From Ruminococcus sp. (lineage in GTDB: Bacteria > Bacillota > Clostridia > Oscillospirales > Ruminococcaceae): DNA of 45,655 nucleotides. Shown here piece after piece: positions 1-45,655 of the stretch. Within the stretch, counting starts at the first letter, position 1, and every line of letters starts with the position of its first letter. The position numbers and the translations under genes were made by a program. The notes beneath the pieces were generated by a model. That model saw only the letters and a program-made list of their open reading frames with translations, was not told where the DNA came from and did no database searches. The stretch covers positions 1-45,655 of the forward strand of contig JAFZRF010000028.1 of NCBI GenBank assembly GCA_017620025.1. The letters run 5' to 3'.

Positions 1-150
1 CCTCTGGACTCCCCCATCCTTCCCCTCCACCCCCACCGGTCAGCTTTTGCTTTTGTTTTAGACCAGCAGGCTAAAGTAGGCTATCGCACGGGCAACATAA
101 TGCTTGCTGTTACTATTGGCAGCGATTGTTTTATGTGTAGGGGGCGATGC
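1..150 (+). repeat. Partial copy of a dispersed palindromic element (right half)
   Basis: Positions 1-115 match the right arm of the large palindrome at 31380-31495 almost base for base. Shared parts are the pyrimidine-rich run with the ggactccccc core, the cagcttttgctttt block and the gcaggctaaag...ggctatcgcacgggcaaca block. The match resumes at the gtgtagggggcgat motif (135-148 here, about 31518-31531 there). The left half would lie outside the window. It codes for nothing convincing, so I read it as a non-autonomous mobile element or structural repeat. Confidence 0.75.
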
Positions 151-243
151 CCACATCGCCCCGTCCATATGTATACGTACTCCGTCTGTATGTACGGCCA
201 CTCAATCCGACGCAGCGGGCGCACATTGTGCGCCCCCTACACA
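134..243. repeat. 110-bp MITE-like repeat with perfect 13-bp terminal inverted repeats
   Basis: The sequence tgtgtagggggcg at 134-146 is exactly inverted at 231-243. Each end also carries its own hairpin: GGGGCGATG/CATCGCCCC near 142-160 and GGGCGCAC/GTGCGCCC near 217-235. The interior shows no ORF of interest. The end motif GTAGGGGGC recurs in both orientations at the edges of the palindrome at 31133-31535, so this block probably travels with or inside that element. Confidence 0.6.
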
Positions 244-331
244 ACATCGCCGTCAGGCGATATCGCAAATTCCGCATTCCGCATTCCGAAATCCGAATTA
301 ATGTCAACGGCAGACCGGCCATTCTTCCGGC

Positions 332-369
332 AAAAAAGAAAAAGCGGTGCAGGAGCCTCCTTACACCGC
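332..369 (-). terminator. Second of two tandem leftward terminators
   Basis: On the minus strand GCGGTG and CACCGC (344-349/364-369) close a hairpin with an inner AGGAG/CTCCT stem. A U-rich tract follows, complementary to the A-run at 331-343. The U tract exists only in the leftward direction, so this acts on minus-strand transcripts. Confidence 0.6.
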
Positions 370-385
370 CATACCATATTTAAAC

Positions 386-417
386 AAAAAACCGGACTCA
401 CTCACTGTGAATTCCGG
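386..417 (-). terminator. First of two tandem leftward terminators
   Basis: Read leftward, CCGGA (413-417) pairs with TCCGG (392-396) around an inner TTCAC/GTGAG stem, and six U residues follow (complement of 386-391). No gene on the minus strand reads in from the right. The terminator therefore makes most sense as the end of a short RNA started from the leftward promoter at 518-546. Confidence 0.6.
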
Positions 418-444
418 CAAACTGACAAATCTTGTTTCCGCCCC

Positions 445-473
445 TTGACAACTGAGAGACGGTATATTATAAT
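445..473 (+). promoter_or_regulatory. Consensus sigma-A promoter of rpoBC
   Basis: TTGACA at 445-450, a 17-bp spacer and TATAAT at 468-473 are all exactly consensus. The expected start is near 480, giving a ~165-nt leader before rpoB. An ACTGA/TCAGT inverted repeat (451-455/485-489) brackets the -10 box. In the leader, TTTCCCG (506-512) can pair with CGGGGAAA (553-560) just before a T5 run, a possible weak attenuator. Confidence 0.85.
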
Positions 474-517
474 TATATAATGTATCAGTATGGAAAAGTA
501 TCCCCTTTCCCGCAAAT

Positions 518-546
518 ATTATAGCATATATCGCACTATATGTCAA
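518..546 (-). promoter_or_regulatory. Consensus leftward promoter facing the rpoB promoter
   Basis: On the minus strand TTGACA (546-541), a 17-bp spacer and TATAAT (523-518) are exactly consensus. Predicted start is near 511, inside the rpoB leader. The two polymerases would converge head-on over about 30 bp. Confidence 0.65.
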
Positions 547-644
547 TAGTATCGGGGAAAATTTTTCAATACTGCCAAGCATCCGTCAATACTTTGTGCC
601 CTCACCGCCGAGGGGACAAGCAACATAATAAGGAGGTACCGCCT

Positions 645-3600
645 ATGGTGAAAGTAACGCCAAAGCAGCTGGGAAAGAACGAGAGAATGAGCTTCGGTAA
701 GATTACCGAGCCCCTTGAGATGCCGAACCTCATTGAGGTCCAGAAGAATTCTTACCAGTGGTTCAGAGAGGAAGGTCTTAGAGAGGTATTCCGGGATATG
801 ACCGCCATTACCGATTATAACGGCAACCTCGTCCTCAACTTCAAGGATTACCGCTTTGATGACACTCCCAAGTATACCCTTGCAGAGTGCAAGTCCAGAG
901 GCGCTACCTATCAGGTGGCTATGAGAGCTACCGCTACTCTCGCCAACAAGGAGACCGGTGCGGTCAGCGAGAGCGAGATCTATATGGGCGATTTCCCGCT
1001 CATGACAGAGAGCGGAACCTTCGTTATCAACGGAGCTGAGCGTGTTATCGTATCACAGCTCGTCCGTTCACCCGGCGTATACTACGCCTTCGAGAAGGAT
1101 AAGACAGGTAAGGACCTTTTCAATACAACAGTTATCCCGAACCGCGGTGCATGGCTCGAGTATGAAATGGATTCCAATGATGTTGTCTATGTCCGTATCG
1201 ACAAGAACAGAAAGATCCCGATAACCACCTTCATCAGATCACTCGGTGTAGGTACTGACGAGGAGATCTTCGAGCTCTTCGGCGAGGATGACCGTCTCAG
1301 ACAGACAATCCTCCAGAAGGATCAGACAAAGAATACAAACGATGCTCTTATCGACGTATACAAGAAGCTCCGCCCCGGCGAGCCTCCCACGGTTGAGAGT
1401 GCCGTTACACACCTGAACAACCTCTTCTTTGACGCAAAGAGATATGATCTCTGCCGTTTCGGAAGATACAAATACAACAAGAAGCTCGGCATCGCTTCAC
1501 GTCTTGCCGGACACCTCCTTGCAGAGCCCGTTATCAACCCCATGACCGGCGAGATCATGGCTGATGCAGGCGAGACCATCACCTACGACAGAGCCTGTGA
1601 GATCGAGCAGGCCGGCGTTTACTACGCTTTCGTAACCGTTGAGGCGAAGGAGTACTTCACCAACGACCGCGGTGAGACTCAGGTAAGAATGGTCGAGAAG
1701 GTTGCAAAGATCATCGGTAACGGCATGGTAGATATCAACGGCTACGTTGATTTCGATACCGAGAAGTACGGCATCAACGAGAAGGTATCCTTCAAGGTGC
1801 TCCGTGAGATCCTTGAGACCTCCGCTGATTCCGACGAGCTTGAGGAGAACATCAAGAAGCGTGCTGACGAGCTCGTTCCGAAGCACATCATCCTTGATGA
1901 TATCTTCGCTACTATCAGTTACTTCATCAACCTCTGCGAGGGCGTAGGTACAGTCGATGATATCGACCACCTCGGCAACAGACGTATCCGTTCTGTCGGC
2001 GAGCTCCTCCAGAACCAGTTCCGTATCGGCTATGCCCGTATGGAAAGAAGCATCCGTGAGAGAATGAACATCCAGACTCAGGACGTAAACACCCTCACAC
2101 CCCAGATGCTCATCAATATCAGACCTATTTCCTCGGCTATGAAGGAATTCTTCTGCTCCTCACCGCTGTCACAGTTCATGGATCAGAACAACCCCCTTGC
2201 CGAGCTGACACATAAGAGACGTCTTTCAGCCCTCGGTCCCGGAGGTCTTTCAAGAGACCGTGCCGGATTCGAGGTTCGTGACGTACACTACAGCCACTAC
2301 GGAAGAATGTGTCCTATCGAGACTCCTGAAGGTCCTAACATCGGACTTATCTCCTACCTCGCCACATTCGCAAGGATCAACGAGTACGGCTTCATCGAGG
2401 CTCCCTACAGAAAGGTTGACAAGGCAACAGGCGTTGTTACCACAGAGGTAGTATATATGACTGCCGACGTAGAGGACAACTACGTAGTAGCTCAGGCGAA
2501 CGAGCCCCTCACAGAGGACGGCAAGCTCGCAAGACCCCGTGTAAATGCACGTTTCCGTGATCAGATCCTCGAGATCGAGCGTGAAAAGGTGGATTACATG
2601 GATGTATCTCCTAAGATGGTAGTATCAGTTGCTACCTCCATGATCCCATTCCTCGAGAACGACGATGCTAACCGTGCCCTCATGGGCTCCAACATGCAGC
2701 GTCAGGCTGTACCGCTCCTCAAGACCGAGCGTCCGTTCGTCGGAACAGGTATGGAGTACAAGGCTGCCGTTGACTCGGGAGTATGCGTTGTATCGCAGTA
2801 CGACGGAAAGATAACATACGTTGATGCCGAGAGGATCACTATGGTAGATACAGACGGCATCGAGCACAAGTATGAGCTTATAAAGTTCAAGCGCTCCAAC
2901 CAGGGCACCTGCGTTAACCAGAGACCTATCGTCGCAGCAGGCGAGGAAGTCAAGAAGGGTCAGGTGCTTGCAGACGGACCCGCTACCGCAGACGGCGAGA
3001 TCTCACTCGGAAAGAACGCTCTCATCGGCTTCATGACATGGGAGGGTTACAACTACGAGGACGCTGTTCTCCTTAACGAGAGACTTGTACGTGAGGATGT
3101 ATTCACCTCCGTTCATATCGAGGAGTACGAGATAGAGTGCCGTGACACCAAGCTCGGACCCGAGGAGATCACAAGAGATATCCCGAACGTCGGTGATGAC
3201 GCTCTTGCAAACCTCGATGAGCACGGTATCATCCGCATCGGTTCTGAGGTAACATCCGGCGATATCCTCGTAGGTAAGGTAACACCCAAGGGTGAGACAG
3301 AGCTTACCGCTGAGGAGAGACTCCTCCGTGCCATCTTCGGTGAGAAGGCACGTGAGGTAAGAGACAATTCACTCAAGGTACCTCACGGTGAGGCCGGCGT
3401 CATCGTTGACGTAAAGGTATTCACCCGTGATAACTGCGATGAGCTCAGCGCAGGCGTAAACCAGCGTGTAATCTGCTACATCGCTCAGAAGAGAAAGATC
3501 ACAGTCGGCGATAAGATGGCCGGCCGTCACGGAAACAAGGGTGTTGTATCACGTATACTTCCCGAGGAGGATATGCCTTTCCTCCCGGACGGCACACCGC

Positions 3601-4547
3601 TTGATATCGTGCTCAACCCGCTCGGCGTTCCTTCACGAATGAACATCGGACAGGTGCTCGAGGTACACCTCGGTATGGCGTGCAAGGCTCTCGGCTGGCA
3701 CATCATGACCCCTGTATTCGACGGCGCACACGAGGACGATATCCGTGAATGCTTCAGAATGGCAAATGAGTATGCCAAGGAGCATAAGGACGATATGTTC
3801 GAGCTGAAGGCCATGGATAAGGTCATCAACCCGAAGGCTCTCGAATTCACCGAGGACTGTAAGTTCACACTGTATGACGGACGTACCGGCGAGAAGTTCG
3901 ATAACCGTGTAACAGTCGGATATATGTACTACCTCAAGCTCCACCACCTCGTTGACGATAAGATCCACGCACGTTCCGTAGGACCTTACGCACTCGTTAC
4001 ACAGCAGCCTCTGGGCGGTAAGGCTCAGTTCGGCGGCCAGCGTTTCGGAGAGATGGAAGTATGGGCCCTCGAGGCTTACGGCGCTGCTTATACACTTCAG
4101 GAGATCCTGACCGTTAAGTCCGACGATACAAACGGAAGAGTAAATACCTACGAGGCTATCGTCAAGGGACAGAACGTTCCTACCCCCGGTATCCCTGAAT
4201 CCTTCAAGGTTCTCATCAAGGAGATGCAGTCTCTCTGTCTCGATGTCAAGGTTCTTGATATCAACCAGCAGGAGATCGACCTCAAGCAGAACTTCGACGA
4301 CGATCCGATACCTTCACGCGGTGATTACAGCGATGAGGATACCGATGATACAACTGCCTACACTGACGACGACATCAGAGAAGACGGCTTCCTCATAGAC
4401 GGTGAGGAGGGCATGGAATCTGACGCTGATGACGACGAACCGTTCATGAGCGATGACGACGAGGATGATTTCTACGGAAGCGGCGATGAAGACGACGATC
4501 CGGACGGTATGATCTTCGATTTCGACGAAAGCTCTGACGAAGACTAA
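645..4547 (+). CDS. rpoB: DNA-directed RNA polymerase subunit beta
   Basis: This is the catalytic beta subunit of RNA polymerase, 1300 residues. The start is the ATG at 645, placed 7 nt after an AGGAGGT ribosome site at 631-637. An in-frame ATG at 540 lies in the leader and lacks such a site. The rifampicin region is at about residues 503-545 ([18 protein letters not shown] and [19 protein letters not shown]), with the usual drug-contact residues present. The catalytic-core [13 protein letters not shown] and the C-terminal [20 protein letters not shown] are intact. The last ~85 residues (1216-1300) are unusually acidic: I count 41 Asp or Glu. Two stop codons lie in tandem. The ribosomal protein genes that often precede rpoB are not seen. 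A repeat-rich stretch and a private promoter stand there instead. Confidence 0.98.
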
Positions 4548-4625
4548 TAACGATCCGTAAAGAGGAAGTGCGGCCGGAGGCATACTCCGCCGTTCCTTCC
4601 GGAGAAACTTGCAGGAGGTAGCAGT

Positions 4626-8351
<3,726 letters not shown>

Positions 8352-8359
8352 AATAAAAC

Positions 8360-8405
8360 CGCCGCAGAGCTGCCGGATGTCCGGAGCGCTGCGGCGTTCT
8401 TTTAT
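8360..8405. terminator. Two-way terminator between rpoC and the LRR gene
   Basis: CGCCGCAG (8360-8367) pairs with CTGCGGCG (8389-8396), followed rightward by ttcttttatt. Leftward the stem is followed by ggttttatttta. It therefore serves both rpoC and the convergent gene ending at 8402. Confidence 0.85.
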
Positions 8406-9091
8406 TCACTGAATTCTGCTGCATAGTATTCTGCGTATGTTGGATAGTTAGTGACCTTTACATCCCTGCTTATCAGTTCGTTTCTGATTTCATCGGGGAT
8501 AATTGAGCCAATGACTGTAAGGTCCTTCAGTTCCGGAAGCTCAAGAAGTACAGAAAAATCTGTACAATCAGCATTCCACAAAGTCAGCCTTTCGAGGACC
8601 GTCTTGTTTCTGAGTCCTGAAATATCCTTCACGCCGCTAAGGTAGGAATGTATGGTAAGGTCTTTAAGTGCTGTATTTTCTGAAATAAAATCGAGATCTT
8701 CCACACTGGCTTCTAAGATATTTACACGATACAGATCCGGTGAATTTTTAAGCGAAGGAATTTTTTTTATTTTGCCGGGATCTTCAAAATCTCTCCAAAG
8801 ATAAAGATCTTCCAGTTTTGTAAGTTTCGTCAGAAAATCAACCTCCAGAAGATCATCATCTGTTTTATACCTGGTCTGGAGATTGAGTTTTTTTAATCTC
8901 TTCATATAAACGAGTTCAGACACTTGTATCCCGCCGCTGACTTCAGTAGCAAAACAGGTCGTATAGTGTCCATTGACACGAAGTATTATGTGAGTTGCCC
9001 TGAGTACCGCAAACAACAGAAGCAGCACAGCTGCTATGACTGCAAGTACTTTCAGAAAGGTATGCTTTTTCTTTGGTGCTGTGTTTTCCAT
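8402..9091 (-). CDS. Membrane-anchored leucine-rich-repeat protein
   Basis: This is a 229-residue protein of unknown role. Residues 1-10 are polar and basic, and residues 13-31 form one hydrophobic segment without a lipobox, so it is probably an N-terminally anchored extracellular protein. From residue ~55 on it shows irregular leucine-rich repeats (KLTKLEDLYLWRDF, NTALKDLTIHSYLSG, KTVLERLTLWNADC, LPELKDLTVIGSI) of about 22-25 residues. Such folds usually bind proteins. An AAGGAG ribosome site (9101-9106) precedes the ATG, and a good promoter lies at 9142-9170. It is a single-gene unit convergent with rpoC. Confidence 0.8.
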   Translation of the reverse strand: MENTAPKKKHTFLKVLAVIAAVLLLLFAVLRATHIILRVNGHYTTCFATEVSGGIQVSELVYMKRLKKLNLQTRYKTDDDLLEVDFLTKLTKLEDLYLWRDFEDPGKIKKIPSLKNSPDLYRVNILEASVEDLDFISENTALKDLTIHSYLSGVKDISGLRNKTVLERLTLWNADCTDFSVLLELPELKDLTVIGSIIPDEIRNELISRDVKVTNYPTYAEYYAAEFSE

Positions 9092-9141
9092 TTCTATTTT
9101 CTCCTTAATAGTAATCTGATTCGCATTGAAGAGGTAATTAT

Positions 9142-9170
9142 ATTATACTACATTGCAGCTTGAATGTCTA
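9142..9170 (-). promoter_or_regulatory. Promoter of the LRR gene
   Basis: On the minus strand: TAGACA (9170-9165), 17-bp spacer, TATAAT (9147-9142). This is one mismatch from consensus. The ribosome site follows about 35 nt downstream. Confidence 0.65.
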
Positions 9171-9250
9171 TAATAAAGCAGCTTGTTTTTATAATAATGC
9201 CGTCATTCCGTGCGGCAGCCCCTTTGGGATTCTTTTCTGACAGGAAAAGC

Positions 9251-9282
9251 AAATACGCCCCTGTATGAAAGCAGGGGCGTAT
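9251..9282 (-). terminator. Terminator of the exonuclease gene
   Basis: ATACGCCCCTG (9253-9263) and CAGGGGCGTAT (9272-9282) form a perfect 11-bp stem one base after the stop codon. A leftward tail of tttgcttttcc follows. Confidence 0.85.
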
Positions 9283-9283
9283 G

Positions 9284-10240
9284 TTATTCACTTTCGGCAA
9301 CAAGCGGGATTATCTCCGCCTTGCCCTTTATGTATCGCAGTATACGGGCATTCGGATGGATCAGTGAATCATCGAGCTGCTCCTCCGTTATTACCCGCAC
9401 CTGATGGTTTGTCGGGTAGTATATCGCTGCAAGACGTGCGCCTTCCGGGAAGCGTGCCTCACCCTTGAGGATGTTGAGCCTCAGCTTGAGAAAGCTCCGG
9501 CACTCGCCCTTGGTACCCTTGACACAGAGCGCAGTATAGTATTCTCTTTCAGCCGGCGTCATGGGTACTGCCTTTCCGGCTTCAAGGCGGGTCTGCTGTG
9601 CTTCAAGGCGCATATGCTCGAGCCTTTCAAGGCGCTCACGGCGAAGCCCGGTGAATTTCTCGTTCGCTTCAAGGTCGCTCGTGTATGCGGCACGGTGTAT
9701 CCAGTAGAACGCCATAGCGTCGTTGAGGGCGTTGTGGAAGGTGCCGGTCTCCGGTGTGTAGCCGAATACGGACGAGAGCTCCCCGATGCTGACCGCCTGA
9801 GGCAGCCCGAGCTTCTTCACGACGGTCTCCTGTATATCGATTATCCTCTTCCATGTCGCAGATATGCTCGAAGCGGGACGCAGCTTGCGCTGGTGGTTTC
9901 GCATATCCGAGGATATGGCCGGCTTGTCAAAGTTGCCCCAGACCCATATCTTATCCACGCTGTACCGGTCAAGGAGCGCAAGAAGATCGGAGAGCACCTT
10001 GTTGCTGTCGTCGGAGGCGCTTATCTCCTCCTGTGTCAGCTTGGTCAGCTTGCGGCACTGCTTGGTCAGTCTCGGACGGCAGACGGGACGGGAGGTACAG
10101 TAGAAACGTTCCACGATCTCGTAGTCGCTGCTGCATATTACTGCGCCCGCTGAGAGCAGCTCGCAGGTATTGATGCCGATATTTGCTCCGCAGGTGAATT
10201 CAAAATCCGCAAAGCAGTAATAAGTCTTGTCAGCGTTCAA
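9284..10240 (-). CDS. DnaQ-fold (DEDDh) 3'-5' exonuclease-like protein
   Basis: This is a 318-residue protein with an exonuclease domain in its first ~190 residues. Motif Exo I is FADFEFTC near the N-terminus, Exo II is WGNFDKPAI, and Exo III is HNALNDA with the catalytic His and Asp, so the active site looks complete. The family degrades DNA or RNA from the 3' end; the substrate here is unknown. The last ~130 residues match nothing I recognise and end in a likely small beta domain. I place the start at the TTG at 10240 because GGAGGT lies 7 nt upstream. The ATG 39 bp further up (10279) has no ribosome site. Predicted promoter at 10300-10328. Confidence 0.8.
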   Translation of the reverse strand: MNADKTYYCFADFEFTCGANIGINTCELLSAGAVICSSDYEIVERFYCTSRPVCRPRLTKQCRKLTKLTQEEISASDDSNKVLSDLLALLDRYSVDKIWVWGNFDKPAISSDMRNHQRKLRPASSISATWKRIIDIQETVVKKLGLPQAVSIGELSSVFGYTPETGTFHNALNDAMAFYWIHRAAYTSDLEANEKFTGLRRERLERLEHMRLEAQQTRLEAGKAVPMTPAEREYYTALCVKGTKGECRSFLKLRLNILKGEARFPEGARLAAIYYPTNHQVRVITEEQLDDSLIHPNARILRYIKGKAEIIPLVAESE

Positions 10241-10299
10241 GAAACGCACCTCCAAAGTGATGCTGCACGGGCAGCTCACAAACTTCTGTGTTACCTTAT

Positions 10300-10328
10300 A
10301 TTATACCATAAAAAAGTCTTTTCGTAAA
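10300..10328 (-). promoter_or_regulatory. Likely promoter of the exonuclease gene
   Basis: On the minus strand: TTTACG (10328-10323), 17-bp spacer, TATAAT (10305-10300). The -10 is perfect and the -35 weak. The leader would be about 50 nt. Confidence 0.5.
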
Positions 10329-10402
10329 CAGTAAGCGGAAATTTTTTCTGCTCCGGTATGGAAAAGCCATGCCGGACGTTTCAGTTCCGTCAGATACGAC
10401 AA

Positions 10403-10447
10403 TATAATTGTGATACTGCACAAAGAACAGCCGGCTGTTTTGTGCAG
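10403..10447 (+). promoter_or_regulatory. -10 box and 5' hairpin upstream of the dockerin serpin
   Basis: A TATAAT at 10403-10408 is followed at once by a long hairpin. CTGCACAA (10416-10423) pairs with TTGTGCAG (10440-10447), with an inner AACA/TGTT stem and a two-base bulge. No good -35 was found (TTCAGT at 17 bp). The rest of 10241-10545 shows no gene. If this promoter is real, the mRNA starts with this stem, which may protect it from 5' decay. A related TGTGCA-bearing hairpin precedes the second serpin. Confidence 0.45.
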
Positions 10448-10545
10448 TGATACAAAGTTGAAAAAAGATGATAAAAACTGGCATATTTTCCGACATTTAT
10501 ATTACGTAAAGGATGTTTCGCATCACTCACGAGGGAGGTATTACA

Positions 10546-12063
10546 ATGAAAAGAACAATAGCAGCAATGGCAGCAGCAGTTATGACGGCTGCAATGACGG
10601 GATCGGTATTTGTTTCCGCCGAGGATTATGAAAAGCCGGGTCCGAGATATGCCGAGCCTGAACCGGTATGCGGCGATCTGAATGATGACGGCAGCGTGGA
10701 CACCTTCGATCTTGTTCTTATGCGCGGAAAAATAGGCAGCGACAGCAGTATTGCAGATTTAGACGGCGACGGCGTTGTTGACGAATACGATCTGAAGATA
10801 CTTTCCGATTTTCTGCTCTCCGCAGGCGATACCGACAGCTATTCGCCGGTGGGCAGCGTGCAGTACACTCCCCGCAATGCTAAGATAGCGGCGGATAATG
10901 AAGTGACTGAGGATATCGTAAAGCCGCAGATGAAGTTCAGCGTTGACCTGCTGAAAAAGACATTCAGCAGCAAGAAGGAAAAGAATCTCCTTGTATCACC
11001 GCTCTCCGTGAATGTGGCGCTCGGTATGACTGCAAACGGTGCGGCAGGGGATACCCTCACCGAGTATATGGATGAGCTCGGCGGCGGTATGGATCTTGCA
11101 AGCTATAATGACTGCATGGCAGATATGATTGCAAGGCTCACCTCGTCTGAAAAGTCGGTCGTGGATATAACTGATTCCGTATGGTTCAGACAGAACGGCG
11201 GCGAAGGCTGCTTTGTGAAGAAGCCCTTCCTCGACAGCGTTGCAAAGTATTTCGGTGCAGATGCATTCGGCACACCGTTTAATGAGCAGAGCGTAAAGGA
11301 TATCAACAAGTGGGTATCGCACGGCACTCACGGCATAATAAACAAGCTCTTCAATGACGCATCGGATATCGAAAGGTTTGATATGCTGCTTGTCAATACC
11401 CTGTACTTCAAGGGTACATGGGATAATCCTTATATGGGTTCTGGTCAGGATGTGTTTACCAATTACGCCGGCGAGGAGGTCCTGACGGAATTCCTGACAG
11501 ATGATGAACGCTGGTATATAGAGGGCAACGGCTATACGGGCTTCCGCAAGGATTACGAGGGCAACGATTTCAGCTTCGTCGGCATACTTCCCGCAGAGGA
11601 AACTGATATATACGATTTCGTGGAGAGCCTTGATGCAGAGGAGCTTCACAAGTCGATAACAGGCGCAAAGGACATATACAAGTCAGAAGAGAGCGTTCAG
11701 CTCCGCACCAGAATGCCCAAGCTCAAGTACGATAACGATATGCATATCAAGGACATGCTGGCGGATATGGGGCTTTCAAACGCTATGTCAGGGGCTGCGG
11801 ATTACAGCAATATGGCGGATGTGCCGCTGTATGTCAGCGACGTTATCCACAAGACCGCTATAGAGCTTGACGAGTCGGGAACGGTTGCCGCAGCAGTTAC
11901 CGCAGTACCTATGGAGAAGGGTATTCCCATGTATGAAAATACGTACAAGGTATATCTTGACCGTCCTTACGTATATATGATAATGGACAATAAAACAGGC
12001 CTTCCGCTGTTCATCGGCGTTGTGACAGAACTCGACGACACGCCGGTCGATACAGCTGAATAA
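10546..12063 (+). CDS. Secreted serpin with an N-terminal dockerin
   Basis: This is a 505-residue secreted protease inhibitor. The start is the ATG at 10546 behind GAGGGAGG (10531-10538). Residues 1-25 are a signal peptide ending near VFVSAED. Residues ~42-95 are a dockerin with two calcium loops, DLNDDGSVDTFD and DLDGDGVVDEYD. Residues ~128-500 are a serpin domain with LLVSPLSVNVALGMTANGA and the C-terminal DRPYVYMIMDNKTGLPLFIG. The hinge before the reactive loop (DESGTVAAAVTAV) has the small residues that allow loop insertion, so it should be inhibitory. The scissile bond is uncertain, perhaps within MEKGI. By family knowledge the dockerin would dock it on a scaffoldin cohesin, guarding the enzyme complex from proteases. 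Confidence 0.92.
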   Translation: MKRTIAAMAAAVMTAAMTGSVFVSAEDYEKPGPRYAEPEPVCGDLNDDGSVDTFDLVLMRGKIGSDSSIADLDGDGVVDEYDLKILSDFLLSAGDTDSYSPVGSVQYTPRNAKIAADNEVTEDIVKPQMKFSVDLLKKTFSSKKEKNLLVSPLSVNVALGMTANGAAGDTLTEYMDELGGGMDLASYNDCMADMIARLTSSEKSVVDITDSVWFRQNGGEGCFVKKPFLDSVAKYFGADAFGTPFNEQSVKDINKWVSHGTHGIINKLFNDASDIERFDMLLVNTLYFKGTWDNPYMGSGQDVFTNYAGEEVLTEFLTDDERWYIEGNGYTGFRKDYEGNDFSFVGILPAEETDIYDFVESLDAEELHKSITGAKDIYKSEESVQLRTRMPKLKYDNDMHIKDMLADMGLSNAMSGAADYSNMADVPLYVSDVIHKTAIELDESGTVAAAVTAVPMEKGIPMYENTYKVYLDRPYVYMIMDNKTGLPLFIGVVTELDDTPVDTAE

Positions 12064-12066
12064 GCA

Positions 12067-12224
12067 GACATCACGAAGAGACATCAGGAAAAGACACCGG
12101 GCAATGACATCACGAAAAGACATCACGAAAAGACATCAGGTTATGACATCAGGTAAAGACATCAGGTAAAGACATAATGAAAAGACAACTCAGACAGTGA
12201 CATCAAGCAATGACATCAGGAAGA
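12067..12224 (+). repeat. 13-bp tandem repeat downstream of the dockerin serpin
   Basis: About twelve head-to-tail copies of a 13-bp unit, best described as GACATCAsGwAAA, begin three bases after the serpin stop codon. Copies at 12106, 12119, 12145 and 12158 are the cleanest. The copy at 12184 is 15 bp long and degenerate. No long ORF uses the repeat. Units are too short and lack spacers, so this is not CRISPR. The rest of the gap up to 12493 holds an imperfect inverted repeat (about 12246-12331) and the hairpin at 12374. Confidence 0.85.
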
Positions 12225-12373
12225 AACAGCAAGTTGGTGACAAGATCAGATATCGGAAGAGCCCGAAACGTACCCGCCCGGTGTCAGGGTGTGGGCACAT
12301 CTGCCGTAAAAGGGCTTCTCCGGTGATCTGAAGGTATAAGACCATGGCTTTATCATTCGGGGGTTTTATACAA

Positions 12374-12412
12374 GTATGCCTGTGCAATTTTGTGCAGGCA
12401 TACAATTTTTTT
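12374..12412 (+). terminator. Terminator or attenuator before the lipoprotein serpin
   Basis: GTATGCCTG (12374-12382) pairs with CAGGCATAC (12395-12403), and seven T residues follow at 12406-12412. It either ends the dockerin-serpin transcript or attenuates the second serpin, whose ribosome site lies ~65 bp further on. The loop and right arm share tttTGTGCAG and ATACAA with the hairpin region of the first serpin. Confidence 0.65.
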
Positions 12413-12493
12413 ATCCTGATGCAGCAGATAGCTTCCCGTAAGACACTATATTTACAAAGGGCATCAATGATGCTGACGGAAGGAGAATCTGAT

Positions 12494-13747
12494 ATGATGA
12501 AAAAAATGGCGGCCTTTATTGCGGGCCTTATGATGATAACGGGAGCCTGCACGGGCTGTGCTCCGCAGGCAGGGAATACAGCAATCGGCACTGAGCTTGC
12601 CGTGAGCCGTGAGGAGGGAAAGGAGCCCGACAGTCTCTATACCTCCGCACAGATGAAGTTTGCCACAGAGCTTTTCAGGCTCACCTTTGCGGCAGACAGC
12701 GACAGGAACGTGCTTGTATCGCCCTTCTCGGTGTATACCGCACTTGCCATGACCTCCAACGGAGCCACAGGTGACGGCCTTGCATCCTTTGAGGAACTGC
12801 TCGGCGGAGGCCTCACTGTCGACGATATCAATGAATACACAGCCGCCATGATAAACCGCCTCAACGCCACGGAGGACGGCGAGGTCAATATCCTTGATTC
12901 CATATGGTTCAGGGATGATGACAGCTTCAGGGTGAATACGGATTTCCTGAAGGAAACATCCGCTTATTACGGTGCGGACGCCTTCAAGGCCTCCTTTACA
13001 CCCGAGACTGTCAGGGAGATAAACAAGTGGGTGGATAATGGCACAAAGGGCATGATAGAGAAGCTTATCGACAATCCGGATGAGTTTGATGAGGAGACAG
13101 TCATGGTGCTTGTCAACAGCCTTTACTTCAAATGCGGATGGGCGAATGAGTATACAAGCTCACGCCCCTCTGAGTTCACTGCGGCAGACAGCACCGTAAG
13201 CACCCCTGATACCCTGTTCGGTACAGAGGATACCTACTACGAGGGCAAGGGCTATACAGGCTTCTCCAAGCCCTACAAAGGCGGATTCAGCTTCGTTGGA
13301 CTGCTTCCTGACGAGGGCACGGATATAGTGGACTTCATCAATTCACTTGATGCGCAGGAGCTTGCAGACACGCTTTCAAAGCCAAAGGATGGCACGGTAC
13401 ATACCTCCATGCCCAAGCTCAGCCTTGATTATGACAAGGACCTTCTCGGTATAGTCGGCGAAATGGGACTGAACAGCAGCGGTCTTGAGAACATAGCAGC
13501 GCCGGATTCTCCGTCAAAGGAGTTCGGCATCAGCAAGATAATCCACAAGACGAAGATAGATCTTAACGAGACAGGTACTGAGGCCGCAGCGGCAACGGCT
13601 GTGGAGATACGCAAGTTGGAAGCGGTCATTGCAAATCCGGAAAAGAGTTATTACGTATATCTGAACCGTCCCTTCGTATATATGATAGTGGACGATGCAA
13701 CAGGTCTGCCGCTCTTCATGGGAGCAGTGCTTGACGCAGCGGAGTGA
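12494..13747 (+). CDS. Serpin lipoprotein
   Basis: This is a 417-residue protease inhibitor. I chose the ATG at 12494, which follows GGAAGGAG (12478-12485) by 8 nt; an adjoining ATG at 12497 is possible. The N-terminus is lipoprotein-like: a hydrophobic core ends in MITGACTGC, with Cys19 or Cys22 as lipidation site. The serpin fold spans residues ~50-415 and includes LVSPFSVYTALAMTSNGATG and NRPFVYMIVDDATGLPLFMG. The reactive-loop hinge NETGTEAAAATAVEI (from about residue 358) is a textbook inhibitory hinge. The loop is about seven residues longer than in antitrypsin, so the cleaved bond cannot be named. There is no dockerin: it would sit on the cell membrane, whereas its neighbour is secreted. 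Related gut-bacterial serpins inhibit host or bacterial serine proteases. Confidence 0.92.
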   Translation: MMKKMAAFIAGLMMITGACTGCAPQAGNTAIGTELAVSREEGKEPDSLYTSAQMKFATELFRLTFAADSDRNVLVSPFSVYTALAMTSNGATGDGLASFEELLGGGLTVDDINEYTAAMINRLNATEDGEVNILDSIWFRDDDSFRVNTDFLKETSAYYGADAFKASFTPETVREINKWVDNGTKGMIEKLIDNPDEFDEETVMVLVNSLYFKCGWANEYTSSRPSEFTAADSTVSTPDTLFGTEDTYYEGKGYTGFSKPYKGGFSFVGLLPDEGTDIVDFINSLDAQELADTLSKPKDGTVHTSMPKLSLDYDKDLLGIVGEMGLNSSGLENIAAPDSPSKEFGISKIIHKTKIDLNETGTEAAAATAVEIRKLEAVIANPEKSYYVYLNRPFVYMIVDDATGLPLFMGAVLDAAE

Positions 13748-13811
13748 GCAGAGAACGCCACGCCAGTGTTCCACATACGCTTAAAGAGTAATTTTCCAAC
13801 AGTTTGGGATT

Positions 13812-14035
13812 CTAAAGGGGCTGCGCCCCTTTAGCGGAGTCCAGAGGCAGAGCCTCTGGCAGGGTGACTCCCCACAGTGTGGGGAGATGTCAGCGAAGCT
13901 GACAGAGGGGACGGACCGGTTAGGTCGGGACAGAGTCCCGCAATATCCGCAGGGCGCTTCGCAAGGGGTGAATTCCAAAACAGTCCGGGGGACTGTTTTG
14001 GAAGAGGGGACGCCTTGCAAGTGAAGGCGTCCCCT
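13812..14035. repeat. Array of seven consecutive hairpins
   Basis: Within 224 bp there are seven inverted repeats with short loops. Stems: CTAAAGGGGC 13812-13821/13825-13834; CCAGAGGC 13841-13848/13852-13859; CTCCCCAC 13868-13875/13879-13886; TGTCAGC 13888-13894/13898-13904; CGGGAC 13926-13931/13935-13940; CCAAAACAGTCC 13975-13986/13990-14001; AGGGGACGCCTT 14005-14016/14024-14035. None is followed by a T-run, so they are not ordinary terminators. The array looks like a dispersed REP-type repeat; similar hairpin strings are common between genes in Oscillospiraceae. No coding potential. Confidence 0.8.
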
Positions 14036-14045
14036 GATATAACAT

Positions 14046-14077
14046 AAAAGCCGCAGCATTTCCGTGCTGCGGCTTTA
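14046..14077 (-). terminator. Terminator at the end of the long minus-strand operon
   Basis: AAAGCCGCAGCA and TGCTGCGGCTTT form a 12-bp stem (14047-14076), followed leftward by ttttatgtt. It lies 20 bp after the last transketolase gene. The T-rich flank on the other side suggests it can also stop rightward transcripts from the serpins. Confidence 0.85.
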
Positions 14078-14095
14078 TCAGCTTATAACGGGCTC

Positions 14096-15040
14096 TTACT
14101 TCTTCAGAGCCTTCTTTACTGTGTTTACGATGTTCTCAGCTGAGAGACCGAACTCCTTGAGCAGGTCAACAGCAGGACCGGAATGGCCGAACTCGTCGTT
14201 TACGCCGATCTTGATTACAGGTACGGGACAGCACTCTGTAACAGCCTCAGCTACAGCAGAACCGAGTCCGCCGATGATGCTGTGCTCCTCAGCGGTTACG
14301 ATAAGGCCTGTCTCCTTGGCAGCCTTGCAGATGATGTCCTTGTCAAGAGGCTTGATGGTGTGGATGTTGATGACTCTTGCGGAGATGCCCTCAGCAGCAA
14401 GTGTCTCAGCAGCCTGTACAGCCTCGTTTACCATAAGACCTGTTGCAACGATAGTGATGTCGTTTCCGTCACGCATTGTAACGCCCTTGCCGAGCTCAAA
14501 CTTGTATGTAGCGGGATCGTTGATCACCGGTACTGCAAGTCTTCCGAAACGCATATATACAGGGCCGTTGAAGTCGAGAGCAGCCTTTACAGCAGCTCTT
14601 GCCTCTGTATCATCACAGGGATTGATGATCGTCATGCCGGGGATTGTACGCATAAGAGCGATATCCTCGTTGCACTGATGTGTAGCGCCGTCCTCACCTA
14701 CGGAGATGCCTGCGTGTGTAGCGCCGATCTTTACGTTGAGGTGGGGGTAGCCGATAGAGTTGCGGACGATCTCAAAAGCACGTCCGGCAGCGAACATTGC
14801 AAAAGTTGAAGCGAAGGGGATCTTTCCGCAGGCAGCAAGACCGGCAGCAACGCCCATCATGTTAGCCTCAGCGATACCGCAGTCAAAGAAACGCTCGGGA
14901 CAGGCCTTCTTGAAGATGCCTGTCTTTGTAGCTGCTGCAAGGTCTGCATCGAGTACTACTAAGTCCTTGTACTCGCCGGCCAGGTCTCTGAGAGCCTCGC
15001 CGTAGCTTTCTCTGGTAGCCTTTTTGATAACATCTGCCAT
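14096..15040 (-). CDS. Transketolase, C-terminal subunit
   Basis: This 314-residue protein is the second half of a split transketolase: the pyrimidine-binding domain (residues ~1-165) and the C-terminal regulatory domain. Landmarks are DCGIAEANMMGVAAGLA, with the Glu that activates the thiamine cofactor, then FAMFAAGRAFE and TAEEHSIIGGLGSAVAE. With the partner encoded just upstream it should transfer two-carbon units between sugar phosphates in the non-oxidative pentose phosphate pathway. The ribosome site GGAGGG precedes the ATG, and the gap to the first half is 4 bp. Splitting the enzyme into two genes is common in this group. Confidence 0.93.
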   Translation of the reverse strand: MADVIKKATRESYGEALRDLAGEYKDLVVLDADLAAATKTGIFKKACPERFFDCGIAEANMMGVAAGLAACGKIPFASTFAMFAAGRAFEIVRNSIGYPHLNVKIGATHAGISVGEDGATHQCNEDIALMRTIPGMTIINPCDDTEARAAVKAALDFNGPVYMRFGRLAVPVINDPATYKFELGKGVTMRDGNDITIVATGLMVNEAVQAAETLAAEGISARVINIHTIKPLDKDIICKAAKETGLIVTAEEHSIIGGLGSAVAEAVTECCPVPVIKIGVNDEFGHSGPAVDLLKEFGLSAENIVNTVKKALKK

Positions 15041-15044
15041 TGTC

Positions 15045-15884
15045 TTAACCCTCCAATTCCTTTAACTGAGCATTCAGCTCGGACATAGCCTGATCGTACT
15101 GCTCCTTGTTGGGAGCTGTGCCGTGCCAGCCTACCTGATTCTCCATGAATGATACGCCCTTGCCCTTTACGGACTTCTGTACGATCACTACAGGCTTGCC
15201 GGATACGGATTCAGCCTCAGTGAAGGCAGCATCAAGGCTGTCGAAATCGTGAGCGTCAGCAGTGATAACGTGCCAGCCGAAAGCAGCGAACTTGTCTGTG
15301 ATAGGCTCGGGTGAGCATACCTCAGTGATAGGTCCGTCGATCTGGAGACCGTTGTTGTCTACGATAGCTACGAGGTTATCAAGTCCCTTGTGGGCAGCGA
15401 ACATAGCAGCCTCCCAGACCTGACCTTCCTCTATCTCACCGTCGCCGAGGATGGTGTATACCTTGTAGGACTTGTTGTCGAGCTTGCCGGCAAGAGCCAT
15501 ACCGCAGGCAGCGGAGATGCCCTGACCGAGTGAGCCGCTTGACATATCAACTCCGGGGATGTGGATGCAGGGATGACCCTGGAGAAGAGCGCCGATATGA
15601 CGGAGAGACTTCAGCTCCTCCTCGGGGAAGAAGCCCTTCTGTGCGAGTACGGAGTACAGAGCGGGAGCGGTATGTCCCTTTGAGAGCACGAGACGGTCTC
15701 TGTCCTTATTATCGGGATCCTTTGCGTCTACGTTCATCTTGTTGAAGTAGAGATAGGTGAGGGTGTCGCTTATGGAGAGCGATCCGCCGGGATGACCGGA
15801 TTTAGCGTTATAGGTTCCCTCGATAACGCCCATTCTTACCTTGCAGGCGATCTGCTGCAAATTCTTTTTTGTTGCTGCGTCCAT
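15045..15884 (-). CDS. Transketolase, N-terminal (thiamine-binding) subunit
   Basis: This 279-residue protein is the diphosphate-binding half of transketolase. SKGHTAPALYSVLAQKGFF and the GDGEIEEGQ...NNGLQIDG motif, which binds Mg and thiamine diphosphate, are present. GSLGQGISAACGMALAGKL lies between them. It works as a complex with the protein of the next gene (4-bp gap). Start at the ATG at 15884 with GGAGGT at 15889-15894. It continues the minus-strand gene run, 43 bp after the small membrane protein. Confidence 0.93.
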   Translation of the reverse strand: MDAATKKNLQQIACKVRMGVIEGTYNAKSGHPGGSLSISDTLTYLYFNKMNVDAKDPDNKDRDRLVLSKGHTAPALYSVLAQKGFFPEEELKSLRHIGALLQGHPCIHIPGVDMSSGSLGQGISAACGMALAGKLDNKSYKVYTILGDGEIEEGQVWEAAMFAAHKGLDNLVAIVDNNGLQIDGPITEVCSPEPITDKFAAFGWHVITADAHDFDSLDAAFTEAESVSGKPVVIVQKSVKGKGVSFMENQVGWHGTAPNKEQYDQAMSELNAQLKELEG

Positions 15885-15927
15885 GATAACCTCCAGTTAG
15901 TTTTTTATTAACGGCATTAAGCCGTGA

Positions 15928-16173
15928 TCAGTGTGAATCCTTGGCTGAGTCTGCTATGCCTCTTATCAGGAGCACGGCTCCTGCGGCAATGAAGATCAGC
16001 GGTTTCTTTCCGGCACGTCCGAAAATGAACAGTGCCGTCGGAACATCTGCGCCGCCGATGATGCCTATGCCGTCCGGCGGGAACAGATATGACCATACGA
16101 AAGGGACAAGTCCGAGCGCAAGCACTATAAGGCCTGCGAAGATGTAGTATCTGCTGATATTTTTCTTCTTCAT
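15928..16173 (-). CDS. Small membrane protein with a GIIGGAD motif
   Basis: This 81-residue protein has two hydrophobic stretches (about residues 10-32 and 58-71). Between them lies GIGIIGGADVPTALFIFGR, which resembles the GIIGGADGPT motif in the beta subunits of sodium-pumping decarboxylases (OadB/GcdB family). It is far too short to be such a subunit, so I do not assign a function. It could be a stand-alone small protein family that shares this loop. AAGGAGG precedes the ATG. It lies between a HAD phosphatase (67-bp gap with a CTTCCG/CGGAAG hairpin) and the transketolase genes. Confidence 0.75.
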   Translation of the reverse strand: MKKKNISRYYIFAGLIVLALGLVPFVWSYLFPPDGIGIIGGADVPTALFIFGRAGKKPLIFIAAGAVLLIRGIADSAKDSH

Positions 16174-16240
16174 CGCCCCTCCTTATATTGTAACACTTCC
16201 GTATATGCGGAAGCAATCTATTTTTTGCTGAATGGCAGTC

Positions 16241-17062
16241 TCAGAGACCGCATTTTCTGATAACTTCCTCTATGAGCTCCGCTATAGCGCCCTCGTCGCA
16301 GGTGCGGGTGAGGACGAGGTCTGCGTTCTGCTTGACGATATCCTCTGCATTCGCGGGGCAGGCTCCGAGATCGGCGGCCTTTATCATTTCAAGGTCGTTG
16401 TCGAAGTCGCCGGCAGAGACGAAGGTGAAATCCTCGTATCCGGGAAGTGTGCGGTACACCTCCAGTGCCGAGCCCTTGCTTATGCCCTCCGGGAGCATCT
16501 CATAGAAGATATCGGAGGACTTGACGAAATCCGTACCGGTGCAGTCCATGCCCTTCACAAGGAGCTCCATGTGCATGACGTCCTCGGGCGCCATGGAGAA
16601 GAGCACCTTCAGCCAGCCGCCGTCAGGGACATCTGCAAGCTCACAGTATTCAGGAGTAATGCCGCATACATCGGTGTGGAACTGCTGATAGTCGGTGTTG
16701 CGGAAGACATATGTACCCTCGGTGCGGAGCACTTCTCCGCCTGCCTCGGGCATAGCTTTGATTATATCTCCGGTGAGCTGTCTTGCTCTCTCCGGCAGCG
16801 GGTGAGTGTAGAGCGTAGTGCCGGTGCTGTAGTCGTGTATCGCAGAACCGTTGTACATGATGACGGGGCTGCTCAGTTCCAGCAGGCGGACGTACTGCTC
16901 AAATGACTGTATCGTGCGTCCCGTGGCTACGGAGAACTGTCCGCCGAGCTCACGGAAACGCTTTATGGCAGCGATATCGGTATCGGTGATCTGCTTCTTT
17001 GAATTGAGCAGCGTGCCGTCCATATCGCTCAGGATGATGACTTTGCTTATATCCTCAAACAA
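16241..17062 (-). CDS. Cof-type HAD phosphatase
   Basis: This 273-residue protein belongs to the haloacid dehalogenase superfamily, Cof subgroup (sugar-phosphate or nucleotide phosphatases). Motif I is LSDMDGTLLN (nucleophile Asp13), motif II is VATGRT, the motif III lysine is in ISKGSALE, and motif IV is VSAGDFDNDLEM. A type IIb cap lies between II and III. The substrate is unknown. I place the start at the TTG at 17062, five bases after the stop of the pseudouridine synthase gene, since longer frames run deep into that gene. The ribosome site is weak (TGGGGT), so translational coupling is likely. Confidence 0.88.
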   Translation of the reverse strand: MFEDISKVIILSDMDGTLLNSKKQITDTDIAAIKRFRELGGQFSVATGRTIQSFEQYVRLLELSSPVIMYNGSAIHDYSTGTTLYTHPLPERARQLTGDIIKAMPEAGGEVLRTEGTYVFRNTDYQQFHTDVCGITPEYCELADVPDGGWLKVLFSMAPEDVMHMELLVKGMDCTGTDFVKSSDIFYEMLPEGISKGSALEVYRTLPGYEDFTFVSAGDFDNDLEMIKAADLGACPANAEDIVKQNADLVLTRTCDEGAIAELIEEVIRKCGL

Positions 17063-17067
17063 TTGAT

Positions 17068-17985
17068 CTACCCCATTCTGTCGAGCTTGTTCAGCACCGA
17101 CTGGAAATAGTCCGGCAGGGGACTTGTGAATTCCATATACTCCCCGGTGGAGGGATGTATGAAGCCTATCTTGCGGGCGTGGAGGCACTGCCCCTCCAGC
17201 CCCTTGTAGGGCTTGCCGTATACGTCGTCGCCCAGCACGGGATGACCGATGTAGGCGAGATGCACACGTATCTGATGGGTGCGCCCTGTTTCAAGGCGGA
17301 GCCTTACGTGGGCGTATCCGGCGTACTGCTTCAGTACGGTGTAATGCGTGACGGCATTGCGGGAATTCTCCTGAGTGACACACATCTTCTTCCTGTCGGT
17401 CTTATGGCGGCCGATAGGGGCATCGACTGTGCCCTCGGGCTCTCTGAAGCTGCCGCAGGCGACGGCTTCGTATTCACGGGTGAAGCTGTGCTCCTTTATC
17501 TGCTCCGCAAGGAAGAGGTGGGAGCGGTCGTTCTTGGCGACTATCAGCAGCCCGCTGGTGTTCTTGTCTATGCGGTGTACTATGCCCGGGCGTATCACTC
17601 CGTTTATGCCGGAGAGACTGTCTCCGCAGTGCCACAGCAGGGCATTGACGAGAGTGCCGGTATAGTTTCCGTGTGCAGGGTGTACGACCATGCCCTTCGG
17701 CTTGTTGACCACAAGGAGGTCGCTGTCCTCGTAGACGATATCAAGCGGTATCTCCTCCGGTACGGCATCCATAGGCTGCGGCTCCGGGAGGGTAACGGAT
17801 ATCTCCTCGCCGCCCCTGAGCTTGTAGTTCTTGCTCACGGCCTTTCCGCCGGCAAGGACTGCGCCGTCTGCTATGAGTGACTGGACGGCGGAGCGTGTGA
17901 GCTCCGGGATGCTGTCGGAGACGAACCTGTCTATCCTCTCTCCGGTGTTCTCCGGTGAGACGGACAGGAGCACGGTATCAGTCAT
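17068..17985 (-). CDS. rluD: RluA/RluD-family rRNA pseudouridine synthase
   Basis: This 305-residue protein converts uridines in RNA, probably 23S rRNA, to pseudouridine. An S4 RNA-binding domain fills residues ~10-70, and the catalytic domain carries HRIDKNTSGLLIVAKND with the catalytic Asp. LETGRTHQIRVHLAYIGHP and VLGDDVYG are the other family motifs. It overlaps the lspA stop by 8 bp, the common lspA-rluD (ylyB) pairing of Firmicutes. The exact target site cannot be read from sequence. Confidence 0.93.
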   Translation of the reverse strand: MTDTVLLSVSPENTGERIDRFVSDSIPELTRSAVQSLIADGAVLAGGKAVSKNYKLRGGEEISVTLPEPQPMDAVPEEIPLDIVYEDSDLLVVNKPKGMVVHPAHGNYTGTLVNALLWHCGDSLSGINGVIRPGIVHRIDKNTSGLLIVAKNDRSHLFLAEQIKEHSFTREYEAVACGSFREPEGTVDAPIGRHKTDRKKMCVTQENSRNAVTHYTVLKQYAGYAHVRLRLETGRTHQIRVHLAYIGHPVLGDDVYGKPYKGLEGQCLHARKIGFIHPSTGEYMEFTSPLPDYFQSVLNKLDRMG

Positions 17986-18475
17986 TGTCTGCCGCCTTTC
18001 CGGTCTTCTTTTCCTTGCGGCCGTCGATGAAGAGCATATATATCACAACGAGGAATACCGCAACGGTAACGCATATGTCCGCCACGTTGAATATCGCAAA
18101 GCGGAAGAGCTTTATCTCTATCATGTCAACGACATAGCCGAGGCGTATTCGGTCGATGATGTTTCCTATGCCTCCGGCAATGAGGAGGGCGAGCGAGAAG
18201 CTGAGCAGCTTTGAGCGGTTTCTTGTTCTGATGAATGCGACGGCAGCGCCGATTATAACGAGAGAGGTGAAACCGATAAGGAACCACTTCTGTCCGGCCA
18301 TGCTGCCGAAGATAGCGCCCCTGTTCTCAAGGTAGGTGAGGTCGATGATCTTCGTATCGCCTATATGTATGAAATCGACCGAGCCCATCTCACGCAGTGA
18401 GGTGGAAGCCCAGTATTTAACGAGCTGGTCGGCTCCGATAAGCAGGAGCATCATAATCAGCAGAAGTATCATCAT
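17978..18475 (-). CDS. lspA: Lipoprotein signal peptidase (signal peptidase II)
   Basis: This 165-residue polytopic membrane protease cuts signal peptides from prolipoproteins, a job needed for the lipoproteins encoded in this window. It has four hydrophobic segments, the ENRGAIFG motif, NIIDRIRLGYVVDMI and FNVADICVT, the last two with the catalytic aspartates. I start it at the ATG at 18475, seven bases after AAAGGA; a longer in-frame reading crosses the divIVA tail and is rejected. The C-terminus overlaps rluD by 8 bp. Confidence 0.94.
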   Translation of the reverse strand: MMILLLIMMLLLIGADQLVKYWASTSLREMGSVDFIHIGDTKIIDLTYLENRGAIFGSMAGQKWFLIGFTSLVIIGAAVAFIRTRNRSKLLSFSLALLIAGGIGNIIDRIRLGYVVDMIEIKLFRFAIFNVADICVTVAVFLVVIYMLFIDGRKEKKTGKAADND

Positions 18476-18510
18476 GGCATTATCCTTTCGGGCGTAAGGG
18501 CAGTAATAAG

Positions 18511-18533
18511 CCTGCTGCCGACATGGCAGCAGG
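18511..18533 (-). terminator. Hairpin between divIVA and lspA
   Basis: CCTGCTGCC (18511-18519) pairs with GGCAGCAGG (18525-18533), a perfect 9-bp stem 15 bp after the divIVA stop. The leftward tail (cttattactg) is only weakly U-rich. It may be a partial terminator or an mRNA processing or stability element within the operon. Confidence 0.5.
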
Positions 18534-18548
18534 CGGATAGGCGTATGA

Positions 18549-19274
18549 TCACTCAGCAGATTCCTCAGCTGCGAAAGCAGCAACGGCGTCTGCCGGAGCC
18601 TCGGTGACTGTCTTGATGGAGGCGTTGGCAGCTGCAAGGAAATCAGCAGCAGTCCTGCCCTCCTCGGCAGCGGGAGCTTCCTCTGCGGGAGCAGCGGTAT
18701 CCGGTGCGGGAACTTCGGCATTCTCAGCCGGAATCTCAGCCTCAGCGGGCGCAGCTTCCTCAGCGATCTCCTCTTCGGGCTCCTCGTCCTCCGGGAAGTC
18801 TTCGGGCATGGTTGAAATGAGCTCTAAGTGCTCCTTGTACATATCGAACAGCTGACGCTTGAAATCAGAGACCTGCTGATGAGCGATACGGAGGTTCTCC
18901 TTCTCACGGAGTATCTCCTCCTTGTTCTGCTCCATAGCAGCGGCGTGCTTATGCACAGCCTCGTCCTCGAGGGCGTCTGCCTTGGCCTTGGCCTCGGCTA
19001 TGATCTGCTCAGCCTTTTCCTTTGCTTCGTCAAGGACCTGATGTCCCTGCTTCTGAGCCATGAGGAGAGCGTCCTTCAGGGCGTCCTCGTCACGCATATA
19101 TTCTCTGACTTTATCAGCAAGTATCTGTATCTTGTTGTTGGCCTCGGCTCTCTCTCTTTCCATCTCATCGAGCTCAGCCTCGAGCTGTGAGAAGAACTCG
19201 TCGATCTCTTCCTGCTTGTAGCCGAAAGCAGCCTTTTCAAACTTTTTATTTCTAACGTCCTTTGAAGTAATCAT
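18549..19274 (-). CDS. divIVA: DivIVA-family septum/pole protein
   Basis: This 241-residue scaffold recognises curved membrane at septa and poles. The N-terminal DivIVA signature (MITSKDVRNKKF and GYKQEEIDEFFSQLE) is followed by a long coiled coil to about residue 155. A low-complexity tail of Ala, Glu and Pro (~155-241) follows, longer than is usual. It sits 12 bp after ylmH within the division cluster. Translation starts at the ATG at 19274. Confidence 0.93.
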   Translation of the reverse strand: MITSKDVRNKKFEKAAFGYKQEEIDEFFSQLEAELDEMERERAEANNKIQILADKVREYMRDEDALKDALLMAQKQGHQVLDEAKEKAEQIIAEAKAKADALEDEAVHKHAAAMEQNKEEILREKENLRIAHQQVSDFKRQLFDMYKEHLELISTMPEDFPEDEEPEEEIAEEAAPAEAEIPAENAEVPAPDTAAPAEEAPAAEEGRTAADFLAAANASIKTVTEAPADAVAAFAAEESAE

Positions 19275-19286
19275 TCTATTTCACCT

Positions 19287-20054
19287 CTATATAAATTTTC
19301 TCAGCTGTATATGCAGGCGTCCGCTACGGGTAGTGCCGGATGAGCCTGCGAATATGAATCTTCCGCTGCCGCGCACGGAGAGGATATCCCCCTCGTTCAG
19401 TTCGTGTGAGACAGAGGTAACGGTGAAGTGGTTCACGTCCACCTTTTCCGAACGGATAAGTCTTGCGGCGTTCTCACGGCTGACATTTGCAGCGAGTGCA
19501 ACGATACAGTCAAGACGCAGGGAAGCAGCAGTGCCGCCTATCTCCTGAAATGCCTGTTCGGTATTGAGCCCGAAGGGCCTGTCATCGTTTACCTTTACTC
19601 CTACTCTGCCTATCTTGCTGACAGAGGAGAGGATATCTCCGGCGGCGACATCCGTAACAAGAACCTGCGCAACGCCCTTGTCAACGACGATATCTCCGAT
19701 GACCTCACGCTTGAGCATCAGCCCCATGAAGGAGCCGAGAAAATCCCGGTGTGTGAGGGTATCCTCCGTGCGGAAGGTAAAGGTGAGACACTTCATAGGG
19801 AAGCTCTCCATGTACTGATCTGCGGCATAATCCGGGTATATGACGAGCATCTTCCTGCGGGCGTTCTCATAGCCGCCCCACAGGGCGTAGAGGAGCTCGC
19901 CGGTATTGCGTCTGCACCATCTCTCCGCCTCGGCGCATTGTCTTTCGTCGAGAAAGCGGGAGTAGACACAGAAGCCCGAGCGCTCGCACTGCCGGACCAT
20001 ATCCTCAAGCCTTGCGATAAAGAGCCTGTCGGTCTGACCGTGAGTATTCTGCAT
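19287..20054 (-). CDS. ylmH: YlmH-family S4-domain RNA-binding protein
   Basis: This 255-residue protein has a conserved N-terminal domain and a C-terminal S4 domain (from RLDCIVALAANVSRENAARL to the end). In Firmicutes, YlmH lies between sepF and divIVA. Relatives bind stalled 50S-tRNA complexes in ribosome quality control. The gap to sepF is 8 bp, so co-translation is likely. ylmG and ileS, often found in this cluster, are absent here. Confidence 0.9.
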   Translation of the reverse strand: MQNTHGQTDRLFIARLEDMVRQCERSGFCVYSRFLDERQCAEAERWCRRNTGELLYALWGGYENARRKMLVIYPDYAADQYMESFPMKCLTFTFRTEDTLTHRDFLGSFMGLMLKREVIGDIVVDKGVAQVLVTDVAAGDILSSVSKIGRVGVKVNDDRPFGLNTEQAFQEIGGTAASLRLDCIVALAANVSRENAARLIRSEKVDVNHFTVTSVSHELNEGDILSVRGSGRFIFAGSSGTTRSGRLHIQLRKFI

Positions 20055-20062
20055 TATCCGGA

Positions 20063-20590
20063 TCAGATGAATACGCCGTTGTTCTCAAGCTCTCCTACGA
20101 GATCCTCGCCGATGAAATCAACGTTGTAGGGAGTGATGATGTATGTGAGGTTTGCAACGGGCTTGAGACTTCCGCCGTTAGCGTAAGCAACGCCTACGAG
20201 AAAATCTATGATCCTTCTTTTGTTTTCAGGTGAAGCAGTTTCAAGGTTGAGGACAACTGTCTTCTTTGCGATCAGGTGATCGGCGATCTGCTTTGCGTCG
20301 GTAAATGCGGAGGGCTTCACAAGAACTACCTGAAGCTGCGCTGTTGTCTGGATATTCACTACCTTATTACCTCTTTTCTCGCCTGTAGCAGGGCGTTCTG
20401 AGTATTCCGGAGCGGCTGCGGGAGCTGCCGGTGCAGCGGGTGCCGGAGCAGATGCTGACGGAGCCGGAGCGGAGTATGCGGGATGCTCGTCCCTTACGAT
20501 ACGCTCGGTCCTTGCGGAAGGCTCGGGGATGTTCAGATCCTCGTCTTCGTTAGAAAAAAAGAACTCCTTGAACTTATCGAAAATTTCCAT
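20063..20590 (-). CDS. sepF: Cell division protein SepF
   Basis: This 175-residue cytoplasmic protein tethers FtsZ to the membrane and aligns the Z-ring. The N-terminal amphipathic stretch MEIFDKFKEFFF would bind the membrane. An Ala/Pro-rich linker (~35-70) follows, then the SepF core with VVNIQTTAQLQVVLVKPSAF and DFLVGVAYANGGSLKPV. I start at the ATG at 20590 with GGAG nine bases upstream; two ATGs further up (20614, 20605) would spoil the amphipathic N-terminus. Confidence 0.93.
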   Translation of the reverse strand: MEIFDKFKEFFFSNEDEDLNIPEPSARTERIVRDEHPAYSAPAPSASAPAPAAPAAPAAAPEYSERPATGEKRGNKVVNIQTTAQLQVVLVKPSAFTDAKQIADHLIAKKTVVLNLETASPENKRRIIDFLVGVAYANGGSLKPVANLTYIITPYNVDFIGEDLVGELENNGVFI

Positions 20591-20681
20591 GGTATGATTC
20601 TCCATTCTCCGCATGAAAATATATCAGCCGGAGAGCCATGCGGAAACTCTTGCGGTATATTTATCACTTCAGGAAAGCCTG

Positions 20682-21371
20682 TCAGGGATAGATCCTTGCG
20701 CCGAAGAGGCCGGAGCCTATACGGACAAGAGTCGAGCCGTGGCGCACGGCCTGTACATAATCGTGGGTCATTCCCATCGAAAGAGTATCCATGCCGTACT
20801 CATCCTTCAGGCTGCCGTACAGCTCAGCCATCCTTCCGAGGAAGATATCGCTGTCTGACGGAGGGGGGATAGTCATAAGTCCCCGTATATTGATATGCTC
20901 AAGCGCTGAGAGCTCATCGAGAAGGCCTTTCAGCTCCTCCGGTGCGACTCCGTCCTTGGACTCTTCGCCGCCGATGTTCACCTCGCAGAGTATATCCATG
21001 ATCCTGTTGTTGGCGGCAGCAAGGCGGTCGATCTCCTGACCGAGGCGTATGCTGTCCACTGACTGGATCATATCCATATCGTTAATGATGTATTTTACTT
21101 TGTTTGTCTGCAGATGGCCGATGAAGTGTACCCTTGCCTGCGGGAGGTAGATATCCTTCTTTGACTGGAACTCCTGCACCCGGTTCTCGCCGAGGAGGTC
21201 AAGCCCCATATCGAACACCCAGTTTACTACCTCGGGCGGGACTGTCTTGGTGACAGCCATTATCCCGACATTGTCATCACTGCGGTACTTGTCGCAGGCC
21301 TCTGCTATATTCTCCCTTATCTCTCTGAGCCTGTCCTGCACAGCCTCACGGCTGAAGCTCCTTTCCTGCAT
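20682..21371 (-). CDS. yggS: YggS/YlmE-family pyridoxal-phosphate protein
   Basis: This ~229-residue protein binds pyridoxal phosphate and maintains B6 and amino-acid homeostasis; it has no known enzyme activity. The cofactor lysine is in GIMAVTKTVPPE. LLGENRVQEF, HFIGHLQTNK and LSMGMTHDY are family motifs. The start is most likely the ATG at 21371, inside the end of the HlyD-like gene (26-bp overlap); GTG at 21386 is possible. The gene is the standard upstream neighbour of sepF. Confidence 0.92.
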   Translation of the reverse strand: MQERSFSREAVQDRLREIRENIAEACDKYRSDDNVGIMAVTKTVPPEVVNWVFDMGLDLLGENRVQEFQSKKDIYLPQARVHFIGHLQTNKVKYIINDMDMIQSVDSIRLGQEIDRLAAANNRIMDILCEVNIGGEESKDGVAPEELKGLLDELSALEHINIRGLMTIPPPSDSDIFLGRMAELYGSLKDEYGMDTLSMGMTHDYVQAVRHGSTLVRIGSGLFGARIYP

Positions 21372-22659
21372 AATCAGGATCAACACCTTCCATTAGTATA
21401 TCGTCATAAAGTGCAAGATAATCATTGCTGTCCTCGTGTACGCCCGAGAGCACATAATCGGTGCCTTCGTATATTACATCGAGGAGCTTGAACTCTATCT
21501 TGTCGCCCTTCAGCGTATAGACGCCCTTTCGGTTGGCCGTTTCAGGGACCTTTTCTCCGGTCTCCGGATCCGTGACACTGATGGTCTTGTCCGCAAAGCG
21601 TATAGCATCTCTGGGGACTCTCAGGCCTCGGTAGTTGTCCTTGATGAGCTCAGCGCTCTCAGCACGGTGCTGAACGAGATCCGAATTGAACTCGCTGCAC
21701 TCGATGATGAATACGCTTTCCGAAGGATCGCCGCTGTCACGAATATCTGTAATCACGGCGTTGTATGTATCAGCGGAGGATTCAAACCGGAGCATAACCG
21801 GCTCGCCAACGGCGAATTCGTGGCGGGAGTTGTCAAGAACACCTGCAACGTGCCAGCTGTAGCCGTTTATCATTTTTCCGACGATGGTCTTGTCGTGGAG
21901 CTTCCTGTCCTCTACCGAGTTGAGCTGCTCTGCTGTTACCGTACCGAGTACGGCGGAGCTGAGCGCTTCCTCATAGCCGTCACTGTAGCTTACGAAATAA
22001 GCCGGACGGTCTGCGATGATGACGGAGGTGGGCTGCACCGAATTTGTCTGAAGCTCAATGAGCTTGTTTCCGATATCGGTGATCTGCTGACTGAAGCCCT
22101 CTGTCTCATGTGTTATGATCTGATAGGTGGACATCAGCACGAGAAGGTCGTCCATCTCGTCCGCAATGGCGGTATAGTCTTTTTTGTCTCTGTCATACAG
22201 AAGCTTGCGGTAGCTCTCGCTTATGTTCGCCGATACGCCTGCCGGCTGAGCCGATTCCCGGGTGCCCGGGTTCTGTATCTTTTTCAGTATGCTTAGCTGG
22301 CGGCGGAGCCTTTCTCTCTCGCTGTTGAGCGACAGCTGCTCGTCTGTGGGGTAGGCCATGGCAATGATTGTGCCGTTGCCGAGCTTACCGCCGTCCGGGA
22401 CGTTATAGCTGAGCACGCCTTCGCCGTCATAGGTCTTGACCTCTTCGTCACGGATGAATACTGCCTTGAATTCCTTGTAGGCAACGGCATCATCCATAAG
22501 AGCGACGGTAGTCACACGCACCTTGTTCCGCATATTTGAGAATACGCTGACGAACACGGCTATCGAGAGAAAGATCGCAAGGTTCCTGAGAAGCTTTACG
22601 AACGGACTTGAGTCGGATCTGTTTTTCTTTGCAGCGGCATCATTATTTGATTTCCGCAT
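21346..22659 (-). CDS. HlyD-like membrane protein of the division cluster
   Basis: This 437-residue protein has one N-terminal membrane segment (residues ~25-43) after a basic cytoplasmic tail, so most of it is outside the membrane. The layout resembles HlyD-type adaptor proteins: a beta-barrel/lipoyl-like start (EGVLSYNVPDGGKLGNGTII), a helical hairpin (~110-200) and further beta regions. No ABC transporter or outer-membrane partner is encoded nearby. Its place between hfq and yggS-sepF points to an envelope or division role rather than export. It starts 11 bp after hfq with a weak ribosome site, suggesting coupling. Confidence 0.7.
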   Translation of the reverse strand: MRKSNNDAAAKKNRSDSSPFVKLLRNLAIFLSIAVFVSVFSNMRNKVRVTTVALMDDAVAYKEFKAVFIRDEEVKTYDGEGVLSYNVPDGGKLGNGTIIAMAYPTDEQLSLNSERERLRRQLSILKKIQNPGTRESAQPAGVSANISESYRKLLYDRDKKDYTAIADEMDDLLVLMSTYQIITHETEGFSQQITDIGNKLIELQTNSVQPTSVIIADRPAYFVSYSDGYEEALSSAVLGTVTAEQLNSVEDRKLHDKTIVGKMINGYSWHVAGVLDNSRHEFAVGEPVMLRFESSADTYNAVITDIRDSGDPSESVFIIECSEFNSDLVQHRAESAELIKDNYRGLRVPRDAIRFADKTISVTDPETGEKVPETANRKGVYTLKGDKIEFKLLDVIYEGTDYVLSGVHEDSNDYLALYDDILMEGVDPDYAGKELQP

Positions 22660-22670
22660 TTTTTTCTGAC

Positions 22671-22910
22671 TTACTCGCTCTTTTCAGCGGCGTCGAGAAT
22701 GGACACTGCACGTGCCGGGATTATAGTGGATATAGCGTGCTTATATACAAGCTGCTGTTTTCCGTCACAGTCAAAAATGGCAACGTAGCTGTCGAAGCCC
22801 TTTACCATACCCTTGAACTGGAAGCCGTTTGTGAGGATAATAGTGACAAGGATCTTTTCCTTGCGGCACTGATTAAGGAAAACGTCCTGCAGGTTGATTG
22901 CTTTGTTCAT
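22671..22910 (-). CDS. hfq: RNA chaperone Hfq
   Basis: This 79-residue Sm-fold protein forms a hexameric ring that binds small RNAs and mRNAs. Sm1 runs through [19 protein letters not shown] and the Sm2 region is [11 protein letters not shown] use the ATG at 22910 with GGAG seven bases before; the frame extends further up but without a start signal. The usual miaA-hfq order is kept. A promoter at the miaA stop lets hfq be made apart from the upstream genes. Confidence 0.95.
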
Positions 22911-23008
22911 ACACATTCTCCGTTTCGTATATAGTTGTATGTTATCCGTGTTGCTCAGCGGCAGTTTTTCAGAGACTTCCGTCGGGTACGTAGGATTACA
23001 CACAATAC

Positions 23009-23037
23009 ATTATATCATACATTTTTGTAAATTTCCA
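23009..23037 (-). promoter_or_regulatory. Internal promoter for hfq
   Basis: On the minus strand: TGGAAA (23037-23032), 17-bp spacer, TATAAT (23014-23009) at the 3' end of miaA. The -10 is perfect and the -35 matches 4 of 6. The leader would be ~90 nt. Confidence 0.5.
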
Positions 23038-23971
23038 TAGCATTTATGGCATTTTTTAAAATTTCATTCTTTTGACTAAAATTATCGAATATGATCCAGT
23101 GTATATATTCATTCCGCCTGAACCATGTAAGCTGTCTTTTGGCGTATCTTCGGGATTCCTGACGTATCCTGTCAAGACATTCCTCCAGCCCGGCAACGCC
23201 CTCGAAGTACGGATAAAGCTCCTTTATCCCGATAGCGTTTGCAGCTGTCCGGAAGCCTCCCTCGGAGCTGTCACGGAGCCATATCTCCCTTGCTTCATCC
23301 ACAAGTCCGCGGCTCACCATATCATCGACACGGCGGTCGATGCGCTCGTACAGCACACTGCGGTCGGAGGTGTTCAGCCCGAGCATGAGGCTGTCCCACT
23401 GCGGCGGTATGCGGCGGCTCTCGGCCTTGAGCTCGCTGAAAAGCCTGCCGGAGGTGTGGATCACCTCAAGTGCACGCACGACTCTTACCACGTTGTTCAT
23501 ATGTATCGACTCTGCGGCTGCGGGATCTGCCTTGACGAGCATATCGTACAGCACTTCGTTGCCCTCACGCTCTGCAAGCTCAGTCAGCTCACGGCGGTAT
23601 TCCGGGTCTGTCCTGACCTCGGAGAAGGTAACGTTGCCGAGGAGCGAATCGATGTACAGTCCTGTGCCGCCGACTACTATCGGCAGCTTTCCGCGGCTGA
23701 GTATATCGTTTATGCATTCTCCGGCGAGCTTCACGTAGTCTGCGGCGGAGAATACGGTGCTGCGGTCAAGGAGGTCGATGAGATGATGGGGGATACCCTG
23801 CATCTCCTCCTTTGTAGGCTTTGCGGAGGCTATGTCCATGCCTTTGTATATCTGCATGGAATCGGCTGAAACGACTTCGCCGTCAAAGCGCTTCGCAAGC
23901 TCGACTCCGAGCCAGGTCTTGCCTGAGGCGGTGGGGCCGGCTACAGCCAGCACGAAGGGCTTGTCACTCAT
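23015..23971 (-). CDS. miaA: tRNA dimethylallyltransferase
   Basis: This 318-residue enzyme adds an isopentenyl group to A37 of tRNAs that read UNN codons. The P-loop is VAGPTASGKT, followed by VSADSMQIYKGMDIASAKP and PIVVGGTGLYIDSLL. Near the end KRQLTWFRRN is the tRNA-contact motif. The ATG at 23971 overlaps the end of the small acidic membrane protein gene by 8 bp and has AAGGA just upstream. Confidence 0.95.
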   Translation of the reverse strand: MSDKPFVLAVAGPTASGKTWLGVELAKRFDGEVVSADSMQIYKGMDIASAKPTKEEMQGIPHHLIDLLDRSTVFSAADYVKLAGECINDILSRGKLPIVVGGTGLYIDSLLGNVTFSEVRTDPEYRRELTELAEREGNEVLYDMLVKADPAAAESIHMNNVVRVVRALEVIHTSGRLFSELKAESRRIPPQWDSLMLGLNTSDRSVLYERIDRRVDDMVSRGLVDEAREIWLRDSSEGGFRTAANAIGIKELYPYFEGVAGLEECLDRIRQESRRYAKRQLTWFRRNEYIHWIIFDNFSQKNEILKNAINAMEIYKNV

Positions 23972-24275
23972 CGTCCTTCTCCTCCTCGTCCTCATCCTCT
24001 TCTTCCTCCTCGTCTTCGAATTCGTCAGATATGGTCTGCTCATCGGGACGGAAGAAGCGGTCGTAGGCGGCTGTGAGGGTGGTTGCGAATACCGAGGCGG
24101 CAAGCACTCCGGGTATGAATGCGAGGGCGAATGCCATCACTGCACGGACTGCCCGGTTCTTGCTCTTCACGATATGGGGCTTTTTTATGAAAAGATACAT
24201 CACCAGCAGGAAGGATACCGCAAAGCAGGCAGCTGTGATCTTCAGCTTCTGGCTTATATGGATACATGGCTGCAT
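23964..24275 (-). CDS. Small membrane protein with acidic tail
   Basis: This is a 103-residue protein of unknown function. Two hydrophobic segments (~13-30 and ~45-68) are joined by a basic loop (KKPHIVKSKNRAVR). The last ~25 residues are almost all Glu and Asp and should be cytoplasmic. AAGGAG precedes the ATG. It lies 21 bp after mutL and overlaps miaA by 8 bp, so it is a regular member of the operon rather than a chance frame. Confidence 0.7.
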   Translation of the reverse strand: MQPCIHISQKLKITAACFAVSFLLVMYLFIKKPHIVKSKNRAVRAVMAFALAFIPGVLAASVFATTLTAAYDRFFRPDEQTISDEFEDEEEEEDEDEEEKDDE

Positions 24276-24296
24276 GGATATCTCTCCTTTCTGCGC

Positions 24297-26324
24297 TTAT
24301 GTGCGCCTGAACTGATGCTCTATGTTGTATTTGCTCATGGTGAACATAACGGGTCTGCCGTGGGGGCAGTGGCGTATGCGTTCATCGAAGTATACCTGCT
24401 CTGCAAGGGACTGCAGCTCGATGATATCGTTCTTGTCGTTGCCCTTTATCGCAGACTTGCAGGCAACGGTATGGAGCATATCGTCAAGCAGGTGTGACTG
24501 CGGGTCGTGTACGCAGAGCCTGAGATTGCCGGCGACCTCTGTGATTATGTCCTCCATATCCGCCTCCATGATGAAGGTGGGGACGGCGGTCGCTGTGATG
24601 CAGGGTCTCTGCGAGAAATCAAACTCAAATCCGAGATCCTCAAGGAGCTCCTTGTTGTTCTCCATGGCGGAGAATTCATCCGCTGTCAGGAGCACCTTTA
24701 TGCCTGTCAGGAGCTTCTGGCTGTACTGGCGGCAGTTGCGGCTCTTCAGTCTCTCGAATATTATGCGCTCATGTGCGGCGTGCTTGTCGATCATAACAAG
24801 GTCGCTGTTGCAGAGCTCTGCGATGACATAGAGCCCGAATGCCTCGCCTATCACTCTTATCTTCGGCCTTTCCTCCGGCTTCGGTGCAGAGCTCTCCGGG
24901 TGCTTGACCTCGGGCACAGGGCGGGGTGCAAAGGACTTCCTGTCCAGGTAGCGGAACGATTCCGTTGCAGGTGCAGGTGCGGCTGCGGGCTTGCTGCTGT
25001 AGCCGCTGAAGGCCTCTATGCCGACGGTTTCCGGCTGGTCGTCCTCATCGGTTTCGGAGGACGGCGGAGCCTTGGGGATATCTATCACCGGCGCAGGCGC
25101 AGAACGGTATTCCTTGACCGTCTCTTTTGCGGGTTCATATGAAGTCTCGCGTTCAGACTCCTGCTGAGATGCTTCTGCCGGCTGTGCGGCTTCCTCTGCG
25201 GCGGCAATTGCGGCTTCGGCCTTTTCTATTTCATTTATTGGCGTGAACATGAATTCCTGCTGCACGGAATTATCCTCAGCAGGGGCAGGCTTTGTCCAGT
25301 CCTGCGGCGGCTTGAGCTCGAATTCGTATATCAGGCCGTCGTTCATAAGAGCGTTCTTCACGGCGAAGTATATGGCGTCCGAAACGTTCTTTTCGTTCGT
25401 GAATCGCACCTCTGCCTTGGCGGGGTGGATATTGACATCCATGGCCGAGGGCGGGAGGTCTATCATAAGCACACAGGCAGGGAATTTGCCTGTCATTATC
25501 ATGTTGGAGTAGGCGTTCTCCAGCGCTGCGGAGCAGAGGCGTGAACGCACGTATCTCCCGTTGACGAAGAAGTGCTGGAAGGAGCGGTTCGCACGGGAGT
25601 AGAGCGGCTTTATCACGAAGCCGGTGATGTGGATGCCGCCGTATTCGTAATCGGCGGGTATCAGGTCACGGGCGAAGTCACGGCCGTAGACAGCGTATAC
25701 TGCGGAGTAGAGCTCTCCGTCGCCGGCTGAGTTGAACTCCATGCGGTTGTCACGTATCATCTTGAAGGCGACCTCGGGATGCGAGAGCGTTATCTTCTGC
25801 ACGATCTGACTTACGGCATTTGCCTCGGTGACGTCCTTCTTCAGGAACTTGGCACGGGCAGGCACGTTGTAGAAAAGGTCACGGATGATTATGGTAGTGC
25901 CGTCCGGACAGCCGCCCTTCTCATGCGATACCTCTTCGCTGCCCTCTATGGTGTAGAGAGTGCCGAAGGTCTCGCCGGGCTGCTTGGTCATCAGCTCCAC
26001 ACGGGATACGGCCGATACGGAGGCAAGAGCCTCACCGCGGAATCCGAGGGTGAGTATCCTGTCAAGGTCGCCCTTGGAGGTTATCTTGCTCGTGGCGTGG
26101 CGGAGAAATGCCTTGGGCACATCGTCAAAGGCCATACCGCAGCCGTCATCGGTGACACGCATAAAGGTTGCGCCGCCGTTCTTTATCTCGACGGTGACGT
26201 GCTTTGCCCCCGAGTCTATGGAGTTCTCAACAAGCTCCTTGATGACCGATGCGGGGCGTTCTATGACCTCGCCTGCTGCGATAAGCTCGGATATCTCCTT
26301 GCTCAGTACATTTATCTGCGGCAT
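24297..26324 (-). CDS. mutL: DNA mismatch repair protein MutL
   Basis: This 675-residue protein is the mismatch-repair matchmaker and nicking endonuclease. The N-terminal GHKL ATPase carries ELVENSIDSGA, DDGCGM and GFRGEALASVS. A Pro/Ala/Glu-rich linker runs roughly from residue 345 to 470. The C-terminal domain has the metal motif DKHAAHERIIFE (about residue 510), ACKSAIKGND and CPHGRP (about residue 653), so it should be the endonuclease type used by bacteria without MutH. The usual Q of DQHA is K here. It follows mutS by 53 bp. Confidence 0.95.
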   Translation of the reverse strand: MPQINVLSKEISELIAAGEVIERPASVIKELVENSIDSGAKHVTVEIKNGGATFMRVTDDGCGMAFDDVPKAFLRHATSKITSKGDLDRILTLGFRGEALASVSAVSRVELMTKQPGETFGTLYTIEGSEEVSHEKGGCPDGTTIIIRDLFYNVPARAKFLKKDVTEANAVSQIVQKITLSHPEVAFKMIRDNRMEFNSAGDGELYSAVYAVYGRDFARDLIPADYEYGGIHITGFVIKPLYSRANRSFQHFFVNGRYVRSRLCSAALENAYSNMIMTGKFPACVLMIDLPPSAMDVNIHPAKAEVRFTNEKNVSDAIYFAVKNALMNDGLIYEFELKPPQDWTKPAPAEDNSVQQEFMFTPINEIEKAEAAIAAAEEAAQPAEASQQESERETSYEPAKETVKEYRSAPAPVIDIPKAPPSSETDEDDQPETVGIEAFSGYSSKPAAAPAPATESFRYLDRKSFAPRPVPEVKHPESSAPKPEERPKIRVIGEAFGLYVIAELCNSDLVMIDKHAAHERIIFERLKSRNCRQYSQKLLTGIKVLLTADEFSAMENNKELLEDLGFEFDFSQRPCITATAVPTFIMEADMEDIITEVAGNLRLCVHDPQSHLLDDMLHTVACKSAIKGNDKNDIIELQSLAEQVYFDERIRHCPHGRPVMFTMSKYNIEHQFRRT

Positions 26325-26377
26325 TTTTCTCCTCCTTCCCGCTTTATTATTCTATCATTTTCTGATGTCGGTATATG

Positions 26378-29011
26378 TCAGTTACCGGCGGCTATGCGTG
26401 CCATTTCTTTCAGGAGCGCACGGCATTCGCTGTCGGTCAGCTCGTCTATGCTCGTCTTTTCGAGCAGATCAAGCGCTGCATCACGGCTGAACGAGCCGAA
26501 GCTGAGCTGCTCCGGTGAAGCCGCTGCCTGTGCGGTGCTGCCTGTCGCATGGGACTTTTCCATCTCCTCAAGTAGCTCCCTTGCACGGGATATGACCTTT
26601 GGCGGGAGACCTGCGAGCTTGGCTACGTCTACGCCGTAGCTCTCGTCAACGCCGCCCCGTACTATCTTCCTGAGGAAGCGTATCGTACCGGCGTGCTTGC
26701 TTACTGCCACGCTGTAGTTCTTGACTCCCTCCAGCTCGTCCTCAAGACCGATGAGCTCATGGTAGTGAGTTGCGAAAAGTGTCTTGCAGCCGAGCTTCTT
26801 CGAGGTGCAGATATGCTCTGCAACGGCACGGGCTATGCTCACGCCGTCAAAGGTGGAGGTACCTCTTCCGACCTCGTCAAGTATGACAAGGCTGTCGGGT
26901 GTTGCGTTCTTGAGTATGTCGGCTACTTCGCTCATCTCCACCATGAAGGTGGACTGTCCTGCGGTGAGGTCATCGGAGGCGCCCACACGGGTGAATATCT
27001 TGTCCGCAACGGATATGCGCGCGGAATCGGCAGGCACGAAGCTGCCTATCTGAGCCATGAGGACTATCAGCGCCACCTGACGCATATACGTCGATTTACC
27101 GGACATATTCGGTCCGGTGATGACTGACATACGGTTCTCACGGTTGTCTATCATCGTATCATTCGGCACGAACACCTCGTCACGGAGCATCAGCTCCACT
27201 ACGGGGTGACGGCCGGCGTGTATCTCTATAACGCCGTTCACTGTCATCTCCGGCTTTACATACTGGTTGCGGAGGGCAGTATCGGCAAAGGAGCAGAGCA
27301 CGTCAACGGCAGCTACCGCAGCGGCGGTCTGCTGCACCTCGGCGAGCTTGGTTGCAAGGAAGTCACGCACCTCGGCGAATATATCCGCCTCGAGGGAGAG
27401 AGCCTTGTCCTTTGCTCCGAGTATGGCGTTTTCTGCGTTCTTGAGCTCCTCGGTTATGAACCGCTCGGCGTTGGCAAGAGTCTGCTTGCGTATCCAGCCC
27501 TCGGGGACAAGGTCGTAGTAGGAGCGTGTTACCTCAATGTAGTATCCGAACACCCTGTTGAAGCCTGTTTTCAGGCTCTTGATGCCGGTCGCTTCCTTCT
27601 CGCGCTGCTCGATGCCGTCGATTATCTCCTTGCCGTGTGTCATAGTGTGGCGCAGGGAATCGAGCTCCTCGTTGAAGCCCTCCCTGATGACGCCGCCGTC
27701 CTTTGCGGAGATGGGCGGGTCCTCGGTGATGGCGTTCTCCACGAGGGATACTATCTCGCTGAGGTCGGATATCTCGCCGCAGAGCTTTGTCAGCAGCTTC
27801 GATTCCGAAAGCTTTGCAAGCTCCTGCTTCAGAGCGGGGAGCTGCTTTGCCGTAGCGGCAAGCGACCTGAGGTCACGGGGATTTGCGGATTTATACATGA
27901 CCTTGGTCATAAGACGTTCAAGGTCGTAGACGTTTTCAAGAAGTTCCGATATATCGGCAAGAATGACGCTCTTGCGGTAGAGAGCCTCGACAGCGCCGTG
28001 CCTTTCGATTATCCTTGCCGGGCTGCGGAGAGGCTGCTCTATCCAGTTTTTCAGCATACGCCTTCCCATGGAGGTCTTCGTCGAATCGAGCACCCACAGG
28101 AGAGAACCCTTCTTCTCCTTGGAGCGGAGAGTCTCCGTCAGCTCGAGGTTGCGGCGTGCGTTGAGGTCGAGTCCCATGAAGGCCTCGCCGTTGAGCAGTT
28201 CGATGGAGGTAAAGCGTGATACCGAGGTCTTCTGAGTATCCTGTATGTAGCCGAAGAGAGCACATACAGCGGCGCAGTCGGCGCCGTCCTCTGAGATGCC
28301 GAGCTCCTTTATATCCTTCTTCCCGAACACTCCGCATACCATATCACGGTGCAGGGCGGGGGAGAAGTTATCCTTGTCGAGCATGGTGACAGCGCACTGC
28401 AGACGCACTTTGATGAACTCCGCAACGCTTTTCAGCGAGAGGAAGCTCTCCTCGAAGATTATCTCAGCCGGTGAGCAGCGGGAAAGCTCGTTGATGACAG
28501 CTGCCTCGAGCGAGCTGCCCTTCGTGTCCTCAAAGAGACTGAGAGCGGCCTCGCCGGTAGAGATATCGGCGGAGGCAACGGCGCAGGTCTTTGATGCCTC
28601 GTCGTAGTATACGCTGCATATGTAGTTATTGCTGCTGTCGTCGAGCATACTCGACTCGGTGATCGTTCCGGGAGTGACAACACGGATAACGTCACGGACA
28701 ACTATGCCCTTGGTCTCTGCGGGGTCTGTGAGCTGCTCGCATACCGCCACCCTGAAGCCGAGGTCTATCAGCTTCCTGATGTACATATCCGCAGCGTGAT
28801 AGGGTACGCCGCACATGGGCGCACGCTCCTCCATGCCGCAGTCTCTGCCGGTGAGAGTGAGCTCAAGAGCCTTTGAGACAGTTATAGCGTCATCGAAGAA
28901 CATTTCATAGAAGTCTCCGAGACGGAAAAAGAGGATGCAGCCCGGGTACTTGTCCTTTACCTCGAAGTACTGCTGCATCATCGGGGATAGCTTGCTCCTG
29001 TCGATATCCAT
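26378..29011 (-). CDS. mutS: DNA mismatch repair protein MutS
   Basis: This 877-residue protein recognises mismatches. The N-terminal mismatch-binding domain carries GDFYEMFFDDA with the Phe-x-Glu that stacks on the mispair. The ATPase has Walker A GPNMSGKSTYMRQ (about residue 630), Walker B VILDEVGRGTSTFDG and FATHYHEL. The C-terminal helix region follows. AAGGAG lies 8 nt before the ATG at 29011. Its place between a ylbF-like gene and mutL is typical for Clostridia. Confidence 0.96.
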   Translation of the reverse strand: MDIDRSKLSPMMQQYFEVKDKYPGCILFFRLGDFYEMFFDDAITVSKALELTLTGRDCGMEERAPMCGVPYHAADMYIRKLIDLGFRVAVCEQLTDPAETKGIVVRDVIRVVTPGTITESSMLDDSSNNYICSVYYDEASKTCAVASADISTGEAALSLFEDTKGSSLEAAVINELSRCSPAEIIFEESFLSLKSVAEFIKVRLQCAVTMLDKDNFSPALHRDMVCGVFGKKDIKELGISEDGADCAAVCALFGYIQDTQKTSVSRFTSIELLNGEAFMGLDLNARRNLELTETLRSKEKKGSLLWVLDSTKTSMGRRMLKNWIEQPLRSPARIIERHGAVEALYRKSVILADISELLENVYDLERLMTKVMYKSANPRDLRSLAATAKQLPALKQELAKLSESKLLTKLCGEISDLSEIVSLVENAITEDPPISAKDGGVIREGFNEELDSLRHTMTHGKEIIDGIEQREKEATGIKSLKTGFNRVFGYYIEVTRSYYDLVPEGWIRKQTLANAERFITEELKNAENAILGAKDKALSLEADIFAEVRDFLATKLAEVQQTAAAVAAVDVLCSFADTALRNQYVKPEMTVNGVIEIHAGRHPVVELMLRDEVFVPNDTMIDNRENRMSVITGPNMSGKSTYMRQVALIVLMAQIGSFVPADSARISVADKIFTRVGASDDLTAGQSTFMVEMSEVADILKNATPDSLVILDEVGRGTSTFDGVSIARAVAEHICTSKKLGCKTLFATHYHELIGLEDELEGVKNYSVAVSKHAGTIRFLRKIVRGGVDESYGVDVAKLAGLPPKVISRARELLEEMEKSHATGSTAQAAASPEQLSFGSFSRDAALDLLEKTSIDELTDSECRALLKEMARIAAGN

Positions 29012-29064
29012 TGGTAAAGCTCCTTATCTGATCGATGAGTGGTATTGTACTGTGACGCCGGCGA

Positions 29065-29469
29065 TCAGCCGCAGCCGCCGCAGGTTGCGCAGCTTCCGGT
29101 GCAGCCGGTGGAGGGCTCGCAGGTATCGGGATCCTCGCCGTTGGCACACATGGTGATGATCTGCTGGATATTACCCACCAGAGCCTCCATGGACTTCTGT
29201 GCGGCGGAAAATACGATCATGTTCTTATTGGTCATGATCTGGTTGTAGCAGGACTTTATGCCCTGATCGAGCTCCTTTATTCTGTCGGTATCCTTGTCGT
29301 CCTTGCACATCTCAACGCTGAGATCCTGACGCATATTGTCGAACTTAGTGATGAGAGCCTGCAGCTCCTCGTCGTTGTCGTTGACCTGCTTTGCAAGTGT
29401 GTATGCGATGTAGCGGTCGTCGTTCTGGAGAGCCTTGCCCAGCTCTCTTGTAAGCTCTATGATATCCAT
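29065..29469 (-). CDS. YlbF/YmcA-family protein with C-terminal cysteine cluster
   Basis: This 134-residue, mostly helical protein belongs to the YlbF/YmcA (Ric) family. In Bacillus these form a complex that carries Fe-S clusters and affects RNase Y-dependent mRNA maturation. The family helical core is residues ~1-105. The tail CANGEDPDTCEPSTGC...CATCGGCG has seven cysteines, a plausible metal or Fe-S ligand set. The gene starts 15 bp after the CNNM gene, with AAAGGAG before the ATG, and is followed by mutS. Confidence 0.85.
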   Translation of the reverse strand: MDIIELTRELGKALQNDDRYIAYTLAKQVNDNDEELQALITKFDNMRQDLSVEMCKDDKDTDRIKELDQGIKSCYNQIMTNKNMIVFSAAQKSMEALVGNIQQIITMCANGEDPDTCEPSTGCTGSCATCGGCG

Positions 29470-29484
29470 GATTATTCTCCTTTG

Positions 29485-30822
29485 TTATTCTTCGCCGGCT
29501 GTGCGGTCTGTCTCGTCCGATGCGGGCGGGAGCTTTGTTACACGGCACAGCTCTATGCGGTGGTGGTTTATCTCCTGTACCTCGATATGCAGCCCCTCGG
29601 ACTCTACAGTAGTCTGTGTGCCGTCCTTGGGTATCTCGCCGAGTACGGCGATAACGAAGCCGCCGAAGGTATCGAATGCGTCGTATTTATCCTCCGGGAG
29701 GGTGATGTCGAGTTCCTCGCAGACATCTCCGAGAGGCGTGATGCCGGGTATCAGCCAGCAGTCCTCGGAAAGCTGAGTGAATGTCTCTTCAGCCGTATCG
29801 AGTTCGTCGTCATCGAAATCTCCGACGAGCTCCTCGACAAGGTCTGTGACTGTGATTATTCCGCTCATTCCGCCGTATTCGTCAACGACTATGACGAAGT
29901 GGTCTGCACCCTTTCGCTTCATCTGAGCGAAGAGCCTGTCGGCCTTCATATTCTCGTGTACGAAGCAGGGTTCACGGACGGCATTCTCCATGATGTTCTC
30001 ACGGCTCTTGTTGTCAAGGCGGAAATAGTCCTTTGCGTCGAGAACACCGATGACGTTGTCAACTCTCTCCCCGCATACCGGGAAGGCGGAGTGTCGGGTG
30101 CGGTGGATGGTCTCCTCCCATACCTCGGTGGGGTCCTCGCTCCAGAGCACTGATACATCGGTGCGGTGTGTGCATATCTGTCCGGCAGTCATGTCGTCGA
30201 AGGCGAAAACGTTCTTGATGATTCGGTTCTCGTCCTCGTCGATAGTGCCGTTCTCGGCTCCTGCATCGGACATCATGAGTATCTCCTCCTCGGTCACGGT
30301 ATCGGCCTCGCTGCCGGGGTTGATGCCGAATATGCGGAGTATCAGCGATGCTATGGCGTTGGATACAGCCGCAAGAGGGGAGAATACAGCCTTGATGATG
30401 CAGGCCGTGCCGGAAAGCCTGAGTGCGTACTTCTCCGGGTCACGCTTTGCCGCAGCCCTCGGGAGCAGCTCTGCGAACACAAGGAAGAGAGCGGCATATA
30501 CCAGCACTACGATAACGGCAGATACGGCCTCGGCAGCCTTCTGCGGGAGTGCACCGGGCATAACGGAAGCGAGCCTGCCTGCAAAGCAGTAGGCGGCGAT
30601 AACGGCTCCGGCAGATCCGACAGCCGTCATAGCAGCGTGCAGTGAGGAGAGAAAGCCGGAAGGACTCGAGGTCAGCTTTTTGAGCCGCTGTGCCCTCTTG
30701 TTGCCTGCGGAGGCGAGCTTTTCGAGCCGTGAATCGTTGATGCCGATAACAGCGGCTTCCGCAGCAGAAAAGAGTGAGCACAGCATTATCAGAGCTATCT
30801 GCAATATAATCTGCCCGGTCAT
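29485..30822 (-). CDS. CNNM/CorC-type membrane protein with CBS domains
   Basis: This 445-residue protein has an N-terminal DUF21 (CNNM) transmembrane domain (~1-185, four hydrophobic segments), a CBS pair (~200-330) and a C-terminal CorC_HlyC domain (~350-435). The group is linked to Mg/Co efflux or tolerance; older annotations call it hemolysin-like. I start at the ATG at 30822, preceded by GGAGGA, rather than 27 bases upstream. This ATG overlaps the TGA of a 42-codon ORF as ATGA, so translation is probably coupled. The gene appears to head the long minus-strand operon. Confidence 0.88.
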   Translation of the reverse strand: MTGQIILQIALIMLCSLFSAAEAAVIGINDSRLEKLASAGNKRAQRLKKLTSSPSGFLSSLHAAMTAVGSAGAVIAAYCFAGRLASVMPGALPQKAAEAVSAVIVVLVYAALFLVFAELLPRAAAKRDPEKYALRLSGTACIIKAVFSPLAAVSNAIASLILRIFGINPGSEADTVTEEEILMMSDAGAENGTIDEDENRIIKNVFAFDDMTAGQICTHRTDVSVLWSEDPTEVWEETIHRTRHSAFPVCGERVDNVIGVLDAKDYFRLDNKSRENIMENAVREPCFVHENMKADRLFAQMKRKGADHFVIVVDEYGGMSGIITVTDLVEELVGDFDDDELDTAEETFTQLSEDCWLIPGITPLGDVCEELDITLPEDKYDAFDTFGGFVIAVLGEIPKDGTQTTVESEGLHIEVQEINHHRIELCRVTKLPPASDETDRTAGEE

Positions 30823-30947
30823 AAGTTTTCCTCCGTAAATAATAACCACGAAAAGGCATAGTCGTTCGCAGCACTGCGGAGACCATGCCCTGTATACTTG
30901 TGAATGATAGTGATATCGGGACTGCTGCCGTCGGCGGCATTATCCAT
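30819..30947 (-). CDS. 42-residue leader ORF coupled to the CNNM gene
   Basis: A short ORF starts at the ATG at 30947, ten bases after a perfect GGAGGT (30958-30963). Its TGA overlaps the ATG of the CNNM gene (ATGA, 30819-30822). The peptide begins MDNAADGSSPDITIIHKY, has a basic middle (HGLRSAANDY) and ends WLLFTEENL. It shows no signal peptide or known domain. It could be a small protein in its own right or a leader whose translation governs the downstream gene. It rests on the ribosome site and coupling only. Confidence 0.55.
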   Translation of the reverse strand: MDNAADGSSPDITIIHKYTGHGLRSAANDYAFSWLLFTEENL

Positions 30948-31021
30948 GATCTTATACACCTCCGGAAATGTGTCGGTAGTTGATTTTCAGCGCCCAGCAG
31001 CGTATACCGCTGAACATTTCT

Positions 31022-31050
31022 ATTATATCTTATTATAAAGGCGTTGTCAA
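31022..31050 (-). promoter_or_regulatory. Consensus promoter of the long minus-strand operon
   Basis: On the minus strand TTGACA (31050-31045), 17-bp spacer, TATAAT (31027-31022): a perfect match. The start is expected near 31014. The RNA would open with a CAGCG/CGCTG hairpin (30998-31012), then reach the 42-codon ORF after ~65 nt. Confidence 0.8.
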
Positions 31051-31132
31051 GAGCGGAGGAGCAAGCGGACAGCCGGCAGGGGAATCAGTTTGAATCAGGA
31101 GTTCGGAATTGCCTGACGGCGATGACTAAAAT

Positions 31133-31535
31133 GTAGGCATTGCCCCCTACATCCCACGGAAGCCGGTCACCAAAAGTAACAGCGCTCGTTGTGTTGCCCG
31201 TGCGATAGCCCGCTTTAGCCTGCGAGTCTTAACAAAAGCAAAAACCGGCAAAGGGAAGAAGAGAGGGGGTGAGGGAAAAGAGAGTCCAGAGAGGAAAACC
31301 GAAAGGGGGAGAGAGGGAGGGAAATGCCGGTTTTTGCTGCGGTTTTCTTTTTCCCTCCCTCTTTCCCCCGGAGGTGTTCCTCTTTGGACTCCCCCTTCCT
31401 TCCCCTCCACCCCCTCCTGTCAGCTTTTGCTTTTCTTCCGTAACAGCAGGCTAAAGTCGGCTATCGCACGGGCAACACAACGAGCGCTGTTAGTTTTAAT
31501 TGCTGACTTCGGGCGGGTGTAGGGGGGCGATACCT
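31133..31535. mobile_element. ~400-bp near-perfect palindrome, MITE-like dispersed element
   Basis: The inner arms at 31178-31223 and 31446-31491 are inverted copies with 44 of 46 bases the same. Outside them gtaggcattgccccctac (31134-31151) mirrors gtaggggggcgatacc (31519-31534). Inside them a purine-rich left strand (about 31250-31325) mirrors a pyrimidine-rich right strand (about 31345-31420), both with a ggact/agtcc core. The centre is near 31330-31345. The right half recurs at 1-150, showing the unit is dispersed. No transposase is encoded and predicted frames are artefacts of the repeat. It separates the CNNM promoter from rsmE. Confidence 0.75.
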
Positions 31536-31580
31536 TCCTTAACGCCAGCAGCATGACGTCCGGCAGTTTACAACAAACTC

Positions 31581-31609
31581 TTGCAAATCCTGCATAAATC
31601 GCTTATAAT
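31581..31609 (+). promoter_or_regulatory. Promoter of rsmE
   Basis: TTGCAA (31581-31586), 17-bp spacer, TATAAT (31604-31609). Start expected near 31616, ~20 nt before the ATG with its GAGGTG ribosome site. Confidence 0.75.
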
Positions 31610-31637
31610 AATACCATAACAGTTTTGAGGTGATATC

Positions 31638-32360
31638 ATGCCGAGATTTTTTGTAAACGAGATAGACGAGAACAATATAGTCCTTACCGGCGACGATGCC
31701 AGACATATCGGCAGATCGCTGCGTATGAAGCCCGGCGAGCCGCTTACGGTGTGCTGCTGCGGCATCGACCATTTCTGCACCATAGACCGCATAACCGCCG
31801 AAGAGGTATATCTGAACCTTGTCGAGAAGAAGCCCTGCGCCGCCGAGCCTGATATAGAACTCACACTCTTCCAGGCCGTGCCGAAGCTGGACAAGCTTGA
31901 GTATATCATACAGAAGAGCGTAGAACTGGGCGCATCAAGGATAGTGCCGGTGCTCACACGGCGCTGCATCTCACGCCCCGACCCGAAGGACTTCTCAAAG
32001 AAGCTCCAGAGGCTCGGCAAGATAGCCGAGGAGGCAGCCAAGCAGTCCGGACGCGGTATCATACCTGTGGTAGAACCGATAACCGACCTGAATGGTATGC
32101 TTGAGATGATAAAATCAATTGACAGAACTATCCTCCTCTACGAGGAACAGGGCGGCTGCTCTTTCGGTGAAGTGCCGCTGGCCGATATCCGCAGTGCTGC
32201 GCTGATAGTCGGCAGCGAGGGCGGTTTTGACAAAGAGGAGGCGGAGAAGATAGTCAATGCCGGAGCAACACAGGTATGGCTCGGCAAGCGTATCCTGCGT
32301 TGTGAAACTGCACCAATTACCGCCATATCAATTTTGATGTTTTTAACAAATAATATGTAG
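31638..32360 (+). CDS. rsmE: 16S rRNA (uracil-1498-N3)-methyltransferase
   Basis: This 240-residue SPOUT-fold enzyme methylates U1498 of 16S rRNA using S-adenosylmethionine. The N-terminal PUA-like domain starts MPRFFVNEI and contains HIGRSLRMKPGE. The knot region includes IVGSEGGFDKEEAE and LGKRILRCETAPITA, the cofactor-binding signatures. It is a single-gene unit between the palindromic element and the next promoter, which lies five bases after the stop. Confidence 0.95.
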   Translation: MPRFFVNEIDENNIVLTGDDARHIGRSLRMKPGEPLTVCCCGIDHFCTIDRITAEEVYLNLVEKKPCAAEPDIELTLFQAVPKLDKLEYIIQKSVELGASRIVPVLTRRCISRPDPKDFSKKLQRLGKIAEEAAKQSGRGIIPVVEPITDLNGMLEMIKSIDRTILLYEEQGGCSFGEVPLADIRSAALIVGSEGGFDKEEAEKIVNAGATQVWLGKRILRCETAPITAISILMFLTNNM

Positions 32361-32364
32361 GCAG

Positions 32365-32393
32365 TTGAAATTTTAAAAGATTTGTGTTATAAT
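32365..32393 (+). promoter_or_regulatory. Promoter of the small acidic protein gene
   Basis: TTGAAA (32365-32370), 17-bp spacer, TATAAT (32388-32393). The leader of about 80 nt contains a GGAGC/GCTCC hairpin (about 32408-32429). Confidence 0.8.
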
Positions 32394-32477
32394 GAATCTA
32401 TGCCTATCGGAGCAGTTCGCAAGCGGCTCCGCAGAGCACACAACCGAATCTGTCTTGCGAAGAAATGAGGAGTAAGA

Positions 32478-32777
32478 ATGAATAAGTTTTTATTAGGCCT
32501 TCTCGCCGGAACCGCAGCCGCAGCAGCAGGATTCTTTGCAGTAAAGTCACTGCGTGAGAACAACGACCCTGATTATGATGATGATATCTATGATTATCCG
32601 GATCCGTATGATGACGAGGACGAGATAGATTTCGAGATCGATGATTCTGCTGTAGAGGATGCAGTAAAGGATATAGCTGAGGAAGGTGCAGAGGCATTGG
32701 AGAATGCCGCTGATGCAGTTGCAGATGCTGTTGACAGTGCAGCTGATGCTGTATCAGACGCTCTCGACTTAGACTGA
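32478..32777 (+). CDS. Small membrane-anchored acidic protein
   Basis: This 99-residue protein has a short N-terminal hydrophobic segment (LLGLLAGTAAAAAGFFAV, residues ~5-22), then a tail of Asp, Glu and Ala. The first part of the tail is Asp/Tyr-rich. The rest is an Ala/Asp/Val helix with a roughly seven-residue rhythm (ADAVADAVDSAADAVSDAL). The layout resembles YtxH-type stress proteins but the charge pattern is different, so no function is given. Strong promoter and terminator make it a single-gene unit. GAGGAG precedes the ATG. Confidence 0.75.
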   Translation: MNKFLLGLLAGTAAAAAGFFAVKSLRENNDPDYDDDIYDYPDPYDDEDEIDFEIDDSAVEDAVKDIAEEGAEALENAADAVADAVDSAADAVSDALDLD

Positions 32778-32789
32778 TAATAACACGAA

Positions 32790-32815
32790 AGGACGCCGCA
32801 AAGGCGTCCTTTTTT
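32790..32815 (+). terminator. Terminator after the small acidic protein gene
   Basis: AGGACGCC (32790-32797) pairs with GGCGTCCT (32803-32810), and a T-run follows at 32809-32815. The stem can also serve the convergent operon ending at 32816, with a weaker leftward tail. Confidence 0.85.
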
Positions 32816-33859
32816 CTATTCTCCCTGCTGGAGCACAGGCGGCAGAGTCCATGTCTGCTCCACGAAGGTATGATACCTTATCACTATCGGAGCATCGGCG
32901 GGGAAGATCTGTCCGGCGGAGAAATCCGCCATGCCGTTTATGGTGAAGGATTCGACCTGACCGTCCTTTATCAGCAGTCCGGCGTAGAGGTCCTTTACCG
33001 GCTCCGGGTCTGCAATGTTGGTGAATCCCATCTCACGCAGTATGCCGGCAAGCTCGGAGTAGGTATAGCTCTGGTATGCCGATGCCGGCGAGGGCATGGC
33101 TATATTGCCGTCAACGACTGTACCCGGAGTAGCTTCTATCGGCAGATCGGGTGCGGTTGTATTGAACGTCACGGTGAAGTCCGCGGTATCGCTGTTCATG
33201 GTCAGCAGCTCACGCAGCACGTTCTCCGCGTTCTCCGATACGGAATCGAAAAAGTCGTCGTCACGGTAGAGCTTTGCGGTCTCCTTCAGCTTCAGCTCAT
33301 CGAGCTTGTCTGTCAGCTCCTCGGGAGTTATGGCAGTGAACAGAGAGGAGGTAACGTCATAGTAGCTGAAGCTTCCGGTATCGAGCTCATGGGAGAATAT
33401 CTCCGGCGCCGGCAGGGTGATGACGATGGTCTTCTTCTCATTGTCTATGCTGTCGTAGGAGAGCTTCGAGAGGTCGATGCCTGCGCTCACTGTGCCGTCA
33501 TAGGTGAAGACAGTGCGCTCGGTAGTGCCGGGTATCTTGTAGCCGAAGAGCTCCTTGAATTTTTCCATATCGGCGGCTGCGGTGTAGTAATACTTGTATG
33601 TAACAAGCTCGCTTGCGGGCTTGAAGAGCTCCTCAAGAGTCTCCTGACGTATGGTCACGACCTCTGTCACCATCTCGTCGATCGGCGTTTCTATGGCCTC
33701 CTCGGCCTTCTCCTTTGCCTCCTCGAGCACTTCCTTCACGGACGGCTCGTGCTTTATGTCATGGTATTTCAGGGCGATGAAGGTGCCGGTGCCTGCAAGG
33801 ACTCCGACAGCCATCATAACGAGCCCGTTCTTTATCTGCTTTCTTACTCTCAGTGCCAT
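32816..33859 (-). CDS. DUF4230-like membrane-anchored protein with PASTA-like C-terminus
   Basis: This is a 347-residue protein of unknown function. One N-terminal hydrophobic segment (residues ~10-30) anchors it, with the bulk outside. The region from ~75 to ~230 resembles DUF4230 (ELVTYKYYYTAAADMEKF, then beta strands). The C-terminal ~70 residues (SELAGILREMGFTNI, then a GQIFPADAPIVIRYH ending) look like a PASTA-type fold. The ATG at 33859 follows AGGAGG closely; a frame nine codons longer has no site. It is the last gene of the ABC-F operon. Confidence 0.7.
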   Translation of the reverse strand: MALRVRKQIKNGLVMMAVGVLAGTGTFIALKYHDIKHEPSVKEVLEEAKEKAEEAIETPIDEMVTEVVTIRQETLEELFKPASELVTYKYYYTAAADMEKFKELFGYKIPGTTERTVFTYDGTVSAGIDLSKLSYDSIDNEKKTIVITLPAPEIFSHELDTGSFSYYDVTSSLFTAITPEELTDKLDELKLKETAKLYRDDDFFDSVSENAENVLRELLTMNSDTADFTVTFNTTAPDLPIEATPGTVVDGNIAMPSPASAYQSYTYSELAGILREMGFTNIADPEPVKDLYAGLLIKDGQVESFTINGMADFSAGQIFPADAPIVIRYHTFVEQTWTLPPVLQQGE

Positions 33860-33896
33860 ATTATCCTCCTGTTGTTCAGCACGCACTCAGCCCGCT

Positions 33897-34529
33897 CTAC
33901 TGAACGCCGGTCTTCTGAAACTTCTTTCCGTTCAGCCCTTCCATGCTGATGGAATCTACTGTACCTCCGCTGGTCTGTACCGTCAGCTCAAAGCTGCTGT
34001 CATCCGGAGTGAACCAGTAGATCATAACGCCGTCGGCCCCTGCCTTCTTTACCGGTTCGCCGAGGGCGCTGAGCATCTGTTCGGTGCTGCCGCCTATGGG
34101 AAGACCGTTCACAACGAAGATATTGTCCCTGTCGCCTTCTGAATACATGACAGTGAACTCATCCGCCGGAGTATCCCGGCTGATATCGTCGAGCGATGCT
34201 GCATCGTAAAAGAAGTAACATAGGTTCTTGTGAATAAAGCGTCCGGCGTTGTAGGCGCATCTCACACGGAAACCGGAATAATCTGTCAGTTCCCGGTCTG
34301 CCGCCTCATAATCCATATCGAGGTCTGACATTCGCACGGGGTATTTCATCTGATTGCCGTTGATGTAGGAGACGCTTATGATATCTTCGGCAGTCCAGCC
34401 GTTTTCCGGCACATCAATTGTGCGGAATCCGGAGGTGTCTATGACCTTTGATGGCGTCTGCTGCTTCTGCGTGCAGCCTGAGAGAAGCATCGCAGCAGCA
34501 AGAAACACTGCGGTTCTGCGTGTTTTCAT
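33897..34529 (-). CDS. Lipoprotein of unknown function
   Basis: This 210-residue protein has a signal peptide with lipobox LLSGC (Cys at about residue 19) and should be lipidated and held on the outer face of the membrane. The mature part is mixed alpha/beta with no known domain. It contains EFTVMYSEGDRDNIFVVNG and STEQMLSALGEPV, the latter reminiscent of small secreted BLIP-like or SmpA-like folds. Its ATG overlaps the TGA of the PARG-like gene (ATGA), so the two are translationally coupled. Confidence 0.7.
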   Translation of the reverse strand: MKTRRTAVFLAAAMLLSGCTQKQQTPSKVIDTSGFRTIDVPENGWTAEDIISVSYINGNQMKYPVRMSDLDMDYEAADRELTDYSGFRVRCAYNAGRFIHKNLCYFFYDAASLDDISRDTPADEFTVMYSEGDRDNIFVVNGLPIGGSTEQMLSALGEPVKKAGADGVMIYWFTPDDSSFELTVQTSGGTVDSISMEGLNGKKFQKTGVQ

Positions 34530-35340
34530 TTTGTCTCCTCCGTAAACACCTTGCGGAATGCCTTGGGGTTCTTTCCCTCCTGATTTCCGCATACGGCGAA
34601 CACTACGGTATCGAAAGCCCTGCCGAGTCCGTCGTCGAAAAGTGCAGTGCGGAAGCATTCGGCTACCGTTACGGGGTCGTTGCCGAAGGCGCCGCAGCCC
34701 CATGCGCCGAGCACGATATCCTTGCAGCCTCGTTTTGCGGCAAGGCGCAGTATTATGCGGATACGGCGCAGGAAGGTCTCACGTATGGTCTTCTTTGAAG
34801 CGAGCATCGCCGCACCTCTCCTGTTTGGGGCGGGGGCGGTTATTACAGATGACATGAAGGGCTTTTCCAGCGGTTCGCAGTCGTTGTCACGGAACACGCA
34901 CACGTCGGGGGAGAACAGCATATAGTCCGATTCCACGGCGCTTAAATGGGAGTTGTTGTAGCGGTACATCTCTCCGGCCTTTTCCGAGGTAATAGAAGCG
35001 TAGAGCGTGCTGCAACGGCAGAGCGCCTCCTCCTGAGCCTTTGCGCCGAGCATGAAGCCGCCGCCGGCATGGTGGGCGTTTGCATAGTTGAGGACGAGTG
35101 CCTTCTCAAAGCGTGAAGCGGCCTGAAAGGAATCCTCGGCGGTCACTTCGATGCGGCACATTGTACTTTCCTCCGGTATCGGGAGCGCCTCCTCAAGCAG
35201 AGCTTTTCCGGTCTCGGGGGTTATGACTTCGACGGCGCTGTAATCGAGCTCGGGGAGGAGTATCTCCTTTCCGCCGAGTTCATACTTCTTCCCGCTTGTT
35301 ATGCTTATCGCTTCATGAGCGGCTTTTATGAGGTTCACGG

Positions 35341-35344
<4 letters not shown>
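34526..35344 (-). CDS. PARG-like macrodomain protein (TIGR02452 type)
   Basis: This 272-residue protein resembles microbial poly(ADP-ribose) glycohydrolases (DUF2263 plus catalytic macrodomain). The signature is complete: HHAGGGFMLGAKAQEEALCR holds the GGG loop and the QEE catalytic pair. GAWGCGAFGNDP is the second macrodomain loop. It would remove ADP-ribose from proteins or nucleic acids, or process ADP-ribose derivatives; the target is unknown. It overlaps the ABC-F gene before it and the lipoprotein after it, each by ATGA. The ribosome site lies almost against the start, supporting coupled translation. Confidence 0.87.
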
Positions 35345-37272
<1,928 letters not shown>

Positions 37273-37309
37273 AATATCTTCCTTTTCTGAATTTGAGTTA
37301 TATACATTT

Positions 37310-37338
37310 ATAATAACATATAATACAGGAAAATGCAA
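37310..37338 (-). promoter_or_regulatory. Promoter of the ABC-F operon
   Basis: On the minus strand: TTGCAT (37338-37333), 17-bp spacer, TATTAT (37315-37310), extended as TATTATAAAT. Very like the divergent GtrA promoter. No gene lies in the 272-bp space between the two divergent starts. Confidence 0.65.
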
Positions 37339-37477
37339 CGTGAGCGGCAGAAAAAATCTGCGCGCCCCTGTGCGGACGGCCTGACCGCAAAAAATCACAT
37401 GGTCGCAGAATATGGAGAGCGATACAGGGCGGTTATTGCGATGATGCAGGGCAGAATGAAAATTTTCTGTGAAACCC

Positions 37478-37506
37478 TTGCAAAATATGACGAATGCTGT
37501 TATTAT
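37478..37506 (+). promoter_or_regulatory. Promoter of the GtrA-dus operon
   Basis: TTGCAA (37478-37483), 17-bp spacer, TATTAT (37501-37506), running on as TATTATAAAT. Confidence 0.7.
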
Positions 37507-37544
37507 AAATAGGTGAACTGTATTTTTTTGAAAGGACGGATAGA

Positions 37545-38057
37545 ATGGAAAAATTCATCAAGGCGTGCGTTTCGATACTGCCTAAGCCCTTGCAGGATAT
37601 CTACTACAAGTACGAGGACAAGTGGCTCTATCTGGTGTTCGGAGTTCTGACAACAGTTGTCAGCTTCCTGACTGCCGGCCTGGCCAAGACGGTACTGGAG
37701 AAATGGGGAGATTTCGGCTCTGTAGCTATCGCCCAGATCAGCACAGTGTTCTCATGGGTGTGTGCAGTTACCTTTGCTTATCTCACCAACAGGGTGTGGG
37801 TGTTCAAATCTACAGCCAAAGGCGCCAAGGCACTTGCCGCTGAGGCTGTTTCCTTCTACGGCGGAAGAGTATTCACTCTTGCTGTGGAGTGGCTTATGAT
37901 GACGGTCGGCAACGGAGTTATCGGCATAAACTACTGGCTGATGAAAGTTATAGCAAATGTTGTCGTCCTGATACTCAACTATGTTATAAGCAAGCTCTTC
38001 GTGTTCAAGAATAAGGACACACAGGAGACAGCTGTTGCAGATGGACAGAACGATTGA
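37545..38057 (+). CDS. GtrA-family membrane protein
   Basis: This 170-residue protein has four hydrophobic segments (about 28-50, 60-80, 97-117 and 125-150) and the family marks TFAYLTNRVWVFKS and LNYVISKLFVFKNK. GtrA-like proteins help move lipid-linked sugars across the membrane for cell-wall or polysaccharide decoration. No glycosyltransferase is next to it, so the substrate is open. AAAGGA precedes the ATG. The end overlaps dus by about 20 bp. Confidence 0.88.
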   Translation: MEKFIKACVSILPKPLQDIYYKYEDKWLYLVFGVLTTVVSFLTAGLAKTVLEKWGDFGSVAIAQISTVFSWVCAVTFAYLTNRVWVFKSTAKGAKALAAEAVSFYGGRVFTLAVEWLMMTVGNGVIGINYWLMKVIANVVVLILNYVISKLFVFKNKDTQETAVADGQND

Positions 38058-39039
38058 TATAGGCGGTGTAAGGATACCGCAGACCGCAGCTCTCGCCCCG
38101 ATGGCGGGAGTCGCAGACCGTGCCTACAGGCTGATGTGCCGGAAATACGGTGCGGCTATGGTGACGAGCGAGATGGTCTCCGCAAAGGGGATAGTCTACT
38201 CGGACCGCAAGACGGCGGAGCTGTGTACGGTGACTGACGAGGAAAGGCCCATGGCTGTGCAGCTTTTCGGTAGCGAGCCGGAGTTCATGGCGAAGGCGGT
38301 GGATATAGTCCTCCGCTACGAGCCGGACATCATCGATATAAATATGGGCTGTCCGGTGCCGAAGGTTGTCGGCACGGGTGCAGGCTCGGCGCTGATGAAG
38401 GATATACCCCTTGCGGCGGCGGTATGTGAGGCGGCAGTGAAGGCTGCCGGTGATACTCCCGTCACCGTGAAGATACGCAGCGGCTGGAGCAGGGAAGAGA
38501 CAGTTGCTCCGCAGCTGGCAAAGGCTCTCGAGAATGCCGGAGCGGCAGCAGTCGCAGTCCACGGCAGGTCAAGGGATCAGTTCTACAGCGGTGAATCCGA
38601 CAACAGCGTTATACGTGCGGTAAAGGAAGCGGTGAGCATACCCGTTATCGGCAACGGCGATGTCACCGGCCTTGAGTCGTGCAGAAGGATGTACAGCGAG
38701 ACCGGCTGCGATCTTGTGATGATCGGCAGGGGCAGTTACGGCGCTCCGTTCGTATTCCGTGAGATTGCCGCAGGACTTGCCGGCGAGGAATACATCCCGC
38801 CGACGCTTGAGGAGAAGATGGAGATCATGCTTGAGCATATCCGTCTGATGCTCAGCCTGAGCGAAAAGCCGGAGGAGCTTGCGATGCACGAAGCAAGGAA
38901 ACACGCCGCATGGTACATGAACGGGTATTACGGCTCTGCGAAGTTCCGCGGGCGCTGCTATCAGCTCTCCTCCTATGCGGAGGCAGAAGCTCTTGCCAGG
39001 GAGTTCATCGATTTGCAGAACAGCCGTTCAGAGTTGTAA
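38035..39039 (+). CDS. dus: tRNA-dihydrouridine synthase
   Basis: This ~334-residue flavoenzyme reduces uridines in tRNA to dihydrouridine. Motifs: APMAGVADRAYRLMC at the FMN site, NMGCPVPKV with the catalytic Cys, VKIRSGW, HGRSRDQFYSGESD, VIGNGDV and IGRGSYGAP. A C-terminal helical domain binds tRNA. A TTG at 38035 stands seven bases after GGAG and an ATG follows two codons later (38041); either could be the start. It overlaps the GtrA gene, so the two are co-translated. Confidence 0.94.
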   Translation: MQMDRTIDIGGVRIPQTAALAPMAGVADRAYRLMCRKYGAAMVTSEMVSAKGIVYSDRKTAELCTVTDEERPMAVQLFGSEPEFMAKAVDIVLRYEPDIIDINMGCPVPKVVGTGAGSALMKDIPLAAAVCEAAVKAAGDTPVTVKIRSGWSREETVAPQLAKALENAGAAAVAVHGRSRDQFYSGESDNSVIRAVKEAVSIPVIGNGDVTGLESCRRMYSETGCDLVMIGRGSYGAPFVFREIAAGLAGEEYIPPTLEEKMEIMLEHIRLMLSLSEKPEELAMHEARKHAAWYMNGYYGSAKFRGRCYQLSSYAEAEALAREFIDLQNSRSEL

Positions 39040-39122
39040 AAATCTCTCGATTGGATATATTGTACAAAATTTTCATAAAAACTTTGTATGATGTCACAAA
39101 GTAGTCGGCAGTCAAACTGACG

Positions 39123-39155
39123 AACGGTATAAATGCCTGTATTTAGCCGTTTTCT
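39123..39155 (+). terminator. Weak terminator after dus
   Basis: AACGG (39123-39127) and CCGTT (39147-39151), with an inner AAAT/ATTT stem, are followed by tttctg. It is the only candidate in the 267-bp gap before the CapA gene. The rest is AT-rich leader and promoter. Confidence 0.45.
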
Positions 39156-39222
39156 GACAAAAAATAACAGAGCGGATGATAAAACGACTTGTATTTATTC
39201 ACAAAAATCATACAAATTGTAA

Positions 39223-39251
39223 TTGAAAAAGATAAATGCCTGTGATATAAT
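39223..39251 (+). promoter_or_regulatory. Promoter of the CapA-like gene
   Basis: TTGAAA (39223-39228), 17-bp spacer, TATAAT (39246-39251). The leader is about 50 nt and ends in AGAGGAG before the ATG. Confidence 0.8.
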
Positions 39252-39306
39252 ATAATTGTAAAGGAGCGTTTTGTGCCCTTTACGTACAGAAAGAGGAGAT
39301 AATAGA

Positions 39307-40596
39307 ATGAAACTTAAAAAAGGACGTGCCGCAGCAGCTATCGCTGTTCTGGCTGTGCTGATAGTATCCGGTGTGAGCTGTGCTTCAAAGGTGATAGGCA
39401 ACACGAATGACAGCTCCGGAAACGAAGACGGCGCAGGTGCGCCTGCTGCAACTGAGGCAGCAGAACCGACAGAAGCCCCGACCGAAGAGCCGACGACACT
39501 GCCGGTGCCGGAGGACAAGCGCGTACACGTCGACGCTGTGGGCGATGACCTGATCCACTATTCGGTATACAAGAACGCCGAGGAGCTTGCAGGCCCCGGT
39601 GAGAATTTTAATTTCAAGCCGATGTATGAGAACGTGAAGTATCTCATTGAGGCAGCAGATGTTGCAGTGATCAATCAGGAGACGATAATCTCCGAGAGCA
39701 ACGAGATCCGCGGCGCAAACGGCGGTGCTCTCCTGTTCAACTCTCCGCCGGAGGTGGCTGATGCAGTCATCGATCTCGGATTTGATGTATTCACGATGGC
39801 CAACAACCATCTTCTTGATTTCGGCCCGGAGGCACTTGAGGAGTCGATAAACTTCTGGAACCGCAAGGCTCAGCAGTACGACCTGACAGTCCTCGGAGCA
39901 TACCTCAACGAGGAGGATGCCAACCGCATCCGTGTCCGTGAGGTAAACGGCGTGAAGATCGCCTTCCTTGCATACGCAGAGCATATCAACGGCTTCGAGA
40001 TCCCTGATTATTCATCCCTCAGAGTTGTAATGAACTACGAGGAGGACGTCATCGAGCGTCAGATCAAGGAAGCAAGAGAGCTTGCAGATGTAGTCATCGT
40101 TGCCGCACACTGGGGCGGCGAGGATACATTTGAGGTATCCGATGACCGTATCGAGCTTGCGAACAAGATGATCAACTGGGGCGCCGATGTGATACTCGGC
40201 GGACATACCCACACTCCCCAGACTATGGAGTGGATAACCCGTGATGACGGCACGAAGGGATTCGTGTTCTACTCCCTGGGCAACTTCATATGTGCTCAGA
40301 CAGACAATTTCAACCTTGTAGGCGAGATGGCTGATTTCGACCTCGTTGTCAACGGCGAGACCGGAGAGGTCACGATAGAGGATGTAGGCGTTATTCCTAC
40401 CATAGTTCACTATGATGATGGTAATTTCTCTAACCTCCGCATCTACCCCTACAGTATGTATACACCGGAACTTGCGGCGAGTCACGGCATCCCCTATGCG
40501 ATACCCCAGGGTACCTATACGAGCTTCAACTGGGACATCCTCAACGGCATCATAGACGAAGCCATTCCTAAGGAATTTCAGAAACTCGATAAATAA
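39307..40596 (+). CDS. CapA-family lipoprotein (metallophosphatase fold)
   Basis: This 429-residue protein has a lipoprotein signal (VSGVSC, Cys at about residue 25), then a Thr/Pro/Glu-rich linker (~35-75) and a CapA/PgsA-type domain. Motifs of the metallophosphatase-like fold are AVGDDLIH, NQETI, ANNHLLDFG, AHWGGE, LGGHTHTPQ and YSLGNF. CapA proteins take part in poly-gamma-glutamate capsule synthesis or export. No capB/capC genes are nearby, so it may act alone on another wall polymer or as a surface phosphatase. The ATG at 39307 has AGAGGAG upstream. No clear terminator follows. Confidence 0.88.
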   Translation: MKLKKGRAAAAIAVLAVLIVSGVSCASKVIGNTNDSSGNEDGAGAPAATEAAEPTEAPTEEPTTLPVPEDKRVHVDAVGDDLIHYSVYKNAEELAGPGENFNFKPMYENVKYLIEAADVAVINQETIISESNEIRGANGGALLFNSPPEVADAVIDLGFDVFTMANNHLLDFGPEALEESINFWNRKAQQYDLTVLGAYLNEEDANRIRVREVNGVKIAFLAYAEHINGFEIPDYSSLRVVMNYEEDVIERQIKEARELADVVIVAAHWGGEDTFEVSDDRIELANKMINWGADVILGGHTHTPQTMEWITRDDGTKGFVFYSLGNFICAQTDNFNLVGEMADFDLVVNGETGEVTIEDVGVIPTIVHYDDGNFSNLRIYPYSMYTPELAASHGIPYAIPQGTYTSFNWDILNGIIDEAIPKEFQKLDK

Positions 40597-40724
40597 AGAA
40601 ACTAATTCAAAAACTATTAGAAATAGCATTCTGAGCTGTTAATTGACACAAAATTCTCATTGTGCAAAGCGTTCAAAAACACAGGGTATTGTTTAGATAA
40701 AGTTCCAAAAACGATATAAACCTA

Positions 40725-40753
40725 TTTACTTTTTTTGAGTCCTGTTATATAAT
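40725..40753 (+). promoter_or_regulatory. Promoter of the scaffoldin cluster
   Basis: TTTACT (40725-40730), 17-bp spacer, TATAAT (40748-40753). Start expected near 40760, ~250 nt upstream of the scaC ATG. No terminator is visible between scaC, scaA and scaB, so this may serve all three. Confidence 0.7.
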
Positions 40754-40759
40754 AAAATC

Positions 40760-40998
40760 GTGAATAAATATAGAAGATGGGAATAGTATCTGATCACGGC
40801 AGTGTGAATCAGTCCTGAGAATGACTGCTGCCGGGACGAGTCCGGATACAACTCCTGACGGTCCTATACTCACGGTTTTGTTCACTGCGGTCACTCAGAC
40901 CCCGCCGCTTGTCCGAATCGGACCCGGATTAGCGGCTAAAATCACGATATAATAAAAGGGGCACCTGTTCCTTTGTTATATATAATCAATGAAGAAGG
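40760..40998 (+). promoter_or_regulatory. Structured 5' leader of scaC
   Basis: The untranslated leader has several stems: GGCAG/CTGCC (40798-40802/~40828-40832) with inner AGTC/GACT; a CCGG/CCGG stem near 40831-40845; GGTC/GACC in the middle with GCGG/CCGC around it (about 40886-40907); and CCGCT/AGCGG enclosing GTCCGAATCGGAC (about 40905-40935). An AGGGG/CCTTT stem lies close to the ribosome site AAGGAGG. I recognise no riboswitch consensus. The 412-bp gap 40597-41008 otherwise holds only the promoter and AT-rich DNA. Confidence 0.5.
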
Positions 40999-41008
40999 AG
41001 GAAAAAAC

Positions 41009-41812
41009 ATGAAGACAAAAAAGATGATCATCGGAGCTATGGCTGCAACGATGCTTTCACTCTCAGTCTGCTCTTATGTACCGGCTGTAGCTGCTGACGA
41101 CACAGTGCAGATAACCGTCAGCAAAGAGTCAGCAAAGGTAGGAGGGGCTTTTGAAGTGAAAGTTTCCGTGGCCGACATTCCGGCTAATGGTATTCAGTGT
41201 CTTAACTTCGCTCTGGAGTATGACAGCAATGTGATTACCATTGACTCCGTAACAGCTGGAGCTGCAACAAAGACAGGAGCAGAGGGCGCAGATACCTCAT
41301 CATCAATGCTCCCTACTTTCAACAGCTTTAGTGAAGGAGAGGGCGTAGTCGCCGTAATGTGGTCAACAGCAAGCGATGCGTCTTATTGGCTGAAGAACGA
41401 TGGCGAGTTCGTTGTCGTTTCCGGTAAGGTCAACTCAGGTGCTAAGGACGGCGATGTTGCAAACATCAAGGTCGTTCCTACAAAGCGTGATACCTACACA
41501 GGTTCAGGCGTTGCAAACAAGGCTATCGACTGCGGTTATACCAAGGGCGATGAAGTTGTAAAGTACACTGTAAAGACCACTGACGGAAGCGTAACAGTTG
41601 GAGATAACGTGACAGCAGGCCTTAAGGGCGATGCTAACTGCGACGAAAAGGTAAATGTTGCAGATGCAGTTGCAGTACTCCAGTACATTGCTAACCAGAC
41701 CAAGTACCCGCTCACAGAAACAGGTAAGCTTAATGCTGACTGCGACGGAACAGCTGGTATCACTGGCGGCGACGCTACCATGATTCAGAAGATTGACGCT
41801 GGTATTGCATAA
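41009..41812 (+). CDS. scaC: ScaC-like adaptor scaffoldin (cohesin plus dockerin)
   Basis: This is a 267-residue secreted protein. Residues 1-29 are a signal peptide (cut near AVAADD). Residues ~31-195 are a cohesin: IPANGIQCLNFALEYDSNVI is the typical early strand pair and a GKVNSGAKDGDVANIKV end is present. Residues ~204-267 are a dockerin with loops DANCDEKVNVAD and DCDGTAGITGGD. One cohesin plus one dockerin, first in the cluster, is the layout of ScaC in Ruminococcus flavefaciens, which plugs into ScaA and changes the set of enzymes bound. Start at the ATG at 41009 after AAGGAGGA; codons upstream have no site. Confidence 0.85.
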   Translation: MKTKKMIIGAMAATMLSLSVCSYVPAVAADDTVQITVSKESAKVGGAFEVKVSVADIPANGIQCLNFALEYDSNVITIDSVTAGAATKTGAEGADTSSSMLPTFNSFSEGEGVVAVMWSTASDASYWLKNDGEFVVVSGKVNSGAKDGDVANIKVVPTKRDTYTGSGVANKAIDCGYTKGDEVVKYTVKTTDGSVTVGDNVTAGLKGDANCDEKVNVADAVAVLQYIANQTKYPLTETGKLNADCDGTAGITGGDATMIQKIDAGIA

Positions 41813-41910
41813 GTTACTCTGAGATTATCTGATTTGTCCCCCTTACAAAGGAATACAAACCCAAATAAGCAAAAATAATAGGTTAAGCCTAAAGAAAGGA
41901 ATTATTACAA

Positions 41911-44163
41911 ATGAAGAAACTGATTTCTGCAGCTACATCGCTTGCGATGGCTGCATCAATGGCAAGTGCAGTTGTTCCTTTTGCTACAGGTGCGGCTGCC
42001 CTCAAGACACTCGAGATTAAGATGTTCAACGGCGCAAGCGCTACTATTTCAGCTGATGCTATTGCTGCCGATGACGTTAAGGTTCCGATTGGAATTTATC
42101 TCAAGGAAGCTACTCCTACATCTGATTCTATTTCAGCTCAGATCACAGTTAAGTCATCTAACGGTGATGCTAAGGCTGTAGAGTTCGAGGCAATTAGCCC
42201 CGGTCAGGCAAAGTACTTCTCCGAGCCTACACCTTTCACCGGTGCAGACGGTGCTACTTATAATATTACACAGGCTCCCGGATTTGCCGGACTGCTCAAG
42301 ACTGGTTCAACCAGAGACCTTTATACATCTGTCGGCACAGGTATCTACAATGCTGACGCAAGCTACGCAAAGGGCGGCACAGATACTGCTTATGCTTCTC
42401 TTGCATGGGTTGCTCCCGATGACGGATATGCATGGGCAGGTACATCATCTGATGCACTTCCTCTCATGATCGTTGAAGTTAAATTCCCCAAGGGAACAAA
42501 GGCAGGCGATTACGAGATCCAGTTCCTCGACTACGAGAGCGATGACAAGAACGCAGACATCATGTCTTGTATGATCGAGTCAAGCGACGTTGAGGGAAGA
42601 AAGATGACCACAAAGAATGGTAATCTTGCTCTCGGCGATCCGCTCAAGATCACAGTTGGCAACGGCGGTTCTTCTGAGCCGGCAACAGAGCCTCCTGTAA
42701 CTCAGCCCCCTGTAACTCAGCCTCCTGTAACTGAGCCTCCTGTAACTCAGCCCCCTGCTACACAGGGCAATCCCGGACAGAGCTTAACACAGCCCGGCAC
42801 AAAGTCTCAGGCTGGTGCAGCTACATGGGAGAAGGGCGATTCACTTGATACATTCATCGTTAAGTCCGGTGAAGTTGAGGTTGAGGCTGGTAAGACAGCT
42901 ACAATCAATGTAATGGTTGAGTCCGGCGGTATCGACGTTGCTCAGCTCGTTGCAAGACTCAATGACAGAGATCTTCCTACAGGCTTCACAGTAACAGGTA
43001 TCGGCGACGGTATCTCTGAGGCTTGCGGTGACAGAGCTCCTGAGAAGCAGGGCGAGTTCTACTACATCAACAACCTCAAGACTGACGGTTCAGCTCAGCC
43101 TGTTGATGATGATTGCTTCGTAATCCAGTATGATGTTAAGGTTGACAATACAGTTCCTACCGGTGAGTACGAGTTCGCACTCTCAAGATTCACAGTAGCT
43201 ACAGACAGCAAGAATGCTTTCGAGGCTAAGATCCTTCCCGGTAAGATCAAGGTTACAAACCCGAATCCTGAAGTAACACCTATAGAAACAACAACAGTGA
43301 AGGTAACTGAGCCTCCGGTTCAGACTGAGACAACTCCTGTAGGTACAAAGGATCAGTCCGGTGCAGCTACATGGGAGAAGGGCGATACACTTGATAACTT
43401 CATCGTTCACTCTGGTGAGGGCAAGGTAGACGCTGGTAAGAAAGTTGTAATCAACGTAATGGTTGAGTCCGGCGGAATCGACGTTGCTCAGCTCGTTACA
43501 AGACTTAACGACAGAGACCTCCCCAACGGCTTCAAGGTTGTTGGTATCGGCGACGGTATCTCTGAGGCTTGCGGCGACAGAGCTCCTGAGAAGCAGGGCG
43601 AGTTCTACTACATCAACAACCTCAAGACTGACGGTTCAGCTCAGCCTGTTGATGATGAATGCTTCGTAATCCAGTACGAGATCCAGGTTGATGCTTCAGT
43701 TGCTCCTGGCGATTACGAGTTCGCACTCTCAAGATTCACAGTTGCTACAGACAGCAAGAATGCTTACGAGGCTAAGATCCTCCCCGGCAAGATCACTGTT
43801 AACGGCCCTGTAACAACAACAACAGAGGGCGGTCAGACAGCAGAGACTACAACTACAACACCTGTAGTTGAGCCTACAACAGCTCCTACAGAGCCCGGCA
43901 CACCTGCAACAAACCTCACACCTACATACGGTGATGTAAACTGCGACGGTAAGGTTAATATTGCTGACGTTGTTATCCTTTGCGGATGGCTCAACGATTC
44001 TTCTGCATACGATATGAAGGATCAGAACAAGCTCAACGCAGACTGCTGCGATGAGAAGGGCGGCACAGAGATCAACTCTAACGACGCTGATGCTATTCTC
44101 CAGAATATCATTGACCTCGTTCAGCTTCCCTGCAAGAGCACTGACCTTAAGTCATTCTCATAA
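41911..44163 (+). CDS. scaA: ScaA-like scaffoldin (two cohesins plus dockerin)
   Basis: This is a 750-residue secreted protein. Signal peptide ~1-30; an N-terminal beta-rich module ~31-250 that may be a divergent cohesin (DALPLMIVEVKFPKGTKAGD); a PPVTQ/PPVTE linker ~256-290; cohesin-like module ~303-450; short linker; module ~485-632; a Thr/Pro linker; dockerin ~673-745. The two modules are close copies 182 residues apart and share SEACGDRAPEKQGEFYYINN. Dockerin loop 1 is regular (DVNCDGKVNIAD), while loop 2 (DCCDEKGGTEINSND) looks stretched. In the known system ScaA binds enzymes through its cohesins and ScaB through its dockerin. GAAAGGAA lies before the ATG. Confidence 0.82.
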   Translation: MKKLISAATSLAMAASMASAVVPFATGAAALKTLEIKMFNGASATISADAIAADDVKVPIGIYLKEATPTSDSISAQITVKSSNGDAKAVEFEAISPGQAKYFSEPTPFTGADGATYNITQAPGFAGLLKTGSTRDLYTSVGTGIYNADASYAKGGTDTAYASLAWVAPDDGYAWAGTSSDALPLMIVEVKFPKGTKAGDYEIQFLDYESDDKNADIMSCMIESSDVEGRKMTTKNGNLALGDPLKITVGNGGSSEPATEPPVTQPPVTQPPVTEPPVTQPPATQGNPGQSLTQPGTKSQAGAATWEKGDSLDTFIVKSGEVEVEAGKTATINVMVESGGIDVAQLVARLNDRDLPTGFTVTGIGDGISEACGDRAPEKQGEFYYINNLKTDGSAQPVDDDCFVIQYDVKVDNTVPTGEYEFALSRFTVATDSKNAFEAKILPGKIKVTNPNPEVTPIETTTVKVTEPPVQTETTPVGTKDQSGAATWEKGDTLDNFIVHSGEGKVDAGKKVVINVMVESGGIDVAQLVTRLNDRDLPNGFKVVGIGDGISEACGDRAPEKQGEFYYINNLKTDGSAQPVDDECFVIQYEIQVDASVAPGDYEFALSRFTVATDSKNAYEAKILPGKITVNGPVTTTTEGGQTAETTTTTPVVEPTTAPTEPGTPATNLTPTYGDVNCDGKVNIADVVILCGWLNDSSAYDMKDQNKLNADCCDEKGGTEINSNDADAILQNIIDLVQLPCKSTDLKSFS
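42672..42766 (+). repeat. 15-bp repeats coding the ScaA Pro/Thr linker
   Basis: About five in-frame copies of a CCTCCTGTAACTCAG-type unit encode PPVTQ/PPVTE. It is a typical inter-module linker of scaffoldins and prone to length change by slippage. Confidence 0.8.
42817..43806 (+). repeat. Tandem duplication of a cohesin module in scaA
   Basis: The segments starting at 42817 and 43363 are direct copies 546 bp apart. The stretch from about 43005 to 43115 is nearly identical to about 43551-43661 at the DNA level, while the module edges have diverged. This indicates recent duplication or gene conversion. Confidence 0.8.
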
Positions 44164-44225
44164 GTTCTTTAATAAGGACGCAAATCCAATAAAATAGAGC
44201 ATATGCTCGGAAAGGAAATGCACAG

Positions 44226-45655
44226 ATGAAGAAACTGCTTTCGGCAGTTACATCCTTTGTGATGAGCACCTCGCTCATCACAAGTGCATTTGCCTCTTCC
44301 TTTAACGTTAGCGCTGCCGGCAGAATTTCTGCTGAGCAGCCTAATGTTAGTATGGAAGATGTAATGGATGTTTCTGCCTTATTAACAGCATCATCATACA
44401 ATGCTGGTACTGCTGTGAATGACTTCGTTGTAGACTCAGGCTCCGCATCAGGTAAGCCCGGTGATAAAGTTACTATCAACGTTAAAGTAGATTCAGGCAG
44501 CTACACAGTAGCGCAGATCGTTGCAAGACTTATCGACGAAGACCTGCCTTCAGGCTTCAAGGTTGTCGGAATCGGCGACGGTGTAAGCGAAGCAGCGAAT
44601 GATGCTCCTGCTACCAAGCAGGGAGAATTCTACTATTTCAATACACTTAAGAACGGTGAACCTATCAAACTTGATGACAGCAAGGCTGTAATGCAGTTTG
44701 AGGTTCAGATCCCGTCAAGTGCAACTCCCGGAGATTACAGTTTCTCACTTTCAAGATTTACTGTAGCTCCCGACCGTACAGGTATTATCGAGGCTAAGAT
44801 CAACCCCGGTAAGATCACAGTAACAGGTAACGGTCAGACACAGGAAACACAGGCACCTCAGACTCAGGCTCCTCAGACACAGGCGCCTCAGACTCAGGCT
44901 CCTCAGACACAGAACAACCAGTCCGGAGGCGGCGCAACCTGGGATAAGGGCGCAGCAAAGGACGATTTCGTTGTTTATACTGGTGACTGGACAGCCAAGC
45001 CCGGTGAGACAAAGACCATTAATATCATGGTTGAGTCAGGCGGAATGGATATAGCTCAGATCGTTACAAGACTTAACGACAGAGATCTTCCCTCAGGCTT
45101 CTCAGTAACAGGTATCGGCGACGGTATCTCAGAGGCTTGCGGCGACAGAGCTCCTGAAAAGCAGGGCGAGTTCTACTACATCAACAACCTTGCTACAGAC
45201 GGTTCAGCTCAGAAGATCGACGACAGCAGCTATGTTATCCAGTACGATATCAAGGTTCCGTCAACTGCTTCCGGAAAGTATGAATTCTCACTTTCCAGAT
45301 TCACAGTTGCTTCCGACGGCAAGACAGTATACGAGGCTAAGATCATCCCCGGTTCTATTACTGTTGACGGCGGTTCACAGCCTGTAACTACAGAAAAGGT
45401 TACATCGGCACAGCAGACCAATGCTCCCAACACACAGGCACAGCAGACAAATGCACAGACTCCTGCAGCTGAGTGGGACAAGGGACCTGCAAAGGACGAT
45501 TTCATCGTTTACACAGGCGACTGGACAGCTAAGCCTGGCGAGACAAAGACAATCAACATTATGGTTGAATCCAACGGTCTTGCAGTTGCTCAGCTCGTTT
45601 CAAGACTGAATGACAGAGATCTCCCCGGCGGCTTCTCAGTAACAGGTATCGGCGA
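44226..45655 (+). CDS. scaB: ScaB-like scaffoldin, 5' part (cut by window end)
   Basis: An open frame of at least 476 codons runs off the window. The ATG at 44226 follows AAAGGAA by 8 nt, 62 bp after scaA. Residues ~1-38 are a signal peptide. Cohesin-like module 1 is ~65-199, then an APQTQ repeat linker (~203-231), module 2 ~236-382, a Gln/Thr/Asn linker, and module 3 from ~414 to the edge. Modules 2 and 3 closely resemble the ScaA cohesins (LNDRDLPSGFSVTGIGDGIS). Module 1 is more divergent. In R. flavefaciens ScaB has many cohesins, with an ScaA-like group first, and an X-dockerin end that binds wall-bound ScaE. None of that end is visible here. Confidence 0.78.
   Translation, partial: MKKLLSAVTSFVMSTSLITSAFASSFNVSAAGRISAEQPNVSMEDVMDVSALLTASSYNAGTAVNDFVVDSGSASGKPGDKVTINVKVDSGSYTVAQIVARLIDEDLPSGFKVVGIGDGVSEAANDAPATKQGEFYYFNTLKNGEPIKLDDSKAVMQFEVQIPSSATPGDYSFSLSRFTVAPDRTGIIEAKINPGKITVTGNGQTQETQAPQTQAPQTQAPQTQAPQTQNNQSGGGATWDKGAAKDDFVVYTGDWTAKPGETKTINIMVESGGMDIAQIVTRLNDRDLPSGFSVTGIGDGISEACGDRAPEKQGEFYYINNLATDGSAQKIDDSSYVIQYDIKVPSTASGKYEFSLSRFTVASDGKTVYEAKIIPGSITVDGGSQPVTTEKVTSAQQTNAPNTQAQQTNAQTPAAEWDKGPAKDDFIVYTGDWTAKPGETKTINIMVESNGLAVAQLVSRLNDRDLPGGFSVTGIG
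44849..44910 (+). repeat. 15/30-bp repeats coding the ScaB APQTQ linker
   Basis: Four in-frame CCTCAGACNCAGGCN units, arranged as a nearly exact 30-bp pair, encode APQTQAPQTQ. It links cohesin modules 1 and 2. Confidence 0.8.

Follow-up and report, generated by a model that had tools for sequence, protein, structure and literature searches.

The scaC, scaA and scaB genes at the contig end

The window analysed here is a whole contig (C31) of 45,655 nucleotides, ending at position 45655, from a draft Ruminococcus genome that is 75.9% complete. Directly after a capA-like gene lie scaC, scaA and scaB, in that order, the last of them cut by the contig end [Table 1]. An initial annotation had described three consecutive cohesin- and dockerin-bearing genes at this place, and Pfam, PDB and profile searches identify the modules of all three. 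The arrangement is that of the published Ruminococcus flavefaciens 007C cluster, capA-scaC-scaA-scaB-cttA-scaE-orfA, which the paper describing it states to equal that of strains 17 and FD-1 (PMC3672088).

Table 1. Coordinates of the sca genes, their modules and the upstream region in the window.
Feature	Position	Strand	Evidence
capA-like gene (PGA_cap), upstream neighbour of the cluster	39271..40596	+	Pfam PGA_cap 2e-62
Putative sca operon promoter (TTTACT, 17 nt, TATAAT)	40725..40753	+	consensus scan
Leader of scaC (5', 255 nt), conserved and structured; candidate cis-acting RNA	40754..41008	+	alignment, fold, covariation
Leader 5' domain (model R1), hairpin H1 around CACGGCAGUGUG	40754..40826	+	R1 71.6 bits (window among the 38 model rows)
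Leader 3' domain (model R2): H3 GAUAUAAUAAAAGGGGC...GUUCCUUUGUUAUAU, then Shine-Dalgarno AAGGAGG	40930..41008	+	R2 92.7 bits (window among the model rows)
scaC: signal peptide, type I-like cohesin, dockerin	41009..41812	+	Pfam, PDB, cohesin profile
scaA: signal peptide, N-terminal cohesin-fold module (predicted), two cohesins, ScaA-type (group 5) dockerin	41911..44163	+	
ScaA N-terminal module (230 residues modelled)	41986..42675	+	AlphaFold2 and structural matches
ScaA cohesin 1	42838..43257	+	type-III cohesin profile
ScaA cohesin 2	43384..43803	+	type-III cohesin profile
ScaA dockerin and C-terminus	43918..44163	+	match to solved ScaA dockerin 5n5p_B, 2.9e-16, residues 670-742
scaB, 5' portion: signal peptide, two whole cohesins (1 and 2) and the beginning of cohesin 3; truncated by contig end	44226..45655	+	
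ScaB cohesin 1 (ScaA-type)	44409..44825	+	cohesin profile, tree
ScaB cohesin 2 (ScaA-type)	44952..45368	+	cohesin profile, tree
ScaB cohesin 3 start, at contig end	45474..45655	+	81% DNA identity to cohesin 2, 182 nt

The domain search proposed in the initial annotation gave a divided answer. Pfam recognises the ScaC cohesin (4.1e-14) and places the ScaC dockerin 0.1 bit below its cut-off (1e-4); neither Pfam nor NCBIfam finds a cohesin in ScaA or ScaB, where they return weak unrelated rows alone. In the PDB, ScaC has its best match in 5lxv, the ScaC cohesin of R. flavefaciens (E 5.5e-44), and its dockerin matches the group 1 dockerin 5m2o_B (4.2e-11); the protein carries a single cohesin plus a dockerin. 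A possible alternative scaC start, TTG at 40973, lies upstream of the annotated one. ScaA combines cohesins with a group 5 dockerin. Its two cohesins, which the initial annotation had called clear, were both found by a profile for type-III cohesins that was started from four stretches of the window chosen by eye and iterated over the open reading frames of related loci, as were two complete cohesins in ScaB; because of these starting stretches, the window's own E-values with the profile arise by construction. As a control, the profile recovers the published counts (nine cohesins in ScaB and two in ScaA of FD-1, at least four in ScaB of 007c). A mixed alignment of the four window cohesins and 19 from relatives, FD-1 rows included, matches the solved cohesins of FD-1 (1e-43 to 1e-48), and ScaB alone matches the solved ScaB cohesin 5aoz only at E 0.012. 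The third ScaB cohesin, truncated by the contig end, is revealed by a 182-nt DNA repeat.

The N-terminal module of ScaA, noted initially as unassigned, is real and conserved, and its status can be refined to a predicted cohesin fold with a long insertion: the AlphaFold2 model (pLDDT 95.6, pTM 0.92) has structural matches filled by cohesins. Pfam assigned no family to more than eight of 56 such modules (best E 0.0033). There is about an even chance that the module is a structural cap or a sugar-binding module which has kept the cohesin fold without binding dockerins. Its length (about 230 residues, against about 140 in a cohesin, with mostly 130-155 residues aligned) and its weak sequence likeness to cohesins (best PDB E 0.19) would fit such a role. 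A docking function is favoured by the predicted fold, by the position within a scaffoldin, and by the cohesin profile, with which 41 of 63 N-modules have an i-E below 0.01, the best reaching 23.6 bits against 7.4 among 315 shuffled copies, although that best-scoring module (locus L158) was possibly absorbed by the profile in its final round. Across the whole group, the module may represent an extra docking candidate in the primary scaffold.

Cohesins 1 and 2 of ScaB fall in a starred clade of 15 rows with the ScaA cohesins of the window, of the nearest relative (L126) and of YRD2003, in a tree that carries a warning of long branches. Judged by its sequence, the window ScaB is of the "mixed" type of FD-1, in which the first cohesins are ScaA-type. 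Both genes are present in 45 loci, of which 33 are mixed; the remaining 12 form a group of their own. In L126 the later cohesins of ScaB (6-9) belong to the second type; the window ends before that part of the gene.

Queries with ScaB, ScaE, CttA and the downstream PP-ATPase found no further part of the cluster in this 75.9%-complete assembly, returning weak matches or different members of the families. For ScaE, the best match lies on contig C43, in a reading frame that holds a ScaE-type cohesin and also a dockerin. Lipoprotein-like cohesins on contigs C10 and C57 were rejected as ScaE, as neither a scaB end nor cttA adjoins them in the stretches read. Contig C28 of the nearest relative carries, in this order, a ScaB end with an X-dockerin, cttA, scaE and the PP-ATPase; the sequence continues past scaB in nine of 15 relatives, and cttA- and scaE-sized genes come next in all nine. 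The anchored ScaE anticipated by the initial annotation has its counterpart in a sortase-type signal in relatives, albeit of the form xPxTG, the residue ahead of the proline being S, A, N or D, and not LPXTG (the pattern used for the nearest relative demanded P-x-T-G). The genome under study has 10 sortase matches; for dockerins it has at least 146, a count for which 150 of 238 candidates were scored.

Very probably, the window holds the opening portion of a sca cluster of the ordinary R. flavefaciens type from an uncultured Ruminococcus, with a plug code of its own and a structured leader RNA. The initial reading of a flavefaciens-type cluster is supported by gene order, modules and flanks when set beside the published cluster; the cluster is of a known kind, and the leader is its new part, with a function that we infer. 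That the contig end is misassembled and the cluster wrongly binned is hardly credible: the contig does stop inside a repeat (cohesins 2 and 3 of ScaB), but scaC stands ahead of scaA in 62 named loci, as in the window (L176 and L177, in which the start pattern missed scaA, are left out of the locus counts), and the ScaC dockerin has 80 matches, itself included, within the same genome.

A conserved structured leader before scaC

The initial annotation began at position 40725, where a promoter-like site has its -35 box. Such sites occur in the region at chance number (6 found vs 5.9 expected in the consensus scan); relatives also carry one before scaC, and a TATAAT-like box precedes all 61 extracted leaders (the extraction searched for the box and dropped none). 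The leader is kept in these 61 loci, a set without L158 and L162. It also contains the site of a published PCR primer for scaC. Among the top matches in the open-licence literature, we found no report of the leader as an RNA.

The window leader folds with a z of -3.83 (none of 200 shuffles equally good), and a z of -2 or lower is reached by 56 of the 61 leaders vs 11 of 61 scaC coding stretches; the 101-nt stretch around H3 folds no better than shuffles (z -0.69). In an alignment of 53 leaders, eight near-copies having been dropped, 15 of 28 pairs show changes on both sides vs 6.3 in shuffles (0 of 500), a count biased towards RNA structure by the relatedness of the rows and by the derivation of the structure from that very alignment. 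With these biases, the leader has conserved helices with compensatory changes: three helices show both-side changes in four or five of their pairs (H1 in four of the five counted), and H3 shows them in two of 12. H3 has little covariation of its own because it is nearly invariant (99.7% of cells paired). When the partners are slid, pairing falls from 92.8% to at most 53.4%. A further long-range pair, joining leader columns 7 and 479, was dropped, its association being weak (P 0.05).

Across 10 genomes, model R1 gave a single strong match per genome, at scaC, and an additional one at E 0.57 in genome G006; 150 of about 600-2,000 first-look candidates were scored per genome, and most genomes had supplied model rows. 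Within this genome, R1 found no further copy in another 43 loci (215 kb including the window, with short flanks). Outside the model rows, R1 was applied to 26 held-out loci and re-found the leader in 25 of them at E up to 1 and in 22 at 2.1e-5 or better, all before scaC, several of these loci being close kin of model rows; the one missed, L149, has a copy of scaA but no scaC. With model R2 there were three weak matches (E 0.026, 0.085 and 0.085). At the gathering score, Rfam has no match in the window or in seven relatives.

Two other readings of the region before scaC have to be considered. It could act as DNA, a promoter with regulator sites: it begins at the -10 box, and some blocks, GATATAAT for example, hardly vary, as expected of protein sites or a second -10 box. 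The both-side changes in 15 of 28 helix pairs and the folding of 56 of 61 leaders, compared with shuffles and coding stretches respectively, speak for RNA, and make a DNA element unlikely. Attenuation through a short upstream peptide, for its part, would agree with the ATG or GTG at the seventh base past the -10 box in 54 of 61 leaders, most of these starts having MNKY-like first residues. A peptide is unlikely as well, given its variable length (5 to 67) with no common stop, the different codon at this place in seven of 61 leaders (AAG in six, GTA in one), and the lack of a Shine-Dalgarno sequence ahead of it.

As an RNA, the leader may control the translation or stability of the scaffold mRNA. 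GUCUUA would pair with UAAGAC just before H3, keeping the Shine-Dalgarno sequence open; alternatively, and less well, it would pair with the Shine-Dalgarno sequence itself, which the H3 arm UUCCUUU could likewise mask. RNAalifold, unaided, paired GUCUU with the Shine-Dalgarno stretch; the UAAGAC partner was picked by eye and counted afterwards, and this consensus GUCUUA/UAAGAC helix of the alignment is not formed by the window or by L126. A signal that shifts the balance between open and masked states would set the amount of scaffold. It is conceivable, although rather doubtful, that the leader represents a novel class of RNA switch which responds to growth on plant fibre, the signal being a sugar, a metabolite or an RNA-binding protein, and which determines the amount of scaffold genus-wide by leaving the ribosome site open (GUCUUA paired with UAAGAC, H3 formed) or masking it (GUCUU or the H3 arm paired with it). 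On cellulose, according to one report, FD-1 raises scaC, scaA and scaB together about 4.5-fold (PMC2721979); a leader RNA before the operon, kept in 61 loci, provides a concrete element that can be tested.

Cohesins and dockerins within and between species

The best ScaA-ScaB cohesin pair has 55-99% identity (median 84%) in 33 of the 45 loci; no pair reaches 40% in the other 12. Between loci, the best ScaA-ScaA cohesin pair has a median of only 23%, vs 78% for CapA and 60% for the ScaA dockerin (identity table without L149). In 24 of the 33 mixed loci the own ScaB copy is nearer to ScaA than any other locus's ScaA. In the other nine, the window included (68% between its own ScaA and ScaB vs 77% with the ScaA of L126), another locus's ScaA is equally close or closer, so that homogenisation is slow or patchy. 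These nine (L144 and L187, for instance, at 92% vs 67%) would be in keeping with slow paralogues of one old duplication that never exchanged sequence. Such a history is improbable, however, since ScaA cohesins differ between loci about as much as cohesin types do, and own pairs reach up to 99%, with third codon positions 97% identical between scaA and scaB in L135, L138 and L129. The top matches in the open-licence literature contained no report of this genus-wide cohesin pattern.

The dockerins follow suit. Besides itself, the window ScaC dockerin has 62 matches in its own genome at E 2.3e-19 or better, its best FD-1 match being at 1.2e-16, and the FD-1 ScaC dockerin as query gives the reverse pattern (top 64 rows all FD-1). 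With the N-module as control, ScaC-dockerin identities correlate with those of the ScaA cohesins (partial rho 0.35, 0 of 999 permutations), and no correlation with the ScaA cohesins is seen for the ScaC cohesin (0.05, 229 of 999) or the ScaA dockerin (0.08, 135 of 999); once CapA is also controlled for, the ScaA dockerin correlates as well (0.26, 1 of 999). Since the ScaA and early ScaB cohesins are alike within a genome and change fast between species together with dozens of dockerins, each species appears to have its own cohesin-dockerin plug code. Such a code would tell which cohesins and dockerins can be mixed in engineered cellulosomes, and the enzymes that assemble on ScaA in this organism should be those with the roughly 80 ScaC-type dockerins.

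Comparison with known systems

Elsewhere in this genome, a protein on contig C10 carries tandem dockerins, as does a multi-dockerin protein of 007c and 17, but with 11 Pfam dockerin stretches vs seven dockerins in the latter (PMC4081043); the N-terminal part of the C10 protein occurs in five of 125 genomes. RNA structure acting on cellulosome mRNA has a parallel in the cip-cel operon of Ruminiclostridium cellulolyticum, whose mRNA is reportedly processed by way of stem-loops (PMC10311766). The caiA RNA (RF02934) resembles the leader in a hairpin followed by UUAUAU and AAGGAGG ahead of the start codon; the match covers the 3' part alone, at 29.7 and 24.6 bits vs a gathering score of 55.5, and membership of the leader in this family was ruled out by that threshold.

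The nearest relative, the uncultured Ruminococcus CAMKMD010000025 (L126, genome G104), is 71% identical in ScaA, 92% in CapA and 89% in the ScaC cohesin and has the same leader variant; unlike in the window's contig, the remaining cluster is found there on another contig. R. flavefaciens 007c and 17 (L181) share the order capA-scaC-scaA-scaB-cttA-scaE-orfA, whereas 007c differs in having three cohesins in ScaA and, in the available part of its ScaB, no ScaA-type cohesins. FD-1 is alike in gene order, modules, the two ScaA cohesins, a ScaB that starts with ScaA-type cohesins and a leader RNA before scaC; identity is only 22% in the ScaA cohesins, 41% in the ScaC dockerin and 34% in the N-module, and the window ScaA dockerin has Cys at the FD-1 contact residue Asn-669 and Ile for Val-721 (numbering placed from the published text). 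By analogy with FD-1, enzymes with ScaC-type dockerins would plug into ScaA and the first ScaB cohesins, ScaC would carry a second set of enzymes and plug into the same places, ScaA would plug into the later ScaB cohesins, and the X-dockerin of ScaB would plug into a sortase-anchored ScaE.

The sca cluster and its relatives

Translation of the right end of the contig (C31; 45,655 bases, the entire window; one of 70 contigs in a 2.7 Mb draft genome) yields three consecutive secreted proteins (Table). The initial annotation had read them as a scaC-scaA-scaB cluster with cohesins and dockerins, a reading borne out by structure matches for ScaC and the ScaA dockerin and by a profile of our own for the ScaA and ScaB cohesins. 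Matches to solved structures recovered the dockerins of ScaC and ScaA and the ScaC cohesin; the ScaA and ScaB cohesins escaped Pfam, a failure previously noted for Ruminococcus (PMC11557425, section 7). We therefore built a cohesin profile, seeded with four whole window cohesins and iterated over open reading frames from the window together with 65 related loci. As a control it reproduced published counts (R. flavefaciens FD-1, two in ScaA and nine in ScaB; 007c ScaB, at least four). In the window it counts one cohesin in ScaC, two in ScaA, the number originally proposed, and two in ScaB, where a third, cut one is visible as a DNA repeat.

Location of the features discussed
Feature	Location	Remarks
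Promoter-like site	window 40725-40753	upstream of leader, scaC downstream
Leader	window 40754-41008 (+)	255 bases
Leaderless-like start in leader	window 40760-40783	ATG or GTG in 54 of 61 leaders
scaC	window 41009-41812	solved R. flavefaciens ScaC cohesin, 5.5e-44; group 1 dockerin, 4.2e-11
scaA	window 41911-44163	C-terminal dockerin, top match the solved ScaA dockerin
scaB	window 44226 onward	open at contig end
Adjacent secreted proteins	window 10513-12063; 12344-13747	dockerin match in the former
Second ScaA-like protein (L149)	JAFXSC010000008, 9983-11959	
Tandem-dockerin protein	G000:C10:70523-75436 (L036:2524-7437), minus strand	1,637 residues
Adjoining genes	G000:C10:75621-83309 (L036:7622-15310), same strand	
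Single-cohesin protein	G000:C57:33444-34121 (L037:7445-8122)	Pfam 2.9e-6
Long frames, ScaE-like matches	G104:C22:31053-33446; G013:C29:303366-305276	1,375 and 2,382 residues

No further cluster parts were found in this assembly, which is 75.9% complete. In the nearest relative, an uncultured Ruminococcus, ScaB reaches a contig end, and a second contig carries the end of a ScaB with an X-dockerin, cttA, scaE and a PP-ATPase gene. Sequence extends past scaB in nine of 15 fetched relatives, the following two genes being of cttA and scaE size. In the sorting signals of relatives, S, A, N or D precedes the proline and leucine is absent (13 signals caught by one pattern demanding P-x-T-G). A scaC-type gene lies upstream of scaA in 62 loci and in the window, hence in 63 of the 64 rows compared, a count from which L176 and L177 are absent because the start pattern failed on their scaA. 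The exception, L149, encodes a second ScaA-like protein with an N-terminal module (N-module, predicted cohesin fold) and two cohesins, the scaA copy lying elsewhere; neither scaC nor scaB was found alongside, and the leader models described below gave no hit there.

Cohesin and dockerin sequences across the genus

Between two loci, the best pair of ScaA cohesins has a median identity of 23%, compared with 34% for the N-module, 46-49% for the ScaC modules, 60% for the ScaA dockerin and 78% for the neighbouring CapA, locus numbers varying by module. ScaA-kind cohesins stand at the start of ScaB in 33 of the 45 loci having both genes; within one such mixed locus the closest ScaA-ScaB pair shares a median of 84% identity, and this pair beats the ScaA of all other loci in 24 of the 33, the window being among the other nine. 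Some of the copies are recent, third codon positions of ScaA and ScaB cohesins being 97% identical in three loci. The remaining 12 of the 45 loci have no ScaB cohesin at 40% or more to ScaA, some ScaB frames in this count being truncated by contig ends. In a tree of ScaC cohesin and N-module, its root unsettled, a branch with support 100/99 separates these 12, including 007c, ND2009, SAb67, MA2007 and YL228, from the other loci. The FD-1 and 007c patterns, described before in three strains (PMC4081043, section 6), thus sort by lineage.

The dockerins follow the ScaA cohesin pattern, and the two together would form a plug code particular to each species. Among four genomes searched with the window ScaC dockerin, 62 other dockerins of its own genome were alike (59-80% identity, E 2.3e-19 or better), the best FD-1 dockerin reaching only 1.2e-16. 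With the FD-1 ScaC dockerin as query, again over four genomes, the top 64 rows were entirely FD-1 and the best foreign match was 6.2e-12; FD-1 gave 95 matches, near the published figure of 96 group 1 dockerins. Identities of the ScaC dockerin correlate with those of the ScaA cohesin when the N-module is controlled (partial rho 0.35, 0/999 permutations) and when CapA is added (0.29, 0/999). The ScaC cohesin shows no such correlation in either test (0.05, 229/999; 0.00, 463/999), and the ScaA dockerin shows it only once CapA is added (0.08, 135/999; then 0.26, 1/999). For clostridia, it has long been proposed that cohesins and dockerins recognize each other in a species-specific way; the present comparison adds the likeness of two scaffold genes within genomes, across one genus.

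Other cohesin and dockerin proteins

Contig C10 of the window's genome (G000) encodes a protein in which Pfam finds 11 tandem dockerin stretches, whereas a published protein of R. flavefaciens 007c and 17 has seven. The N-terminal region of the C10 protein, cohesin-like by eye, was found in only five of 125 genomes of the genus. Three further proteins adjoin it: one combines a cohesin and leucine-rich repeats, one of 569 residues matches nothing in Pfam, and one is lipoprotein-like and carries a cohesin; the group is possibly a second surface scaffold system. On contig C57 a small lipoprotein-like protein with a single cohesin neighbours a dockerin protein that is serpin-like by eye, as are two adjacent secreted proteins of the window with similar C-terminal ends. 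Long frames, each having at least two ScaE-like matches, occur in the nearest relative (G104) and in a second genome, G013; none was found in the window's genome.

A candidate cis-acting RNA upstream of scaC

Every one of the 61 loci extracted, out of 63 that have scaC when the window is counted, carries a counterpart of the leader. The start pattern left out L158 and L162, and models of the 5' and 3' domains (R1 and R2) detected both later. Lengths range from 176 to 397, both ends being conserved and the middle variable; in L188 and L190 the 3' end is retained, with little of the 5' domain. Of 26 loci outside the model, R1 locates the leader upstream of scaC in 25, strongly in 22, and it gives one strong hit per genome in ten genomes (150 of about 600-2,000 candidates scored per genome, most genomes having contributed model rows). 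It found no copy in 43 other loci of the window's genome chosen for dockerins, cohesins, sortases or weak ScaE/CttA matches. An ATG or GTG stands at the seventh base past the -10 box in 54 of the 61 leaders, a leaderless-like arrangement, mostly with MNKY first.

A conserved RNA structure in the leader is highly probable. A four-helix model, which combines RNAalifold output for the same alignment with choices of our own, pairs 92.8% of cells over 53 sequences, with both-side changes in 15 of 28 pairs (shuffles 6.3, 0/500); sliding the partners lowers pairing to 36-53%. RNAalifold pairs GUCUU with the Shine-Dalgarno stretch; we took UAAGAC as the partner of GUCUUA instead, a helix with both-side changes at five of its six pairs and with 85.6% of its cells paired. 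It is unformed in the alignment in the window and the nearest relative's locus (L126), and has thus changed in their lineage. Hairpin H3 is near-invariant. The scaC typing forward primer, printed in PMC3197198, covers UAAGAC and the 5' arm of H3; the conservation had therefore been noticed already, as a primer site. None of 200 shuffles folds as well as the window leader, and a z of -2 is reached by 56 of 61 leaders versus 11 of 61 coding stretches (20 shuffles each).

A true switch is possible but less likely than not. The Shine-Dalgarno sequence, about 13 nt past the end of H3, is open in the local fold, so that translation would be the default. It could be masked by GUCUU, as in the RNAalifold drawing, or by the H3 arm UUCCUUU, which the alignment places in most leaders; a five-base complement occurs somewhere in 59 of 61 leaders, its position not being fixed by the count. 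H3 looks more stable than a masking pairing of this sort, and some factor would therefore have to open it. Terminator-like sites did not exceed the chance number.

The leader RNA is worth a bench test. Nothing in Rfam reached threshold for it, although caiA RNA resembles its 3' part at a score below threshold. The window cluster, rightly recognized in the initial annotation, is a further member of an already known cluster kind, and the cohesin comparison widens a pattern already known from few strains; within this known system, the leader RNA is the new component.
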